In this document: positions 1 to 64,000 of the stretch, piece by piece
Position numbering within the stretch: position 1 is the stretch's first letter
Layout of the letters: every line of letters begins with the position of its first letter
Source: Streptococcus suis S735
Lineage (GTDB): Bacteria; Bacillota; Bacilli; Lactobacillales; Streptococcaceae
Length of the DNA stretch: 64,000 nt
NCBI RefSeq assembly: GCF_000294495.1
Contig: NC_018526.1
Coordinates: 1,054,001 to 1,118,000 of the forward strand
Direction: 5' to 3'
Notes under the pieces: generated by a model
The model's database searches: none
Told to the model about the DNA's origin: nothing
What the model saw: the letters and a program-made list of their open reading frames with translations, nothing else
Position numbers and translations under genes: made by a program

Positions 1-1339
1 AGTGTTCAAAACCCTTATAACTGTGACTAATAAACTGAGGATACGTGTCATATTCCCATGAACCCTTTATCTGCCCTGGAGCATTGTCATCAAGGATACA
101 AGTGCTGTGAGCCCAAGCGCTTTTAAGCAAGTAGCGCTCCTCGCATTCACGGTAGCTGAAACGACCGCTGTCAATTACGATTGGTTGTCCTTTGTGGTAA
201 AAGCACAAGCTATTTTGGTCAGAGTGGCTGTGGGCACTTCCCATGGGACCGGCCTTGAAACATAAATAGCTGTCCACTTCTTTGACAATACTGTGACCGG
301 ATTCAGAAAAATGCTGTCCCCCTGACGAGCTGGATTGAGCGGTCAAGTGTTCAAATATGCGCAAGCCATTTTCTCCGACCAAGAAGAGAACGCCTAAATC
401 TAGCTTGGAATTATCTACTAGGTAGGTGCCATCTTCAAAGAAAATCGCAGTCATCTGTAAGATGTCAGAAGTACAATGAACATCGCTATCGCCAAGAGCC
501 ACACTTTTGCCATCTGGCCCCGTCATCTGTAAGACATAGTCTGCCATTTTTTTCAAAATAGATGTCCACTGTTTTCGATAATCTGGCAAGCTGAAAGCTA
601 GTCCTAGCAAGAGTTTATAAACTTCCACATGGTAGAGAAAAGACTGCTCAAACTGAGTTCCATCTTCCAATATCTGAGTTTGAATTTGCTCTTCGATTTC
701 CTGACGAGCAAAATGGTGAAGCTCTACTAAATCCACCTGATCGCCGATATAAGCATGGGCCAAGAGCATTGCGCCAGTCTGGAAAATTCCCCAATTACTC
801 AACGTATCTTTGGCACGGTAATGACTGTGAAGGTAAGATAATTGTTTTTGAATGGATACTAACAGTTGGCTACGCTCAGCTTCACTTAGTCCGCCCCAAT
901 CAATTAAAAATGGGAGAATATTGAGCCAGCTTAGACAGCGGATAGCCGTATCTAAGGTGCGACTGCTCGTTCTTTTAGGATACCAATCTGTCACTTGTTC
1001 TATCCAACTAAAGATAAACCGTTTAACCTGCTCCATGTAGCGCGAATCTTTTTCAACCAGATAGGCCAAAACTAATTTCCACAAGTATTCCTGCCGATTG
1101 AGCATAAAGGTCCATTCCTCATCCCCATGGCAGTCGGCTGTCCAGTCAAGAGGAGCAAGATGATACCCGACTGAACAAGGTTCCATATCCCAATTGTCTT
1201 CAAAGATAAAAATATCATTTAATAAATTTTGACAAGAAAGGAGAAGCTCTTTATAAGCTGCATCTTGTTGATTGAGAATATAGGTTTTGACCGACTCTGC
1301 TGACTGATTGGCTACTATTTTGCCGAATATTGTTTGCAT
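1..1339 (-). CDS. Heparinase II/III-family polysaccharide lyase, 3' end cut by the window edge
   Basis: The minus-strand frame starts at an ATG (1339) after the ribosome site AAAGGA and stays open to base 1, about 446 codons, so the C-terminus is missing. An alpha-helical N-terminal half rich in Trp and Tyr is followed by a beta-type region with HSHSDQNSL and a GQPIVIDSGRFSY segment. That arrangement is typical of heparinase II/III lyases, whose C-terminal domain carries a His-Asp motif. There is no signal peptide, so it should act in the cytoplasm on imported glycosaminoglycan oligosaccharides. Its place beyond hysA-yajC-PTS matches the pneumococcal hyaluronan locus, where a homologous lyase follows yajC. 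Substrate is inferred from context. Confidence 0.85.
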   Translation of the reverse strand, partial: MQTIFGKIVANQSAESVKTYILNQQDAAYKELLLSCQNLLNDIFIFEDNWDMEPCSVGYHLAPLDWTADCHGDEEWTFMLNRQEYLWKLVLAYLVEKDSRYMEQVKRFIFSWIEQVTDWYPKRTSSRTLDTAIRCLSWLNILPFLIDWGGLSEAERSQLLVSIQKQLSYLHSHYRAKDTLSNWGIFQTGAMLLAHAYIGDQVDLVELHHFARQEIEEQIQTQILEDGTQFEQSFLYHVEVYKLLLGLAFSLPDYRKQWTSILKKMADYVLQMTGPDGKSVALGDSDVHCTSDILQMTAIFFEDGTYLVDNSKLDLGVLFLVGENGLRIFEHLTAQSSSSGGQHFSESGHSIVKEVDSYLCFKAGPMGSAHSHSDQNSLCFYHKGQPIVIDSGRFSYRECEERYLLKSAWAHSTCILDDNAPGQIKGSWEYDTYPQFISHSYKGFEH

Positions 1340-1544
1340 AACAAGTCCTTTCTCTATCGCTTCTCCAAAAGAAGAGAGGCTGGGCAAAGCCCAGATCCAC
1401 TCCTCAAAGTTCATATCAATATCTCAGCGCAGTGATTGATTGGCTTTAACAGTTCAGTGGACTGCTAAAGGTTGGAGATAGGAGTTCCAAAACAAATTTC
1501 AGCAATTCGTATTTCATACTCCGAATCTGATCTAATCAACTATG

Positions 1545-1655
1545 CGGGGGTGGGAGTGAAACAGTCTGGGGATAGACTGTTTCAGCTCAACAACTAGAAA
1601 TAAAGACTTGTTGACGAACTCTTTTTTGACTAGTCGAGTTCTTTCCCGCTCCCCC
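1545..1655. repeat. MITE-like palindromic intergenic element
   Basis: The 334-base gap between the lyase and the hyaluronidase holds an element about 110 bases long. Its ends are imperfect inverted repeats, GGGGGTGGGAGTGAAA on the left and the complement of CTTTCCCGCTCCCCC on the right. Inside are a perfect 10-bp hairpin (GAAACAGTCT with AGACTGTTTC) and a second pairing, GAACTC with GAGTTC. A shorter copy of the terminal motif GGGAGCGGGAA occurs near 13097. No coding capacity is seen. It may also act as a terminator or RNA-processing site. A small non-autonomous element is inferred from symmetry; other copies were not searched. Confidence 0.55.
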
Positions 1656-1673
1656 TTCACCCACGAATTTCAT

Positions 1674-4600
1674 TTAGGAGTGCGATCTGCGACACTTGAA
1701 ATCCACCACTGCCCCCAAGGTTAGCAAACCTAAGAAACCAAGACCTAAACTTGCTTCTTCTCCTGTCTGGGGCAGACGGGGCTTACTCGACTTTGTTTTT
1801 TCGGCAGCATGATGAACCACTTGTTTCACCTCTGGACTTGGTTGGTTTTCCTTGAGTTGTTTTTCTTCTTTTTCTGTTTTTTCGACACTTCCAGTTTGTT
1901 TATCAGAACCTTCTGGCATAGTAACCTTCCAGACAGTGGATGGATAAGCCGCAGTTGGCTCCATCTCAACAGTCAGACTAGAACCTGCCTTTGTCAACTC
2001 AATGCCATTCTTTACGGTTCGGGTAGACGGATTGTAAAAGGCGATGCGATAGCCACCTTCGACTTTCTGAATGGTATACAAACCGGAATCTGTTAAGGTA
2101 ATATCATCTGTCAGCTTGTAGGCTGTATCCGTGTATTTCACAACGCCCCAGACATTCTGTTCTTGGTCGTATACCACTTGCAAATCCCTGTCTTGATGAA
2201 GCAATTTCACACTAGCAGCCACCTGATTCACTTTTTCCATAGATTGGTTTGGAACAAGGACGTAAGCATAGTTACTTGAAGTCTGTGCATGTTCATGCCA
2301 TAGGCTAACAAAGGAATTGCTCACTTCTTCTTTCGACTGGTTGTAGTTGATGTCACTCCATTTGCCAGTTCACTGGTCTAATTTGGCATAGGTCGGCAGT
2401 TGGTTCAAGAAGACGTAACCGATGGACTGGTTGTCCTTGCCATTGGTCATGTAAAAGGATTGAGTCTTATCTGTCACTACTTCTTTGGACAAATCAACTG
2501 GCTGGCCATTTATGTAATAGCTATATTTTTCTCCGGTCAAGAGTTTACGATTTTCAATCGTTGTCACGGCGCCTTGAGCAGATTGATGCTGTATATCAGT
2601 ACCTAGGAAAACAATCTTATTTCCCAGAACAATCCAAGCCTTACGAGCAGTCAGACTATTGTTCCAGTTGTTGAAATTCATTGCAATCGTCGCTAAGCGG
2701 TTGCCTAACTGGCTTGCTCCAACAAAGTCACTTGCAAGAGTTACCTCGCCACTGCCATCTTCTCGTTTGTCCTTGGTCGTTGTCGTTCCCGGTAAGCGAT
2801 ACGGGTCAACTGTTGCCCAGTAGTGGTTACTGTAATGACTCAAATCATCATTGTAGAGGTAAACCATGCCATCTGCTGTATACCAACCCTTGCGGTTTTC
2901 ATTGTTCATATCTTCATAGTTTTGAGTTTTAGAAGAGTACATAGACAAGGCAAAGGTAAAGCCTTCTTGAGCGCTTCGATAAACAAACTTATCCATATTG
3001 TTGAAGGCTGCAATATAATCTTTATCTACTTCAGCAGGGATTTGATTATCAGCTAAAAGCTTGTTGACCAAATCAATATCCTTATAGGATTTGAGGCTGC
3101 GGTAGCTGTCATAGAAGGTATCAGAGGTCAGCTGTGCCTTAACAAAGGAGAGAAGTTTGTTTTTTTGCTCAGGCTGAGCCGATTCTGCAATGCGGACCAA
3201 AGACCTTAAAATCTCCATAGCCTGAACATGTGATTCACCAGTTGCCCGACTGATGGAACGACCGCGGGTCATATCCATCAGTTCACCGCGAACCAATATT
3301 GGCATAAAGGCTTTTTCAATCCATTCATAAAGAATGTTGGTCTGTTCTTCCTTGAGGGCAAACTCCGTTGGCTGAATAACCGGTAGTAACTGTGAAAAAC
3401 CTTCAATAAGGACATTTCCATACGCCCCTGTGTAGGCAACATTGGTGTGGTCGATAAAGGAGCCATCCTTGTAGAAGCCCTCTCCCTTATCTACAAATTT
3501 CATTATCGTTGTCAAACCTTGTGCACCAGCCCTCACACGGTCAGCATCTTCGCGAAGAGCACCTTCCAAGATGGCCACCTTGCTCAAATCCGTCTGATTA
3601 CCGCCAACTGCTGGGACTGGATTGGTCAATGTTTTACGGATAGTGGTTGGATCTGGTACAAATTTTGAAATCGGTTTGGTATAGGTTAGAATCTCCTCCT
3701 GACTAAAGTAGGGATGCATGTAGATCAAGGTGTTGACAACCGCACGCGGAGTTCCAATTTCATAATCCCACCAATTCCCATCAATTGACTTATTTTCATT
3801 ATAAACATTGGTGTAAAGCCAGTTCATTCCTTTTCTGACCAAATCGATAAGTGAGCGGTCGTGGTAATAGGCTGAGTCTGGATTCTCAACTACTTGAGCC
3901 ATCTGCTCCAAGCGGCGATAGACCGTTGTCAGATGGCTGGATTTACTAAAGTCAATATCGTTGAAAATCGTTTTGCCCTGATTTGTTGGTTCAACCCATT
4001 TTTTAAGAGAAGAAGCTACGCCGGCATCTAAACGCCCTAGAAAGGCTTTCATCTGAGTATCGTTAGATTGGTAGCGTTTATTGGCTAAAGAAATATCTTC
4101 CCAGTTGTTCCTTAAGGTATCAAAGACTGTTGCTTGATGCTCCGTAACTGTCAGCTCGAAACTAGATAGTTTGGTGTCTTTATCATAAACATCTACCTGA
4201 GTCTTTCCAGCCGCAAGCGGACGAATCATATTTTTCTCTACTATGGCCACAGCCGCATCCGCAATCCGATAGGTCAGGTCTGGCCGAACAGGCAGGTAGA
4301 CCTTGTTGCTGGCAAGACTTATTTGCCCTGTTTCAGGTTGGACAAGTTCTAGGCTTGGCTCTGGTGTTTCTGGTGTCTTTTCTACGTATTCGACCAGCGA
4401 GATGTTATCCAGCCAGGCTTGGCCGACACTATTCTCAAAAAACAGTTCCACCTTCAATTTACGAGTTTCCGGAGATACCGTCAAGATCTGCTCTATGTGC
4501 TCCGCTTGACTTCCATTTTTATAAGGTGTATAGGCAAATTCTTGTGGACTCAAGTCCTTACCTTCTGCAGTCAAACTACGCAAGCGAACACGAACACCGC

Positions 4601-5192
4601 TCCCTTTCAGGTCCTTGGTTTCTACATTATAGCTAAAGAGATAGCGCTTGTTAGGATCTACATCCACTGTTTGGTGCACTGCCACTCGATAGCTAGCTGT
4701 TGAAGAGATATGCAGCCGTCCCTCATCAATGCGAACCTGTCCGTTTTCTTTCTTCACATTTGCAGGAATCCATGTTTCCCAGTTTGTAGCTGCCGGATCT
4801 GCCCAATTTCCTGATGCTGCTGTTGTACTGGCGAACTCCCCGTTGGCTACTAGGTTCTTCTCTTCTTCTTTTGTCGCCTGAACAGCTTGCGGACTAGCAA
4901 GAGTTTCTGCAGCGGTGCTTGAAGGCTGGGTTTCTGTTGATGTAACAGGACTAACCTCAGAGCTGACCTCGCTTGTCATTACTGCTTCTGTCGTAAGATT
5001 AACTGCTTCTGTCGTTTCTGGAGTTGTTTCCACTAACTGACTGCTTTGTGGACTAGCTGTTTCTGTACTTGGCAGTTGATTGGCTGCAACCCTTGTTCCC
5101 AAGATAGACAGCGCGATAAGGGCGGAGCAGACACCCACCTTATATTTCCGGATGCCGTAATGCTGCTTGCTTTGACTGATAAAAAATCCCAT
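1674..5192 (-). pseudogene. hysA: Hyaluronate lyase (PL8), interrupted by an in-frame TGA
   Basis: The first frame (5192 to 2370, 940 codons) begins with a YSIRK-like signal (YGIRKYKVGVCSALIALSILG region), then a Ser/Thr-rich linker, a carbohydrate-binding-like domain (about residues 110-270) and the PL8 alpha and beta domains. The aromatic patch W474-W475 and the catalytic set N532, H582, Y591 are all present, spaced exactly as in the pneumococcal enzyme. A TGA at 2370-2372 follows Asp-Gln. The same frame continues without any other stop (from 2369; an internal GTG sits at 2324) to an LPQTG sorting signal, hydrophobic stretch and basic tail ending at 1674. One CGA-to-TGA change would explain the break. 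The product would lose its last beta domain and wall anchor. Activity is doubtful; inactivated hyl alleles are well known in S. suis. Confidence 0.9.
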
Positions 5193-5282
5193 TGGTGTTT
5201 CCTTTCCTTTTTATGCGGGGCAAAACAATGTCCCAGGGGTATAATTTTAATCCTGCAACCGCTTCCTTGCGGAGGCAAGAAA

Positions 5283-5312
5283 GAAGAACTACTTCGTAAA
5301 AAGTAGTTCTTT
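5283..5312 (-). terminator. Terminator overlapping the end of yajC
   Basis: On the minus strand AGAACTACTT and AAGTAGTTCT form a 10-bp stem with a short loop, followed by a TCTTTCTT tract. The stem contains the last codons and the stop of yajC. It would end the PTS operon before hysA, which has its own start region. Confidence 0.7.
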
Positions 5313-5597
5313 GGCTTTTCCCATAATCGACTCTTTTTCAACGTAAACAAGAACACCTTCTGCAATCTGCAATTCTACCAAGCTGTCTGTTAGTTTGATG
5401 ATTTTCCCATGCAGCCCAGAGAAGAGGATAACCTCATCTCCAGCCTGTAAGGTTGATAAGTAGCGTTGGCGTTTTTCCAGTTGCTCCTCAAGTGCTTTTT
5501 GTTGTCGCTTACGATTGACATAAGAAGTGAGTACAGGAAGTATGGTCGATAGAGCTACTAAAATAATTAGTACATAGTAGAGAGTTTGTTGTTCCAT
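5289..5597 (-). CDS. yajC: YajC-family preprotein translocase accessory protein
   Basis: This 102-residue protein has one N-terminal membrane helix (about residues 6-25, YVLIILVALSTILPVLTSYV) and a basic linker (NRKRQQKALEEQLEKRQRYLSTL). A small beta-rich domain follows (GDEVILFSGLHGKIIKLTDSLVELQIAEGVLVYVEKESI). This is the classic YajC pattern. YajC normally associates with SecDF at the translocon. Here it is the last gene of the hyaluronan PTS operon, 6 bases after IID, exactly as in pneumococcus, so a role in exporting or placing the PTS or the lyase is possible but unproven. Confidence 0.85.
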   Translation of the reverse strand: MEQQTLYYVLIILVALSTILPVLTSYVNRKRQQKALEEQLEKRQRYLSTLQAGDEVILFSGLHGKIIKLTDSLVELQIAEGVLVYVEKESIMGKAKELLFTK

Positions 5598-5603
5598 AGG
5601 CGC

Positions 5604-6419
5604 TTATGCAAGGATGCCCAGCCAGCTACCCAAAATACCGATGATAACTGTCAGGATAACTAGTTTGTAGGTTGTCCATTTCTTGTTCTTGATGAGATAG
5701 TAAACCAAAATCGTAAACAAGGCTGGAAGCAATGCAGGGGCAATCTTATCGAGCATTCCCTGGATGGTCACAATTTTCTGATCTGCTCCTTCTGTCAATT
5801 CACCCGCCGCAAAGGTAATTGGCACCGAAATTTTTACAAAGGTTACTGCTAAACCAGAGATAACTGTCACACCGATGATATTGGCTACCTTAGAAATTGT
5901 TGCCATTTGGTCACTCAACTTATCAATCACGCTGGTACCAAATTTATAGCCATACAAACCAGTCAACAACTTGATAGAGGTCAAGATAATGTTCATTCCA
6001 AGGAAGAAAAGAATCGGTCCCATAACCAGTCCTTGACCTGCTAGAGAGGCAGCAATCGTAGATAAAAGTGGGGCTAATACAAATTGTGAAAGTGAGTCAC
6101 CAATTCCTGCCAACGGCCCCATCAGAGCCATCTTAATCCCACGAGTCTCTTCTTCTGGGAGATCATTTTCTAACATGACCAAATGAAGACTAGTAATGAA
6201 TGGAAGAAAATGTGGATTGGTATTGTAAAACTCACAGTTTTCTTCTAAAGCTTTAGTTAATCCTTCTTTGTCGTCACCAAAATGCTTCTTAAAAGCTGGA
6301 TACATGACATTTGCATAGCCAATCCCTTGATAATTACTGTAATTGAAACCATTCTGCAAGAAGAAGGCCCGTAAAGAAGTGTTGAGATAATCTTTTTTAG
6401 TTAGTTTAGATCCAGTCAT
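5604..6419 (-). CDS. PTS system mannose-class IID component (hyaluronan disaccharide)
   Basis: The 271-residue protein begins MTGSKLTKKDYLNTSLRAFFLQNGFNYSNYQGIGY, the standard IID opening, with the GPLAGIGDSLSQ motif in the middle and several membrane segments in the C-terminal half. IID and IIC form the membrane channel of mannose-class phosphotransferase systems. It overlaps the end of IIC by 14 bases, implying translational coupling. The flanking ugl gene makes unsaturated hyaluronan or chondroitin disaccharides the likely substrate, as in other streptococci. Confidence 0.92.
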   Translation of the reverse strand: MTGSKLTKKDYLNTSLRAFFLQNGFNYSNYQGIGYANVMYPAFKKHFGDDKEGLTKALEENCEFYNTNPHFLPFITSLHLVMLENDLPEEETRGIKMALMGPLAGIGDSLSQFVLAPLLSTIAASLAGQGLVMGPILFFLGMNIILTSIKLLTGLYGYKFGTSVIDKLSDQMATISKVANIIGVTVISGLAVTFVKISVPITFAAGELTEGADQKIVTIQGMLDKIAPALLPALFTILVYYLIKNKKWTTYKLVILTVIIGILGSWLGILA

Positions 6420-7182
6420 CGTGTGCTTCCTCCTGTTTCACTGCCACTTGTTCTGGTTTATTAAAGAATTCTTTAAGTGCAAAGATACTACCGACAATTG
6501 CGATACCAATTACAGGCAGTTGTAGATAAGCTGCACAAACATAGCCAAGCAATACAAACGGGATCAATTCTTTCTTAGCCATTACAGACAAAATCATTGC
6601 AAAACCGATAGCTGGAAGCATCTTACCTGCTACACTCAATCCGGTTAATAATACTGGTGGAATCATTTCAACCAATTTCAAAAGAGTATCCATTGAATAG
6701 GCACCCAAGAAACCAAGAGCAAATCCTAAAAAGGCGAAAGTAATCACTGTACCATTTGCAACACGTTTAAATTTAGAAAGGTTTCCTGCACGAAGATGTT
6801 TGATAGCTGATTCTGGAGCACCCGCATGTAAAGTATATGCTGAAGTTTGTAAGAATTGAATACCTACCGCAATAGGTGTTGAAAGTGCTAAAGCTGCTTC
6901 TGGTGTTACTTTTCCAGCACTTGTAATAGCCATCAAAGTACCAAAAATACCAGGTCCGATTGGATTTGGAGGAACGGTCCCCCCAGCACCAACACCAAAT
7001 CCCATGTATGCCAGCTCACTGATAGCACCCATAGCTAAAGCCGTTGGTAGATCTCCTAAAATGATTCCGACCCCAAAAGAAAGCACGATACATCGGTTTG
7101 TGTAAAGCCCCAATAATAGACCGCTAAAACAGAAAGCTGTCCACAGACCAATAAGAGCTGCTTGAATTAGACTGATCGTCAT
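6406..7182 (-). CDS. PTS system mannose-class IIC component (hyaluronan disaccharide)
   Basis: This polytopic protein of 258 residues carries the IIC features ISELAYMGFGVGAGGTVPPNPIGPGIFGT and many hydrophobic segments. It is the sugar-selective membrane unit of the mannose-class PTS. It lies 18 bases after IIB and overlaps IID. The frame is intact and its length is normal for the family. Sugar specificity is assigned from operon context only. Confidence 0.92.
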   Translation of the reverse strand: MTISLIQAALIGLWTAFCFSGLLLGLYTNRCIVLSFGVGIILGDLPTALAMGAISELAYMGFGVGAGGTVPPNPIGPGIFGTLMAITSAGKVTPEAALALSTPIAVGIQFLQTSAYTLHAGAPESAIKHLRAGNLSKFKRVANGTVITFAFLGFALGFLGAYSMDTLLKLVEMIPPVLLTGLSVAGKMLPAIGFAMILSVMAKKELIPFVLLGYVCAAYLQLPVIGIAIVGSIFALKEFFNKPEQVAVKQEEAHDDWI

Positions 7183-7200
7183 GATAATTCTCCTTATTTT

Positions 7201-7692
7201 TTAAATATAATCCAATATATTAACTTCAACTGCCCCATCATTACCAGAAGGCGTTGTCTTTGTGTTGAAGCGAATCTTATAAACATCGTTCAACTCTCTC
7301 ACTATAGCCTTATCTTCTGAACCAAAAAAGATAGACCGTGTTACTTGCATTTTTCCAGGCGCATTATGAATATTTCCAATATTTAATTCTGTGATTGGTA
7401 CTCCCCCTTTAACCAAAGCTAGTGCATCTTGCAAATCTTTAATAACTAAGAAAATAGTTTGAGCAGGATTAGCCTTATGAATCACATCAATCACTTTCTG
7501 CAAAGAGAAGAAACGCATAGCTACTGAATCTGGAATAACCGTTTTCATTAATGTCTGCTGAATCTTATCTTCACTAACCTTATCATTTGCCACGATGACA
7601 GTATTACAACCTAAGGATTTAACCCATAGTTGTCCCTGTCCATGAATTAGTCGCTCATCAATACGAGCCATTACAATATTTGGTGTTGCCAT
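7201..7692 (-). CDS. PTS system mannose-class IIB component (hyaluronan disaccharide)
   Basis: The 163-residue cytoplasmic protein opens with MATPNIVMARIDERLIHGQGQ. The His of RLIHGQ (residue 17) is the phospho-accepting histidine of mannose-class IIB domains. It takes phosphate from the separately encoded IIA and passes it to the sugar entering through IIC/IID. It lies between ugl and IIC, 9 bases after the ugl stop. No anomalies seen. Confidence 0.93.
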   Translation of the reverse strand: MATPNIVMARIDERLIHGQGQLWVKSLGCNTVIVANDKVSEDKIQQTLMKTVIPDSVAMRFFSLQKVIDVIHKANPAQTIFLVIKDLQDALALVKGGVPITELNIGNIHNAPGKMQVTRSIFFGSEDKAIVRELNDVYKIRFNTKTTPSGNDGAVEVNILDYI

Positions 7693-7701
7693 TTTAACCT
7701 C

Positions 7702-8892
7702 CTACCAATATAATTCCCAATCTTTATAAAAACGAAGCAAAGCTTCTAAGTAATAATAATCGCCCCAAGTATTTCCTTCATTGACACCTTTTCCTGAATG
7801 CCAAGAGTAGACCCCATGTAAAAGCAATGGACGACCTGGAGCTAACTCACGATTAGCATAGTTATCAATCAAGGACCGTAGCATCGTGTGCATAGCATAT
7901 TTATAAGTTTCCTTGTCCTCATCAACTTCTGGCAAATATTTAAGCATCTCGTGAATACCACAAACCGCTATTGCTGTCGCAGAAGAATCACGAGCGTGCC
8001 CACTACCATCATTAAAAATTAAATCCCAATAGGAAACGTTATCCTCTGGCAAACGATTAAGAAAGTAGTTGGTTACTCCTTTAAACAAATTTAAACATGC
8101 GGGATCTTTAATTTTACGGTAAGCTAACGGAATACCGTAAATACCCCAAGATTGACCACGCGCCCAGGAAGAGTCATCACTAAATCCTTGTCGGGTAACC
8201 CCTTTGAGCGGTTTTCCTGTTTCAGGGTCAAAGTAATAGGTATGAAATGTTGAAGCATCATCTCGAATAACTGTATTAACAGAAGCGTAGAAATGACTAA
8301 GAGCTACATCATAATATTTCTGCTCACCTGTCTCCTCATAAGCAAAGAAAAGTAATTGTAAATTCAGCAAACAATCAATAATCAACCGATAATCTTCTGC
8401 TTTACCAAGTTGCCCCCAGGCCTGAATAAAACCTCCCTTTTCTTGATAGCGCTCCATTAATTTATCAGCAGCCAAGAGCGAAGCCTCTAAAGCCTCTTTA
8501 CTACCTGTCAATTTATAATCAGCTACCGTTGATGGTGAATACAGAAATCCCAAATCATGATGATCTAATTCAATTCTTTGTTTGACACGTTCCAAGAAAG
8601 ATGTCGTATTCTTTTTTGCTAACGCTTTCATTTCATTGTTCAAAGAATACTCATGTCCTAACCAAAGCGCGCCCGTCCAAAAACCATTTGTCCACTCTGT
8701 ATTATCCATCTTTGGATAATGGTTATCAAATGTGGCCGGAGTCGGGAACGATTCACCAAAATATTCACAATTGATAACAAGTTGTTGAATCGCCAATTCT
8801 ATTGCAGCCACAACTTCTTTCTTACTCAATAGAGTGGAATTTCTAAACTCTCTTTTTTTAGCAATTGACTCAATCAAAACATCCTTAATCAT
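7702..8892 (-). CDS. ugl: Unsaturated glucuronyl hydrolase, GH88
   Basis: Ugl removes the 4,5-unsaturated uronic acid from disaccharides made by hyaluronate lyases, releasing the amino sugar. The GH88 alpha/alpha-barrel signature is clear: EWTNGFWTGALWLGHEY, HHDLGFLYSPSTVADY, RLIIDCLLNLQLLFF and NEGNTWGDYYYLEALLRF. The Asp of HHDLG and the Asp of IIDCL are 60 residues apart, as are the two catalytic Asp of the S. agalactiae enzyme. I place the start at 8892, because AGGGAG lies a few bases before that ATG; an upstream ATG at 8907 sits before this ribosome site and overlaps IIA. The protein is cytoplasmic and acts on the PTS product. Confidence 0.95.
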   Translation of the reverse strand: MIKDVLIESIAKKREFRNSTLLSKKEVVAAIELAIQQLVINCEYFGESFPTPATFDNHYPKMDNTEWTNGFWTGALWLGHEYSLNNEMKALAKKNTTSFLERVKQRIELDHHDLGFLYSPSTVADYKLTGSKEALEASLLAADKLMERYQEKGGFIQAWGQLGKAEDYRLIIDCLLNLQLLFFAYEETGEQKYYDVALSHFYASVNTVIRDDASTFHTYYFDPETGKPLKGVTRQGFSDDSSWARGQSWGIYGIPLAYRKIKDPACLNLFKGVTNYFLNRLPEDNVSYWDLIFNDGSGHARDSSATAIAVCGIHEMLKYLPEVDEDKETYKYAMHTMLRSLIDNYANRELAPGRPLLLHGVYSWHSGKGVNEGNTWGDYYYLEALLRFYKDWELYW

Positions 8893-8903
8893 GCATTTCT
8901 CCC

Positions 8904-9338
8904 TCATATACCATCTTCAAATAACTCTTCATCATGGTTATCCTCTGCTAACAGACTGACCGAATCAACGATTCCATCTTTAGAGGTGGTAATCAATTTA
9001 CCAACCAATTGTTCTAAATCATCTGTTAACCGTGAAAAATTCGCTTCCAAAATCATCGCAAGATTTAAACCTGAAAGAACGACAACATTCTGCTCTTTCT
9101 GTTCTGTTGCTAATTCTACACTAACTTTAAAAGGCGTACCTCCTAGTAAATCAGTTAAAATCAAAACTTCTCTTTCGCCTAATATAGCTGATTTGATGCG
9201 TGCTTTTAGTTCTTGCGCCGACATTCCTTCACTAAAATCAATTGCCTCAATATTCTCCACCTCTCCTGCAATTAACTTTAGTGAAGTAAGAATCCCACTA
9301 GCAAACTGTCCATGAGCAACGACAATCACTTTAATCAT
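8904..9338 (-). CDS. PTS system mannose-class IIA component (hyaluronan disaccharide)
   Basis: The 144-residue protein starts MIKVIVVAHGQFASG; His9 is the phosphorylation site of EIIA-Man domains. LILTDLLGGTPFKVS is also typical of the family. It accepts phosphate from HPr and donates it to IIB. It is the first gene of the PTS-ugl-yajC transcript. The ribosome site AAAGGAGAG and a consensus promoter with operator and cre-like sites lie upstream. Confidence 0.93.
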   Translation of the reverse strand: MIKVIVVAHGQFASGILTSLKLIAGEVENIEAIDFSEGMSAQELKARIKSAILGEREVLILTDLLGGTPFKVSVELATEQKEQNVVVLSGLNLAMILEANFSRLTDDLEQLVGKLITTSKDGIVDSVSLLAEDNHDEELFEDGI

Positions 9339-9355
9339 AATTCTCTCCTTTTAAC

Positions 9356-9369
9356 TTTACCGGTTTACC
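9356..9369. promoter_or_regulatory. Probable RegR-type (LacI-family) operator
   Basis: TTTACCGGTTTACC, core ACCGGT, lies just downstream of the -10 box of the PTS-ugl promoter, where a bound repressor would block the polymerase. Near 12863 the same core, AAACCGGTTT, sits inside the dhuD promoter. The shared site links the two hyaluronan operons. RegR is the known LacI-type repressor of this regulon in pneumococcus; no regR gene is in the window. Confidence 0.7.
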
Positions 9370-9379
9370 TACACTTTGT

Positions 9380-9408
9380 ATTGTAGACTATTGACAACCA
9401 CTTGTCAA
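9380..9408 (-). promoter_or_regulatory. Promoter of the PTS-ugl operon
   Basis: On the minus strand TTGACA (9403-9408) and TACAAT (9380-9385) are separated by exactly 17 bases, a near-perfect sigma-A promoter. Transcription should begin near 9373, about 35 bases before the IIA start codon. Confidence 0.85.
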
Positions 9409-9424
9409 TAGATTTTATAAAAAA

Positions 9425-9439
9425 ATGTAAGCGTTTTAT
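9425..9439. promoter_or_regulatory. cre-like catabolite repression site
   Basis: ATGTAAGCGTTTTAT matches the cre consensus WTGNAANCGNWNNCW except at one position. It lies upstream of the -35 box of the PTS-ugl promoter. CcpA control is the expected role, by inference. Confidence 0.6.
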
Positions 9440-9544
9440 ATTTCGTTGGACTTTTATTTAAAAAATATTCTCCAGCTCCCTCTTTTCATAAACAGGAGTA
9501 CCAAATATCTCCATGTTTCCGTTCAAAATTTCCCCTGTAACATC

Positions 9545-9589
9545 TCACTTTCTCCCACATTCAACCCCGTTGGAGGCAGGAGAAAGTGA
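9545..9589 (-). terminator. Long inverted repeat downstream of kdgA
   Basis: TCACTTTCTCC (9545-9555) and GGAGAAAGTGA (9579-9589) form a perfect 11-bp stem enclosing a smaller CAAC/GTTG pairing. It lies 36 bases after the kdgA stop. Neither strand has a clear U-tract, so it may stabilise or process mRNA rather than terminate it. The rest of the 9440-9624 gap shows no gene. Confidence 0.5.
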
Positions 9590-9624
9590 AAACGTTAAAA
9601 ATACAGTCCTTATTTTGAAATAAA

Positions 9625-10266
9625 CTACTTCATCTTATCTCTAACACTTGTATAAGAGGACGCTAATTCTTGAATTGTACCGAACTCTCCTTTAGTAGCT
9701 AATTGATTAAATTCCCCACCGATACCAAGAACAGTTGCACCAGCGTTAAACCATTCTGAAACATTATTAAGCTTTACTCCACCGGTTACCATGATTGAAA
9801 CATGCGGTAATGGTCCTTTGATTGCAGTAATGTAGTTTGCCCCCAAAACACTACCAGGAAACAGTTTAACCATTTCACAGCCTGCTTCCAAAGCATTTGT
9901 AATCTCCGTTAAAGTCATACAGCCCGGAAGATATGGCACTGCATAAAGATGACAGATTTTTGCAACTTCTATATTAAAAGATGGTGAAACAATATAACTT
10001 GCTCCTGCCATAATGGCTTGCCGTGCCGTTACTGAATCTAGAACCGTTCCAGCCCCAATTAAAACAGAAACATCATCTTTATGGCATCGACTAAGTTCTG
10101 TAATAATCATATTCGCGTCAGGATTTGTATAAGCAACCTCTATAGCTGTAATTCCTCCTGCAATACAGGCCTGTGCCGTCTTAAATCCGACTTCTTTGTC
10201 ATCTCCTCTAACGACTACAACAAGCCCTTGCTCCTTCAATTTTGAAATAATTTGTGATGGACTCAT
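9625..10266 (-). CDS. kdgA: 2-dehydro-3-deoxyphosphogluconate (KDPG) aldolase
   Basis: The enzyme splits KDPG into pyruvate and glyceraldehyde-3-phosphate, the last step of uronate breakdown. The sequence shows the class I KDPG aldolase pattern: VVVVRGDDKEVG, ITAIEVAYTNPDA, VLIGAGTVLD, FIVSPSFN-like and EMVKLFPGSVLGANYI, in which the Lys forms the Schiff base. I chose the ATG at 10266 because AAAGGAG precedes it by 5 bases; an upstream in-frame start at 10293 lacks such a site. The gene follows kdgK directly in the dhuD-dhuI-kdgK-kdgA operon. Confidence 0.93.
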   Translation of the reverse strand: MSPSQIISKLKEQGLVVVVRGDDKEVGFKTAQACIAGGITAIEVAYTNPDANMIITELSRCHKDDVSVLIGAGTVLDSVTARQAIMAGASYIVSPSFNIEVAKICHLYAVPYLPGCMTLTEITNALEAGCEMVKLFPGSVLGANYITAIKGPLPHVSIMVTGGVKLNNVSEWFNAGATVLGIGGEFNQLATKGEFGTIQELASSYTSVRDKMK

Positions 10267-10276
10267 TTTTTCTCCT

Positions 10277-11278
10277 TTATCGTATAATGTCATTTTTCCC
10301 CTCTAATAAAGACTCAACTTTTCTAAGAGATTGCCGCATGTGATCCCCTTCTATGCTACATTTATAAGTTCCACTAGCAACTGCAAAATCTAAAATAGCC
10401 TTTAACGACGTCCCCTCTAACAATTTATATAATGCCCCAGCAACAAACGCATCACCACTGCCAACACGTTGTAACACCTGAGTTTTCAATTCTTGAGAGC
10501 AACAAAATTCATCAGCCAATCCGTAAGCCTTATACAAATTTCTGCCTAGTTCATCTGTCTGCCTAATCGTATGGAAAATTGCTTGGAACTTATAGGCTTC
10601 CTTTAAAGTTTGCATCCGTTCTCTTATTGTATGGACAGTAGCCGTATCTCTTTCAAATAATTCCCAATCTTTTTCATTAGCCATAATAGGTTCCAGACCA
10701 AAACAATAGTCTGCATAGGTCGCAAATTGCGAGAACACTTTTTTTGCATCTCTTAATCCAATCATCTTAGAACGCCAATTAAGATCCATCGAAATCGGAA
10801 TTTTACGACGCTTTGCTTCTTTTAATACTTGAACAAGCCATGCCCTAACAGCTGAACCAATAGCCACGGTGATACCACTAAAGTGAACCAACCCAACCTC
10901 TAAAAATAATTGTTCCATATCAAAATGATCGACTTGAATAGCTTCCAAACTAGACTGGCCACGATCATAGTAGACTTGACTAGAACGGCAACCAAATCCT
11001 GCTTCCATGTAGTATACCCCCACACGTTCCCCCTTACGTTGAACACTGGAAGTATCAATCCCTTTCCCATCTAAGAAATCTAAAAATCTATCACCTAGAG
11101 AGCCTTGTGGTAGTGCGGTCAAAAGCTTGGTTTCACATCCAAATCCTTGAAGATTACAAGCGACATTGATTTCTGAACCTCCAAAAAACACACGACTTTC
11201 TACACCATCTGTCAATTCTTGATAATTTGTTGGTGTAATGCGAATTAAAGGTTCACCAATCAGTAATACCTTCTTCAT
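10277..11278 (-). CDS. kdgK: 2-keto-3-deoxygluconate kinase, PfkB family
   Basis: The 333-residue protein has the PfkB-family sugar kinase layout: an N-terminal GGSEINVACNLQGFG motif and a C-terminal VGSGDAFVAGALY signature containing the catalytic base Asp. It phosphorylates 2-keto-3-deoxygluconate to KDPG, the KdgA substrate. It is third in the operon, 16 bases after dhuI. No defect is visible; identity rests on family motifs and gene order. Confidence 0.92.
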   Translation of the reverse strand: MKKVLLIGEPLIRITPTNYQELTDGVESRVFFGGSEINVACNLQGFGCETKLLTALPQGSLGDRFLDFLDGKGIDTSSVQRKGERVGVYYMEAGFGCRSSQVYYDRGQSSLEAIQVDHFDMEQLFLEVGLVHFSGITVAIGSAVRAWLVQVLKEAKRRKIPISMDLNWRSKMIGLRDAKKVFSQFATYADYCFGLEPIMANEKDWELFERDTATVHTIRERMQTLKEAYKFQAIFHTIRQTDELGRNLYKAYGLADEFCCSQELKTQVLQRVGSGDAFVAGALYKLLEGTSLKAILDFAVASGTYKCSIEGDHMRQSLRKVESLLEGKNDIIR

Positions 11279-11294
11279 AACCGCCCCCCACTCT

Positions 11295-11936
11295 TTAACT
11301 TTCTAATACTGTTTTTAAATATGTTGCAATTGACTCGTCCTGACAGTTGGCAAAGAAATATTCTTGGAAATGTTCACCTGAAATAGTTTCTTTCAAAAAA
11401 TCTTGATCAATTTCCTGAAGTACTGTCAGTAAGTCTTTATAGGTGACTGCTTTCATTTCATTCAAAATACGAGCATTTCGTTGTTCTGGAATAACGCGTT
11501 CACGGGGATATCCGCCCCCCATTTCCTCTGCAAACAGTCGCTCAAAAAGTAATTTGAGATTTAATTCAGCTCCCCAACCGAATCCCTTTGCAAATGGCAG
11601 AGACAAAGCATTTCCTCCATTTATCTGTGAAAAGAGGTATGCATCCGTCGGATCTACCGCGAAGCCACAAACTACCCCTGGAAAACTATTAGCCGCCAAC
11701 ATGGCACCTACCCCCGTGCCACAACCTGTAATAACAAAATCCGCTGCCTTACTAACTAGAAGGATTGAAGCCAACAGACCATTTTGTACATAAGTCAACT
11801 GACTTTCTCCCTCTTTACCATACATTCCATAGTTAAAAACATGATACCCTTTAGCATCTGTTACTGACTTCAATGTTTCAAAAATAAGACTATTTTTAGC
11901 AGCCTGACTATTTTCATTAATAAGTGCAATTTTCAT
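11295..11936 (-). CDS. dhuI: RpiB/LacA-family isomerase, probable DhuI
   Basis: The 213-residue protein belongs to the RpiB/LacAB sugar-isomerase family: MKIALINENSQAAKN, then VITGCGTGVGAMLAANSFPGVVCGFAVDPTDAYLFSQINGGNALSLP. It is longer than RpiB itself (about 150 residues), with a C-terminal helical extension. In streptococci the homologue next to ugl is DhuI, which isomerises 4-deoxy-L-threo-5-hexosulose uronate released by Ugl. Its place between dhuD and kdgK supports this. A plain ribose-5-phosphate isomerase is unlikely in this setting. Confidence 0.85.
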   Translation of the reverse strand: MKIALINENSQAAKNSLIFETLKSVTDAKGYHVFNYGMYGKEGESQLTYVQNGLLASILLVSKAADFVITGCGTGVGAMLAANSFPGVVCGFAVDPTDAYLFSQINGGNALSLPFAKGFGWGAELNLKLLFERLFAEEMGGGYPRERVIPEQRNARILNEMKAVTYKDLLTVLQEIDQDFLKETISGEHFQEYFFANCQDESIATYLKTVLES

Positions 11937-11986
11937 CGTTTTTTCCCTTCTTATATCAAAATTTGTTAAATTTGTTAATTCGTTTA

Positions 11987-12802
11987 TTACGCTTCCGGCT
12001 GTTTACCAATGTAAGCGAGAATTCCTCCATCAACATAAAGAATGTGCCCATTCACAAAATTACTAGCATCACTTGCTAAAAAGACTGCTGGACCCATCAA
12101 ATCCTCAGCTTCACCCCAACGAGCTGCAGGGGTCTTCGCGATAATAAATTGATCAAATGGATGACGAGAACCATCCTTCTGGAGTTCACGTAACGGAGCT
12201 GTTTGTGGAGTTGCAATATACCCAGGACCAATGCCGTTACATTGTATATTTGCTTCACCGTATTCCGAAGCAATATTCTTCGTCAACATCTTAAGCCCAC
12301 CCTTAGCCGCTGCATAAGCAGACACTGTTTCTCGTCCTAACTCACTCATCATGGAACAAATATTGATAATCTTCCCATGCCCCTTTTTAATCATAGATGG
12401 AATAACCGCTTTAGAAACAATAAACGGAGCATTTAGGTCAATATCAATAACTTGGCGAAATTGAGCCGCTGTCATTTCAATCATTGGAACCCTACGAATA
12501 ATACCAGCATTATTCACTAGAATATCAATAATTCCAACTTCTGATTCAATTTGAGCAACCATAGCCTGTATTCCATCTTCATCAGTCACATCGCAAACAT
12601 AGCCATGCGCATTAATACCAGCTGCCTTATAGGCTGCCATTCCTCTATCAACCAACTCTTGATTAATATCATTAAAAACAATTGTCGCCCCTGCTTTTGC
12701 ATAGGCCGATGCAATCGCAAAGCCAATCCCATACGACGCCCCTGTTACCAAAGCAATTTTTCCCTTTAGAGAAAATTGATCCAATGAAAATTGCTGATTC
12801 AT
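11987..12802 (-). CDS. dhuD: SDR-family dehydrogenase, probable DhuD (often annotated gluconate 5-dehydrogenase)
   Basis: The 271-residue short-chain dehydrogenase has the NAD(P)-binding glycine motif in KIALVTGASYGIGFAIA (about residues 14-30), NNAG near residue 95, and the catalytic Ser, Tyr and Lys in the SMMSELGR / YAAAKGG region. In streptococcal glycosaminoglycan loci this enzyme reduces the DhuI product to 2-keto-3-deoxygluconate. It is the first gene of the dhuD-dhuI-kdgK-kdgA operon and is preceded by a strong promoter with operator and cre-like palindrome. Confidence 0.88.
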   Translation of the reverse strand: MNQQFSLDQFSLKGKIALVTGASYGIGFAIASAYAKAGATIVFNDINQELVDRGMAAYKAAGINAHGYVCDVTDEDGIQAMVAQIESEVGIIDILVNNAGIIRRVPMIEMTAAQFRQVIDIDLNAPFIVSKAVIPSMIKKGHGKIINICSMMSELGRETVSAYAAAKGGLKMLTKNIASEYGEANIQCNGIGPGYIATPQTAPLRELQKDGSRHPFDQFIIAKTPAARWGEAEDLMGPAVFLASDASNFVNGHILYVDGGILAYIGKQPEA

Positions 12803-12826
12803 ATTCGTAACTCCCTTGTATTTTAA

Positions 12827-12845
12827 TTTGTAAAGCGTTTACAAA
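12827..12845. promoter_or_regulatory. cre-like palindrome at the dhuD transcription start
   Basis: TTTGTAAAGCGTTTACAAA is an almost perfect palindrome lying immediately after the -10 box. Read on the minus strand, TTGTAAACGCTTTAC resembles cre with two mismatches. CcpA repression of the uronate operon is the likely function. Confidence 0.65.
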
Positions 12846-12849
12846 TTGT

Positions 12850-12878
12850 ATTGTAATATAGTAAACCGGTTTTGTCAA
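12850..12878 (-). promoter_or_regulatory. dhuD operon promoter with operator in the spacer
   Basis: TTGACA (12873-12878) and TACAAT (12850-12855) on the minus strand are 17 bases apart. The spacer contains the perfect palindrome AAACCGGTTT (12863-12872), the core also found at the PTS-ugl promoter. A repressor bound here would occlude the polymerase, a tighter arrangement than the downstream site of the other operon. Confidence 0.85.
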
Positions 12879-13242
12879 CGGTTTTTATCATTTATTTTAA
12901 ATACTTTCAAAACGAATCTTGATATAATCTTATAAAATTCGAGTATCTTCATTCCCCAAGCAATAAAATATACTTAACACAAGTATGATTTTCTTCTTCG
13001 ATTTTATCAATCATTAGTAAACATTTTACATATCATTATTCATATATTATCCAAAATTGGCTATACTACATTCACGAAAGTAAACCATACAAAATGGGAG
13101 CGGGAAGTGATACGACTGACTCCCTCACTACCAATTTCCCACCTCAAACAATCTCCAGAATATTCGAAAACTCAACTACTCCGCCGAGATGTTAATAGGA
13201 ACTCAAACATTAACATTTTTACCCTGTGTTTACTACTCTAAA

Positions 13243-13278
13243 TAAAAAATACCCTATTGCAACGTGCAACAAGGTACC
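13243..13278 (-). terminator. Rho-independent terminator in the 12.9-13.3 kb gap
   Basis: On the minus strand ACC-TTG-TTGC pairs with GCAA-TAG-GGT around a short loop, followed by TATTTTTTATTT. It would end minus-strand transcription arriving from the membrane-protein cassette, now separated from it by a repeat and an IS. The rest of 12886-13313 is AT-rich with no gene seen, apart from a short GGGAGCGGGAA motif near 13097 shared with the element at 1545-1655. Confidence 0.6.
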
Positions 13279-13313
13279 ATCTATCTCAATCATATATTCT
13301 GTAATTCATTTTA

Positions 13314-13505
13314 TATAGTCATATCAGTTTATCTTTGATTACTTCGACGAGCGAGGAAACGTCGTTTCCTTATTTCCAACCTAGAACAGCTTTTAGGCTG
13401 TTCTAGCAACCTGTAGCTATTGAGGAGAACTTGCTTCGCCCTATCTCCAGCCTTCAAAGGTTCCCCGAACCTTTGAAGCGAGTACTAAAAGCAAACTAAA
13501 AGACT
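13314..13505. repeat. RUP-like repeat with three strong hairpins, entered by the IS
   Basis: The left end TATAGTCATATCAGTTTATC and the right part GTACTAAAAGCAAACTAAAAGACT match, in inverted orientation, the ends of the element at 52755-52860. The interior holds three perfect hairpins: AGGAAAC/GTTTCCT (13354-13370), CTAGAACAGC/GCTGTTCTAG (13381-13406) and the 12-bp CTTCAAAGGTTC/GAACCTTTGAAG (13452-13478). The last bases of its right terminus (CTATA) lie at 15109-15113, on the far side of the IS. TATA-type ends suggest TA target duplication, as for RUP elements mobilised by IS630-type transposases; this is inferred. Confidence 0.65.
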
Positions 13506-13509
13506 GATA

Positions 13510-13879
13510 TGTAAAGCCCTTTGTCAAGTAAAAACAATCGAACTGATAAAAAATGAAAAGTATCTAGAAAGAGCCTAGTTTTTAGCTTCGGGCATTGGCC
13601 ACTCTAATATTCGTGGATTGGTTACCCACAGGTCAATGGTTCTGCCGCGAGTCCTACTCTCTATAAGCGTGGATCACAATTGTGTCACTTAGTTGTTTCG
13701 TAGATGACTCAAACCTTGAAGTCCTAAACTCCTTCAAGATACTCTCCATTCAAACATTATTTCAATCCTTATTTCTGTCCAAATTCACCCAGTGATTTGG
13801 GATAGAAATAGGGATTCCTCATCGCTCTGCGATGATAAAACTTAATTGTCAAAAGTGTACATGAAAACAAGTGCTAACT
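13510..13879 (-). ncRNA. Probable bridge/seeker guide RNA region of the IS
   Basis: The 370-base non-coding end downstream of the transposase is rich in pairing on the minus strand: TCATCGC/GCGATGA (13819-13835), a 17-18 bp stem with wobble pairs (about 13764-13816), CTTGAAG/CTTCAAG (13715-13738), and GGTCAATG with CATTGGCC (13592-13638) enclosing a further loop. IS1111-type elements encode their targeting RNA in this position. Exact ends and guide loops cannot be set by eye. An 11-base AATCCACGAAT segment is repeated inversely in the opposite IS end near 15070. Confidence 0.55.
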
Positions 13880-15001
13880 TCAAGCTATTCTTCCTGTCAT
13901 CATCCCCCAAATAAAACCAGATAATTCCCGTGCAATAGCTGTTTTAGCAACATTTTGTTTCTTATTTTTTCCTAGAACAAGTGTGCGATAACGTCTTCTT
14001 AAGCGTTCATTAGCCTTATCCGCATAAGCAATCACCTCCACTCGGTTTCCACTTTGTCTCCTTTTCAATTCTTTGGATTTATACCCAATCGTCCCCTTAG
14101 CCAATGATTGTGCAGCTTCTATCAGAAGTCGTCTCACATGGCTATTCCCAGTTTTGGTGATAGCACCTCTTCTCTCCCTGTCGCCGCTAGAATTTTCGCT
14201 AGGAGTTAGCCCAAGATAAGAAGCAAAATGTTGAGCTGTCGCAAAGCGGTTAAAACCACCGATTTCCGTCACAATGGAAAGAGCGGTTAGTGTTTTAATG
14301 CCAATAAAGCAAAAAAGCTGAGAGACCTTCTCTTGATAACTGTCGCTTTGACCCAGTTGCTCAATTCGCGCATCATACCGTTCTATTTGATCTACTAATT
14401 TCTCATAGGTCAATAGATATTCTGTCAAAATCTCTGCGTAAAGTCCATCAATATTTAGGGGACAGAGCCAGCGGACATGTTTCTGTGTCCAATTACTGCT
14501 TCCCTCGGTATAGCGAAAATCATGTCGGAGACAGAAGGCAAGAATTTGTTGTTTGATTTTCTTCAGAGCCACTTTGTGGTCTGTTCTCATGCAGATATAT
14601 TCTTTGACTTGTTCATCCTCAACAGTAGAAATATGAACAGGCCGATAGCTATGAAAGGCCAGAGCTTTTGTGAGCTGAGCTGCATCTTTTTTATCAGTCT
14701 TAACACGCTTAGATCCTTCCTTCATCACCGTTGTAGGCGCCATCACGATACAGGGAATCCCGTGAGCTTGTAGCTGGTGATATAGGGTAAATCCAAGACA
14801 TCCGGCTTCGTAGCCACATAACACTTCTACATCTTGACCATATAAACGACGAAGCTCATTCACATAGTTCACAATATAGCTAACATTTGGACCAACTTTA
14901 GTGCTATGTTTGAATTGATTCGCCATCATATCATAATAGCAGAGTGAAAAACTTTCTTTGTGAACATCCATTCCGATGAAAAGTGTGGTAAAATGAAACA
15001 T
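13880..15001 (-). CDS. IS110-family transposase (DEDD recombinase)
   Basis: The 373-residue protein starts MFHFTTLFIGMDVHKESF with GGAGG 9 bases upstream. The RuvC-like DEDD domain shows Asp in GMDVH (residue 11), Glu in CGYEAG (about 64) and Asp in KTDKKDA (about 101). The C-terminal Tnp_IS116/IS110/IS902 domain contains LTPSENSSGDRERRGAITKTGNSHVRRLLIEAA, which carries the conserved serines. The frame is complete and of normal family length, so it is probably active. Such enzymes act with a non-coding guide RNA from the same element. Confidence 0.93.
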   Translation of the reverse strand: MFHFTTLFIGMDVHKESFSLCYYDMMANQFKHSTKVGPNVSYIVNYVNELRRLYGQDVEVLCGYEAGCLGFTLYHQLQAHGIPCIVMAPTTVMKEGSKRVKTDKKDAAQLTKALAFHSYRPVHISTVEDEQVKEYICMRTDHKVALKKIKQQILAFCLRHDFRYTEGSSNWTQKHVRWLCPLNIDGLYAEILTEYLLTYEKLVDQIERYDARIEQLGQSDSYQEKVSQLFCFIGIKTLTALSIVTEIGGFNRFATAQHFASYLGLTPSENSSGDRERRGAITKTGNSHVRRLLIEAAQSLAKGTIGYKSKELKRRQSGNRVEVIAYADKANERLRRRYRTLVLGKNKKQNVAKTAIARELSGFIWGMMTGRIA

Positions 15002-15108
15002 ATAAGACCTCCAATTGAGTGTGGTAATTCCTGTTAGAAGTTGATTGTTTTTTATTCTAGTGTACAGGTAAATCCACGAATTCTCAACTGGGGGTCTTTA
15101 CATATTGT

Positions 15109-15783
15109 CTATACCAAAAATAGAATCATCAAATAGGAAATTCCATTATTTAACATATGTAGCGCAATCGGATAACGAATATCTCGTCTAATTAAATAGA
15201 GCCAACCAAGATTGAGTCCCATCGTGAAATAAATCAAAAATTGGGGAAGAGTTGCTGGCATATGGACCAGACTAAATAAAGCCCCCGTTACAAATAGATA
15301 GATTCCAACAGCCTTCATATCTGCCATTTTAGGGAAGAAATAGGTCGCAAAAAATCCACGGAAAATCAATTCTTCTAAAATTGGAGCAAAGATCACTACT
15401 GAGCTAAATGCAATCAAGGGATAAGCTGATACGAATTCGATCACAAGCTTTTGATTTTCACTTTCTGGGACTGGTACTATAAATTGGATGATAAAAAATG
15501 CAATATAGAGCAATATCGGCCATTGAATCTTATGGAACCATGAAGCTGTCACACGATAGTCAACAGAATGACGTGGATAGATATACTTCCATAACAGAAT
15601 AATGAGCGCAATGGAGAGAACAAGACCAATTATCGCACAAATCCAAATTGTACTGTCAATCAACTGGGCAGGTATGTCTGGTATGCTTTGTAAAGTTGGT
15701 CCTACCATCAGAAAACCTGAAGCAATTTGATAGGCAACAAAGTATAGAAATAGTAATGCGACGTGTTTGATAAATTTTAACAT
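15109..15783 (-). CDS. CPBP-family intramembrane glutamic protease
   Basis: The 224-residue polytopic protein has the three CPBP motifs: EELIFRG (EExxxR), LVHMPATLP and ALHMLNNG. These residues lie in membrane helices and form the Rce1-like active site. Streptococcal homologues are often bacteriocin immunity proteins or act in bacteriocin and peptide pathways. It is the last gene of the cassette. Its stop codon TAG lies in TATAG, the interrupted terminus of the RUP-like element. The natural substrate is unknown. Confidence 0.88.
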   Translation of the reverse strand: MLKFIKHVALLFLYFVAYQIASGFLMVGPTLQSIPDIPAQLIDSTIWICAIIGLVLSIALIILLWKYIYPRHSVDYRVTASWFHKIQWPILLYIAFFIIQFIVPVPESENQKLVIEFVSAYPLIAFSSVVIFAPILEELIFRGFFATYFFPKMADMKAVGIYLFVTGALFSLVHMPATLPQFLIYFTMGLNLGWLYLIRRDIRYPIALHMLNNGISYLMILFLV

Positions 15784-15792
15784 AATCCCTCC

Positions 15793-16110
15793 CTAAAAGC
15801 TCAAGTCAATAATATTATCGACCCGTACCAACTTGGTTTCAATCTCCCCATTCGCTAATTCACGAGAAATTTTAACCCATTCCTCATCAACTGCCAAAAT
15901 AGTGTATTCATAAGCAATAGAAAATTCCTCATCAAAGCGGATTTTGGCTTTACTTCCGATCAATTCTTTCAATAAAACGGACATCTGATTTTCTCCTTTT
16001 GTAGTTTTCTGCAACTTTTTTACCCTAGCTTGCAACTGCTTCACTTTTTTCCTATCTGATAGAGAATTGAAAAATAGAAATCCTACTAGAATCCATAAAA
16101 ATAGTTTCAT
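15793..16110 (-). CDS. Small protein with N-terminal membrane anchor and coiled-coil linker, unknown
   Basis: The 105-residue protein has one N-terminal hydrophobic helix (MKLFLWILVGFLFFNSL), a short basic heptad-like region (KKVKQLQARVKKLQKTTKGE) and a soluble C-terminal part (KAKIRFDEEFSIAYEYTILAVDEEWVKISRE...TKLVRVDNIIDLSF) that reads as a small beta fold. I do not recognise a named family. A good ribosome site (AGGAGG) supports the start. It lies between the two CPBP genes, 9 bases from each, so it is probably co-transcribed and may partner one of them. Confidence 0.75.
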   Translation of the reverse strand: MKLFLWILVGFLFFNSLSDRKKVKQLQARVKKLQKTTKGENQMSVLLKELIGSKAKIRFDEEFSIAYEYTILAVDEEWVKISRELANGEIETKLVRVDNIIDLSF

Positions 16111-16119
16111 CGTATCCTC

Positions 16120-16809
16120 CTATATCAAGCCCAGACTCTGCATCAGTAGCATCAACAAAAATCCAAGAAGATTATTCAGACTGTGTAGAATAAGTGCATT
16201 GGTATATTTGCCAGAAATACGATAGGCGAGTCCCAGGACCAGGCCCATACCTCCGTAGACAACCCAAGATCCGATATTGGTCGGATTGTGAATAAGTCCA
16301 AACAAAAAACTTGATAGCAATAATCCCACAATCGAATCCTTACCAAATACTCTCCCCATAAGAATCCCTCTGAAAAGCAGTTCCTCCAAAACTGGAGCAA
16401 AGAAAACTGCAAAGAGAAACAAAACTAAGGTTGGTAAGCCTGAATTGTTGATGATTTCCTGATTGGCAGTCGTTTGACCATATCCCTCTTCCAACATAAT
16501 CAATTGCCCACCAATTATTTTCAGACCAAACATAACGATAAAAGCGAGGACTACAAACCCAACATTCGCAACCATCCCCCATTTCTGCTCACCTTTCCAT
16601 AGACCTAATTTACCAGTCAAGATAAGACCAAGCACCACGGCTAACAATAAAAGAACTGCAGCAATCAGTAGATTATTACCGTCAAAATTTGGTAGGGCAA
16701 ACATGGCCAACTGGGTCAATACATTCAGTGCAACGACTGCCAGTCCCACTAAGAGAAACTTCCAATTTTTAACCACATTCCAATCTTTGACATTTCCAAG
16801 TCTATTCAT
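16120..16809 (-). CDS. CPBP-family intramembrane glutamic protease, second copy
   Basis: A second CPBP protease with EELLFRG, LIHNPTN and ILHSLNNLLGF in its C-terminal helices and about eight membrane segments. I place the start at 16809, where AAGGAG precedes the ATG by 6 bases, trimming 13 residues from the longest frame and removing an overlap with the gene upstream. It differs strongly from the CPBP gene at 15109, so this is not a recent duplication. Role in immunity or peptide processing is inferred from the family. Confidence 0.87.
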   Translation of the reverse strand: MNRLGNVKDWNVVKNWKFLLVGLAVVALNVLTQLAMFALPNFDGNNLLIAAVLLLLAVVLGLILTGKLGLWKGEQKWGMVANVGFVVLAFIVMFGLKIIGGQLIMLEEGYGQTTANQEIINNSGLPTLVLFLFAVFFAPVLEELLFRGILMGRVFGKDSIVGLLLSSFLFGLIHNPTNIGSWVVYGGMGLVLGLAYRISGKYTNALILHSLNNLLGFLLMLLMQSLGLI

Positions 16810-16834
16810 AGCAATCTCCTTCACATACACTAAA

Positions 16835-17041
16835 TCAATTCTTATCACTTTCTTTTTTGAACAATAGCAGAGCTGGCAAGCCCAAAACCATCGGCAAGAG
16901 GATATTCAGATTAGACAAATCAATCTGCCCAGTAGCCAGCCATTCTCCGAAAATATAGCCAACTGCGTACAGACCGAGACCGATTAACCCCACGAAGTAA
17001 ACAATTTTTAGAACCGATATAAACTTTTTATTCTCTTTCAT
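16835..17041 (-). CDS. Small two-helix membrane protein, unknown
   Basis: About 68 residues (MKENKKFISVLKIVYFVGLIGLGLYAVGYIFGEWLATG...NILLPMVLGLPALLLFKKESDKN) with two hydrophobic helices and charged ends. Start choice is uncertain: ATG at 17041 or GTG six bases upstream, which sits better with the AAAGG ribosome site. It resembles the other short TM proteins of this cassette in size and layout. No family recognised. Confidence 0.65.
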   Translation of the reverse strand: MKENKKFISVLKIVYFVGLIGLGLYAVGYIFGEWLATGQIDLSNLNILLPMVLGLPALLLFKKESDKN

Positions 17042-17062
17042 AATCACTACCAAAACCTTTCC

Positions 17063-17821
17063 TTATTTAAAATACCGACGGATCATGCGAACCTGCATCA
17101 CATTGATATAAATGTGCAAAAACGCCACAACTAGAAATGCCGTAATTTGTCGTTCCTGCAATAGCATGCTAAGTACAAATAGGAATAGATACAAACCTGG
17201 TAACACGATTTGATTCAAAGTGAAGACGATTTGGAAACTCATTTCGTAGTTTGCTTGTTTCTCACCTTCGTCCATCGCCTCAGCAAAATCCTTCATTTCT
17301 TTTACCGTAGCAAAAGCGGATAACTTATAGTCACGAATTTTCTGAGTTAATTTCATGATAAAAATCTGAGAAATGAGAAGAATGACATAGAAAACTACAT
17401 CAAAAATTGACCCGTACATGATCGCCCCGTCTTCGAAGAAGGTAACACCAAATCCTAGAACCAAATTTAACAATGTCAATGATACAGCAACATTGAATGA
17501 AATGGTCGCGTACTCTAGGTTACGATACATTTTCTTATATAGTTCATCAACATGTTCCTCATCCTCATCTGAAATGGAATGATAAAGTTTATAATTTTGA
17601 TTAGCTTTAACACCAAAATATACGGTTCCAGCTAAAATTAAAAATGTAATAATCCTCAAACAAATTAGAAAATTATCTAAATTGAGATAAGAAGGTAGGC
17701 TGAATTTAAAGATTAATATTCCAAAGAAACCGATAAAGCCACCCAAAATTGCTGAAATCAGCATATACGCTGAATATCTCATCCATCTTTGTTTCGTCGA
17801 AATTTGTTTCCCCTGTTTCAT
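17063..17821 (-). CDS. DUF3169-type membrane protein coupled to the XRE regulator
   Basis: The 252-residue protein has about six membrane segments and a charged cytoplasmic loop (SISDEDEEHVDELYKKMYRNLEYA). This fits the DUF3169 family, commonly found beside small XRE regulators in Firmicutes. Its ATG overlaps the stop of the XRE gene (ATGA), so translation is probably coupled. By analogy with other streptococcal regulator and membrane-inhibitor pairs, it may sequester or signal to the regulator; nothing in the sequence proves this. Confidence 0.75.
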   Translation of the reverse strand: MKQGKQISTKQRWMRYSAYMLISAILGGFIGFFGILIFKFSLPSYLNLDNFLICLRIITFLILAGTVYFGVKANQNYKLYHSISDEDEEHVDELYKKMYRNLEYATISFNVAVSLTLLNLVLGFGVTFFEDGAIMYGSIFDVVFYVILLISQIFIMKLTQKIRDYKLSAFATVKEMKDFAEAMDEGEKQANYEMSFQIVFTLNQIVLPGLYLFLFVLSMLLQERQITAFLVVAFLHIYINVMQVRMIRRYFK

Positions 17822-18033
17822 TCTTCTACCTCCACTAATTGAAAGACATTCTCCACATTTTCATTAAAAATTTGTGCAATCCGCATAGCAATGACCACCG
17901 AGGGTGTGTATTCTCCTCGTTCAATCAAGCTAATAGTCTGCCGTGATACTTCTGCCAACTTTGCTAGCTCTGTCTGATTGAGACCATCTCTGGCTCGCAA
18001 TTCCTTGAGCCGATTTTTTAAGACATATTCCAT
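17818..18033 (-). CDS. XRE-family transcriptional regulator (small Cro/CI type)
   Basis: The 71-residue protein is essentially one helix-turn-helix domain (NRLKELRARDGLNQTELAKLAEVSRQTISLIERGEYTPS) with a short acidic tail, as in the YgzD/YozG group. Ribosome site AAAGGAA lies 6-7 bases before the ATG. It is the only DNA-binding protein in the cassette, so it is the best candidate for binding the inverted repeat at 19339-19362 in the cassette promoter, giving autoregulation. Target is inferred. Confidence 0.9.
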   Translation of the reverse strand: MEYVLKNRLKELRARDGLNQTELAKLAEVSRQTISLIERGEYTPSVVIAMRIAQIFNENVENVFQLVEVEE

Positions 18034-18045
18034 AAATTTTCCTTT

Positions 18046-18612
18046 CTAGGCTTGGTAGATAATCAAGCCTGTTTCTGTGTCTTCGACAGCTATATTTCCC
18101 TTGGCAAACTTGACCAATAAGAGATAGGTATAGTAGAAATCACCTGCACAAGAGGCAGCGTGCATGGTTGCCAGCATGAAGTAAAGAGTAATATTCATCA
18201 TCCCAAAACCTGCTACCATAGTCAAGACCAAACTAATCACAACAAAGGGTGCTAGGGAAATCACCAGCATTTGCATCCGATTGTAGAGGGAACCTGGACT
18301 GGTAGCATAGGCCATGCCCGATTTCCATTTAAACCCGTATTTGACAGGATTTTCAGGACAAAAAACCTTGAAGAAGATGCCGTGGATAGCCTCATGCACA
18401 ACTATTAACAGAATATAGAGTGGGATAAGCAACCATACCTCCGACACGGATAGCTCCGAGTATTGCGAACCGTTAGCTATCAACCAACTGACTATCATTC
18501 CAAATACGAAGGCAAATGGAAAGATGAGTACCACAGCAAGAATATTCAATCCCCACACAAATTTCTTATTTTCCATGATATTAACTTCATATAATTTCTT
18601 TTTAGCTTCCAT
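18046..18612 (-). CDS. DUF3267-type membrane zinc protease-like protein
   Basis: The 188-residue protein has four to five membrane helices. An HExxH motif (VVHEAIHGIFF, about residue 93) sits in the second or third helix, followed by KYGFKWKSGMAYATSPGSLYNR. This is the pattern of the DUF3267 family of putative membrane metalloproteases. Together with the two CPBP proteins it gives the cassette three intramembrane-protease-like products. The ATG at 18612 follows AGAGAAGAG; an alternative ATG 12 codons in has no clear ribosome site. Confidence 0.8.
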   Translation of the reverse strand: MEAKKKLYEVNIMENKKFVWGLNILAVVLIFPFAFVFGMIVSWLIANGSQYSELSVSEVWLLIPLYILLIVVHEAIHGIFFKVFCPENPVKYGFKWKSGMAYATSPGSLYNRMQMLVISLAPFVVISLVLTMVAGFGMMNITLYFMLATMHAASCAGDFYYTYLLLVKFAKGNIAVEDTETGLIIYQA

Positions 18613-18814
18613 TTCTCTTCTCTTTAGATTTCATTTTGTAAAATAGCAGAGCTGTCACCAATGTCGCCAGCAATGGAGGAAATAGATAACTTCTCTCAGT
18701 CAAACTCATCTCAAAACCTAACAAAGATAAAACTTTAAACACCAAAATATTTATCAAGAAGAGTACGAAAAATAGTAGGACTACTTTCACTCCGTTTTTA
18801 ACTGTCTTGTTCAT
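18602..18814 (-). CDS. Small two-helix membrane protein, unknown
   Basis: 70 residues (MNKTVKNGVKVVLLFFVLFLINILVFKVL...YLFPPLLATLVTALLFYKMKSKEKRNGS) with two hydrophobic helices and a basic C-terminus. Ribosome site AAAGGAAAAG precedes the ATG. It overlaps both neighbours by 11-17 bases, which argues for coupled translation within one operon. No family recognised. Confidence 0.7.
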   Translation of the reverse strand: MNKTVKNGVKVVLLFFVLFLINILVFKVLSLLGFEMSLTERSYLFPPLLATLVTALLFYKMKSKEKRNGS

Positions 18815-19022
18815 TCTTCTTTTCCTTTTCTCTGCCGAGAGTGGTTTTCAAAATGAATAGGGAACTCACCATCATCAAGAGTGGCACCATATCTATAGGC
18901 TGACCAAATCCAAGAATTTGAACGAAAGCATATATCAAAAATAGAGCAATTATAACTTCCAAACCTCGCACAACACTTGTTCCTGTAATCAAAATTCCTT
19001 TTTTATTGCTACTGGTTTTCAT
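18798..19022 (-). CDS. Small two-helix membrane protein, unknown
   Basis: 74 residues with a basic N-terminus (MKTSSNKKGILITG), two hydrophobic helices (LEVIIALFLIYAFVQILGF and MVPLLMMVSSLFIL) and a highly charged tail (GREKEKKNEQDS). Ribosome site GGTGG lies upstream. Layout is close to the proteins at 18602 and 16835, suggesting a divergent paralogous set, though identity is low by eye. Confidence 0.7.
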   Translation of the reverse strand: MKTSSNKKGILITGTSVVRGLEVIIALFLIYAFVQILGFGQPIDMVPLLMMVSSLFILKTTLGREKEKKNEQDS

Positions 19023-19055
19023 AATTTTCCACCACCTACTACTCGACTAATTTTA

Positions 19056-19256
19056 CTACTTTACCTTTGACTCTTTTCTGCCACCTAGTTTCTTCAAGCT
19101 TCCAGTTGTCACTGCGATGGCACAAATTGCAAGAGTCACATGAGTCTGATCCAACTGCTGCCACTTCATAATGTCAGCTAGTAGGACAAAAACTAGATAG
19201 ATGATCGCGATAAGTTGTACAAAACCTGCCATGTCACTATTGTTTATCTTTTTCAT
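19056..19256 (-). CDS. Small membrane protein, first gene of the cassette
   Basis: 66 residues (MKKINNSDMAGFVQLIAIIYLVFVLLADIMKWQQLDQTHVTLAICAIAVTTGSLKKLGGRKESKVK) with two hydrophobic helices and a basic tail. It is the first gene behind the operator-bearing promoter, with AGGAAC before the ATG. No family recognised. It could be a peptide-like effector or simply another structural membrane protein. Confidence 0.7.
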   Translation of the reverse strand: MKKINNSDMAGFVQLIAIIYLVFVLLADIMKWQQLDQTHVTLAICAIAVTTGSLKKLGGRKESKVK

Positions 19257-19318
19257 ATATAGTTCCTACTTTCTGTTTATTTACCAGATGGATTCGTTTT
19301 CATCTTTATCTCAATATC

Positions 19319-19347
19319 ATTGTAACACTTACTTTTCTTTTTGACAA
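19319..19347 (-). promoter_or_regulatory. Promoter of the membrane-protein cassette
   Basis: Minus-strand TTGTCA (19342-19347) and TACAAT (19319-19324), spacer 17 bases. It lies about 60 bases before the first cassette gene and is overlapped at the -35 end by an inverted-repeat operator. Confidence 0.8.
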
Positions 19348-19405
19348 CTATCATTGTCAAAAAAATAATAATTTTTGTCAAAAAGTTTATGAAGTTCGTC
19401 AAAAT
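19339..19405. promoter_or_regulatory. Operator array: TGTCAAAA repeats at 21-22 base spacing
   Basis: A perfect inverted repeat, TTTTGACA (19339-19346) and TGTCAAAA (19355-19362), covers the -35 box. The right arm is followed by a second TGTCAAAA (19377-19384) and a CGTCAAAA (19398-19405). The spacings of 22 and 21 bases equal two helical turns, so protein bound at all three would lie on one face of the DNA. The XRE regulator of the cassette is the obvious candidate. Confidence 0.65.
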
Positions 19406-19420
19406 GACTAGAATAACATG

Positions 19421-19455
19421 CAAAAAACTCTTCTACCCAATGGATAAAAGAGTTT
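19421..19455 (-). terminator. alaS terminator
   Basis: On the minus strand AAACTCTT and AAGAGTTT pair around a 15-base loop, followed by a run of T. It begins 10 bases after the alaS stop and separates alaS from the cassette promoter. Confidence 0.85.
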
Positions 19456-19464
19456 ATTGAGCGA

Positions 19465-22083
19465 TTATAGATTATCAGCTACGCTGTTCAAGAGGGTTTG
19501 GATTGCAGAGGCATCGCTACCACCTGCCATGGCCATATCTGGCTTACCACCACCACGACCTGCTACGATTGGCGCAAGGACTTTGATGAGGTTACCTGCA
19601 TGAACATCGCTTGACTTGCTTGCCACAAGGACATTGACCTTGTCGCCGATGGCCGCAACCAGCACCAAGACATCTGAGTAGTCTTTCTGCTTCCAGTTGT
19701 CAGCGAAGGTACGGAGGGCACCTGCATCTGAAACTTGGACTTGGCTGGCAATGTAGCGAATGCCGTTAGCATCTTTGACATTTTTGAAGACATCACCAGC
19801 AGCGGCTGCCGCTGCTTTTTCTTTCAGAGCTGCATTTTCTTTTTGTAGGTCACGAACTTGTTGTGCAAGACTTTCAACCTTGTTTGGCACTTCCTTGATT
19901 TGTGGTGACTTGATGGTTGCCGCTACTTCTTTGAGGGCATCTTCTTGGTCACGATAGGCAAGGAAGGCTTCACGACCTGTTACCGCAATGATACGGCGAG
20001 TACCTGAACCGATACCTTCTTCTTTCAAAATCTTGAAGATACCGATTTCAGCGGTGTTGCCAACGTGGGTACCACCACAGAGTTCGACAGAATAGTCACC
20101 AATTGTCACCACACGGACTTCTTTACCGTATTTTTCACCGAAGAGGGCCATAGCACCCATTTCCTTAGCTGTGTCAATATCGGTTTCAACCGTTACAACT
20201 GGAATGGCATTCCAAATTTGCTCATTGACTTCTTCTTCAATACGACGAAGTTCTTCCGCAGTAACTGCCTCAAAGTGCGTAAAGTCAAAGCGGAGGAAGT
20301 CTTGCTCGTTCAAGGAACCAGCCTGTGTTGCATGCTCGCCGATAATATTGTGAAGAGCTGCATGGAGCAAGTGAGTTGCTGTGTGGTTCTTCTCAACACC
20401 CTTACGGCGTTTTGTTTCGATTTCAAGTGTGTAGGTTTGACCAACTGAAATGCTTGCGGACAGCTCAACTGTGTGTAATGGCTGACCATTTGGTGCTTTC
20501 TGCACATCGATGACAGTCGCAACAATGTCTCCAGTAGCATTTTTCACAAAACCATGGTCTGCAACCTGACCACCCATTTCTGCATAGAATGGTGTTTGGT
20601 CAAAGACAAGGAGGGCTTGACCTTCTGAGACTGCTTCTGTACGCGCATTATCAGCCACAATGACAGATAAGCTTGCTTCAAGAGCTGTTTGGCCATAAAC
20701 AAAGGTCGACTCTTCTGTGATAGCAGCCAGGGTTTCATTTTGCATCCCCATTGAACCACCTTTGACAACTGAAGCACGGGCACGGTCTTGTTGCTCTTTC
20801 ATAGCCGCTTCAAAACCAGCAATGTCAAGGGTCATACCACGGTGCTCAGCCAATTCTTCTGTCAATTCTACTTGGAAACCATAGGTATCATAGAGTTTGA
20901 AAATGTCACGACCATCAATCTCAGACTTACCTTCTGCTGCCAATTTATCCATCAATTGCTCAGCAAATTGTGAACCTGTATGGATAGTACGAGCAAATGA
21001 CTCTTCTTCACTCTTAACAATCTTCTCAATGAAGGCACGTTTTTCAAGTACTTCTGGATAGTAACTTTCCATGATATTACCAACTGTCTCCACCAATTTG
21101 TACAAGAATGGCTCTGTAATGCCCAAACGTTGACCATGCATAGAAGCACGACGAAGGAGACGACGAAGGACATAACCACGACCTTCATTTCCAGGAAGGG
21201 CACCGTCACCAATAGCAAAAGAAAGGGCACGGATGTGGTCTGCAATAACCTTGAAGCTCATGTTGTCGCCATCTTGGTCATAGGTCTTACCAGAAATCTT
21301 TTCTACTTCACGAATGATTGGCAAGAAGAGATCCGTTTCAAAGTTGGTCTTAGCCCCTTGGAAAATAGCTGCTAAACGCTCCAAACCTGCGCCCGTATCG
21401 ATGTTTTTGTTTGGCAATTCCTTGTACTCAGAGCGAGGAACAGCTGGGTCTGCGTTGAACTGGGACAATACGATATTCCAAATCTCAATGTAACGGTCAT
21501 TTTCAATATCTTCTTCCAAGAGACGGATACCAATGTTTTCAGGGTCAAAGTCAGTACCACGGTCAAAGAAAATCTCCGTATCTGGACCAGAAGGACCTGC
21601 ACCGATTTCCCAGAAGTTATCTTCAAGCGGAATCAAGTGGCTTGGCTCAACACCAAGGGCAATCCAACGATTGTATGAATCCATATCATCAGGATAGTAA
21701 GTCATGTAGAGCTTGTCTTTTGGAAAAGCAAACCATTCTGGGCTTGTCAAGAGCTCAAAGCCCCATTCAATCGCTTCATCACGGAAATAATCACCAATAG
21801 AGAAGTTACCAAGCATTTCAAACATGGTGTGGTGGCGGGCTGTCTTACCAACGTTCTCGATGTCGTTGGTACGGATTGATTTTTGGGCATTTGTAATCCG
21901 TGGGTTATCTGGAATGACAGAGCCATCAAAGTATTTCTTGAGGGTTGCCACACCAGAGTTGATCCACAAAAGAGTGGGATCGTTTACAGGGACAAGATTT
22001 GCTGAAGGCTCAACAGAGTGACCCTTTGATTTCCAGAAATCCAACCACATTTGACGAATTTGAGCAGAAGATAAATTTTTCAT
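19465..22083 (-). CDS. alaS: Alanyl-tRNA synthetase
   Basis: The 872-residue protein has normal bacterial length. The N-terminal class II catalytic domain starts [18 protein letters not shown] and includes [21 protein letters not shown]. The editing domain carries the zinc-binding HTATHLLH and CGGTHV motifs (about residues 560-670). The C-Ala end contains a coiled coil ([28 protein letters not shown]) and a glycine-rich [14 protein letters not shown] segment. It charges tRNA-Ala in the cytoplasm. No good ribosome site is seen just before the ATG. A T-box leader lies upstream of the preceding gene. Confidence 0.97.
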
Positions 22084-22127
22084 AAACTAAGATACCAAGC
22101 CCGATTAGAAGGCGACTGAAAAATAGG

Positions 22128-22162
22128 AAACTGACAGGAAATCTTGATTTCCTAGGCAGTTT
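22128..22162 (-). terminator. Hairpin between the LURP-one-like gene and alaS
   Basis: AAACTG...CAGTTT encloses a perfect AGGAAATC/GATTTCCT stem, with T-rich sequence on both sides. It lies 45 bases before alaS and could reduce read-through from the T-box transcript or act as a processing site. Confidence 0.5.
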
Positions 22163-22185
22163 ATCTTTTTTCCGAGCCTTCCGAG

Positions 22186-22350
22186 CGGGTTCAATTTAAC
22201 GAAACAGTTAAATTAAACATTTCCTTTCATATAGTAATAATTGAGGGGAAAGTCCGTAGCCCGAGTTCATTTCAGAATAAACTCGATACCCTTTCCTTTC
22301 ATAAGTGATAGTTAGGCGGGTTCAATTTAACGGACCAGTTAAACTGAATG
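22186..22350. repeat. Tandem imperfect repeat unit before alaS
   Basis: CGGGTTCAATTTAAC occurs at 22186 and again at 22317, 131 bases apart. Each copy forms a hairpin with the downstream GTTAAA. Between them the TTTCCTTTCATA motif is also repeated (22222 and 22292 areas), and GAGTTcat...AAACTC forms a further stem. The roughly 280-base gap is thus made of about one and a quarter copies of a hairpin-bearing unit. No gene seen. Confidence 0.5.
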
Positions 22351-22362
22351 ATTATTTCACGA

Positions 22363-22863
22363 TTAAGTCGATGCATCTTCCATCATTTCGATGTAGTCAA
22401 TTGCGACCACTAAGGAAATGACCAAATCTGCACAGGAGTCCTCCAATACAGTAACGGAGTAATGAGAAGTTAAATGAAAGAGTTCTTTGGAGATTTCAGC
22501 TACGAGCATACCATCTGGCCTTTTCAAGCGAAAATCCAAATCCCAGATATTTCCGTCTAGGATTAAACCTAGATTTTCCACAGTATAGCGATCCTTGAAA
22601 AAAGTAAATTCCTTTTGCAAGTAGAAAGAATGTCCCTCTACCATATCAATGGTAAACTGGGGCAGGAAGGTCAAAAACTTCTTAGTAATCTGACAAACTT
22701 CCCCACCTCTGGAATTGGTTACGATAAATCGTTTTGGAATTTCGAGAAAAGATCCCTCCACTTGATAAGCAAGATTCCCAAAACTATCACGAATATCAAA
22801 TTTTTCACCACCAAAGGTAAAGCGCTGTTTCACTTGAAATTGCTTCATGATAACCTCCCCCAA
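22363..22863 (-). CDS. LURP-one-related (tubby-like) protein
   Basis: The 166-residue soluble protein reads as the LURP-one/YxjI fold: MKQFQVKQRFTFGGEKFDIRDSFGNLAYQVEGSFLEIPKRFIVTNSRGGEVCQITKK, then paired beta strands to the end. Its function is not established. The likely start is the ATG five codons into the frame (22848), unless the upstream one is used. It lies between the T-box leader and alaS, so its transcription probably responds to alanyl-tRNA charging. Confidence 0.8.
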   Translation of the reverse strand: MGEVIMKQFQVKQRFTFGGEKFDIRDSFGNLAYQVEGSFLEIPKRFIVTNSRGGEVCQITKKFLTFLPQFTIDMVEGHSFYLQKEFTFFKDRYTVENLGLILDGNIWDLDFRLKRPDGMLVAEISKELFHLTSHYSVTVLEDSCADLVISLVVAIDYIEMMEDAST

Positions 22864-22866
22864 AAA

Positions 22867-23089
22867 AATAACAAGAAATCAAACGAAGGGCGAAAAACCG
22901 CGGTACCACCTTCATTCAATGACTTGTCATTCTCATTTAAGAAACTGTATCCACAAGCAAAAAACTTTTATATATAAGCCACAAACTGTGAATACAGGCT
23001 CTACTATTCAATTGTAATATTAAGTAGCAAAATACTTGGCTTAGATGGCTCGCAACAACCGCCAATTTTCTGAACTAAGGTGTCAAGTA
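22867..23089 (-). promoter_or_regulatory. T-box riboswitch, probably alanine
   Basis: The minus strand carries the T-box core AAGGTGGTACCGCGG (22898-22912), preceded by an AATGAC/GTCATT hairpin and followed by CGCCCTTC and a T-rich run, giving the competing terminator. Upstream, TACTTG/CAAGTA and CTTAG/CTAAG form a Stem I candidate (23033-23089) whose distal loop has GUUG and GAGCC. In its asymmetric internal loop a GCC codon followed by A (23038-23040) is a plausible Ala specifier. alaS two genes downstream fits. Specifier choice is tentative. Confidence 0.8.
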
Positions 23090-23115
23090 CCAATTCTTAA
23101 TAAGTAAATCGTCAA

Positions 23116-24117
23116 TTACTGACCTGATGAACTAGAAGATTCTGTTGTAGAAGAAGAACTTTCAGTCGACGAAGAGCTGCTCTTCGTTGAGGAAGAACTG
23201 CTTTCTTCTGTTGTCACATACTGTGAAAGAAGATTTTGGAAAGCACTGTCTTTAACCTTAACGTTTGCTTTTTGGAGTGCTTCTTTCAGCACAGTAGCAA
23301 CAAATGATGAATCTCTTTGCTTTTGTGCCAAAATAATTTCTTTCAGCTTATCTTTATAATCTTCCCATTTAGCAGATTTTTCTGATTTAGCATCCAATTT
23401 TACAACGTAATAACTCGTTGTATACGTCTTCATATCTACCGAAGAAATCACCGACGCTCCGACTTGACCTGCATCCAAGGCAAATACCGCTTTCTGTACC
23501 TCTGCTGGAACAGTTGTTGAAGTTGAATCGAATTTAACTTCGCCTCCATTGTCTTTTGTAGTAGTATCCGTGGAATTGTCTTTCGCCAATTGAGCAAAAT
23601 CTGCACCTTCAGCTTGTGCAGCAGCTAAAACTTCTTTTGCTTTAGCTTCGTCTGCCAACTTGATGACACGTGCTGTTACTTCAGGTGTATAGGCGTCATA
23701 AGCTGCCTTGTAGTTTTCATCTGTCAATTCTTTCTCAGCAGCTTGTTTTACAGCATACTCAACCAATTTATTGGTACGAATTTGTTCCTTATAGGATTCT
23801 TCTGTCAATCCTGCCGAAGAAAGTGCCGCGTTAAAAGAAGCACCAAGTTGTTCTGCCTTCTTATCATATTCCTTATTTACTTCTTCTGCAGAGACTTTGT
23901 CACCATACTGATTTTCAAATACATTACTGATAACCATTGACAGCAAAACTTGTTGAGCTTGTGAGTTTGTTTTTACTTTCTCATAAAACTCAGACACAGT
24001 AATCGTGTTACCTTTCATCGTAATGATATCTTTATCAGCTGCATTGGAACAAGCAGCGAGTGTTACTGCAGCAAAGAGTGTTACTGCACCTGCGAGAATT
24101 TTTTTAGTTTGTTTCAT
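23116..24117 (-). CDS. prsA: PrsA-type lipoprotein foldase (peptidyl-prolyl isomerase)
   Basis: The protein helps exported proteins fold at the membrane-wall interface. The start at 24117 has AAAGGAGAGAG before it and gives a classic lipoprotein signal, MKQTKKILAGAVTLFAAVTLAAC; the Cys is the lipidation site. A SurA-like N-domain and a parvulin-type domain (about residues 145-245, TARVIKLADEAKAKEVL) follow. The tail is very Ser/Thr-rich (ESSSSSTKSSSSSTESSS). The longest frame adds 15 N-terminal codons that would spoil the signal. Gene order with coiA and pepF is as in pneumococcus. Confidence 0.93.
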   Translation of the reverse strand: MKQTKKILAGAVTLFAAVTLAACSNAADKDIITMKGNTITVSEFYEKVKTNSQAQQVLLSMVISNVFENQYGDKVSAEEVNKEYDKKAEQLGASFNAALSSAGLTEESYKEQIRTNKLVEYAVKQAAEKELTDENYKAAYDAYTPEVTARVIKLADEAKAKEVLAAAQAEGADFAQLAKDNSTDTTTKDNGGEVKFDSTSTTVPAEVQKAVFALDAGQVGASVISSVDMKTYTTSYYVVKLDAKSEKSAKWEDYKDKLKEIILAQKQRDSSFVATVLKEALQKANVKVKDSAFQNLLSQYVTTEESSSSSTKSSSSSTESSSSTTESSSSSGQ

Positions 24118-24177
24118 TAAAGACTCTCTCCTTTTTTCATTAACCCCTTTATTATAACACAAAAGCTTAAAAACTTC

Positions 24178-24897
24178 TTAAATTTCTATATGTTTTAAGT
24201 CAACATTCTCTACATTTTTCCTCAACATAAGGAGACCGTCACTCATGGAAACAAGACTAGCAGTCACATCTGGATTATCCAAAGTCGCATCGAATAAACG
24301 TTGCAATCCCTTATAAATCGTTCGCTGCCCTCTTCTGATATCCTTGATGTCCTTGGCAACATCTCCTCCTTGGAAGATGTCATCCAAAATGATTAAACCA
24401 CCTACTTTGACCTTTTTCAAGACTTCTGGTAAAAATACAATATATTTTGATTTAGCAGAATCCATGAAAATAAAATCATATGTGTTATCTGGTAAAGTAG
24501 GAAGAATATCCATAGCTTCTCCTTCCAGCAATTCAATCTGCTGGCGATAATCATACTTGGCAAAGTTTTCCTTAGCAAATCCAATCATTTCTTCATTTCG
24601 ATCAATCGTCGTAATCTTCGAGTGCGGGCTATTGTCAGCCATCAGTAACGCAGAGAAGCCAATAGCAGTTCCAACTTCTAAAATACGTTTAGGTTGGAGT
24701 GTCTGCATCAGCAAGCGGAAATAAGCTACCGTTTCATGAGGGATAACTGGAATGTTTTCTTGATGAGCAAACTCTTCCAGTTCTTTCAAAAACCCTGTAT
24801 TTTGCGCCTGACGTGTTCGCATAAAATCCACAATTTCTTCCTTGACAACCGGACGGCGCATATTGTGATTTGCGTTTTTACTATATGATTCAACCAT
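24178..24897 (-). CDS. SAM-dependent O-methyltransferase (TrmR-like)
   Basis: The class I methyltransferase has a Rossmann motif, RILEVGTAIGFSALLMA, then KITTIDRNEEMIGFAKENF, YDFIFMDSAKSKYI and GGLIILDDIFQGG. The Firmicute homologue TrmR methylates wobble uridine in tRNA; this role is inferred. I take ATG 24897 (MVESYSKN): a TGATATAAT extended -10 box lies only 7 bases upstream, so the transcript may be leaderless, and no ribosome site is present. A longer frame to 24939 would start upstream of this promoter. Confidence 0.82.
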   Translation of the reverse strand: MVESYSKNANHNMRRPVVKEEIVDFMRTRQAQNTGFLKELEEFAHQENIPVIPHETVAYFRLLMQTLQPKRILEVGTAIGFSALLMADNSPHSKITTIDRNEEMIGFAKENFAKYDYRQQIELLEGEAMDILPTLPDNTYDFIFMDSAKSKYIVFLPEVLKKVKVGGLIILDDIFQGGDVAKDIKDIRRGQRTIYKGLQRLFDATLDNPDVTASLVSMSDGLLMLRKNVENVDLKHIEI

Positions 24898-24902
24898 AGA
24901 AT

Positions 24903-24913
24903 CCATTATATCA
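24903..24913 (-). promoter_or_regulatory. Extended -10 promoter before the methyltransferase
   Basis: TGATATAAT on the minus strand (TATAAT 24905-24910) with seven bases to the ATG. The -35 region is poor, which an extended -10 can tolerate. It predicts a leaderless mRNA starting at or next to the ATG. Confidence 0.55.
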
Positions 24914-24971
24914 TAAGCCGACAAGATTTTCTTCCTCAATACACTAAAAGGTAGGTTTCCCCACCTTTTCT

Positions 24972-25520
24972 CTACATATTTTTGGCGTAATCAATTCGAT
25001 ACCCTAAATTTCCAGCTAGTTCTTGAAGTCGAATAAAAGTCGCCTGCTTACTGAAAAAGAGATAGTAACTATCCGTGTCCATATCTACTGCCCCTAGACA
25101 AAAGTTTTCATCAAGATATTTGTTATCAATGACTCTTGCCCATTCTGAAATAGATGCAATTGGACTTAATCCACCTGAATCCAATTTAAGAGAAATTCCC
25201 GCATTGCGGACCTGCTGAAGGCAATCAAAAAAGTAGATAAAATCTTCAAGATTGTCCTTATAATCACGCACACAAATATAGTTCAAATGCTCTAGTAATT
25301 TTATCAAGATTAACCAAAGATTTTCCTTTTCAGACTCTCCAACACGATCCAAGAAATCATCGAATGACTCTGAATCTAAAATACGTTCCATAAAATTGAG
25401 AATCTCGTGTGGATCACTGGCGAAGACTACTTCTCTAAGTTGGAGAAATAGTTCCCTATCACCATTTGACATTAAATCTGCTAATTCAAAAATATCTTGT
25501 AGTTGTTCTTCTGTTAACAT
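24972..25520 (-). CDS. Conserved hypothetical protein (possibly DUF6630)
   Basis: The 182-residue acidic soluble protein (MLTEEQLQDIFELADLMSNGDRELFLQLREVV...) is mostly helical, with a C-terminal segment, MDTDSYYLFFSKQATFIRLQELAGNLGYRIDYA, recalling DUF6630-type proteins. No catalytic motif is recognised. It lies between the two-TM protein and the methyltransferase, 15 bases after the former, probably in the pepF transcript. Function unknown. Confidence 0.7.
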   Translation of the reverse strand: MLTEEQLQDIFELADLMSNGDRELFLQLREVVFASDPHEILNFMERILDSESFDDFLDRVGESEKENLWLILIKLLEHLNYICVRDYKDNLEDFIYFFDCLQQVRNAGISLKLDSGGLSPIASISEWARVIDNKYLDENFCLGAVDMDTDSYYLFFSKQATFIRLQELAGNLGYRIDYAKNM

Positions 25521-25535
25521 AGTCCCCTCTCTTTA

Positions 25536-25976
25536 TTAATTTGAAAAATCCCATCTTATATGCGGTGCTACTTGCTCTACAAAATGGTAAATATCATTAA
25601 AATCTGCACCATCAAGCCTATTCAAGCTGACGACTGCAAGTAGTCCCCCCTTATTTCCTACAATTCGCAAACGTTTCGACTGATAGCCACGATAGACAGG
25701 AGAAACCATGTATCGAATCTCTGCAATCTCTTCTAACGAATGGCGTTGACGTTCACTCCAAAAGTGTTCTTGAAATTCTAGGTACTGTTTTGTCAATATA
25801 AAAACTGCCTTTTGCTTTCTCAATATATATAAATAAACTAGCAAAGCTTGTAAAAATATCAAATAGACAACACTTCCCATAGATGGCTCTTGCTTGGTCA
25901 AACCACCAAGACCCAGCAAGATTAAAACAAGGCTAATCACACTGGGAATGACAATCGAACGTTTATAGGAAATCAT
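25536..25976 (-). CDS. Two-TM protein with PH-like domain, unknown
   Basis: Starting at ATG 25976, just after the pepF stop, the protein has about 146 residues: two membrane helices near the N-terminus (SIVIPSVISLVLILLGLGGL and GSVVYLIFLQALLVYLYIL) and a soluble beta-rich domain with LTKQYLEFQEHFWSERQRHSLEEIAEIRY, typical of bacterial PH-like (DUF304-type) proteins. The longer frame to 26000 overlaps pepF by 23 bases and is less likely. Function unknown. Confidence 0.7.
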   Translation of the reverse strand: MISYKRSIVIPSVISLVLILLGLGGLTKQEPSMGSVVYLIFLQALLVYLYILRKQKAVFILTKQYLEFQEHFWSERQRHSLEEIAEIRYMVSPVYRGYQSKRLRIVGNKGGLLAVVSLNRLDGADFNDIYHFVEQVAPHIRWDFSN

Positions 25977-25977
25977 A

Positions 25978-27780
25978 TTAGAGGTGCACACCTTTCTCAA
26001 CGAGAGCTTCTAATTCTTCCAAACGGGCTTCAAATACCTTGAAGGCATCATTGAGGTAATCTTCCTTGGTCATGTCTACACCTGCTTTGGCAATGACATT
26101 GAGGGAATAATCTGAGCTACCAGCCTTCAAGTAGTTGAGATAGTTTTCTTTGTCTTCTGGACTACCATTGACAATCTTGTTTGCTAGAGCTGATGCTGCT
26201 GCGAAACCTGTCGCATACTGATAGACATAGAAATTGTAATAGAAGTGTGGAATACGAGCCCACTCAAACTGGATTTCTGGATTTTCTTCGGCAGAAAGTC
26301 CGTAATATTTCTCGTTTGTCTGACCGTACAATTCATTGAGGAAATCAGCCGTCAAGACCTGACCTTCCTGGTCTGCCTTATAGATAGCTTGTTCAAACTC
26401 GGCAAATTGGGTCTGGCGGAAGACTGTACCACGGAAACCATCTAGGTAATGATTTAGAATAGCAAAGCGTTCCTTGTCATCTTCTACTTCTGCCAAGAGT
26501 TTTTCAGTCAGAAGGTTTTCGTTGGTAGTTGAAGCAATTTCAGCCAAGAAAAGTGAATAATGGCCATAGACATAGGGTTGAGTCTTACGAGTCAACATGG
26601 AATGAAGAGAATGTCCTGTTTCATGGATAAGGGTGTACATGTTATCCAAGTTATCCTGCCAGTTGAGAAGCATGAAGGCGTTGGTGTCGTAGGCACCTCC
26701 TGAGTATGCTCCTGAGCGTTTTCCTTCATTAACATGGACATCAATCCAGCGGTTTTCGAAGGCTTCCTTCACAATAGCCGAATAATCCTCGCCGAAGATT
26801 TCCAAGGTTTCTTGACATTTTTTAAGAGCATCTTCATAAGAAATCTTGGTGCTGAAATCTGACAATGGTGTGTACATATCGTACATCTTCAAGTCATCAA
26901 TCCCCAGGAGCTTCTTACGCAAATTGATGTAACGATGCAAGAGCGGAAGGTGCTTGTTGACTGCCGCCACTAATGTATCGTAAACAGATTCTGGAATGAA
27001 ATTAGCTGCAAGTGATGCGTGACGGGCTGAATCGTACTTCCGCAAACGAGCTTTCAAGTTATTGACCTTGACATTAGACTGAAGGGTCTTAGCGTATGTA
27101 TGCTGGAACTGCTCATAAGTACCGTACATAGCTTCATAGGCTTCTTGGCGGACATCACGGTTTTTAGACTCCATAAAGTGGATGTAGTTTCCGTGTGAAA
27201 GTGGCACCAAGTGACCGTCTTCATCTGTGATTTCTGGGAAACGCAGGCTGGCATTGTCCAAGACTGAGAAGGTTTCAGCTGGTGATTCGAAAATTTCGCT
27301 GGTCGCCGCCAATACTTCTTCCACCTCTTGTGACAAGACATGGTCCTTAGCTGCTAAAAGTTTTTCAAATTGATGGCTGTACTGAACAAGAGCCGGCTCT
27401 TCTACTTTAAAGGCTTCCAATTTCTCTTCAGTAATGCCCATAAATTCAGGCTCATAGAAGGCAAAAGCCTGTGAAAAGACAGCATACAAGCCCATGGCCT
27501 TAGCTTGAAATTCCTGATATTTTCCTTCGCGAGTATCTTGGTCGTTCTTCATAGACGCATAGACATAGAGTTTTTCAATGCGACGCATAAGACTAAGTTG
27601 CGTTTCGCTAATTTCTAAGAGACTTTTAGCTGAGTCCAGTAAATGACCTGCAAATTCTTTTGTTTTTTCAGTTTCAGCTTGTAAATCTGCAAGTTCTGCT
27701 TCCCAGGCTTCATCGGTTGGGAAAATAGTGGTTAAATCCCACTGGTATTTTTCTTCAATTTCGTAACGTTGTTTAGACAT
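25978..27780 (-). CDS. pepF: Oligoendopeptidase F
   Basis: The 600-residue M3B peptidase is full length. The zinc-binding motif [13 protein letters not shown] (HExxH near residue 387) and a downstream Glu in the [13 protein letters not shown] region form the active site. It cleaves short peptides in the cytoplasm. It lies downstream of coiA behind a terminator, as in pneumococcus. Its stop abuts the next ORF, suggesting an operon continuing to prsA. Confidence 0.96.
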
Positions 27781-27810
27781 AATTAATCCTCCGTATTCTT
27801 TATTCTAACA

Positions 27811-27843
27811 TAAAAAATCCCCTCTTTCCAACGGAAAGTGAGG
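27811..27843 (-). terminator. Terminator between coiA and pepF
   Basis: On the minus strand CCCTCACTTTCC pairs with GGAAAGAGGGG around a short loop, followed by ATTTTTT. It would end most coiA transcription before pepF. The remaining part of the 27784-28010 gap shows no other feature. Confidence 0.85.
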
Positions 27844-28010
27844 GCTTATAGGTTACTTATTTCAACTGGAAAACAGTTTTTGCCATTCGCTATCGCAAGT
27901 CGTCACTAGGCTAACAAAGTCTACAACCTTCACCGACAGTAGTATGACTAACATAAAATATTGAGCATATTTTCAAAAGTAATATATACACCTCCATCAG
28001 CTATCTCTAC

Positions 28011-28952
28011 TTACATTGGTTTTCTATAAATTATAGGTGGATATAGAACCTGTTTCTGCTTGTCTTCAATATTGCCGTAATACTGGTCAAAATCCTGATA
28101 AACTAGGGTTAAATCTTTTTGTATTTGGGCAAAGCCAATGGCAGAGCGGGGCAGACGGATGTGGGGGTACCATTCTTCTGCCGTCTTTGTCAGCAAATTC
28201 TCCCCTCGGCTATAAGACTCTGCCTGCAGGGCCAACCAATTGGGGGATTTGTAATAAAGCTGTTGAGCAATGTAGCGAGGCAAATCCCTATCTAACGGGC
28301 AAGTAAGATGCGATAAAGCTTGCTTGGCAAATGGCAGACGCAAGATGTCCAATAAATTTCCCTCGCCAAATGGAAAAACCTTTGTCAGACAGTGGACCTT
28401 ACCTCGTAAGTCTTCGTGAATAAGGTAACGAAGACGCAATTCCTTCTTCTCATCATCCAATTCCCAGAGGTGAAACCCCATATTCATACTAAAAGAGAGA
28501 AATTGCTTGTGCAAATTGGTCAGTCGTTCCTTGAGCCACAAATCCTTGCCAAGCAACCAAAGAACCTGATAACCAGCCTCACTATAGGCTTGCGTCCTCA
28601 GCTGCAAACGAGAAATGGGCAGACCGGAACATTGAACTTCCAAAGCTAGACTATTATTGACAAATAAATCAGCGACCTGTCCTATACTAGTCAAGCATTT
28701 TTCAAGTTCAACTTGTTCGGCATTGACTAACCACCTGTACAGACAAGACTTGAGGGACAGGTGCTGAGCGGACTCATTCTCGGAAAAATAGTGGCAGTCC
28801 CGCAGGGTTACATGGGCAAAGTGCGAACGCAGAACTTTTCCTGATTTGTATCGGACAAGTCCTCCACAACCTGGACAGGAAAAACTGCCTTGCGGCGCAG
28901 GATTTTCCAAGACATTAAAAACTTGCCCATCTTCATCAAGTGCTACTAACAT
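28011..28952 (-). CDS. coiA: Competence protein CoiA
   Basis: The 313-residue protein has an N-terminal CxxC pair (FSCPGCGGLVRYKSGKVLRSHFAH), then a nuclease-like core (DLFVNNSLALEVQCSGLPISRLQLRTQAYSEAGYQVLWLLG) of the PD-(D/E)XK type. CoiA is needed for recombination of incoming DNA during transformation. AAAGGAGG lies 4-5 bases before the ATG. A near match to the ComX cin-box lies just upstream, inside the tail of the metG terminator. A complete frame suggests a functional competence gene. Confidence 0.95.
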   Translation of the reverse strand: MLVALDEDGQVFNVLENPAPQGSFSCPGCGGLVRYKSGKVLRSHFAHVTLRDCHYFSENESAQHLSLKSCLYRWLVNAEQVELEKCLTSIGQVADLFVNNSLALEVQCSGLPISRLQLRTQAYSEAGYQVLWLLGKDLWLKERLTNLHKQFLSFSMNMGFHLWELDDEKKELRLRYLIHEDLRGKVHCLTKVFPFGEGNLLDILRLPFAKQALSHLTCPLDRDLPRYIAQQLYYKSPNWLALQAESYSRGENLLTKTAEEWYPHIRLPRSAIGFAQIQKDLTLVYQDFDQYYGNIEDKQKQVLYPPIIYRKPM

Positions 28953-28970
28953 ATTACCTCCTTTCTATAT

Positions 28971-28985
28971 TAGTTCGTAAAAAAA
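28971..28985 (-). promoter_or_regulatory. Candidate cin-box (ComX promoter) for coiA
   Basis: TTTTTTTACGAACTA on the minus strand, about 22 bases before the coiA start, resembles the late-competence box TACGAATA with its T-rich flank but differs in the last two positions. coiA is a ComX-regulon gene in streptococci. Confidence 0.45.
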
Positions 28986-29007
28986 CACCCAGTTTAACTG
29001 AGTGTTT
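28979..29007 (-). terminator. metG terminator
   Basis: AAACACTCAGTT and AACTGGGTGTTT pair almost perfectly on the minus strand, followed by TTTTTTT. It ends metG and its T-tract runs into the coiA promoter region. Confidence 0.88.
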
Positions 29008-29015
29008 GAAATTTT

Positions 29016-31019
29016 TTACCCAATCTGACTGCCGTTTGGCACAGATGGATCGACTGTTAAGAGTGTTAAATTGTCACCATGTTCGGCTGATAGGATCATG
29101 CCCTGACTGAGCAAGCCCATCATCTTACGTGGCTTAAGGTTGGCAACGATTTGAACTTTCTTGCCAACCAACTCTTGCTCATTTGGATAATACTTGGCGA
29201 TACCAGACAGGATTTGGCGGTCTTGTCCATCACCAGCGTCCAGACGGAACTTGAGCAACTTGTCAGAACCCTTTACTTTGGCTACTTCTTTGACTTCGGC
29301 CACACGGATTTCCACCTTGTCAAAGTCCTCGAACTTGATCGCAGCTTTTTCGTTTTTGAGTTCCACGTCAGCTGGGTTCCACTCTTTTTCTTCCTCTTGG
29401 GAAATAGCAGAGCTGCCACCCATTTGGGCTTGGATATAGGCGATTTCCTCTTCCATATCCAAACGTGGGAAGATAGGCGTTCCTTTTGCGACCACTGTCA
29501 AACCTGCTGGAAGACCTGCAAAGTCAAGATTTTCAAGGTCAAATGCTGTTCCCAAACCAAGCTGTTCCATAATGGCATTTGAAGTGGTCATCATGAATGG
29601 CTGAATGAGGTGAGCCACCACACGAAGACCTGCTGTTAAGTGAGCCATGACTGCTGCCAACTTGTCACGGTCCGCTTCGTCCTTAGCCAAGACCCAAGGT
29701 GCAGTTTCATCGATGTACTTGTTGGTACGGGAGATGATATTCCAAACAGCTTCCAAGGCGCGTGGGTAGTCAACAGCTTCCATATACTTGTGGTAGCTTG
29801 CCAAGTTGTCAGCTACAACTGCCGCCAAGTCCGCATCGAAGTCAGTCACATTGGCAACAAAAGTAGGTACCTGACCACCGAAATACTTGTTAATCATGGC
29901 AACGGTACGGTTGAGCAGGTTTCCAAGGTCGTTGGCTAGTTCGTAGTTGATACGACCAACATAATCTTCTGGTGTAAAGGTGCCATCAGAGCCGACTGGC
30001 AGACTACGCATGAGGTAATAACGGAGTGGATCCAAGCCGAAACGCTCAACCAACATTTCTGGATAGACCACATTGCCCTTAGACTTGGACATCTTGCCAT
30101 CTTTCATGACAAACCAGCCATGAGCAACCAAGCGGTCTGGCAACTTCATATCCAACATCATGAGCATGATTGGCCAGTAAATGGAGTGGAAACGAAGAAT
30201 GTCCTTGCCAACCATGTGGTAAACTGTTCCATTCCAGAACTTGTCGTAATTAACTGTTTCTTCCTGACCATAACCCAAGGCAGTTGCGTAGTTGAGTAGG
30301 GCATCAATCCAGACATAGACAACGTGCTTTGGATTGGACGGTACGGGCACGCCCCATGTAAATGAAGTACGTGACACTGCCAAATCTTCCAAGCCTGGCT
30401 CGATGAAGTTTTTCATAATTTCATTGAGGCGGCCGTCTGGCTGGATAAAGTCTGGATGAGCATTGAAAAACTCGACCAACTTATCCTGATACTTGCTGAG
30501 GCGAAGGAAGTAGGATTCTTCTGAAACCCAGGCTACTTCGTGGCCGCTCGGAGCGATACCACCTGTTACTTTGCCGTTTTCATCTCGGAAGACCTCTTCT
30601 AATTGGCTCTCGGTGAAAAATTCCTCGTCCGATACGGAGTACCAACCAGAATACTCTCCCAAGTAAATGTCGTCCTGCGCTAGCAATTTTTCAAAAACAG
30701 CCGCCACCACTTCCTCGTGGTAATCATCGGTCGTGCGGATAAATTTGTCGTAAGAGATGTCCAGCAAGTTCCAGAGCTCCTTGACACCAACCGCCATACC
30801 GTCAACGTAGGCTTGCGGAGTCAAACCAGCTTCTTTTGCCTTCTCTTCAATCTTCTGGCCGTGCTCATCAAGCCCTGTCAGATAAAAAACCTCGTGGCCC
30901 ATCAGGCGTTTGTAACGAGCCAATACATCGCAGGCAATGGTCGTGTAGGCTGAACCGATGTGAAGTTTTCCAGACGGATAATAAATCGGTGTGGTAATGT
31001 AAAACGGTGTTTTTGTCAT
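29016..31019 (-). CDS. metG: Methionyl-tRNA synthetase
   Basis: The 667-residue protein has the class I signature [16 protein letters not shown] near the N-terminus and KMSKSKGN at about residue 300. It ends in the tRNA-binding EMAP-like domain ([51 protein letters not shown]). It charges initiator and elongator tRNA-Met. A promoter with TTGTGA (31097-31102) and TAAAAT (31074-31079) lies upstream at 17-base spacing. It is intact. Confidence 0.97.
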
Positions 31020-31073
31020 GTTTTTTTCCTTTCAAATTCAGAGCAAATGAAACCCTGTTATTGACAACATCCT

Positions 31074-31102
31074 ATTTTATCATATTTTCAGCTAAATCAC
31101 AA
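31074..31102 (-). promoter_or_regulatory. metG promoter
   Basis: Minus-strand TTGTGA and TAAAAT with a 17-base spacer; TG one base before the -10 box makes it extended. The 5' leader is about 50 bases. Confidence 0.7.
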
Positions 31103-31174
31103 AATGGTTCTAACTACAAGTCTTCCTCTATCTATGCTATACTATGATACAACTCAAACAGAAAGAGGTCATCT

Positions 31175-31768
31175 ATGTTTACAAAGAAAAATATTCTTAC
31201 TCATCTCTTTTTCCTCATCATAGCAGTCGGACTAAAACGGTACGGTGTCACAGCACCTGACTTGACATGGAATATGTTCTTGGCATTGGTAGCACTTGAT
31301 TTTGCAATCCTTACCAATCATACAAAGTCCCATATCCTCAAAGTGATAGCAGGTCTCCTCTGGCTCTTTTTCTACCCCAATACTTTTTACATGGTGACAG
31401 ACATCGTCCATATGCACTTTGCCAACACAGTACTATGGCAACGAGAAAGCATGATTCTATTTATGCTTTATGTTCCAAGTATTTTCTTTGGGGTCATGGC
31501 TGGCGTTGAAAGTGTACGACTTATTTTCTCTGCTTTTTCTATCAAATCCTACTGGCTAAAACTGTTTATGATTAGTGGTCTTTCCCTACTATCCAGCTTT
31601 GCCATTCATATCGGACGATATGCAAGACTGAATTCATGGGACATCTTTACCAGGCCAACTGTCGTTATTGATGAAATGCTTGCAGTTATTTCGTGGGATT
31701 CTCTCCCCTTTATCCTCGGCTTCACCTTTATCCAAATTATGGTTCTTGTCTTTTCAATAAATGAATAA
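31175..31768 (+). CDS. DUF1361-family membrane protein
   Basis: The 197-residue polytopic protein has about six membrane helices and the family's FYPNTFYMVTDIVHMH motif near residue 70. SFAIHIGRYARLNSWD near residue 145 is also characteristic of DUF1361. Function is unknown. It faces away from metG and has its own extended -10 promoter (TGCTATACT near 31131-31139). A terminator follows, so it is monocistronic. Confidence 0.85.
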   Translation: MFTKKNILTHLFFLIIAVGLKRYGVTAPDLTWNMFLALVALDFAILTNHTKSHILKVIAGLLWLFFYPNTFYMVTDIVHMHFANTVLWQRESMILFMLYVPSIFFGVMAGVESVRLIFSAFSIKSYWLKLFMISGLSLLSSFAIHIGRYARLNSWDIFTRPTVVIDEMLAVISWDSLPFILGFTFIQIMVLVFSINE

Positions 31769-31799
31769 GATTTTTATCTCATAGCCATTATCTTCAAGC

Positions 31800-31845
31800 A
31801 TCTTCCCACACTCAAGGACTATCGTTCCTTTTGGGAAGATTTTTC
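31800..31845 (+). terminator. Terminator after the DUF1361 gene
   Basis: ATCTTCCC (31800-31807) and GGGAAGAT (31833-31840) form a stem enclosing AAGG/CCTT, followed by TTTT. It is about 30 bases after the stop. Confidence 0.75.
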
Positions 31846-31985
31846 AAGGACATAAACAAAATTTTTTGATAAATTTATATCTTCTCCGTTTCTCTCCATT
31901 ACATTTTTATCCAAACTGTATGAGGCAAAAATCGTTAACCTATTGTAAGTAAAATTTCTTAAATTTCCTTATATATAAAATATTC

Positions 31986-32004
31986 AGAATTTACTGTAAA
32001 TTCT
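31986..32004. promoter_or_regulatory. Palindrome upstream of the aroG promoter
   Basis: AGAATTTA and TAAATTCT flank CTG as a perfect 8-bp inverted repeat about 45 bases before the -10 box of the aro operon. Size and position suit an activator or repressor site, but no regulator is known to me for it. The rest of 31846-32040 is AT-rich without genes. Confidence 0.4.
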
Positions 32005-32045
32005 ACATAAAATCATGGATATTGATTTTAAATTCTTAAAAATAA

Positions 32046-32054
32046 TGGTATAAT
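32046..32054 (+). promoter_or_regulatory. Extended -10 promoter of the aroG-aroG-aroE-aroB operon
   Basis: TGGTATAAT. The TATAAT box at 32049-32054 predicts a start near 32061, eight bases before the ATG at 32069 but 26 before the TTG at 32087. No convincing -35 box is seen. Confidence 0.7.
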
Positions 32055-32086
32055 TGAGGAACCTATAAATGAAAGAGGGAGATCTA

Positions 32087-33106
32087 TTGTTTACACCAAT
32101 CAGCGAAAAAATTGACATCAATCAAGTACGAGAACATTCAAAACTTTCTCCAGAAACACTTGCTAAAAAACAAGCTCGTGACCGTGAACTTGAAGCCATC
32201 TTAAAAGGTGAAGATAATCGTCTTCTCCTAGTAATTGGACCATGTTCTTCTGACAATGAAGAGGCTGTCTTAGATTATGCTCACCGCTTGGCCAAACTCC
32301 AAGAAGAGGTCAAAGATAAAATTTTCATGGTCATGCGCGTCTATACTGCCAAGCCACGTACCAATGGTGATGGTTATAAAGGACTCATGCACCAACCAGA
32401 TACAGATGCTGCACCAAGCCTCATCAACGGAATCAAAGCAGTTCGTAACCTCCACTATCGTGTCATTACGGAAACAGGTTTAACTACTGCTGACGAGATG
32501 CTCTACCCTGAAAACCTGCCTTTGGTTGATGACTTGGTTTCCTACATCGCTATCGGAGCTCGTTCGGTTGAAAATCAGCAGCACCGCTTTGTAGCGTCAG
32601 GCATCGATGTTCCAACAGGCTTGAAAAATCCAACGTCTGGTAACCTCAAAGTCATGTTCAACGGTCTTTTTGCTGCTCAGAAGAAACAATCCTTCCTCTT
32701 CAACAATACTGAAGTTGAAACATCTGGCAATCCACTTGCTCACGTTATTCTTCGTGGCGCAGTCAATGAAAATGGTAAATACCTACCAAACTATTACTAC
32801 GACAATCTCTTGGAAACCATTGAGCTCTATGACCAATTTGGTTTGAAAAATCCATTCATCATCATCGATACCAACCATGACAATTCTGGGAAAAATTATT
32901 TGGAACAAATCCGTATCGTCCGTCAAACCTTAATCAACCGTGACTGGAACGAATCCATTCGTAACTACGTTCGCGGATTCATGATTGAATCCTACATTGA
33001 AGACGGTCGCCAAGACAATCCAGATGTCTATGGAAAATCCATCACAGACCCTTGCTTAGGCTGGGAAAAAACACAAGAACTCATCCGAGAAATTTACAAC
33101 AGATAG
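32087..33106 (+). CDS. aroG: 3-deoxy-7-phosphoheptulonate (DAHP) synthase, first copy
   Basis: DAHP synthase joins phosphoenolpyruvate and erythrose-4-phosphate, the entry step to aromatic amino acids. The type I AroF/G/H pattern is clear: LLLVIGPCSSDNEEAVLDYA, KPRTNGDGYKGLMHQP, AIGARSVENQQHRFVASG and IDTNHDNSGKN. I prefer the TTG start at 32087, placed 4 bases after AAAGAGGGAGA. An ATG at 32069 would put that ribosome site inside the gene and leave almost no leader. Another copy follows 9 bases after the stop. Confidence 0.95.
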   Translation: MFTPISEKIDINQVREHSKLSPETLAKKQARDRELEAILKGEDNRLLLVIGPCSSDNEEAVLDYAHRLAKLQEEVKDKIFMVMRVYTAKPRTNGDGYKGLMHQPDTDAAPSLINGIKAVRNLHYRVITETGLTTADEMLYPENLPLVDDLVSYIAIGARSVENQQHRFVASGIDVPTGLKNPTSGNLKVMFNGLFAAQKKQSFLFNNTEVETSGNPLAHVILRGAVNENGKYLPNYYYDNLLETIELYDQFGLKNPFIIIDTNHDNSGKNYLEQIRIVRQTLINRDWNESIRNYVRGFMIESYIEDGRQDNPDVYGKSITDPCLGWEKTQELIREIYNR

Positions 33107-33115
33107 GAAGATACT

Positions 33116-34141
33116 ATGGGAATTCACAAACGTAGCACCAGTTTAGACATCGATAAAGTAAAGGAACTTTCCAAGTTAGAAGGAGAATTTCTAGCTGCAA
33201 AAAATCAGCGCGATGAAGAACTGAAAAGAATTATCCGAGGCGAAGATGACCGTCTGCTCTTGGTTATCGGTCCTTGCTCATCAGATAATGAAGAGGCCGT
33301 CCTAGAATATGCACGTCGTCTCTCTAAGCTTCAAGAGGAAGTCAAAGATAAAATCTTCATGGTCATGCGGGTTTACACAGCTAAGCCACGTACCAATGGG
33401 GAAGGCTATAAAGGACTGGTTCATCAGCCAGATACTTCTAAATTACCAGACCTCATTAACGGAATTGCAGCCGTTCGTAATTTGCATTACCGTGTCATTA
33501 CTGAGACTGGACTCACAACTGCTGATGAAATGCTCTACTCTGCCAACTACCCTCTTGTGGAAGACTTGGTGTCCTACCATGCTATCGGAGCACGTTCGGT
33601 TGAAGACCAAGAACATAGATTTGTTGCATCAGGTGTCGACATGCCAACTGGTATGAAAAACCCAACTTCCGGTAATTTGACCGTTATGTTCAATGGTATC
33701 TACGCCGCACAAAACAAACAGAACTTTATTTACCGTGATGCAGAAGTTGATACAGATGGCAACCCTCTAGCTCATGCTATCCTTCGTGGTGCCAATACTG
33801 AAAAGGGCGGTTATGAGCCAAACTACTACTATGATATTCTCTTGAAAACCATCAAACAGTATGAACAATTTGGTCTTAAAAATCCATTTATCGTAATTGA
33901 TACCAACCATGATAATTCTGGAAAAAATTACCTGGAGCAAATCCGTATCGTCCGTCAAACCCTCATCAACCGTGATTGGAATGAAGCTATTCGCAAGTAC
34001 GTTCGTGGTTTCATGATTGAATCCTACTTGGAAGACGGCCGTCAAGATAGCCCTGAGGTATTCGGCAAATCCATTACCGATCCTTGCTTAGGCTGGGAAA
34101 AAACGGAAGCTCTGATTCGTGAAATTCATCAAACCGTCTAA
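33116..34141 (+). CDS. aroG: 3-deoxy-7-phosphoheptulonate (DAHP) synthase, second copy
   Basis: This 341-residue enzyme has the same motifs as its upstream neighbour (VIGPCSSDNEEAVLEYA, KPRTNGEGYKGLVHQP, AIGARSVEDQEHRFVASG). The N-terminal 40 residues, where feedback inhibitors often act, differ most between the copies. The two isozymes probably have different allosteric control. It starts at ATG 33116 with AGGAAG upstream. The tandem arrangement is known in other streptococci. The nucleotide differences show it is not an assembly duplicate. Confidence 0.95.
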   Translation: MGIHKRSTSLDIDKVKELSKLEGEFLAAKNQRDEELKRIIRGEDDRLLLVIGPCSSDNEEAVLEYARRLSKLQEEVKDKIFMVMRVYTAKPRTNGEGYKGLVHQPDTSKLPDLINGIAAVRNLHYRVITETGLTTADEMLYSANYPLVEDLVSYHAIGARSVEDQEHRFVASGVDMPTGMKNPTSGNLTVMFNGIYAAQNKQNFIYRDAEVDTDGNPLAHAILRGANTEKGGYEPNYYYDILLKTIKQYEQFGLKNPFIVIDTNHDNSGKNYLEQIRIVRQTLINRDWNEAIRKYVRGFMIESYLEDGRQDSPEVFGKSITDPCLGWEKTEALIREIHQTV

Positions 34142-34186
34142 TTCTTTCCTTAATTTTTTATACGATAAATAATTTGGAGGTAAGCT

Positions 34187-35056
34187 ATGAACATTGATGG
34201 TTACACTCGTCTTGCTGCCGTTGTTGCAAAGCCAATCAAACACTCCATTTCCCCCTTCATTCATAATCTGGCTTTTAAGGAAACAGGTGTAAATGGTGTC
34301 TATGTCGCTTGGGAAATTCCCGAGGAAGATTTGGCTGTAACGCTTGAAAATATCAAACGATATGATATGTTTGGTATCAACCTGTCCATGCCCTATAAGC
34401 AGGCTGTCATCCCTTATCTCGATAGCCTGACTGACTCTGCTCGCTTGATTGGCGCTGTCAATACCGTCATTCATCAGGATGGCTTACTAATCGGTCATAA
34501 TACCGATGGCATTGGATTCTTCAAAAGTTTAGAAAAACTAAGAGGATTCCAAGTACGCAACAAGCGACTAACCATCCTAGGTGGTGGTGGTGCTTCTACT
34601 GCTATCATAGCTCAGGCTACATTGGATGGTGCAAAGGAAATTACCATTTTCTGCCGTCAACAAAGCTTGGAAAGAACACAGGCGAGTCTTACACCTATTG
34701 CTCGAGCAACTGGAGTTCCCATGCAGATCCTAGCGCTTGATGATAGCCAATTACTACAGGAACATATCACCAACTCCGACTTACTAGTCAACGGAACCAG
34801 TGTAGGCATGGATGGGTATTCTCAACCTGTTCCTTCTACCATTCGCTTTCCCGAAAATCTTTTGGTTGCGGATGTGATTTATCAACCATTCGAAACACCT
34901 TTATTAAAACTAGCCCAATCACAAGGCAATCCAACTATCAACGGTTTGGGCATGCTCCTTTTCCAAGCAGCTGAAGCCTTCCAATCCTGGACTGGACAGG
35001 AAATGCCGACTGACTTGATTTGGGACCAATTAGTCCAGAAATATGACATCAAATAG
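34187..35056 (+). CDS. aroE: Shikimate dehydrogenase
   Basis: The 289-residue enzyme reduces 3-dehydroshikimate with NADPH. Motifs: [13 protein letters not shown] (substrate binding), [11 protein letters not shown], in which Lys is catalytic, [16 protein letters not shown] and the nucleotide-binding [11 protein letters not shown]. In most AroE the INLSMPYK motif reads NVT(I/V)P(H/Y)K, so the Ser is a mild variant. GGAGG lies 8 bases before the start. It is followed by aroB after 12 bases. Confidence 0.94.
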
Positions 35057-35068
35057 AGAGGAAATCTG

Positions 35069-36136
35069 ATGAAACTGACCGTCAATCTTCCCAACACTCC
35101 CTACGACATCCTTATCCAAAGAGGAAGTTTAGCACAGACAGGTGCATGGGTCAAAGAACTTTGGAAACCTCAGAAAATCGCCATTATTACAGATGACCAC
35201 GTTGGCTCACTCTACCGCGAAACAGTTCAGTCAAGCTTAGAACAAGCTGGTTTTGAAACCATTGTTTTTGAATTTCCAGAAGGTGAAGCCTCAAAAAATC
35301 TTGATACTGTCAACCAGGCCTACGAATTTCTCGTAAAAAATGGTATGACACGAAGTGATGGAATCATTGCTCTCGGCGGGGGAGTCGTTGGCGATTTGGC
35401 AGGTTTTGTCGCTTCTACCTATATGCGTGGTATCCATTTCCTACAAATTCCAACCAGCCTAACTGCCCAAGTCGATTCTTCTATCGGGGGAAAAACTGGC
35501 GTGAACACCCCATTTGCCAAAAATATGGTGGGGACCTTCTGCCAGCCAGACGGCGTTCTCATTGACCCTGATACCCTAAAAACACTCGGCAAACGAGAAT
35601 TGATTGAAGGAATGGGCGAGGTTGTCAAATATGGCTTAATAGATGATGTGGAGCTCTGGGAAACCCTAGACCAATTAGACGGCTCTGTCGAGAGCATTCT
35701 GGAGCATGCTGACTATATTATCTACCACTCCTGTGAAGTCAAACGCAAGGTTGTTGTCGAAGATGAATTAGACAACGGTGTCAGACTCTATCTCAACTTC
35801 GGTCACACGATTGGACATGCTATTGAAGCGACCGCTGGCTACGGCCAGGTCATGCACGGTGAAGCTGTTGCCATCGGTATGGTACAAATCTCACGCGCAG
35901 CTGAGAAAAAAGGACTGATGCCAGCTGGTATGACAGCAAAGATTATCGCCATGTGTGAAAAATTCGGCTTGCCGACTACACACCAGCCTTGGAATGTAGA
36001 TGAATTATACGCCTCCCTAACTCACGATAAAAAAACACGTGGCAAGACCATCAAACTTGTCATCGTTCCTCAATTGGGACAGGCTGCCATCCATCAAATT
36101 CCAATGGAAGAAATGCTAGAATTTCTACAAGTATAG
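35069..36136 (+). CDS. aroB: 3-dehydroquinate synthase
   Basis: The 355-residue enzyme converts DAHP to 3-dehydroquinate with NAD and a divalent metal. The sequence shows [44 protein letters not shown] and the metal-binding [10 protein letters not shown] and HGEAVAIGM motifs. It is last in the operon. Its stop codon TAG (36134-36136) lies inside TATAG, the left terminus of the repeat that follows, so the insertion of that repeat supplies the stop. Confidence 0.96.
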
Positions 36137-36295
36137 TCATTTAGTTGACTTTTACGTCGAAGTAATAAAAGTCAACTAATACTCAATGAAAATCAAAAAC
36201 AGACTAGGCGACGCAGATGCAGATAGAACTGAAGTTCATCAAATTAAGTCAACAACGTCTGATTTTGATTTTCGAAGAGTATAAATGACGATATA
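36132..36295. repeat. Composite repeat: RUP-like outer element containing a BOX-like element
   Basis: Outer ends are TATAGTCATTTAGTT (from 36132) and AAATGACGATATA (to 36295), inverted, with TATA at both edges. Just inside the left end TTAGTTGACTTTTA (36141) and TAAAAGTCAACTAA (36166) form a perfect 14-bp stem. The remainder (36179-36282) is a BOX-like unit starting ATACTCAATGAAAATC and ending GATTTTCGAAGAGTAT, 104 bases, with a near-identical copy at 50019. No coding function seen. Confidence 0.7.
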
Positions 36296-36302
36296 AGAAA
36301 AA

Positions 36303-36340
36303 AGACTACTGACTTGCATGAAATCAGTAGTCTTATTTTT
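36303..36340. terminator. Bidirectional terminator between aroB and the ABC operon
   Basis: AGACTACTGA (36303-36312) and TCAGTAGTCT (36324-36333) form a perfect 10-bp stem with A-rich sequence before and TATTTTTTT after. It can end both the plus-strand aro operon and the convergent minus-strand transporter operon. Confidence 0.9.
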
Positions 36341-37141
36341 TTATAAAATCATCTCATCGTCAGTTAGCTTTTCACCGCTGTTTTTGTAGAAAAGGTCCAT
36401 CAAGTTTTGAACAGTCAAGTTCTTCTTCTCTTCTCCTTCTACATCGACAACAATCTGACCACGGTGCAACATGACCAAACGATTACCATATTCAATGGCG
36501 TTTTCCATATTATGCGTAATCATCAGAGCTGTCAACTGATGACTTTCCACGATTTTCTTGGTCAATTCCATAACCATATCGCTGGTTTTTGGATCAAGGG
36601 CCGCAGTGTGTTCGTCCAGGAGCAGAACTTTTGGTTTAACCAGCGAAGCCATCATCAAGGTCAGAGCCTGACGTTGACCACCTGAAAGAAATTGCGTGTC
36701 CACCTTCATACGGTTTTCTAGTCCCAGACCGAGCTCTTTCAAGGCTTCCTTAAAAATAGCACGTTCACTATCTTTGACCCCCCAGCCAAGACCACGTGAC
36801 AATCCACGACGATAGGCAATAGCCATATTTTCTTCAATGGTCAAGCGAGAAGCTGTTCCCATCTTAGGATCTTGGAAAACACGGCTGATGTCCTTAGAGC
36901 GTTTGGCAGCTGAGACATACTTAATGGATTTACCTTCAAGCAAAATATCGCCCGAATCAACCGTCAAGGCACCTGCAAGTGAGTTCATGAAAGTTGATTT
37001 ACCAGCACCATTACCACCGATGATAGAGATAAAATCACCTTCTTTTACATCTAAGTTCAACCCACGAAGGACATGGTTCTCATTAACTGTTCCAGCTTCG
37101 AAGGTTTTATGAATATTTTGGATTGATAAAATTGTAGACAT
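36341..37141 (-). CDS. trpZ: ABC transporter ATP-binding protein (TrpXYZ type)
   Basis: The 266-residue ATPase has Walker A GGNGAGKST, signature LSGGQRQ, Walker B VLLLDEHTA and the H-loop MITHN. It powers import of the solute captured by the two lipoproteins upstream. The set matches the streptococcal tryptophan-type importer family (ABC transporter with DUF-type SBP). The operon leader codes for a Tyr/Phe-rich peptide, which questions a tryptophan-only role. It is last in the operon, 9 bases after the permease. Confidence 0.85.
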   Translation of the reverse strand: MSTILSIQNIHKTFEAGTVNENHVLRGLNLDVKEGDFISIIGGNGAGKSTFMNSLAGALTVDSGDILLEGKSIKYVSAAKRSKDISRVFQDPKMGTASRLTIEENMAIAYRRGLSRGLGWGVKDSERAIFKEALKELGLGLENRMKVDTQFLSGGQRQALTLMMASLVKPKVLLLDEHTAALDPKTSDMVMELTKKIVESHQLTALMITHNMENAIEYGNRLVMLHRGQIVVDVEGEEKKNLTVQNLMDLFYKNSGEKLTDDEMIL

Positions 37142-37150
37142 GACTTCCTC

Positions 37151-38044
37151 CTAAGCATTTCCATTCAATTTTGGACGACGAATATTCAATTTCTTCTGCA
37201 ATTCTGGCACATAGAGAACGGTTGCCAGAAGGATAGCTGAGAAGAGTTTAACAAGGTCTGCATCCATACCTGGAATTTCCAAAATCGCTAAGATAATCAA
37301 ACGGTAAACAACTGCACCGAGAACAACCGATAGGAGTCTCCAACCCAAGCGTAAGTTACGCAAGATAACTTCTGCAATAATGACAGATGCTAGACCGATA
37401 ACAATGGTACCTGTACCAGAGTTCAAATCCGCATAGCCATTATTCTGAGTAAGAAGAGCACCACAAAGGGCAATTAGACCATTCGACAACATATAACCGT
37501 AGATTTTCATATTATCTACATTGATACCATTGGCCTCACTCATTGGAATATTATCCCCTGTTGAACGAATAGCTAGACCAATTTGTGTATTGAGCAAGAG
37601 CGTCAATAAGCCTACAACTGCTAGTACAAAGACCAGACCAATCACCAAAACAGCATTTGTTTTTGTCAAACCAAAATCCTGCAATTGGGTCACTAGAGTT
37701 TCTTGCTTAAGCAGAGCCACATTGGCTTTGCCTAAGATTTTCAAGTTGATGGAGTAGAGTCCTGTCAAGGTAACAATACCGGTCAAAAGGGCTGGAATTT
37801 TTAGTTTTGTATGAAGTAAACCAGAAATCAAGCCTGCACCCATACCAGCTACCATAGCCATAAAGGTTGCCAGCAAGGGATTCACTCCGTTCACAATCCC
37901 TGTCGCACAAACAGCAGCTCCAAGCGGATAAGATCCCTCAGCTGTCATATCAGCAATATCTAAAATACGAAACGTCAAGTAAACACCAATCGCCATAACT
38001 GACCAAAGCAAGCCTTGCGAGATACTTGATAAAATAATATCCAC
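37151..38044 (-). CDS. trpY: ABC transporter permease (TrpXYZ type)
   Basis: The 297-residue permease has about eight to nine helices and the branched-chain-type permease layout. It starts MDIILSSISQGLLWSVMAIGVYLTFRILDIADMTAEGSYPLGAAVCATGI; the ADMTAEGSYPLGAA segment is typical of this family. It forms the membrane channel with the ATPase at 36341. Normal length, no defect. Confidence 0.85.
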   Translation of the reverse strand: MDIILSSISQGLLWSVMAIGVYLTFRILDIADMTAEGSYPLGAAVCATGIVNGVNPLLATFMAMVAGMGAGLISGLLHTKLKIPALLTGIVTLTGLYSINLKILGKANVALLKQETLVTQLQDFGLTKTNAVLVIGLVFVLAVVGLLTLLLNTQIGLAIRSTGDNIPMSEANGINVDNMKIYGYMLSNGLIALCGALLTQNNGYADLNSGTGTIVIGLASVIIAEVILRNLRLGWRLLSVVLGAVVYRLIILAILEIPGMDADLVKLFSAILLATVLYVPELQKKLNIRRPKLNGNA

Positions 38045-38098
38045 GATTTTCTCCTTTTTCTAAATTCGTAGTCAATACTAGGTTCTATCTTACCGATC

Positions 38099-39073
38099 TT
38101 ATTCAGATACAGCAAGCTTAGAAGTATCGATACCTAATTTCTGAGCCATTTCTTCATTAACGTGAAGACTGACGGTCTCTGGGTATTCTACTGCCGTTTC
38201 TGACACATTGGCTCCTTCGATAATCTTAATAGCCATTTTTGCAGTTTGACGACCTAAAGCTTCATAGTTGGTACCGTAAGTCAAAAGACCTCCTTCATCC
38301 ACCATGTCCGTTGAACCACCGATTACTGGAACCTTATGCTCCACAGATAATTCACCAATCATGGTCATGGTTGAAGCGACAGTATTGTCTGTTGGAATAA
38401 AGAGAGCATCTACATCCTTCATCAAGCTAGTTGTCGCATCTTGGACTTCATTTGAAGATGTGATTCCTTTTACTACTACCTTATAACCTGCTTTTTCTAG
38501 CAATTCCTTAGCTTGCTCTACCTGGACTTCTGAATTCCGTTCGCTAGTAGTGTACAAAATACCAACGGTCTTAGCATCAGGAACAGCTTGTCCTAGCAAT
38601 TCAACCTGTTTGTCAATTGGAGCTTGATCAGATGTACCTGTCAAAAGTCCACCTGGTTTTTCAATGGATTCTACCAAGTCAGCTGACAAGGGATCTGTAA
38701 CCGCAGTAAAGACAATCGGCGTTTCAGTAGACACAGTCGCTAAACTCTGGGCAGACGGCGTAGCGATTGCCAAGACAATATCATTTCCATCGATTAATTG
38801 TTCTGAAATGGTTTGAAGGTTAGCTTGATCGCCTTGGGCATTTTGATAATCCAAAACCAATTTTTCACCCTCTTTATAACCATTTGCTTCTAATTCCGCC
38901 ACAAAACCCTCACGGGCAGCTGTCAATGATTCATGCTCCATATATTGGAGAACTCCAACTTTTACCACATCTGAGGAAGCTTGTTCTGATGATGAGGAAC
39001 AAGCTGCAAGTGTTAGCAAACCCATACTTGCTACTGAAATAGTTGCCAATTTTTTTACTAGCTTATAATACAT
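38099..39073 (-). CDS. ABC transporter substrate-binding lipoprotein, copy 2 (TrpX type)
   Basis: A lipoprotein signal (LATISVASMGLLTLAACSSS, Cys lipidated) precedes a periplasmic-binding-protein type 1 fold of about 300 residues: VKVGVLQYMEHESLTAAREGFVAELEANGYKEGEKLVLDYQNAQGDQANLQTISEQLI, later AITTPSAQS-like and FTAVTDPLSA. It is paralogous to the gene upstream (39097) with many differences, so the two receptors may bind different aromatic solutes. It is located outside, anchored in the membrane. Confidence 0.87.
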   Translation of the reverse strand: MYYKLVKKLATISVASMGLLTLAACSSSSEQASSDVVKVGVLQYMEHESLTAAREGFVAELEANGYKEGEKLVLDYQNAQGDQANLQTISEQLIDGNDIVLAIATPSAQSLATVSTETPIVFTAVTDPLSADLVESIEKPGGLLTGTSDQAPIDKQVELLGQAVPDAKTVGILYTTSERNSEVQVEQAKELLEKAGYKVVVKGITSSNEVQDATTSLMKDVDALFIPTDNTVASTMTMIGELSVEHKVPVIGGSTDMVDEGGLLTYGTNYEALGRQTAKMAIKIIEGANVSETAVEYPETVSLHVNEEMAQKLGIDTSKLAVSE

Positions 39074-39096
39074 AAACGTTTCTTCTCCTAAATATT

Positions 39097-40056
39097 TTAC
39101 TCTTCTAATGCTTTTATAGTCGCTGCATCAATACCAACAGCTTTAGCCATTTCTTCATTGACGGTAATAGCCGCTGTATTTGGTTTTTCAACTGCTAAGT
39201 CAGCAGGCTTTTCACCCTTCAAAATCTTCACAGCCAATTCACCAGCTTGAACACCGATAGCATGGTAGTCGACACCGTAGGTAAATAGAGCTGCGTCAAT
39301 AACTGCCGCGTCACTTCCCATAGCTGGAACTTTTGCTTCTTTTAAAATATCACCGATTGTTGAAGCTGTAGAGGCAACTGTATTATCAGTTGGAAGATAG
39401 ATAGCATCGACTTTTCCTGCAAGTGAAGTAATAGCTTGCTGAACATCGTTTGTCGTCGTAACTGTTGTCACTTCTACTTTTACACCTTTTGCTTCGAGTG
39501 CTTTTTTAGCCTGCTCAGCTTGAACTTCTGAGTTTACCTCGCTAGAATTGTAGAAAATACCGACAGTCTTCGCAGTTGGTACAACTTTGAGCAACATCTC
39601 GATTTGACCTTCCACATCAGTTGCATCAATCGATCCCGTCATGGTCCCACCTGGTTTTTCCAATGATTCAACCAAACCTGCTTCAACTGGATCTGTGACA
39701 GCTGTGAATACACTTGATGTTTCACTATCTGCATTAAGCATGGTTTGGGCTGCCGGTGTTGCGATGGCAAAGTTAAGATCATTTTTTCCTGCCAATTTCT
39801 CAACCATTGTCTGTAAGTTTGCTTGATCACCTTGAGCATTTTGCAAATCAATCGTCAGATTTTCACCTTCCTTGTAGCCTGCTTCTTCGAGCGCCTCTAC
39901 AAAGCCTTCACGAGCTGAGCTCAACGCTTCATGTTCAGCATATTGAATAATACCAACATTGACTGAACTTGAATCTGACGAATTGGAACTACATGCAGCA
40001 AGCGTTACTGCTGACAAAAGTGCTACTGAACTAAGTATAATTTTTTTAAATCCCAT
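39097..40056 (-). CDS. trpX: ABC transporter substrate-binding lipoprotein, copy 1 (TrpX type)
   Basis: The lipobox LAACSSNSS follows a typical signal peptide. The mature part shows VNVGIIQYAEHEALSSAREGFVEALEEAGYKEGENLTIDLQNAQGDQANLQTMVEKLAGKNDL, the TrpX/ABC_sub_bind family pattern. It is the first gene of the operon, with AAAGGAG before the ATG. A leader of about 300 bases holding a leader peptide and attenuator-like hairpins lies upstream. The solute may be Trp, Tyr or Phe; the leader favours Tyr/Phe sensing. Confidence 0.88.
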   Translation of the reverse strand: MGFKKIILSSVALLSAVTLAACSSNSSDSSSVNVGIIQYAEHEALSSAREGFVEALEEAGYKEGENLTIDLQNAQGDQANLQTMVEKLAGKNDLNFAIATPAAQTMLNADSETSSVFTAVTDPVEAGLVESLEKPGGTMTGSIDATDVEGQIEMLLKVVPTAKTVGIFYNSSEVNSEVQAEQAKKALEAKGVKVEVTTVTTTNDVQQAITSLAGKVDAIYLPTDNTVASTASTIGDILKEAKVPAMGSDAAVIDAALFTYGVDYHAIGVQAGELAVKILKGEKPADLAVEKPNTAAITVNEEMAKAVGIDAATIKALEE

Positions 40057-40093
40057 GATTATTCTCCTTTTATAAATATAATAGCAAACAAGA

Positions 40094-40127
40094 AAGGACC
40101 GCTTAGACTACACTCTAAACGGTCCTT
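40094..40127 (-). terminator. Attenuator terminator before the ABC operon
   Basis: On the minus strand AAGGACCG and CGGTCCTT form a perfect 8-bp stem extended by TTAGA/TCTAA, followed by TTTCTTG. It lies about 40 bases before the first lipoprotein gene. The U-tract is weak, so efficiency may depend on conditions. Confidence 0.75.
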
Positions 40128-40164
40128 ATATTTCATCTGTATAGGAAAACAGAATGAATTATCC

Positions 40165-40225
40165 GTGCCATTTAGATGTATCATCTATGAGGCACATGTC
40201 AAAATAGCTACAGCCACATAGATAC
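40165..40225 (-). promoter_or_regulatory. Mutually exclusive hairpins in the ABC operon leader
   Basis: The segment at 40178-40189 can pair upstream (GTATCTATG with CATAGATGATAC, 40178-40225) or take part in a second hairpin (GTGCC with GGCAC, enclosing TAGATG/CATCTA, 40165-40195). Such alternatives are expected of an attenuator placed between a leader peptide and a terminator. The effect on the terminator is not resolved by eye. Confidence 0.55.
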
Positions 40226-40274
40226 AAACTTTACGTTCCCGTGTTTGCATCCATGTTTACCATGTCTACAAACA

Positions 40275-40337
40275 CTATCTAAAATAGCCGTAGAAATAAG
40301 TATGATTAGCTGAATGATTTTGACACATTTGTAACAT
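40275..40337 (-). CDS. Leader peptide rich in Tyr and Phe (20 residues)
   Basis: The short frame starts at ATG 40337, 8 bases after AAAGGG, about 25 bases into the predicted transcript. It encodes 20 residues ending HTYFYGYFR, so five of six consecutive codons near the end are Tyr or Phe; there is no Trp codon. A second in-frame ATG lies three codons in. Ribosome stalling at scarce charged tRNA-Tyr or tRNA-Phe would change folding of the downstream hairpins, as in classical amino-acid operon attenuation. The peptide itself probably has no other function. Confidence 0.72.
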   Translation of the reverse strand: MLQMCQNHSANHTYFYGYFR

Positions 40338-40368
40338 CTCTGTTTCCCTTTCTCATTTATTTGTAACT

Positions 40369-40397
40369 ATCATAACTGTTTTCAAATTATTTGTCAA
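40369..40397 (-). promoter_or_regulatory. Promoter of the ABC operon leader
   Basis: TTGACA (40392-40397) and TATGAT (40369-40374) on the minus strand, 17 bases apart. The predicted start near 40362 leaves a leader of about 300 bases. Confidence 0.85.
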
Positions 40398-40496
40398 TAG
40401 GGAATTGCGTAAATTTTCAGATTTTTCAAGTTTTTTCGAATTTTTCTAAAAATAGACCCCTATATTATTAGCTATAAAACGACCTGTCATCTTGTT

Positions 40497-40722
40497 TATA
40501 TAGCCTTTTAGTTTACTTTTAGTACTTGCTCCAACTATTTCACAAATAGTCAGAGGTTGGAAATAAGGGGAACAAGGTTTGCGTCAACAACCGCAGCTAT
40601 AACTGTTTCTGGGATTGCTTGCACAGTAAATGGACTGTTCAAGGTGAGAGATATAAGAGCGGATTGCAAAACCAGGTCAACATCGACTGATTTTGATTTT
40701 CGAAGAGTATAAATGACTATAT
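40497..40722. repeat. Composite RUP/BOX-like repeat
   Basis: The left end TATAGCCTTTTAGTTTACTTTTAGTAC matches the left end of the element at 52755. The right end carries the BOX-like terminus GATTTTGATTTTCGAAGAGTAT followed by AAATGACTATA, as at 36262-36295. The interior contains TTGCTCCAACTATTTCAC and other segments without genes. The outer-plus-BOX combination is thus seen twice. With the ABC promoter on one side and the lacD terminator on the other, this accounts for the 40398-40730 gap. Confidence 0.6.
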
Positions 40723-40732
40723 TTGATGTTAC

Positions 40733-40757
40733 AAAAAGTCTGAACCTAAGCCCAGAC
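40733..40757 (-). terminator. Terminator of the nagA-lacD operon
   Basis: GTCTG and CAGAC pair on the minus strand around GGCTTAGGTT, followed by TTTTTG. It begins 14 bases after the aldolase stop. Confidence 0.7.
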
Positions 40758-40770
40758 CCTACTAAAACAA

Positions 40771-41772
40771 TTATTTTACTTCAACTTTTTCAGTCCAAGG
40801 ACGCGCTGTAATTGCTAGAACCTCGTTTAGTTCTTCTACGTTGCGGCGGCCTTGATCCGCCAACCAAGCTTTGGCTGCTTCTTCACCCTCGCTTGCAAAG
40901 ATGGCTACTGCATCCTTCCAAGTCGCCCGACCACAAAGAACACCATTAAAGCTTGAACCAGCTTCTTTGGCAAAGACAAGGGTTTCTTGGAAAAGTTTAG
41001 CAGATACGCCAGCGCTCAAATAAATGAATGGCAAGTGAGTGCTATCTGTTTGTTCCTTGAAGAAGGCCTTAGCTTCCTCAACTGTATAGACTGGCTCTTC
41101 ATCTGTGTAACCTTCTACAAAGTTCATATTGACAGGTACTTCAACCTTGAGCACGTCGGCATTATAACGTGACTTACTAAATTCACGCATGGCACCATTG
41201 ACCTTGTGTGGTTTGAGGGCTGCGTATTCACGAGAAGTCACATCCATATCGCTGGCATCGTAAGTCAAGATTTCGACGAAGTAAGGAATATCTTCTGCGA
41301 TACACTCACTACCAATGCGTTCTACCCAAGCATGCTTAATGTCGTTGATTTCTGGCTTGTCATCTACATCATAGTAAAGCAAGATTTTTACGGCATCTGC
41401 ACCCAATTCTTTGATACGTTTGGCTGACCAATTTGGCAAAAGGTCTGGCAAACGACCTGGTGTAGACGCATCGTAACCTGTTTTTTCATAAGCTGCAATG
41501 AAACCGCAATCTGCATGGCGCAATTCTGAAGCCGGAACGCCGTATTCCGCATCCAAGAGAATGGAGCTTGCATAAGGAGTCAAATCGCTTGAGATGACTT
41601 TCTTGAAGTCAATCAAAATGTCATCTCCAAATTCGCCACCACCTGCTGCAGCAGCAAGCAAGCGTTTCAAAGCCCCCCGTTGGTCAATCGCCAAAGCCGC
41701 AATCACCTGATCGCTGTTTGACAAGCGAGTCATGTGATTGAATTTAGCCTGAGAAAGTTGTAATTTTGTCAT
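40771..41772 (-). CDS. lacD: Tagatose-1,6-bisphosphate aldolase (LacD family)
   Basis: The 333-residue class I aldolase shows IAALAIDQRGALKRLL, DAVKILLYYDVDD, and DVLKVEVPVN, in which Lys forms the Schiff base. It cleaves ketohexose 1,6-bisphosphates to triose phosphates. The start at 41772 (MTKLQLSQ) has AGGAGG 6 bases upstream; the longer frame would overlap nagA. It is co-transcribed with nagA rather than with lacABC genes, so it may serve amino-sugar or glycolytic flux; LacD has broad specificity and can be recruited as a regulator in other streptococci. Confidence 0.93.
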   Translation of the reverse strand: MTKLQLSQAKFNHMTRLSNSDQVIAALAIDQRGALKRLLAAAAGGGEFGDDILIDFKKVISSDLTPYASSILLDAEYGVPASELRHADCGFIAAYEKTGYDASTPGRLPDLLPNWSAKRIKELGADAVKILLYYDVDDKPEINDIKHAWVERIGSECIAEDIPYFVEILTYDASDMDVTSREYAALKPHKVNGAMREFSKSRYNADVLKVEVPVNMNFVEGYTDEEPVYTVEEAKAFFKEQTDSTHLPFIYLSAGVSAKLFQETLVFAKEAGSSFNGVLCGRATWKDAVAIFASEGEEAAKAWLADQGRRNVEELNEVLAITARPWTEKVEVK

Positions 41773-41794
41773 TAGTTTCCTCCTAAGGATTTTA

Positions 41795-42943
41795 TTAACC
41801 AAATCGTTTCACGCCATCTAGATAGGTCGCTTGTAAGCGTCCTGCATCATCTACGACGATAAAGTCTGCAGCTCGGCCTTCTGCAATCCGACCACAAATA
41901 TGGTCAATATTGACAGAGCGAGCTGGTGCCAGAGAAGCCATACGAAGGGCATCAGGTAGGGATACCAAGCCCCATTTCACAACATTCTGCACTGCTTCAA
42001 TCAATTCTAAGATAGAACCTGCCAAACTACCACTTTCTTTTAAACGAGCAGTTCCATCTTTTACAACAACTTCAAATTCACCGAGGCGGGACTCCCCTTC
42101 ACCCATACCGCCAGCTCGCATACAGTCCGTAATCAAAACAGTTTCCTCAGCTCCACGTGCTTTGACCACGATTTCTGCCGCAGCTGGATGAACATGGTGT
42201 CCATCACAAATCATTTCCGCATAGACATTTTTTAAATTCAAAGCAGCACCGACCATACCTGGTTCACGGTGATGAAGCCCACTCATCCCATTGTAAACAT
42301 GGACGAAGATATTGGCACCAGCTTCTACTGCCGCTTCCGCTTGCGCATAGGTCGCATCGCTGTGAGCCAAGGCAGTATGAATTGCCTTGCTGTTAGCAAA
42401 CTCGATGAATTCTTTGACGCCTTCACGTTCTGGAGCAATAGCAATTTTATTGACTAAACCTTTAGATAAGCTGTGCCAATTGTCTAACTTTTCAATGGAT
42501 GGATCGCTCATGTACTTAGGATTTTGTGCTCCCTTGTATTTTTCTGTAAAGAAAGGACCTTCTAAGAAAATACCTTGAATCTTGGCGCCTGTTTCCTGCC
42601 CTGCATAAGTCCCAATCGTTTCACAAACTGCATCTAAATTTTCAGTCGTATCTGTTAATGTCGTTGGAAGCCAAGAGGTCACCCCACAAGACAAGAGACC
42701 TTCTGAAATTACCTTGATCCCTTCAAAATCATTGTCCATAACATCGTGAGAAGCGTAGCCGTGGATATGTGTATCAACTAGCCCTGGTGCTAAATGAAAG
42801 TCAGAATAATCAACAATCTCCCCTTCAGGCTTTTCAATCACAATCCGTCCAAACTGACCCTTGTCAGTAATTTCCAAATAGGCTGATTCGACCTCACTCT
42901 CTGGTAAAATAATAGATTTTGCTTTTATAAATACTGTCATATT
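41795..42943 (-). CDS. nagA: N-acetylglucosamine-6-phosphate deacetylase
   Basis: The 382-residue amidohydrolase converts GlcNAc-6-phosphate to glucosamine-6-phosphate. Motifs: LVDTHIHGYASHDVMD, GIFLEGPFF (metal Glu), FVHVYNGMSGLHHREPG and LITDCMRAGG with the catalytic Asp. I start at ATG 42943 (MTVFIKAKSI), preceded by AAAGGAGATAAT. The longer frame lacks this site. GlcNAc released from hyaluronan disaccharides by Ugl would feed this enzyme, linking it to the first region. Confidence 0.95.
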   Translation of the reverse strand, partial: NMTVFIKAKSIILPESEVESAYLEITDKGQFGRIVIEKPEGEIVDYSDFHLAPGLVDTHIHGYASHDVMDNDFEGIKVISEGLLSCGVTSWLPTTLTDTTENLDAVCETIGTYAGQETGAKIQGIFLEGPFFTEKYKGAQNPKYMSDPSIEKLDNWHSLSKGLVNKIAIAPEREGVKEFIEFANSKAIHTALAHSDATYAQAEAAVEAGANIFVHVYNGMSGLHHREPGMVGAALNLKNVYAEMICDGHHVHPAAAEIVVKARGAEETVLITDCMRAGGMGEGESRLGEFEVVVKDGTARLKESGSLAGSILELIEAVQNVVKWGLVSLPDALRMASLAPARSVNIDHICGRIAEGRAADFIVVDDAGRLQATYLDGVKRFG

Positions 42944-42975
42944 ATCTCCTTTATTGATATATATACTTATCAAAC

Positions 42976-42987
42976 TGGTTATAACCA
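42976..42987. promoter_or_regulatory. Perfect palindrome in the nagA leader, probable NagR operator
   Basis: TGGTTATAACCA lies about 12 bases downstream of the -10 box. GntR/HutC-type NagR repressors bind TGGT-N-ACCA palindromes, so this is a likely roadblock operator. Regulator gene not in the window. Confidence 0.6.
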
Positions 42988-42999
42988 TATACTAAATAT

Positions 43000-43028
43000 A
43001 TTGTAGAACTTCTATTAGAAAATGTCAA
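43000..43028 (-). promoter_or_regulatory. nagA promoter
   Basis: TTGACA (43023-43028) and TACAAT (43000-43005) on the minus strand with a 17-base spacer, followed by the palindromic operator. Confidence 0.85.
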
Positions 43029-43072
43029 GTAATTACCATAACTTTATAAGAAATGGATGCTGTGAGAAGGTA

Positions 43073-43135
43073 GAAAAAAGAGTTCTTACTGCCCTAAGTA
43101 CCGTTTCTGAATCTGTACTTGGAGATAAGAACTCT
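43073..43135 (-). terminator. Terminator of the aroD-aroC-tyrA operon
   Basis: AGAGTTCTTA and TAAGAACTCT form a perfect 10-bp stem enclosing a smaller AAGTAC/GTACTT stem, followed on the minus strand by TTTTTT. It lies 70 bases after the YlbF-like gene. Confidence 0.88.
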
Positions 43136-43202
43136 ACGTAAGCAGTGTATACTAGGCGTCAATCCATGACCTAACACCCTGCTCCTATCAAATATAAATA
43201 TA

Positions 43203-43541
43203 TTACAACAATTCGTTGAGAGGCTTGAAGATGATACGTTCCAAATCAGCTACATAAGTTCCCAACTGTTGTTGCTTGCTGAAATATTCCGTCAAAAGTG
43301 GATTTCCCTGAACTTTCTTGTTGAAATCCAACATTTTCTTTTGGTCAGCTTCAGTAGGAATTTCACCAGCCTGCAATTTAGATTGGATCTCTTTTTGGAA
43401 AGAAATATAACTTTCCAATATTTCTTTGGCTTCTGAATTCCCCTCAACTGAGACCTTAACGGCTTCCACCGCCTTATATTCAGGCAGGTTACGGATTGCA
43501 CGTTCCAATTCATTTGCGATATCATAGATATTTGTTGACAT
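43203..43541 (-). CDS. YlbF/YmcA-family protein (UPF0342)
   Basis: The 112-residue helical protein (MSTNIYDIANELERAIRNLPEYKAVEAVKVSVEGNSEAKEILESYISFQKEIQSKLQAGEIPTEADQKKML) matches the YlbF/YmcA group. In Bacillus relatives form a complex that steers RNase Y-dependent RNA maturation; the role of this UPF0342 member is not established. It follows tyrA after 9 bases and is last in the operon. The same order next to tyrA is seen in other streptococci. Confidence 0.88.
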   Translation of the reverse strand: MSTNIYDIANELERAIRNLPEYKAVEAVKVSVEGNSEAKEILESYISFQKEIQSKLQAGEIPTEADQKKMLDFNKKVQGNPLLTEYFSKQQQLGTYVADLERIIFKPLNELL

Positions 43542-43550
43542 ATTTTTCTC

Positions 43551-44654
43551 CTAATCTAAATGGATTTTGTAAGTCGTCTGCTCTCTTAAACGTTTCGCAG
43601 CGTCTTCCAAATTTCCCTTGTTTTTAAGCGTGATTTGTAAAATACCGTGTATATCTTCACGGTTCTCTTCATTGATACGAATATTGACAATGGAAATACC
43701 CCGTAAGACTTCCAAAACCTTCAAAATCGTATCTTCCTCATCAGGAACACTAAGGAATAAATCGTAGAAAGAATCAACACCTGCACGCTTGTGAATTTCC
43801 ATGGCTTTACGAGTTTGACGTCCCTTATCAAAAAAGTCCCAAATTGCTTTTTGATCGCCAGATCTGAGAACATCTGAAATTTCTGAAAGACGTGCTTGAA
43901 ATTCCTCGATTCGATTTAGAATAGAATCTGCATTGGTTAGCAAAATGCTAGTCCACATGCTCGGCTCACTTTCCGCAATCCGTGTCATATCTCTAAATCC
44001 TCCAGCTGCAAAATTATTCGTAAAGGGATGATCTTGAGCATACTCACCAGCTTGATGCATCAAACTAGAAGCCAATACGTGTGGAAAATGTGAAATTTGA
44101 CTGGTCACACGGTCATGTTCTGCTGCATCAATCTGAACAAAACGTGCCCCCGTTCCAGATAACAAGTCTGTCAATCGGGGAACCGCATCCTGCTTGGTAG
44201 CCTGACACGGTGTCATAATGTAGTAAGCATTCTCAAATAGATGGAGATCTGCTGCACTGGCACCAGATTTATGACTACCTGCCATAGGGTGTCCACCGAT
44301 AAAATTAATTTGTCTTGGCGCCAAATGTTCCTCAGCAGCAGCCACAATTGCAGACTTCGTTGAACCTGCATCTGTAATCAAGACCGTATCCTTCAATTCA
44401 AGGGCACTAAATTCTTCAATCAAACGCAAAGAAACTTGAATTGGAACACAAAGAAGAATCACATCAGCCTGCTTTGCTACACCCTCCAATTCCGTTGATA
44501 CCTCATCAACCATCCCCTTGCCCAAGGCAATTTGGCATGATTGTTCGTTAGGATCAAAGCCAATGAGGTGATAGTCTGGATGGTCTTTGCGAATACAGAG
44601 CGCAAGTGAACTTCCAATCAACCCTAGACCTACAATTAAAATCGTTTTTTTCAT
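43551..44654 (-). CDS. tyrA: Prephenate dehydrogenase with ACT domain
   Basis: The 367-residue enzyme makes 4-hydroxyphenylpyruvate for tyrosine. The N-terminal NAD-binding motif is VGLGLIGSSLA; HPMAGSHKSG and QISHFPHVLASSL lie in the catalytic part. The C-terminal ACT domain (about residues 295-367, VLEVLRGISIVNIRINEENREDIHGILQITLKN) is the likely site of feedback control. It follows aroC after 7 bases. Confidence 0.95.
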   Translation of the reverse strand: MKKTILIVGLGLIGSSLALCIRKDHPDYHLIGFDPNEQSCQIALGKGMVDEVSTELEGVAKQADVILLCVPIQVSLRLIEEFSALELKDTVLITDAGSTKSAIVAAAEEHLAPRQINFIGGHPMAGSHKSGASAADLHLFENAYYIMTPCQATKQDAVPRLTDLLSGTGARFVQIDAAEHDRVTSQISHFPHVLASSLMHQAGEYAQDHPFTNNFAAGGFRDMTRIAESEPSMWTSILLTNADSILNRIEEFQARLSEISDVLRSGDQKAIWDFFDKGRQTRKAMEIHKRAGVDSFYDLFLSVPDEEDTILKVLEVLRGISIVNIRINEENREDIHGILQITLKNKGNLEDAAKRLREQTTYKIHLD

Positions 44655-44661
44655 TAATTAC

Positions 44662-45828
44662 CTAGAAATTTTTGACATAGTCGCGATGACTGGCTACCGC
44701 AGCTTTCAATTCCTCCATATTATCGGAAGAGAACTTCTCTAGGATTTCTGTCGCTAGAGTTGTAGCTACGACTGATTCCATGACTACACCAGCTGCTGGG
44801 AGAGCCGTTGGATCTGAACGTTCCACAGTAGCTTTATAAGGCTCATGAGTATCAATGTCAACCGACATCAATGGCTTATAGAGGGTCGGAATTGGTTTCA
44901 TAACACCACGAATGATTAGGGCCTCGCCATTGGTCATACCACCTTCAAAACCACCTAGATTATTGGTTCGGCGTGTATATCCTTTTTCTTGGGACCAGAG
45001 AATTTCGTCCATGACTTGGCTCCCTTTGAGATAACCAGCTTGGAAGCCTACTCCAAATTCTACTCCCTTAAAAGCATTGATTGAAACAACAGCCTGCGCT
45101 AATTTTGCATCTAACTTTTTATCCCATTGCACATAAGACCCCAAGCCAGCTGGAACTCCTCCAACAACAGTCTCAATCACTCCGCCAATAGTATCTCCAT
45201 CTCGCTTGATTTGATCAATATAGGCTTTGATTTCTTCTTCACGCTCTTGGTTGACAATGGATACTTCTGACTGGGCTGCACGCTCTTTGATTTCTGCTAC
45301 GCTTAAACCATCTGGGACATCAATTTCCTTCCCTCCGAAAACGACTACATGGTTAGCAATTTCAATATCCAACTCAGCCAAAATCCGTTTGGCAACCGCA
45401 CCAACAGCCACACGCATAGTTGTCTCACGCGCACTAGAACGCTCCAAGGAATTACGCAAATCATCAAAGCGATATTTCATACCACCAACTAGGTCAGCAT
45501 GTCCTGGTCGTGGATGTTTGATACGACGCTTACTTTTGAGTTTCTCTTCGATGTCCTCAACTGCCATAATATCCAACCATTTTTGATGGTCTTTGTTGGT
45601 CACATTCAATGTAATCGGGGCACCGGTTGTCTTACCGTGACGAACACCAGCTGTAATCTCTACGCGATCTGTTTCAATCTGCATACGACTACCACGACCG
45701 TATCCACCTTGGCGCCGTTTTAACTCTTCATTAATATCCTCGGCAGTTAAAGGAAGACCCGCTGGAACTCCCTCAATAATGGCTGTTAGACGTGGTCCAT
45801 GAGACTCACCAGCTGTTAAATAACGCAT
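44662..45828 (-). CDS. aroC: Chorismate synthase
   Basis: The 388-residue enzyme has the family signatures [88 protein letters not shown] and [13 protein letters not shown]. It forms chorismate from EPSP with reduced FMN. It starts 3 bases after the aroD stop. Full length. Confidence 0.97.
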
Positions 45829-45831
45829 AAC

Positions 45832-46506
45832 TTAATTCTCCAAAATTTCCAGAAACTTACGAGTATTGCTTAAAGACATTTGTCCTGGTGCAGATGTTTC
45901 ATCTAAGCTGGCAAAAGTCCAGCAGGAGCCTGTAATCACACCTGCAATACGTGTTAACTTCCCTAGTTCACCCATGGCGATTGTCGCAAATATCTGCTCA
46001 GTGTTCAGTGATTTAAAACCACGAGTATAATTCATAACATCTAGGACATCCTGCTCTGTCTTAGCCATTACAGCCATTTTAACAACAGCTGGTGATAGGC
46101 TAGTCAGTTCAGACATGATTTCCATATAATTAGACGGTGTTTCTTCAAAATTATGATAACTCAACACAAGATTAGGAAACTCCAACATCTGCTCAAAAAC
46201 CGACTTATAAGAGTAGTATTCAAAATCAATATAATCTGGCTGATAAAGCGTTGCTACTTCTTTGATTACATTGACATATTCTTGATCGTCCAAATCCAAG
46301 TGACCGCCTTCACGTGTTGTCCGAATGGTGAAAACTACTTCCTTACCACTACATTTTTCAAATATAGCAGGTGCTACTCTTAAAATATCATCTTTCAGAA
46401 GATAGTCTGCTCGCCATTCAACAATATCTGCCTCTGCTAAACGTTCTACATCAATGGCCTCTACCTCTTCCAGATTTCTAGGCATAATAGGAACTACTAT
46501 TTTCAT
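45832..46506 (-). CDS. aroD: 3-dehydroquinate dehydratase, type I
   Basis: The 224-residue class I dehydratase shows [17 protein letters not shown] with the catalytic His, and [12 protein letters not shown] with the Schiff-base Lys. It dehydrates 3-dehydroquinate to 3-dehydroshikimate. It overlaps the rRNA methyltransferase stop by 4 bases (ATGA), so translation is coupled. Slightly short for the family, which is usual for streptococci. Confidence 0.94.
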
Positions 46507-47666
46507 TTATCTACCTGTATCGTAAAGACCTTTAGGTAATTACTACTTTCATCATTTTTATTGATTACAAAATCGGCTGGCAAGCGATAAGTTGCCTCAT
46601 AGCGATGTTTTCTAACATCAAACCCTTTTTCAATCTGCCGCTTAAATTTTTCAACAGAAACATTTGCGGCGTTGGTCGAAGCGATAATAGTTCCACCTGT
46701 ATTTAGTATTTCCAAAGATTGAGAAATCAACTTGTGATAATCTTTGGCTACTGAAAAGGTTTGTTTCTTATTTCGTGCAAAGCTTGGCGGATCCAAGACA
46801 ATCACATCATAAGTTAAGCCTTTACGTTTGGCATATTTGAAATATTCAAATACATCCATTACTACAAAGTGGTGATTATCTAAGTCTAAACTATTAACCT
46901 TAAAGTGAGCTTTAGAAAGTTCTCGCGAGCGTTTGGCTAAGTCAACAGAAGTCGTTTCCTCTGCTCCGCCCATGGCAGCAGCAATAGAAAATGCTGCCGT
47001 ATACGAGAACATGTTCAAAAGTGACTTGCCTGCCGCCAGGCCATCCACCAAGGAACCACGTACCTCATGCTGATCCAAAAAGATTCCCGTCATCAGTCCA
47101 TCATTCATAAAGACCTGATAGTGAACTCCATTTTCCAACACAGTGAAATACTCAGGGGCTTCTTCTCCATAAAGATGAGCAGACTCAAAGGCCAAACCTT
47201 TAAAACGAATCTTCTCATAAGCTCCTCTTACTTCTGGAAATACCTGTTGAAATGCAGCAACAATCATCTCTTTGACAGAATAAATAAAGGTATTATACCA
47301 TGAAAAAACTGCGTATTCATCATACAAGTCAACCGTCATTCCACCAAAACTATCTCCATCTTGATTAAATAAACGAAAAGCGTTCGTCATCTCAGATTGA
47401 TAAAAATGTTGACGTTTCTGTTTAGCATCCACGAATAATTTAACAAAAAAATCCATGGTCAAGTCTTGATTGCTTCTACTAAACAGCCAGCCTATCCCCT
47501 TATTCTGTTTGGACAAATAAGCCTGACCCAAATAGCTTCCAGACTCTGAATACAAAACAGCCAGCCTGTCTTCATCAAATGAAACACCTGAAAAATCAGC
47601 GCTATCCAAGAGTTGAATCCCTCTGTTTATTTTCTGTTCTGCAATACGGTTTACCTTTATTTTCAT
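46503..47666 (-). CDS. rlmI: RlmI-like class I rRNA (cytosine-C5) methyltransferase
   Basis: The 387-residue protein has an N-terminal PUA-like domain ([20 protein letters not shown]...) and a Rossmann methyltransferase domain with [32 protein letters not shown] and [14 protein letters not shown]. It fits the RlmI/RlmK family of 23S rRNA methyltransferases; the exact target is inferred. The ATG (47666) lies six bases after a strong -10 box and has no ribosome site, implying a leaderless mRNA. It heads the aroD-aroC-tyrA operon. Confidence 0.85.
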
Positions 47667-47672
47667 AGAATT

Positions 47673-47701
47673 ATTATAACATGTTTCTTCATATATGCCA
47701 A
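47673..47701 (-). promoter_or_regulatory. Promoter of the rlmI-aroD-aroC-tyrA operon (leaderless)
   Basis: TTGGCA (47696-47701), 17-base spacer ending TGT, and TATAAT (47673-47678) on the minus strand. Only AATTCT separates the -10 box from ATG 47666, so transcription should start at the A of the start codon. Confidence 0.8.
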
Positions 47702-47715
47702 AAAAACTCTAAACT

Positions 47716-47745
47716 TTGAGGCTTATTTTAGAATTATGGTATAAT
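47716..47745 (+). promoter_or_regulatory. ltaS promoter
   Basis: TTGAGG (47716-47721) and TATAAT (47740-47745), spacer 18, with TGG before the -10 box. It is divergent from the rlmI promoter. Confidence 0.75.
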
Positions 47746-47781
47746 GAACTAAACTTTTAGAAAGGACCATGAGGTTTTATT

Positions 47782-49962
47782 GTGAAAAAACTAATTGACT
47801 ATGTCAAGAAGAGCGGACAGACTAGACTTGGTTTCGTCTTGATTTTGCTAATCATTTACTGGCTCAAAACACTCTGGGCCTACTATGTTGATTTCAACTT
47901 AGATACACAAGGGTTTTTCCAAAATTTTATTGCTATTATGAATCCTCTACCAGTCGGGATTTTATTACTCGGTCTCTCGCTTTATATAAAGAATACAAAA
48001 GTCTTCTATAGCGTAGCGATGATCATTTATATTATTCTTTCCGTCTGGCTCTTTTCAAATGCAGTCTATTACAGAGAATTTTCCGATTATATTTCCATCT
48101 CTACTATAATGGCTACCTCTAGTGTATCTGCTGGATTAGGAGAAGCAGCTCTTAAGTTATTTAGGCTATGGGATATTGTCTATTTTCTTGATTTTATCAT
48201 TTTTGGAATCCTAGTCTATCGTAAACTACTCCGGTGGGATAAAAAAACATTTCATAAAAAATCTAGCTTTGCTATTACAGCACTATCAGTCATGCTTTTC
48301 TCCATCAACCTCTTTTTAGCAGAAATTGATAGACCAGAGCTACTTACGAGAGGATTTTCTAATACTTATATCGTCAGAGCCCTTGGTTTACCTGCTTTCC
48401 TTGGTTACAATGCTAATCAAACCTACAATGCCCACAAGAATCGTTCTGGAGCATCAGCTACAGATTTGGAGCCTGTGAAACAATATATTACAGAACATTA
48501 TGCTCAACCGAATGACAACTACTTCGGTATTGCCAAAGGGCGAAATGTTATCTATCTCCACCTAGAAAGCTTACAACAATTTGTTATTGACTATAAGTTG
48601 AATGTCAACGGTGTCGAGCACGAAGTCACACCTTTCCTCAATTCTCTGTATCATTCTAGCTCTACTCTTGCCTTTTCCAATTTCTTTAACCAAGTTAAGG
48701 CAGGTAAGACCTCTGATGCCGAAACCATGATTGAAACCTCTCTTTTTGGACTCAATCAAGGCTCTTTCATGGTCCAATATGGCGGAAGCAATACCCAACA
48801 AGCTGCACCATATATTCTCTCTCAAAATGGAGGATATACATCTGCTGTATTCCACGGTAATGCAGCCAGTTTCTGGAATAGGAACAACACCTATAAACAA
48901 TGGGGTTACAATTACTTCTTTGATCAATCCTATTTCTCTAAAGCCACTGCTGAAAATTCATTCCAATACGGTCTGAATGATAAAATCATGTTCGCCGACT
49001 CTATCCAATATCTGGAACATTTACAGCAACCCTTCTATACCAAATTTATCACAGTTTCCAACCACTACCCCTATACAACCAGCTTGATTGGGGATGAGAT
49101 TGGCTTTCCATTAGCCAATACAGATGATGAAACCATTAATGGCTATTTTGCTACTGCCAACTATCTCGATGCGTCCATAAAGGCATTTTTCGATTACTTA
49201 AAAGCGACTGGCTTGTACGAAAACTCCATCATCGTCCTCTATGGTGATCACTATGGAATTTCTAATTCACGTAATCCTGACTTGGCACCGTTGATTGGAA
49301 AAGATTCTCAGACTTGGTCAGATTTTGACAATGCCATGATGCAACGTGTTCCATATATGATTGTTGTACCTGGAATGACCAACGGTGGGATTTTTGATAC
49401 CTATGGTGGTGAGATTGATGCACTTCCCACTCTCGAACATCTTTTAGGAATCAAATCCGATAACTATCTTCAAGTTGGTCAAGACCTACTTTCCAGCCAA
49501 CACAGCCAAATTGTGGCTCTTCGAACTGCTGGCAGTTTTATCACACCAAAATACACTAGCTACGAAGGTAAAATCTATTATACAGAAACTGGTCTTGAAA
49601 TTACAAATCCAGATGAGACAACTCAGAAAGAAATTGATGCAATTAAAGAAGCTACTGCAGCACAACTGGCGACTAGCGATGCCATTCAAACTGGTGATCT
49701 TATCCGGTTCTTCGACAATGGATTGCCAGCCTTGGATCCAAGCCAATATAACTACATTGACTCATTGGCTGCCGAGATTGCACTAGAGAATAAACTTGGC
49801 AAACAATCAACAAGTTTGTATAGCACAAACGGCAATAAATCAACAATTGAACTATTTAAAGCACCAAGCTACCTAGAACTTCACGGTAGTACAACTGCTA
49901 CCAGTACACCAAATACTGGTACAAGCACTAGCTCAACAAGTACCAGTTCAAATTCACGGTAA
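47782..49962 (+). CDS. ltaS: Lipoteichoic acid synthase-type glycerol phosphotransferase
   Basis: The 726-residue membrane enzyme starts at GTG with GAGG 7 bases upstream. Five N-terminal helices (to about residue 180) precede an extracellular sulfatase-fold domain. VIYLHLESLQ (metal Glu near 262), KAGKTSDAETMIETSLFG with the nucleophile Thr near 310, and VLYGDHYGISN metal ligands are visible. It polymerises or adds glycerol-phosphate from phosphatidylglycerol. The tail is Ser/Thr/Asn-rich (TSTPNTGTSTSSTSTSS) and longer than in S. aureus LtaS. Family members with other roles cannot be excluded. Confidence 0.9.
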   Translation: MKKLIDYVKKSGQTRLGFVLILLIIYWLKTLWAYYVDFNLDTQGFFQNFIAIMNPLPVGILLLGLSLYIKNTKVFYSVAMIIYIILSVWLFSNAVYYREFSDYISISTIMATSSVSAGLGEAALKLFRLWDIVYFLDFIIFGILVYRKLLRWDKKTFHKKSSFAITALSVMLFSINLFLAEIDRPELLTRGFSNTYIVRALGLPAFLGYNANQTYNAHKNRSGASATDLEPVKQYITEHYAQPNDNYFGIAKGRNVIYLHLESLQQFVIDYKLNVNGVEHEVTPFLNSLYHSSSTLAFSNFFNQVKAGKTSDAETMIETSLFGLNQGSFMVQYGGSNTQQAAPYILSQNGGYTSAVFHGNAASFWNRNNTYKQWGYNYFFDQSYFSKATAENSFQYGLNDKIMFADSIQYLEHLQQPFYTKFITVSNHYPYTTSLIGDEIGFPLANTDDETINGYFATANYLDASIKAFFDYLKATGLYENSIIVLYGDHYGISNSRNPDLAPLIGKDSQTWSDFDNAMMQRVPYMIVVPGMTNGGIFDTYGGEIDALPTLEHLLGIKSDNYLQVGQDLLSSQHSQIVALRTAGSFITPKYTSYEGKIYYTETGLEITNPDETTQKEIDAIKEATAAQLATSDAIQTGDLIRFFDNGLPALDPSQYNYIDSLAAEIALENKLGKQSTSLYSTNGNKSTIELFKAPSYLELHGSTTATSTPNTGTSTSSTSTSSNSR

Positions 49963-49970
49963 TACACTAT

Positions 49971-50018
49971 AAAAGGCTTAGAATCATGTCAGTTACTACA
50001 TTGATTCTAAGCCTTTTT
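49971..50018 (+). terminator. ltaS terminator
   Basis: AAAAGGCTTAGAATC and GATTCTAAGCCTTTTT form a perfect stem of about 15 bp. It directly abuts the BOX-like repeat. Confidence 0.9.
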
Positions 50019-50122
50019 ATACTCAATGAAAATCAAAAACAGACTAGGCGACGCAGATGCAGATAGAACTGAAGTTCATCAAATCAAGTCAACAACGTCT
50101 GATTTTGATTTTCGAAGAGTAT
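50019..50122. repeat. BOX-like repeat, 104 bases
   Basis: It starts ATACTCAATGAAAATC and ends GATTTTCGAAGAGTAT, giving inverted ends ATACTC/GAGTAT with GATTTTC pairing. It differs from the copy at 36179-36282 at a single position (C for T). Pneumococcal BOX elements have the same terminal sequences. No outer RUP-like ends are present here. Confidence 0.75.
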
Positions 50123-50157
50123 TAGACCACTATTTCAAATCACTCATATCTATTTCA

Positions 50158-52662
50158 TCAAGGAAATATAAAATCCTCACTAGGCTCTTCCTCTGTTGAT
50201 GATTTTTTAGGGATATCTATGGGAGCAGCAGTACTACTTTCAGTTGCTTTTGTATCTTCTGTTGTAGTTTCAGCTTCTGTTACAGTTTCTATATCTGTCG
50301 CTTCTGGACTAGGTGTCAACAAATCATCTAACCAGCTATCTGCGTCCTCTTCTCCATTAGGGACATCTGGAGTATTCGCCAATGGATTCCCAGGCAACCA
50401 AGTATCACCTGGCTCAACTGTCCCATCTTTGCTATCACTTTCAACTTTATCGAAATGAATATCGTAGACAGTATCTTCCAAAATAGGTGTATCCCATGCT
50501 ACATTTGGAATAACAGGTTTTGTATAATCTCGTTTATAACCTGTATCACTCTTCAAAGATGGCGGAAAAATTCCAGCTTGGTTCAGTGTTAACCCTTTTC
50601 TAACAAGGTAAACAACTGTTTTACTAGTTCCCAAATGTGTCTGAAGTTGACCACCTTCACCTGCTCGAAATGCGAGGGCTACATAATTCTTTGGATCATG
50701 CCAATAGTAATTTGGATGTCTACTTGGGTCATTGATGTCCGTTGGATTCTCCGTATTGTTAGCAATGTAAGGTCCTATACGAGGAGCCGTTGTCCCAAAT
50801 GCTGCCAAGCTCGTTGTGGCACTAACATAATCTGTATCTTTTTCTCCACCAGTAATAACTGTCCTAAACTCAATGAACTCATAATCTTTGCTTGAAACCG
50901 GTTCTGGTACAACAAGTCCTTGCTCCTTAGCTTGTTTCCAAGTTAAGTCAGATTTCACAAAGTATATGAACCCTGCTCGAATCTCACCATTTAATTTTAA
51001 ACGACCATTGGCTATCGCACTATATTTAACAGGTACATAGTCTGATAAATCAATATTTGAAACATCATCACTTGGAGTGTAAATATTTTTGGTTGGCTTA
51101 CGATAAACATTATCAAAATCAGCATAAAAACTTTGATGTTCTCTTGCCATCTTGCCAGACTTTGGCAAAGTAGCATTCCAACCGTTAAAGACGCGTCCCT
51201 TTTGTTGAAGGGTCTGCGGATAGGCGATGTTCAAATCCTCCCAATTTAAATCTTTACGAACCAAATAATAAACTCTCTTCGTTTTTTTACCATTAACGAC
51301 AAAATTACCAAAATCACTATTTGTACTGAATGTTACTAGAATGAAATTTTTAATATCCTGAAGACCTTCTGGACGATACTTTTGATGGACACCATTACGT
51401 GTTAAATTTTCTGTTGAACCTTCTGTATAAAAAGGTCCATATACTAATTGTTTCTCAATAGCAAGATTTACCGTTTCAGTCTTAACATCACGCTCAGGAT
51501 CATCTGGCAAACTAGGATCAATTTTATAAACGTGCGCATGGTCTCCATGGCGTACACTCATATAGTTCCCATCAATTGTAATGTCCTCACGTTTTACTTT
51601 AAAACGCTCCATGTACTGTTTAATGAGACGTTCTTTTCTCTGTTCAAGAGTTTCTCCATCCTTTTGTTTAAGAATACGATCTTCCGGACTTTCAAATGGC
51701 TTCGTTGTATCAATTTCCTTTAATAAAACAATATGTGTGTGATCTCCATGCGGATACTCTAATCCAATTTGACCGTCAACGATGACTTTCTTAAAACGTG
51801 ATGGCTCTAAATTCAGTTCTTTTGCTAAGTAGTCCAATTTGGTTTGATACTCAGTATTTTCTACCTCAGGTTGTGCCTTCTTATCCGATTCAACATTTGG
51901 TTTATACTGATTCACAAGATAAGACCATTTACTCCTTTTCAATGTTTCAAAATGAATAAGATGCAAATGTTTCCCATGCCTTACTAGAATCCCGGTTTCC
52001 GTTACACCGCTGATATTTTGCCCATCAAACAAGAAACCGTCACTCGTTTGAAAATCAATCCCCGGAATCCCTTCCTGTTGGTGAACGATAGGAAGAGTTG
52101 GCGATTGACGACTATCAGAGGTCAATTGTCTGTGTGTCGTGCCACCTAAGCTTGATTTTAAAATATAGTGATAATGATCCCCATGCCGAACAGTATAGCC
52201 ATTGGCATCCTCTGCGACAATATCTTTAGGATCAAAAACGTATTCATCTTCGATCTGTTTCGAGCCTGACGATAATTGACTTCTCTTAGGTTGAGAAGAA
52301 TGATTTTTTTCTTGATAGTTTTCAGGAATTAAATAAGCCCATTTTGTATTCTTTAAATCTGAATAAAAGAAAAAGTGCTTATGATCGCCATGATTGACAA
52401 TAATTCCTAAATCAGTTTTTTCCTCAATTTGTGACTCATCAGTGAGTAAAAAACCATCATCCGTCGCCTTATCAATCCCTGGAACTTCCTTTTTCGAATC
52501 TGAAGGAATCTCTTTTGATTGCTTTGATTGCGATGTTTCTATGCTTGTTGTTTTTTGATGGTTCGATTGCTCTCTATAGTTAGACGCTTGATAAGTAACC
52601 AATGCTACAGCACAAATAAGCGATGCTCCTGCTACATAAAGCAAAGTCTTACCTTGTTTCAT
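50158..52662 (-). CDS. htpS: Histidine-triad surface protein (Pht/HtpS family)
   Basis: The protein has about 834 residues and an N-terminal signal or anchor (MKQGKTLLYVAGASLICAVALVTYQ). Five HxxHxH triads are seen: HGDHKH, HGDHYH, HGKHLH, HGDHTH and HGDHAH. Such motifs bind zinc and the proteins deliver it to the AdcAII importer or bind complement factors. The C-terminal half has repeated adhesin-like domains and an acidic Thr/Glu-rich tail without LPXTG. I start at 52662; AAGGAG lies 12 bases upstream, a longer gap than usual. The longer frame would place this site inside the gene. No clear AdcR box is seen. Confidence 0.9.
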   Translation of the reverse strand: MKQGKTLLYVAGASLICAVALVTYQASNYREQSNHQKTTSIETSQSKQSKEIPSDSKKEVPGIDKATDDGFLLTDESQIEEKTDLGIIVNHGDHKHFFFYSDLKNTKWAYLIPENYQEKNHSSQPKRSQLSSGSKQIEDEYVFDPKDIVAEDANGYTVRHGDHYHYILKSSLGGTTHRQLTSDSRQSPTLPIVHQQEGIPGIDFQTSDGFLFDGQNISGVTETGILVRHGKHLHLIHFETLKRSKWSYLVNQYKPNVESDKKAQPEVENTEYQTKLDYLAKELNLEPSRFKKVIVDGQIGLEYPHGDHTHIVLLKEIDTTKPFESPEDRILKQKDGETLEQRKERLIKQYMERFKVKREDITIDGNYMSVRHGDHAHVYKIDPSLPDDPERDVKTETVNLAIEKQLVYGPFYTEGSTENLTRNGVHQKYRPEGLQDIKNFILVTFSTNSDFGNFVVNGKKTKRVYYLVRKDLNWEDLNIAYPQTLQQKGRVFNGWNATLPKSGKMAREHQSFYADFDNVYRKPTKNIYTPSDDVSNIDLSDYVPVKYSAIANGRLKLNGEIRAGFIYFVKSDLTWKQAKEQGLVVPEPVSSKDYEFIEFRTVITGGEKDTDYVSATTSLAAFGTTAPRIGPYIANNTENPTDINDPSRHPNYYWHDPKNYVALAFRAGEGGQLQTHLGTSKTVVYLVRKGLTLNQAGIFPPSLKSDTGYKRDYTKPVIPNVAWDTPILEDTVYDIHFDKVESDSKDGTVEPGDTWLPGNPLANTPDVPNGEEDADSWLDDLLTPSPEATDIETVTEAETTTEDTKATESSTAAPIDIPKKSSTEEEPSEDFIFP

Positions 52663-52754
52663 ATCTATGTTTCTCTCCTTATTTACCATTATTATATTAC
52701 CGACACGATAAATGTAATCAACTATTGTAAAATAGCATCACCACATCCACTTAT

Positions 52755-52860
52755 TATAGTCTTTTAGTTTACTTTTAGTACGAGGCAATGAGCCGCAGGC
52801 ATAACTGAAGTTAGGCAAGGCGAGTTGATGAAGTAACAAAAGAAAAACTAAATGACGATA
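52755..52860. repeat. RUP-like repeat
   Basis: Ends TATAGTCTTTTAGTTTACTTTTAGTAC and the complement of TAACAAAAGAAAAACTAAATGACGATA face each other; 106 bases in all. The left end matches 40497, and both ends match the element at 13314-13505 in inverse orientation. Little internal structure. Together with the rplT terminator this accounts for the 52690-52987 gap. Confidence 0.65.
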
Positions 52861-52943
52861 AAGTTAAAACCGTCGATTTATTTACTAGTTAAGTATATCA
52901 CTCATATCGAAATTTAGCAAGTAGTGAGCTACTTTCCAAAAAT

Positions 52944-52975
52944 AAAGAACCTGGTTCATCACTACCAAGTTCTTT
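52944..52975 (-). terminator. rplT terminator
   Basis: On the minus strand AAAGAACTTGG and CCAGGTTCTTT pair with one mismatch, followed by ATTTTTGG. It lies 12 bases after the rplT stop. Confidence 0.85.
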
Positions 52976-52987
52976 ACATTTTTATAC

Positions 52988-53347
52988 TTATTTAGCAAGT
53001 TTTGCTTTAGCAGCATCTGCAAGAGCTGTGAAAGCTGCTGCATCGTTCACTGCCAAGTCAGCAAGCATTTTGCGGTTTACTTCGATTTCGGCCAATTTCA
53101 AACCGTGCATCAATTGTGAGTATGACAAACCGTTCATACGAGCAGCCGCATTGATACGAGTGATCCACAATTTACGGAAATCACGTTTTTTCTGACGGCG
53201 GTCACGGTATGCATAGTAGTAAGAGTTCATGACTTGTTCTTTCGCAGTGCGGAACAAGAGATGTTTAGCTCCGTAGTAACCTTTAGCTAATTTTAAAATA
53301 CGTTTACGGCGTTTACGAGAAACAACGCCACCTTTAACACGTGCCAT
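52988..53347 (-). CDS. rplT: Ribosomal protein L20
   Basis: The 119-residue basic protein ([84 protein letters not shown]) is unmistakable L20. It is needed for early 50S assembly and represses its own operon through the infC leader in Firmicutes. Third gene of infC-rpmI-rplT. Confidence 0.98.
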
Positions 53348-53390
53348 TTAATTTTCCTCCAAATGATAATCTAAATTCTAGTAAGTCGGC

Positions 53391-53591
53391 TTATTTCAAA
53401 CCTGTAAGCATTGATTTGATACGCTTGAAGTCACCAGCATGTACCATACCTGCTTTACGAAGGTGACGACGTTGTTTTTTAGTTTTACCGTGGAAACGGT
53501 GTGAAGTATAAGCGCGGAAGCGTTTCAATCCACCAGAACCTGTACGTTTGAAACGTTTAGCTGATGCGCGGTGAGTTTTTTGTTTTGGCAT
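53391..53591 (-). CDS. rpmI: Ribosomal protein L35
   Basis: The 66-residue protein ([62 protein letters not shown]) is full-length L35. It lies between infC and rplT as in nearly all bacteria. GGAG lies upstream of the ATG. Confidence 0.98.
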
Positions 53592-53617
53592 GTTAATTCT
53601 CCTTTTGCTTAAAAAGC

Positions 53618-54139
53618 TTATTTTTTATCTGAAGCTGGGGCCAATTGCATAAACATTTGACGTCCGTCCATCTTAGCGCGTTGTTCGATAATGGCAATAT
53701 CTTGGGTTGCTTCAGCGAACTCAGCTAATACTTTCGCTCCAACTTCTTTGTGGGTAATCATACGACCCTTGAAACGGATCGAAACCTTAACTTTATTTCC
53801 TTTTTCAAGAAATTTACGGGCATGACGAAGTTTTGTCTCGAAATCCCCTTTATCAATAACTGGACTTAGACGCACTTCTTTTACAGTGACAACACTTTGT
53901 TTTTTGCGTTGTTCTTTCTGTTTCTTCTGATATTCAAATTTGAACTTACCGTAGTCCATAATTTTCGCTACTGGTGGTTTAGCTTGGGGTTGAATCAATA
54001 CTAAATCCACGTTGGCGCTATCAGCAATGGCCTGAGCCTCATTGAGTGGTTTGATCCCCAACTGTTCACCCTCAAGACCGATAAGACGAACTTCACGCAC
54101 TCGGATTTCATCATTGATGAACAAATCTTGCTTTGCTAT
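53618..54139 (-). CDS. infC: Translation initiation factor IF-3, AUA start
   Basis: IF-3 prevents subunit joining and checks start codons. The sequence [32 protein letters not shown], the [28 protein letters not shown] linker and the MQLAP end are standard. The frame's first conventional start, TTG at 54124, would cut conserved residues and has no ribosome site. GAGGTG lies 7 bases before an ATA at 54137-54139, giving I-A-K-Q-D-L-F-I-N. infC is known for rare start codons, which let IF-3 control its own synthesis; ATA is my choice. The product has 173 residues. Confidence 0.92.
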
Positions 54140-54162
54140 GGCTTTTCACCTCATTTTATATT

Positions 54163-54300
54163 TTTCGAGAAAAACGAAACGGACTTGCTAAACAAGTCCG
54201 CACTACACCATTATTCTTTCCGAAGAAATCTTAATCCGTAGAGCCAGACAACGTTAGTCGCAAGGCGAGAAGTTCTCACTTCTGCTTTTCTCAATACGAC
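54163..54300 (-). promoter_or_regulatory. L20-type leader with terminator, upstream of infC
   Basis: The untranslated leader of about 155 bases contains an early AGAAGT/ACTTCT hairpin. Near its end, CGGACTTG (54180-54187) and CAAGTCCG (54193-54200) form an 8-bp stem followed on the minus strand by TTTCGTTTTT, a terminator placed about 25 bases before the infC ribosome site. L20 binding to this leader is known to control the operon in Firmicutes. The L20-binding fold was not modelled. Confidence 0.65.
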
Positions 54301-54301
54301 T

Positions 54302-54330
54302 ATTCTAACATGTCTAAAGCTACCTGTCAA
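54302..54330 (-). promoter_or_regulatory. infC operon promoter inside the end of cmk
   Basis: TTGACA (54325-54330) and TAGAAT (54302-54307) on the minus strand with 17 bases between them, the last being TGT. The -35 box lies in the last codons of cmk. Confidence 0.85.
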
Positions 54331-54997
54331 GAATTTCTTTCGCTTTTTCGGAAATAAATTTCACTACACCTTCGATAGATACTCCTGTTGTATCAAAGGT
54401 AATAGCATCATCTGCTGCCTTTAAAGGAGAAACTTCTCGATTGGAATCTTTATAGTCACGAGCCGCAATCTCCTCTTTCAAGGATTCCAAGTCTGTCTCA
54501 ATGCCACGTTCCGTATTTTCCTTAAATCGACGAAGGGCACGCTCTTCAACAGAGGCAACAAGGAATATTTTGAGTTCTGCTTGCGGCAATACAACCGTAC
54601 CAATATCACGACCATCCATAACAATCCCACCAGCTTGCGCAATGTCCTGTTGCAGGCGGACCAATTCTTCCCGTACTAGAGGAAGCGCTGCTACCGCTGA
54701 TACATTATTTGTTACTTGATTATCTCGAATAGGCAAAGTAACATCCTCATCACCGACAAAAACAAGTTGCTGACCGTTTTCATCCCGCCCAAATCGAATG
54801 GGATACTGGGCAAGCAAGTCCACGATTCTATTTTGATCTGTGACCTCTATGCCGTTTGTCAAGGCTAGATAGGTAGCCGAGCGATACATAGCTCCTGTAT
54901 CTAAGTAAGTATATCCCAAATTTTTAGCAATAATTTTAGCGACCGTTGACTTTCCACTTGAAGCTGGACCGTCAATTGCAATTTGAATTGATTTCAT
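54320..54997 (-). CDS. cmk: Cytidylate kinase
   Basis: The 225-residue enzyme phosphorylates CMP and dCMP. The P-loop is [14 protein letters not shown], followed by [26 protein letters not shown] and the lid region [11 protein letters not shown]. It follows the LysM gene after 9 bases, so the two are co-transcribed. Full length. Confidence 0.97.
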
Positions 54998-55006
54998 AAC
55001 TCCTCT

Positions 55007-55483
55007 TTATCTAATACGAACTACATCCCCAGGATGAGCAATCCAAGACCCTGTAGTCATTTTCTCTGGATTCAAACGCTCTAGCTCTGCAATTGAAATC
55101 CCACCACGAGCAGCCAGTTGTCCTACACCTTCACCTGCTTGAACAGTAAGGGTAGAGCCATCCGTTGCTTCCGCTGGGCTAGAACTTGTTTCTGTTTCTG
55201 TCGTGTCAGTCGAAGTAGATTCTTGTGTCTCAGCAGCCGATGAAGAGCTCTCTGCTACGACTGTTGTAGTGCTTGGGGTATAAAATTCTTTTGTTGAATC
55301 TGTTTTACTACCGCCACCGATTGAGAGATAGACAGCCATAATTCCAATAATCAGTACGATAACAAAGAAAATAATTGCCAAAACTGTAAATACTGTTGTA
55401 TTCGCTACCCCCTTACTCAAACGTTCTTTACGACTAGTTGTTTCTGTGTGGTAAACTTCTTCATTCCATGGCTCTTGTGACAT
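55007..55483 (-). CDS. Membrane-anchored LysM protein (SAG1386/EF1546-type)
   Basis: The 158-residue protein has a cytoplasmic N-terminus, one helix (about residues 29-54, TVFTVLAIIFFVIVLIIGIMAVYLSI), a Ser/Thr-rich external linker and a C-terminal LysM domain (about 110-158, TVQAGEGVGQLAARGGISIAELERLNPEKMTTGSWIAHPGDVVRI). It probably binds peptidoglycan. AAGGAG precedes the ATG by 11 bases. It is divergent from ferredoxin and sits before cmk, an order shared by streptococci. Confidence 0.88.
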   Translation of the reverse strand: MSQEPWNEEVYHTETTSRKERLSKGVANTTVFTVLAIIFFVIVLIIGIMAVYLSIGGGSKTDSTKEFYTPSTTTVVAESSSSAAETQESTSTDTTETETSSSPAEATDGSTLTVQAGEGVGQLAARGGISIAELERLNPEKMTTGSWIAHPGDVVRIR

Positions 55484-55498
55484 TATTGAGAAAACTCC

Positions 55499-55527
55499 TT
55501 GTATTTTTATTAAAATATGATTACAAT
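55499..55527 (+). promoter_or_regulatory. Ferredoxin promoter, leaderless layout
   Basis: TTGTAT (55499-55504) and TACAAT (55522-55527), spacer 17. The ATG at 55534 is six bases beyond the -10 box, so the mRNA should begin at the start codon. No ribosome site is present. Confidence 0.7.
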
Positions 55528-55533
55528 ACTAAT

Positions 55534-55728
55534 ATGAAAGTAAAACTTATTCCTGAACGGTGCATTGCTTGCGGGCTCTGCCAAACCTACTCATCTCTAT
55601 TCGATTATGATGACGACGGTATCGTTGTTTTTTCAGACGACTCACAATTTGAGAAAACGATTGAACCCAATCCAGATATTCTCAAAGCCATCAAATCATG
55701 TCCTACAAAAGCCATTTCAGCGGATTGA
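55534..55728 (+). CDS. fer: Ferredoxin, single cluster
   Basis: The 64-residue protein (MKVKLIPERCIACGLCQTYSSLFDYDDDGIVVF...IKSCPTKAISAD) has three Cys in CxxCxxC and a fourth in SCPTKAI, the pattern of a monocluster [4Fe-4S] ferredoxin (Fer_13/Fer_4 type). I start at 55534, not at the upstream 55438 frame that overlaps the divergent LysM gene. Its 3' end overlaps the convergent membrane-protein gene by 12 bases. Electron partner unknown. Confidence 0.92.
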   Translation: MKVKLIPERCIACGLCQTYSSLFDYDDDGIVVFSDDSQFEKTIEPNPDILKAIKSCPTKAISAD

Positions 55729-56205
55729 TTTGGCTTTTTTTGTATAATACTCTTCAAAATAATCCTGTTTTATTAAATGGTCTATTAATTCAATTTTACC
55801 CTTGAAGCAACTATGAATAGCTAAATGGTTAATAAAGTATTTTTTTGTCCATTTACGCATATAATACATTCGTCCGTTGGGAAATTCTTTTGCAAATATA
55901 CGAATGGCTAAATAAGAAACTTCAATTTTTTCTATGGTAGCAATTTCAATTTTCTGCACTGCAAAAGGATTAGCCGAAGCAATCCGTAAATGCTCATCTT
56001 TTATCTCGAAATAGCGATGTAAGCCGAGCACTACTAATACAGCAAAGAGTGAGACAAGTAGAATAAATAATCTTGAAACTTGCAACTTCTCCAATAAAAG
56101 TGCCATACCAATAAAAATAGGTGTGAAGGTAAGTGACCAGTATATGATGGCCCATGATAAATCCGGTTGCCAATGGTAACGAATTTTACCAAAAATTTTG
56201 ATCAT
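55717..56205 (-). CDS. Two-TM membrane protein, EbsA-like
   Basis: The 162-residue protein has two helices near the N-terminus (LSWAIIYWSLTFTPIFIGMALLL and RLFILLVSLFAVLVVLGL), then a soluble part (YFEIKDEHLRIASANPFAVQKIEIATIEKIEVSYLAIRIFAKEFPNGRMYYMRKWTKKYF) with a PH-like pattern. A similarly sized EbsA-like protein sits beside ferredoxin in related species, but I cannot confirm the family. Its end overlaps ferredoxin head-on by 12 bases. Confidence 0.65.
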   Translation of the reverse strand: MIKIFGKIRYHWQPDLSWAIIYWSLTFTPIFIGMALLLEKLQVSRLFILLVSLFAVLVVLGLHRYFEIKDEHLRIASANPFAVQKIEIATIEKIEVSYLAIRIFAKEFPNGRMYYMRKWTKKYFINHLAIHSCFKGKIELIDHLIKQDYFEEYYTKKAKSIR

Positions 56206-56239
56206 ATCGGACCTCCATCTATTATTCTAGCACAAAAAA

Positions 56240-56263
56240 AGAGATTTTCCTATGAAAACCTCT
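56240..56263 (-). terminator. Terminator of the polysaccharide cluster
   Basis: On the minus strand AGAGGTTTTC and GAAAATCTCT pair around ATAG, followed by TTTTTTTG. It lies about 125 bases after the last glycosyltransferase gene. The rest of the gap (56206-56387) is AT-rich with no other feature seen. Confidence 0.85.
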
Positions 56264-56387
56264 ATCTTTTGAAATTTTTTATTACATTTACATGACAATG
56301 TTGAATGTTTTGTAATTTTTCTGAAATGTTTTTGAAATATTTTGAGTAGGAATTGATGGGAATACAATGATTGGTAACTAAAATATT

Positions 56388-57158
56388 TTAATTATTCGTC
56401 TCTTGACTCTTAACATAGTAACTCAGGAGAAACTTGGCAATAAACTTTGGCCAGAACAACAAATACATTTCATAGTCTTCTTGTGTACGAATATTGTTTT
56501 CAATGCTATTTGTCGTCTCAGATTCCTCATGGATACGATGATACATCAAACTCTCATCTACAAAGGTAAAGCTCCCATTTTTTTGTGCAATCTGATACCA
56601 AGCAAACCAATCAAGAGAAACTTTCATTTCTTCATTAAACTTGAAATCATTCAGTTTCTTCAAATTATAGGTCACAGCTGGACAAGAAATTGGATTACCA
56701 AAGGCTAAAACCCTATTCCGCCAAAACTTCCATTTGGGAAACATGGCCATTGTCCGTAACATGAGTTGCTTGATTTTCAAATTTGAAGTTAAGGGAATAG
56801 CCACACCTTCCTTAACTTCCTGGTAATCTGAATAAGCAATCAACGTTTCCTCTGTCATCTGAGACATTATTTTTTCACAATAGTCTGGTAAATAAATATC
56901 ATCTTGATGAGCAATTGTAGCATAAGGGGTTGTTACAAAAGAGAGTGCCAAATTCCAATCTTTTCCAATACCTCCTCCTTGTGCGGTATGCATTACGATT
57001 GCATTCTTTTGGCAAATTTGTTCTATATATTCACTCGGAGTACTAGTGTATAGGATGAGTTGTGATTGAAGTGTTTGCTGCTTTAACGAATGGATGCATT
57101 CTTCTAGATACTTACTATCTCCATAAGCACAGATAACAAATGTATGGTTATTCTGCAT
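56388..57158 (-). CDS. Glycosyltransferase family 2, last gene of the polysaccharide cluster
   Basis: The 256-residue GT-A protein starts FVICAYGDSKYLEECIHSLKQQTLQSQ. The DxD-type motif is AHQDDIYLPDYCE, and the second part has MKVSLDWFAWYQIAQKNGSFTFVDESLMYHRIHEES. It probably adds a side-chain or decorating sugar to the rhamnan. It overlaps the DUF2304 gene by 11 bases. Donor and acceptor are unknown. Confidence 0.85.
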   Translation of the reverse strand: MQNNHTFVICAYGDSKYLEECIHSLKQQTLQSQLILYTSTPSEYIEQICQKNAIVMHTAQGGGIGKDWNLALSFVTTPYATIAHQDDIYLPDYCEKIMSQMTEETLIAYSDYQEVKEGVAIPLTSNLKIKQLMLRTMAMFPKWKFWRNRVLAFGNPISCPAVTYNLKKLNDFKFNEEMKVSLDWFAWYQIAQKNGSFTFVDESLMYHRIHEESETTNSIENNIRTQEDYEMYLLFWPKFIAKFLLSYYVKSQETNN

Positions 57159-57504
57159 GATGCTCCTCCAATTCAGAGATTCTTTTTTTAGCCATTGATA
57201 CTTCTTGAATTAAATTTTTAATCTGCTGCTTTTGTTGAGATAAAGCCATACTATGCAAAAATCCAATTACCAAGAGAACAAAAATTGCCACAGATAACAA
57301 GAAATTGGAAGTCAGACCAAACCCGAATAAGTAGGCCAATTTAATAGGAATAACATCAAAGAGTGCAAAAACAATCAGTCCGAAGCCAATAACAATCCAC
57401 ATAAAGGCATGTTCGAATAAGATCTTATTTTTATTAATATTCCTAAAAATAAAATACAAAAAACCTAGCGAGGCAAGAAACATAGCTAATGCTTGTATAG
57501 TCAT
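57148..57504 (-). CDS. DUF2304 membrane protein, GacJ-like
   Basis: From ATG 57504 (MTIQALAMFLASLGFLYFIFRNINKNKILFEHAFMWIVIGFGLIVFALFDVIP) the product has 118 residues with three helices and a coiled-coil C-terminus (QQKQQIKNLIQEVSMAKKRISELEEH). AAGGAGG lies upstream. The ATG overlaps the stop of the GT2 gene (TAATG). In group A streptococcus the equivalent small protein GacJ binds and stimulates GacI; the same partnership is likely here. Confidence 0.85.
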   Translation of the reverse strand: MTIQALAMFLASLGFLYFIFRNINKNKILFEHAFMWIVIGFGLIVFALFDVIPIKLAYLFGFGLTSNFLLSVAIFVLLVIGFLHSMALSQQKQQIKNLIQEVSMAKKRISELEEHHAE

Positions 57505-58220
57505 TATTCCCCCTCCTTCATAAGCGAAGCAATCAAAATAGATGAGCAAACTTCTACCATGTAGCGGATGGACTTAAATGGAGTAATCGAAGAAACCCCT
57601 CCCGCTCTTTCAAACATATTGGCCGGTGCTTCTACTACTTGGAAATTTTGCTTTAGTAAATGAACAGTTGATTCCGGTTCCGGATATTTAATTGGGTATC
57701 GTTTTGCAAATTGTGCAATCACTTTTCTATTTCCCAAACGATAACCTGATGTAGTATCCCAAATTCGGTTTCCAGTTGTTAATTTAATCATATTTGAAAT
57801 AACACCTATCCCAAATCGTCTCATAAAGCTAGTTTGAAATTCCGACAAAGTATCACCAACAAAGCGTGAGCCAATCACCATATCAGCCTGACCAACTAAG
57901 ATTGGCTGAATTAAGCCATTTAATGAACGAATGTCATGCTGACCATCACCATCAAATTGAACTGCTACGTCATAGTCATTGTCCAAGGCATATTTATATC
58001 CCGTCTGAACAGCTCCACCAATACCTAAATTTTGTACTAGATGAACAGCATTTAATTTATTTTGAATCAAAATTTCTTTCGTGCTATCTGTTGAACCATC
58101 ATTGATGACAACATAATCCAATTGGAAATTCACACTATTTTTATAATCTATAATTCCCTGAACAGTTTGAAGGATACTTTCTTCTTCATTGTAGGCAGGG
58201 ATAATCATTAATACTTTCAT
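57504..58220 (-). CDS. Polyprenyl-phosphate glycosyltransferase family 2, GacI-like
   Basis: The 238-residue GT2 has MIIPAYNEEESILQTV, VVINDGSTDSTKEI, NLGIGGAVQTGYKYA and VQFDGDGQHD, the DPM1/GtrB-like signature for making undecaprenyl-phosphate sugar. It lacks C-terminal membrane helices, so the DUF2304 partner may supply the membrane anchor. In group A streptococcus GacI makes GlcNAc-P-undecaprenol for side-chain addition outside the cell; the sugar here is not known. Confidence 0.88.
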   Translation of the reverse strand: MKVLMIIPAYNEEESILQTVQGIIDYKNSVNFQLDYVVINDGSTDSTKEILIQNKLNAVHLVQNLGIGGAVQTGYKYALDNDYDVAVQFDGDGQHDIRSLNGLIQPILVGQADMVIGSRFVGDTLSEFQTSFMRRFGIGVISNMIKLTTGNRIWDTTSGYRLGNRKVIAQFAKRYPIKYPEPESTVHLLKQNFQVVEAPANMFERAGGVSSITPFKSIRYMVEVCSSILIASLMKEGE

Positions 58221-58323
58221 TTTTTCTCTCTAAAACTAGAATTCTATATAACTTTTTAGATTCTACTTACTCATTTGAAGAAACTATAATATACATCTTT
58301 CAGCATAGCTATCCTATTATTCA

Positions 58324-59578
58324 TTAAAGTCGAAGTTTATGTCTGATTTTTGTCGCCATATTGCTGATCAATCTTGCATAACGCTCCAATCTTGTTGGAC
58401 GCATATTTAAAGTCAGTAACTCTTTTATGTGACTTAAATTTGTATTTTGGTGTCCAGTATATTCTAAGTGATTGATGCCGTCCAGTATTTCTTTATAGGC
58501 AACTTCCGGTGTATATAGAGTACGTAAACGTTCCACATCAAGCCGAGCCCTATCTGAAAAATTTCTAAAGGATTCAATCACTTGCTCTAACTTAGTCACC
58601 AACTCTTCTATATCGCCCAATTTATAAATTTGACCTGCTGAGAATATTTCAAATGCCGTCAAATGTCCCAAATTATTTGATAGAATTACTGGAAGCCCTC
58701 TTAAGATTGCTTCAACATAGACTAAGCCAAAAGTTTCCATAGATGAGGGGAAAACACAGATATCTCTATCAGTTACTTCCTCCCAAGGATTATCTAAGTT
58801 ACCTAAAAATTTAACATTTTTCTGTAATTTATTTTCATGGATATATTCATCACAAATAGCTTTGTATTTACTATCCCATCCTCCAATAAAAACCAATTCA
58901 ATGTCTAATCTATTTAGTGTCTTATATGCTTTTATAAGTTCTAATTGATTTTTTCCTTCTGTTAATCGACCAACAGAAACAATTCTAACTTGATTGCCTT
59001 TTTTTAAAAACTTTTGTTTCTTGCTCAGTATAAGAAATAAACGAATGGACTTTCTTATTAAATAGTGGTGTTAAAAAATTATTTAACTCTCCAGTCACAC
59101 TAAATAATTCTGAAGAATACTCTTCTATGAAGTCAATTTTATCAGCATAATAAGCAAACTCATTTTTAGGAAATTCATGAATTAGCCAGAAATGAGGAAC
59201 CTTTTGACATGAGGCAGCAATTGCTCCTTGAAAAACATTAACAGTATTTGAAATAACCAAGTCTATCTCATTTTGCTCAATAATTTCAGCTATGTCTTGA
59301 ACATTCTGGCGATAGTAGCTTGTGGCCTCTTCTCTATTAAGGATTTCTCCACCTGGTGCATCCGGCCACCACCACTTAATAGTTGGCAAATAGTAATTCT
59401 TAACCCCTATCATTTTATAAAGTTGCTCATGCTTATCTTGTGGTTCCCCTCCTATTGCATGAGTAACATTTATAACTGTGTGTCCCAGTTGAATAAGGTA
59501 CTTCATTAGATAATAAATAGACTTCTCCGCACCATTATCCATACTAGTCGTAGGAGAAATAAACAAAATACGTTTCAT
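58324..59578 (-). pseudogene. Glycosyltransferase family 4, frameshifted in an A7 tract
   Basis: The first frame (59578 to 58985) encodes the N-terminal GT-B half: MKRILFISPTTSMDNGAEKSIYYLMKYL, VISNTVNVFQGAIAASCQKVPHFWLIHE. It stops after KVFKKRQSS. A frame shifted by +1 continues from GTTTTTAAAAAAAGGC as FLKKGNQVRIVSVGRLTEGKNQLELIKAY, and runs to 58324 with VFPSSMETFGLVYVEAILRGLPVI (E-x7-E). The two halves make one normal GT4. One extra A (or T) in the homopolymer explains the break. It could be a dead gene, phase variation, sequencing error, or rescue by slippage. Confidence 0.88.
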
Positions 59579-61638
59579 TAGACTAACTCTTCTTTCAAAA
59601 AATCATTAATTCTATTTGCTGTAGTGCAATGATTCATTACAAACTCAAAAGCATTTTCTGCTATTTGTGCTCTCAAGTCTTGTTCAAGAATCAATCTCTC
59701 CAATTTACTTTCCCATTCGTTATCATCTGCTAGAACTCCAGTCACTCCATCTTGAATCATCTCTTCAAATGCTCCAAGATTACTTGCAACTGTCACAACT
59801 TTAACTGCTGCCGCTTCTATCCATTTAATTTCCGACTTTGCTTCATTAAAGGTTGTGGTTACAAGCGGCGCCAAGTTAATATCAACTTGTGAAATTAAAA
59901 TTGGAAGCTTTCTCCAATCAACATACTCATGACTCACAATCTGTTTTTTGAATTTTTGGAATGGTTTCGGAATGTCTAAATATCCTACTATATGTAATTC
60001 CACTTGCGGGTACTTTTGAAGTAGATTTAGCAATGCTTGACTAATTAAATCAAAATTTTCGTTGTGTGTAATTGACCCTGAGAAATATCCTATTTTAACT
60101 TTATTGTCGTTCGAATTTTTCTTAACTTGTAAACTACGCTCAACTAATTCTTTAGACATGACGTTGCGATTCAAAATAACCTTGTTTTTATATTGTTCGA
60201 GCTCGTCTTTCAATTTCGAAGTCGATGTGATAGCATAATCGCAGAGAGAAAGCATTTTTTTGTAAGCTAAAACACTTGTATCATAGCCTTTTTTCTCTCT
60301 CTTGCTCAAACCTTGGGTAAATTCAAGTTCATCTGTAAATTTTGTATCAAAAACCAAATCATCAATATCAAAATAAACAGGTCTGTTCTTTATGTGTGCT
60401 GCCCTACATATTTCTTTCAGCATATCATTGAATGGAGCACGATAAATAATAATATGACTAGCAAACTGTGCATCCTGAAGTTGTACAAGAGAATTATTTA
60501 TCACTCGAACTGTATAACCAAGTTCTCGCAATTGCTCAGCCTTATTTAACACACGATAACGTGTACATTGTGGAATAATATTTTCGACACCATCAATAAT
60601 CAAAATATAAGATTGATTTTCTCTAGTTTTAAAATCTTCTAATATAGAAGACACCACTTCGATCGGATAGTCTGTTTCCTTAGCAATATACTCCATCAAA
60701 TCCGGAATCTCGGATTCTCTTTCTAAACCATGCCAAAAATATTGTTCTCTGTCATAATTTCTAAAGGCCGAATACTTAACTAATGGACAACCTTGTTTTA
60801 ATAATTTAAACGGATGAATATACAATGCACTATCTTTCGTGTCTTTAATCAATGCATCATACTTAAAGCCTCGATCATAAAAATATTTTGCAAACACAGT
60901 TTCATGTTTTCCAATTGCCTTATTACGAGAATCCGTATCAGAGAGCTTTTCCCAATAATCATAAAATCCTTCATACCTAAGCAAGCTATTTTCAATAACA
61001 ACAAAATATGATTGTAAGTGCTTAGGAATTTTACCATAAGGGTTATAACCAGTAAAGTCTAGCTGCTCCTCACCCATGGAAATTCCCCAAAAGTCTAGCT
61101 GATCGGAATTAAACTCAGAGAAAACCTCTTCCAAATCTCTAAAAGGACCAATATTCGTATCATTAACCAAGATGAGCTGATTATATTGTTGTAACGCCTC
61201 TTTTCCAGTATGTATTATCCCGTGTCGGAAAGCCGCAACGTCATAGCCCTCATTATCTCTTTCCAAAACCTTACCAAATTGTGCTAAACGATTTATATCA
61301 GCCTGTGGAAGTTTACCATTTACAACAATTAAAACATCTCGAGAAATTTTAGCCAATGCCTCTAAAAAAATTACTTTATAGTCCTGTAAAGACGATTGAT
61401 GTTCATAAATTGTGTAAATCAAGTAACGATTTTTGATATCTGAATAATTATTTCTACGTTGCTTATCACGTTGCAAAGCTAGTAGAGTTCGCTTTATATA
61501 TTTTGGAATTCTCCAGAAAAACTTTGCAATATTTTTGGTAAGCTCTAATATATAAAACAATAGCTTGTATTTACCTGATAAGATAAATAATCGCGTTGTG
61601 AAATTTCTAATCCACCTTTTCACAGTGTTACCAATCAC
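59578..61638 (-). CDS. Rhamnan synthesis RgpF domain fused to a GT4 glycosyltransferase
   Basis: The 686-residue protein has a basic N-terminus and an RgpF-type domain (about residues 65-320): LIVVNGKLPQADINRLAQFGKVLERDNEGYDVAAFRHGI, LILVNDTNIGPF, DFWGISMGE. A GT-B domain follows (about 350-686): RYRVLNKAEQLRELGYTVRVI, VKIGYFSGSITHNENFDLISQALLNLL, VELHIVGYLDIP. RgpF proteins extend rhamnose chains, so the fusion probably transfers rhamnose and a second sugar. It ends within 1 base of the GT4 start. Confidence 0.85.
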   Translation of the reverse strand: MIGNTVKRWIRNFTTRLFILSGKYKLLFYILELTKNIAKFFWRIPKYIKRTLLALQRDKQRRNNYSDIKNRYLIYTIYEHQSSLQDYKVIFLEALAKISRDVLIVVNGKLPQADINRLAQFGKVLERDNEGYDVAAFRHGIIHTGKEALQQYNQLILVNDTNIGPFRDLEEVFSEFNSDQLDFWGISMGEEQLDFTGYNPYGKIPKHLQSYFVVIENSLLRYEGFYDYWEKLSDTDSRNKAIGKHETVFAKYFYDRGFKYDALIKDTKDSALYIHPFKLLKQGCPLVKYSAFRNYDREQYFWHGLERESEIPDLMEYIAKETDYPIEVVSSILEDFKTRENQSYILIIDGVENIIPQCTRYRVLNKAEQLRELGYTVRVINNSLVQLQDAQFASHIIIYRAPFNDMLKEICRAAHIKNRPVYFDIDDLVFDTKFTDELEFTQGLSKREKKGYDTSVLAYKKMLSLCDYAITSTSKLKDELEQYKNKVILNRNVMSKELVERSLQVKKNSNDNKVKIGYFSGSITHNENFDLISQALLNLLQKYPQVELHIVGYLDIPKPFQKFKKQIVSHEYVDWRKLPILISQVDINLAPLVTTTFNEAKSEIKWIEAAAVKVVTVASNLGAFEEMIQDGVTGVLADDNEWESKLERLILEQDLRAQIAENAFEFVMNHCTTANRINDFLKEELV

Positions 61639-61647
61639 TTTCTATTA

Positions 61648-62628
61648 TTATCTACTTTTATAAATTTTCAAAAGTTTGTTTTGAATAAATGTTGATACAT
61701 ATATCCCCAGAACTCTGGTCATTAAACCTGAGATTCTAAACGAAACAAGTTCTACCTTCTGTGAATATTTTAGCAAATATCTAAATTTTTTCACAAACAT
61801 TTTTATATCAAAATTATTCAGATATGGAAATACAAATGGCAAGATGGAAATATAAGAATTTGATAAATAAATCAAAAGTGCTTCTTGTTTCTCATTCGAT
61901 AGTTGTTTAAAATTCTTTAAATTTTCTTCAATTCCTCTAAAGGCATGTTCTACATGTCGAAGCGTGACATTATTTGTAATACTTCCTTGTCGGTTCTGAC
62001 GATACATGCATTGTGTATTATCTACAACAATAAATACATTCAACTCTTTCAAGAGATTTGCACACCAAATACCATCTTCATATAAATATCCACTCAAGAA
62101 ATTAAGAGCAGAGGTAAATTTATCTCTTCTGACACACTTATTCCAAGCAGGGGTGATTAGGGCTCCTGTTTCAACGAGTAAGCGCGTATCTGTAATAACC
62201 TGATGAAACGGTAATTTTTTAGAAAAATTTCGAACTGCTACATCATCCTTACCGTAAAAGTAGGAAAATGGATAGATAACTGCATCAATAACTTCATCAT
62301 GTGAAATTATTTCTCTATTAACTTCATCTAAAAAGCATATATCGGTCCAAAAGTCATCTCCATCCAGAAATAAAATATAGTCACCACTAGCATTCTTTAT
62401 CCCTGTATTTCTGGCTGCAGATAATCCCCCATTAGTTTGATGAAATACCTTCACCCTATCATCTTTAGCTGCTAATTTATCGCATATATTGGAGGTTTTA
62501 CCATCTGTAGAACCGTCATCTACCAACAATATTTCAAACTCTTCATAAGTCTGATTCAGTACACTATACACACATTCTTCCAGATAATCAGCAACATTGT
62601 ACGCTGGGATAATAACGGAAAACTTCAC
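61648..62628 (-). CDS. Glycosyltransferase family 2
   Basis: The 326-residue GT-A protein begins MKFSVIIPAYNVADYLEECVYSVLNQTYEEFEILLVDDGSTDGKTSNICDKLA, with GGLSAARNTGIKNASGDYILFLDGDDFW as donor-binding region (DGDD). The C-terminal 100 residues are basic and helical, suggesting membrane association. It fits polysaccharide glycosyltransferases of the CpsI/EpsJ group. Sugar unknown. Nine bases separate it from the RgpF fusion. Confidence 0.88.
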   Translation of the reverse strand: MKFSVIIPAYNVADYLEECVYSVLNQTYEEFEILLVDDGSTDGKTSNICDKLAAKDDRVKVFHQTNGGLSAARNTGIKNASGDYILFLDGDDFWTDICFLDEVNREIISHDEVIDAVIYPFSYFYGKDDVAVRNFSKKLPFHQVITDTRLLVETGALITPAWNKCVRRDKFTSALNFLSGYLYEDGIWCANLLKELNVFIVVDNTQCMYRQNRQGSITNNVTLRHVEHAFRGIEENLKNFKQLSNEKQEALLIYLSNSYISILPFVFPYLNNFDIKMFVKKFRYLLKYSQKVELVSFRISGLMTRVLGIYVSTFIQNKLLKIYKSR

Positions 62629-62630
62629 AC

Positions 62631-63635
62631 CTAGACTCCTTTTTGTAATCTAATTTTCCTATATTTCATGAATACAGGAATTAAGACTGTAATAATTTTA
62701 TAACGCAACATTGGAAAAGGCTTCATAACCATGTTAAAAAGATTAAAACAGAAAAAGTAAAACTGCCAACCACTCTCAAATTGAGTACCTCTCCATGGCG
62801 TCTGATTTAATGCAGAAACATAGTCCTCTCTAAATCGATGTTTATTTCCGATTCTCCATGGACGTTCTTCACCTAAAAAATGAACAATACGTGGTTGCTT
62901 ACGAATTTTTACAAATTCTTCTTTTGAAATAAACGTTGAAGGCCTACTTAATTTTTCCAACGTACGATATGGATAAACATCAAAAATATTAAAATAATTA
63001 TAAGTGATTGAGAGTGTTTTTATCTCTTCTTTCAATGCTCCATTCAGTGCATCTTGATCATTAGCAAAAAGCTCTCCATTTTTTTCTTTATAATAATCAA
63101 AAATAATTGTTCCTATACTTTTTGAACGCCACCGTTTCAAATCGATTAGAAGAACTCCCGCATTATGATATGTATACGTACCCAAATTTAAGCCTTCTCT
63201 TCTCTCAGATGAAGCTGTCGGTTCTGGGCACATTCCAAGGACTTTCCCCTCCAAATCTACTTCCCATAGCTCCCGAATATTTTCTAAAACTAAAGTATCT
63301 CCATCTAAATAGATGATTCTATCAACTTCTTCGGGCAGTAATTTATCTACAAGTAATCTTGCAAGTACAACCGAAGCCCAACCATTTGTGTCAACTTCAA
63401 AATCAAAATATGATTCCAAGTTTTCCAATTCAACGATTGTCAATTTATTTCCTCCGTCGGTAACAAATTGATGAAGGTTTTCTTTATTCTGTTGACTTAT
63501 ACCATCTGAGAAAAGATAAAAATGGCATGTATCGTCTTCGTCTAATGTTCGCATGATTGAGCCCATACAAGCTGCAACTTGCGGAACAAAAGCATCATTC
63601 AATGTAAATAATATATTCACGTTTCCCTCTTCCAC
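62631..63635 (-). CDS. Glycosyltransferase family 8
   Basis: The 334-residue protein has the GT8 (LgtC/glycogenin) fold: NVNILFTLNDAFVPQVAACMGSIMRTL, RIIYLDGDTLVLENIREL with the metal-binding DxD, YHNAGVLLIDLKRWR and DQDALNGAL. The family uses UDP-Glc or UDP-Gal with retention. The C-terminus is basic and hydrophobic, probably a membrane tether. GT8 genes are unusual in core rhamnan loci, so this may add a strain-specific branch. Confidence 0.88.
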   Translation of the reverse strand: MEEGNVNILFTLNDAFVPQVAACMGSIMRTLDEDDTCHFYLFSDGISQQNKENLHQFVTDGGNKLTIVELENLESYFDFEVDTNGWASVVLARLLVDKLLPEEVDRIIYLDGDTLVLENIRELWEVDLEGKVLGMCPEPTASSERREGLNLGTYTYHNAGVLLIDLKRWRSKSIGTIIFDYYKEKNGELFANDQDALNGALKEEIKTLSITYNYFNIFDVYPYRTLEKLSRPSTFISKEEFVKIRKQPRIVHFLGEERPWRIGNKHRFREDYVSALNQTPWRGTQFESGWQFYFFCFNLFNMVMKPFPMLRYKIITVLIPVFMKYRKIRLQKGV

Positions 63636-63642
63636 TATCTTC

Positions 63643-64000
63643 TTACACCCAATAATAATCCACTATCAAAAATAGATACATGATAAAGTTAATGACTACT
63701 GTGCCAGTGAGCAACCGTATCAAATACTTCTGTTTTACCGATACACTTACCTGCTCTTTTAACATTAAACATGCCGGAAATAGATAGACTAAAAACGGAG
63801 TAAAGTATCTTCCTTGTGCCCCTTGAGAAATCATTGCATTTGGTCCAATAGCTGTCGGTGTCCAGGCAAAATACATGCCCGCTACAATGATAGCTACCTG
63901 AACAGGGAGTACAAATAACGACGCAAGACCTTCTGTTTTACTTATCTTTAAATTTCCATCATTAAATAATAATAACGTAAAAATGAAAATATCTATGAAA
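63643..64000 (-). CDS. DUF2142-family polytopic membrane protein, 5' end outside the window
   Basis: The frame is open to the right edge; the visible 118 codons read ...FIFTLLLLNDGN...LFVLPVQVAIIVAGMYFAWTPTAIGPNAMISQGAQGRYFTPFLVYLFPACLM. The QGAQGRYFTPF motif is typical of DUF2142, a large GT-C-like family in streptococcal wall polysaccharide loci. It may transfer a lipid-linked sugar outside the cell, using the product of the GacI-like enzyme. The internal ATG at 63876 is not the start. Confidence 0.8.
   Translation of the reverse strand, partial: FIDIFIFTLLLFNDGNLKISKTEGLASLFVLPVQVAIIVAGMYFAWTPTAIGPNAMISQGAQGRYFTPFLVYLFPACLMLKEQVSVSVKQKYLIRLLTGTVVINFIMYLFLIVDYYWV

Follow-up and report, generated by a model that had tools for sequence, protein, structure and literature searches.

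We found that an importer operon in Streptococcus suis S735 is preceded by a leader which, judged by sequence comparison, is very probably a ribosome-mediated transcription attenuator sensing charged tRNA-Tyr and/or tRNA-Phe, with the importer carrying the same amino acids. The leader lies on the minus strand (40397-40094) of the window, i.e., the whole 64,000-nt stretch of DNA analyzed here (GCF_000294495.1, NC_018526.1, positions 1,054,001-1,118,000 of the forward strand), and runs from a promoter through a 20-codon open reading frame (ORF) and a terminator into the operon. The asterisk marks a stop codon throughout.

40369..40397, minus strand: sigma-70-type promoter TTGACA-17-TATGAT, 11 of 12 consensus matches
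40346..40352, minus strand: ribosome-binding site GAAAGGG of the leader ORF, read from the sequence and unscored
40275..40337, minus strand: leader peptide ORF MLQMCQNHSANHTYFYGYFR*, ATG to TAG, 20 codons, by translation; kept in Streptococcus and beyond
40281..40298, minus strand: candidate sensing codons Tyr-Phe-Tyr-Gly-Tyr-Phe; Tyr/Phe conserved in 110 related leaders
39097..40056, minus strand: substrate-binding lipoprotein 1 (PF04392), below the NCBIfam TrpX cut-off; nearest structure by sequence 6hni
38099..39073, minus strand: substrate-binding lipoprotein 2 (PF04392), by Pfam
37151..38044, minus strand: permease (PF02653), by Pfam
36341..37141, minus strand: ATPase (PF00005), by Pfam

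A sequence-only reading of this DNA had called the promoter, the ORF with its ribosome site and a GC stem before the first lipoprotein gene, and all three were recovered. The peptide ends in HTYFYGYFR* (last codons His Thr Tyr Phe Tyr Gly Tyr Phe Arg stop). The stem, AAGGACCGTTTAGA/TCTAAGCGGTCCTT at 40127-40094, is terminator-like, although the U-tract within the following TCTTGTTT (minus strand) is weak. An attenuator should have an intrinsic terminator before the first gene and a translatable leader ORF with a codon run; the window leader has the former, and by sequence the latter, its translation being predicted. The leader folded with a z-score of -7.4 (316 nt), and none of 100 shuffles did as well. 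The Rfam scan of the whole window at cut-off returned a single RNA, a ribosomal protein L20 leader elsewhere (RF00558, 54165-54293, minus strand), and a phage search with the leader as query returned no match.

The reading had proposed, as a check, to ask whether the Tyr/Phe run is conserved in streptococci while the rest of the peptide drifts. Among 40 collected loci with a relative of lipoprotein 1, 33 were streptococcal, and the element precedes the importer in every one of these (32 by pattern; in L025, seen separately, the stop codon is changed). The 33 leaders of the window and 32 loci comprise 23 distinct peptides, 22 ending in R and one in YF* without R. All 22 distinct R-ending peptides have Tyr or Phe at positions -7, -6, -5, -3, and -2, and the N-terminal half drifts, the outcome favorable to the reading. 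Leaders were also found in Gemella (two loci, three leaders, with ends YYYSSS*, YYYSAL*, and YYYSHS*) and Lacticaseibacillus (two loci, ending HNFFAGFFG*). One Gemella locus, L033, has two such leaders ~1.6 kb apart (219 and 1805). By pattern, no leader was found in three of the 40 importer loci: L039, L040, and L034, the last with only 138 nt of upstream sequence before its contig ends.

Alignment and bridging loci indicate that the window leader is homologous to the Rfam family RF02863, "Enterococcus sRNA 2410", yet it stays below the membership score (35.3 bits, E 5e-4 in 781 bases; cut-off 61). RF02863 matches were detected in 158 of 295 Lactobacillales genomes, 71 above the cut-off. The ORF position is common to the best 30 loci (30/30), and when these were examined together with 80 more picked from the list, a leader ORF in the same register was present in 110/110 (ATG, GTG, or TTG starts allowed). 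Tyr or Phe occupies codons -6 and -5 in 110/110, codons -3 and -2 in 109/110, and codon -7 in 92/110, and no Trp occurs within the last eight codons of these 110 leaders. The run falls partly inside the RF02863 model and is to that extent selected by the search; codons -7 and -6 precede the model. Codon -6 (Y in 96, F in 14; n = 110), which lies 5' of the model start and outside every proposed helix, is Tyr or Phe in 110/110, vs a Y/F background of 1.25% among the 880 codons from -9 to -16 of the same frame (some of them 5' of the start codon). The stop codon coincides in 94 of the 110; the reading frame of the other 16 continues for three more codons.

The first downstream gene of these 110 leaders was of the PF04392 type in 69, aroE in 35, DAHP synthase in two, and a permease, pheA-tyrA, or SBP_bac_3 gene in one each; none was found for L154. 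Downstream genes were grouped as BLAST clusters, with Pfam run on one member each of the aroE, DAHP synthase, and permease clusters and on L125 and L152; the importer cluster was named via Pfam on the window's own proteins. Operons behind this leader include aroE-DAHP synthase operons. The mean numbers of Y and F in the last eight codons were 2.1 and 2.7 at the 69 importer loci vs 2.8 and 2.1 at the 35 aroE loci, a difference so small that Tyr and Phe sensing are indistinguishable.

The secondary structure was assessed by proposing pairing strands from streptococcal sequences and counting two-sided changes on an alignment of 54 leaders, non-redundant at 75% (A1).

40276..40291, minus strand: strand 1, at the ORF end; pairs with strand 2 (two-sided changes in 8 of 13 pairs)
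40261..40273, minus strand: strand a, 5' arm of a nested hairpin (a:b, two-sided changes in 9 of 11 pairs)
40243..40255, minus strand: strand b; pairs with a or strand 2 (b:2, two-sided changes in 7 of 13 pairs)
40209..40229, minus strand: strand 2; alternative partner of 1, b, or 3, by covariation counts
40183..40195, minus strand: strand 3; pairs with 2 or 4 and holds most of the shared stretch (2:3 weak, 4 of 11 pairs)
40165..40177, minus strand: strand 4; pairs with 3 or the terminator 5' arm (4:5, two-sided changes in 8 of 10 pairs)
40114..40127, minus strand: strand 5, terminator 5' arm, by stem search and covariation
40094..40107, minus strand: strand 6, terminator 3' arm, followed by the weak U-tract, by stem search and covariation

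The earlier proposal of two mutually exclusive hairpins sharing 40178-40189 was right about the shared stretch (CATAGATGATAC), whose segment can pair with 40229-40209 or with 40177-40165, but incomplete, as both hairpins belong to a more extended series of exclusive helices. In the terminator state (1:2, a:b, 3:4, 5:6), 93.1% of cells were paired, with two-sided changes in 34 of 45 pairs; in the read-through state (a:b, 2:3, 4:5) 92.1%, with changes in 21 of 32; and in the stop-codon state (b:2, 3:4, 5:6) 90.6%, with changes in 24 of 34. None of 500 shuffles reached as high for any of the three states, although the shuffle statistics ignore kinship. Slid versions of the structure dropped to 32-42% paired, a comparison favoring the unslid structure in that alignment columns were taken from one row.

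When rows were swapped between species, the paired share fell from 90.9% to 86.1% for 4:5, and only slightly for b:2 (92.2% to 90.3%) and for the weakest helix, 2:3 (90.0% to 88.6%); the weak covariation of 2:3 and b:2 is partly due to strands that hardly vary. Insertions give an independent indication: leaders with an additional base in strand 4 tend to have additional bases in strand 5 as well (neither in 34 leaders, strand 5 only in three, strand 4 only in four, both in 13; Fisher p 9e-7, which assumes independent rows where the rows are related). A terminator hairpin with a T-rich tail was present in 145/145 leaders by a permissive search, six of them reassigned. The covariation check that the sequence-only reading had called for thus supports the terminator state and a conserved, mutually exclusive antiterminator, strongly for 4:5 and weakly for 2:3.

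These pairings suggest how the leader could work. With no ribosome, 1:2 and a:b would pair, 3:4 would form, and the terminator 5:6 would halt transcription. When charged tRNA-Tyr or tRNA-Phe is short, a ribosome would stall on the Tyr/Phe run and cover strand 1, leaving a:b in place; the free strand 2 would then take strand 3, the freed strand 4 would take arm 5, and the importer would be transcribed. With ample charged tRNA, the ribosome would reach the stop codon and cover a, so that b takes 2, 3:4 forms, and transcription ends. Stalling in vivo and this direction of regulation are what we infer from the pairings.

We estimated the response to ribosome position by folding the RNA beyond each possible ribosome edge, at equilibrium rather than co-transcriptionally. 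Averaged over 54 leaders, the upstream pairing of strand 3, computed with no shuffled control, was 0.32-0.38 without a ribosome, 0.67-0.83 with free RNA starting from -12 to +3 of the stop codon, and 0.35-0.41 at +12 to +18, climbing again after b was covered. Antiterminator pairing of the terminator arm was 0.37-0.40 without a ribosome, 0.57-0.61 at -9 to +3, and 0.45-0.46 at +12 to +15, vs a flat 0.38-0.48 in a dinucleotide shuffle control (one per leader). The edge of a ribosome lies ~12 nt past its A-site codon, so the high zone corresponds to a ribosome waiting on the Tyr/Phe codons and the low zone to one at the stop codon. Across 145 leaders, many of them close kin, and with a margin of 0.05, the stall value exceeded that without a ribosome in 107 and fell below it in 10, and exceeded that at the stop position in 85 and fell below it in 11. 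For the window leader, antiterminator pairing was 0.49-0.65 without a ribosome, 0.67-0.70 at the stall, and 0.43-0.46 at the stop codon; as it is already high without a ribosome, that contrast is small, and only the one against the stop codon is clear. In this model the computed outcome, averaged over 54 leaders, does depend on the position of the ribosome at the sensing codons.

A search of the class sample with a model built from A1, i.e., from Tyr/Phe leaders (R1), found weaker copies, of which four end in Trp codons: TWQNWRR*, AWQFWRR*, SWQNWRR*, and AWQNWRR*. A second model built from these four (R2) matched in 146 of 290 Lactobacillales genomes. A Trp-codon ORF was present in 89 of the 90 R2 loci examined (30 returned plus 60 chosen from the list), the exception being L265, whose contig begins just upstream, and 70 loci have at least two Trp in the last ten codons. 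Of the 73 Trp leaders with the standard stop, 72 have Trp at -6 and 59 have it at -3, positions that fall among those occupied by Tyr/Phe in the sister type. Because R2 was built on Trp codons, its matches are biased toward Trp; the four R1-found leaders are free of that bias. Some Trp leaders have one Trp codon (AWQIRTA*, YWQSRMD*, YWQSHIE*, and NWQSQNR* at L294, L292, L300, and L278, and similar), so a single hungry codon may suffice.

Folding of 35 Trp leaders gave a similar low-high-low course (0.40-0.47, then 0.57-0.69 at -9 to +3, then 0.39-0.44), although for three or more of the 12 printed leaders the hairpin finder seems to have chosen the later terminator. A binding-protein-type ORF, picked by length and N-terminal motif, lies downstream in 84 of the 90 Trp loci, and at three others the downstream gene looks like trpB by eye. 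The cut-off of RF04312, the "trpB ncRNA motif", was reached by seven of the 11 Trp-codon leaders tested. That family has a similar helix plan; it differs in its Trp codons and in being a 107-position model of the 3' part, and the window leader scores 19.1 bits against its cut-off of 59.

R1 matched in 35 of 398 genomes of the class sample, five of them outside Lactobacillales, and in three of 299 genomes of the phylum sample, all Lactobacillales. Genes behind the leaders outside Lactobacillales were named by eye as DAHP synthase (FYFSYF*), pheA (FFFSDFR*), and a PF04392-like protein. L172, L173, and L219, from one genus, have a Phe-only run (NTFFFSDFR*) before a prephenate-dehydratase-like gene, as expected of a Phe-specific sensor. 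Leaders L170 and L214, of one genome that is likewise outside Lactobacillales, precede genes that by eye are transketolase-like (YYYFGWFS*) and aminotransferase-like (FYYYFGFFR*), contexts suggesting that the regulon extends to precursor supply and transamination. In L171, also outside the order and matched by RF02863 but not by R1, the run combines Trp and Tyr (NIWYSYRR*), and the gene behind it was identified by eye as an NSS-type sodium-dependent transporter.

Could it be, instead, that the nascent peptide binds free Tyr or Phe and thereby halts the ribosome (TnaC-like arrest), rather than that the codons await charged tRNA? The C-terminus [YF]FSYFR* is strongly conserved, with Arg in 110/110. 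Yet Tyr and Phe interchange in the run, and the Arg codon sits in helix 1:2. The Arg is absent from the leaders ending in YF* (L017, L018, L029), from those of Gemella (SSS*, SAL*, SHS*) and Lacticaseibacillus (GFFG*), and from FYFSYF* (L166-L168). The Trp version swaps the aromatic residues and keeps their positions, and induction by plenty is ill-suited to biosynthesis operons. We consider peptide arrest highly improbable, and take the codon run as the probable sensor of charged tRNA.

The importer itself was assessed against solved structures and its paralog. The genome has three such binding proteins, the tandem pair of the window and a 36% identical paralog (C1:1321597-1322517) that is closely preceded by a T-box match (1322791-1322936). 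The solved structure closest to lipoprotein 1 by sequence, 6hni, is CD0873, solved with Tyr. As described in the accessible text of PMC6816091, which compares Tyr-bound CD0873, Phe-bound VC_1101, and Trp-bound SP1069, Tyr-279 of CD0873 is a tyrosine in VC_1101 as well and Gln in SP1069, making room for Trp, and Glu-263 of CD0873 contacts the Tyr hydroxyl. The equivalent of Tyr-279 is Tyr in both window proteins; that of Glu-263, where the alignment is ambiguous, is Asp or Ser in lipoprotein 1 and Ser in lipoprotein 2.

The groups were compared at the Tyr-279 position and not at the Glu-263 one. All 84 Trp-leader proteins have Gln there, as does the T-box paralog, and all 101 Tyr/Phe-leader proteins have Tyr (96) or Phe (5) (69 from the 110 loci plus those of 32 lipoprotein-1-relative loci, with L028, L033, L034, and one short reading omitted). 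This division may go back to a single old duplication, so the 185 proteins do not count as separate events. Six streptococcal genomes with no R1 match each encode a single importer protein, always with Gln, and two streptococci with the leader have both protein types (in L322, the neighbor L314 was read instead of the second copy).

It might still be that the attenuator is real and the importer carries Trp too, with codons and substrate only loosely linked. The window proteins do match the NCBIfam TrpX profile (NF041285), at 285.9 and 333.9 bits, below its cut-off of 390. That cut-off also splits the groups, on five proteins only: a Tyr/Phe-leader example scores 345, a Trp-leader example 452, and the T-box paralog 454.8. 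With the pocket residue splitting the groups without exception among the proteins tested, Trp transport by this importer is very unlikely, and the substrate is most likely Tyr and/or Phe. The Tyr/Phe reading, including the suggestion that an importer of the TrpXYZ type may carry Tyr or Phe, is thus supported by comparison of the codon run, the helices (2:3 weakly), the operon context, the pocket residue, and the Trp-codon sister.

The name of RF02863 implies a trans-acting small RNA. In Enterococcus faecium, sRNA_2410 was reported as a 195-nt RNA by RNA-seq with two transcripts on northern blots (PMC5593968, available text), and the words leader, attenuat-, terminator, and cis-acting are absent from the main text of that paper. 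A terminated leader could look just like this, although this is not the reading of those authors. Since at 108 of the 110 loci the element lies in front of genes for aromatic amino acids or for the corresponding type of importer (of the remaining two, one has an SBP_bac_3 gene and one no gene found), and a translated-looking ORF and a terminator are present, a trans-acting role is extremely unlikely compared with a cis-acting attenuator.

There is hardly any probability that the leader is a tryptophan T-box riboswitch, as published for S. suis trpX, although strand 4 contains UGGC, the same as the T-box sequence in PMC9382623; pairings 3:4 and 4:5 explain this motif. The available text of PMC9382623 describes Trp-responsive, T-box-dependent expression of trpX with a 461-nt T-box and co-transcription with one permease and one ATPase gene, whereas in the window operon there are two binding proteins and the leader measures ~270-300 nt; we infer that the published operon best fits the paralogous one. 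A search of the whole genome with RF00230 gave 10 matches at E 0.001 or better and none at the leader, in line with the earlier remark that it has no T-box core. A T-box search at gathering score misses the paralog's own locus (L174), so T-box absence there was not counted as evidence. A sub-threshold T-box match (52.9 bits) lies elsewhere in the window (22883-23107, minus strand), upstream of a 166-aa ORF (22363-22863) and an 872-aa ORF (19465-22083) that resembles alanyl-tRNA synthetase by eye.

Ribosome-mediated attenuators are used by the trp, phe, and his operons of enterobacteria. The window leader has in common with them a short ORF with codons for the sensed amino acid, exclusive helices, and an intrinsic terminator; it differs in its lineage, in the greater length of its helix chain (strands 1, a, b, 2-6), which includes a nested hairpin, in a second switch (3:4/4:5) before the terminator, and in the use of one scaffold in Trp and Tyr/Phe versions. 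The uORFC-13-1 motif of Acholeplasma aroF, a proposed Phe uORF attenuator, is alike by description; it is from another lineage and has a reported U run coding for at least one Phe (PMC8632094, accessible part). The S. suis trpX T-box serves a starvation-induced importer of the same protein superfamily; as a tRNA-binding T-box for Trp, before what appears to be the paralogous operon, it is a different device (PMC9382623, available text). No earlier description of the leader was found in the open-access PMC listings searched or in the accessible text of PMC9382623, PMC5593968, PMC8632094, PMC2494555, and PMC6816091. As far as we searched that literature, the kind of regulation is known, while the lineage, the extended relay, and the codon-swapped sister are apparently undescribed.

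Taken broadly, it is likely that a single codon-programmed scaffold, so far filed as an sRNA and a trpB motif, is common to Lactobacillales and a few further Bacilli, and that in it a change of codons re-targets the sensor: Tyr/Phe codons for the importer, aroE-DAHP synthase, and pheA-tyrA, Phe-only codons for pheA, and Trp codons for the TrpXYZ importer and trpB. The scaffold would do the work done elsewhere by T-boxes, and its codons would reveal the substrates of unassigned importers. If this is true, classical leader-peptide attenuation would be a widespread form of aromatic amino-acid control in lactic-acid bacteria, streptococci, and enterococci. Two Rfam families would be re-explained, two importers lumped as TrpXYZ by annotation would be separated, and a natural codon-swap series would be at hand for joint testing of sensor specificity and the transporter pocket.
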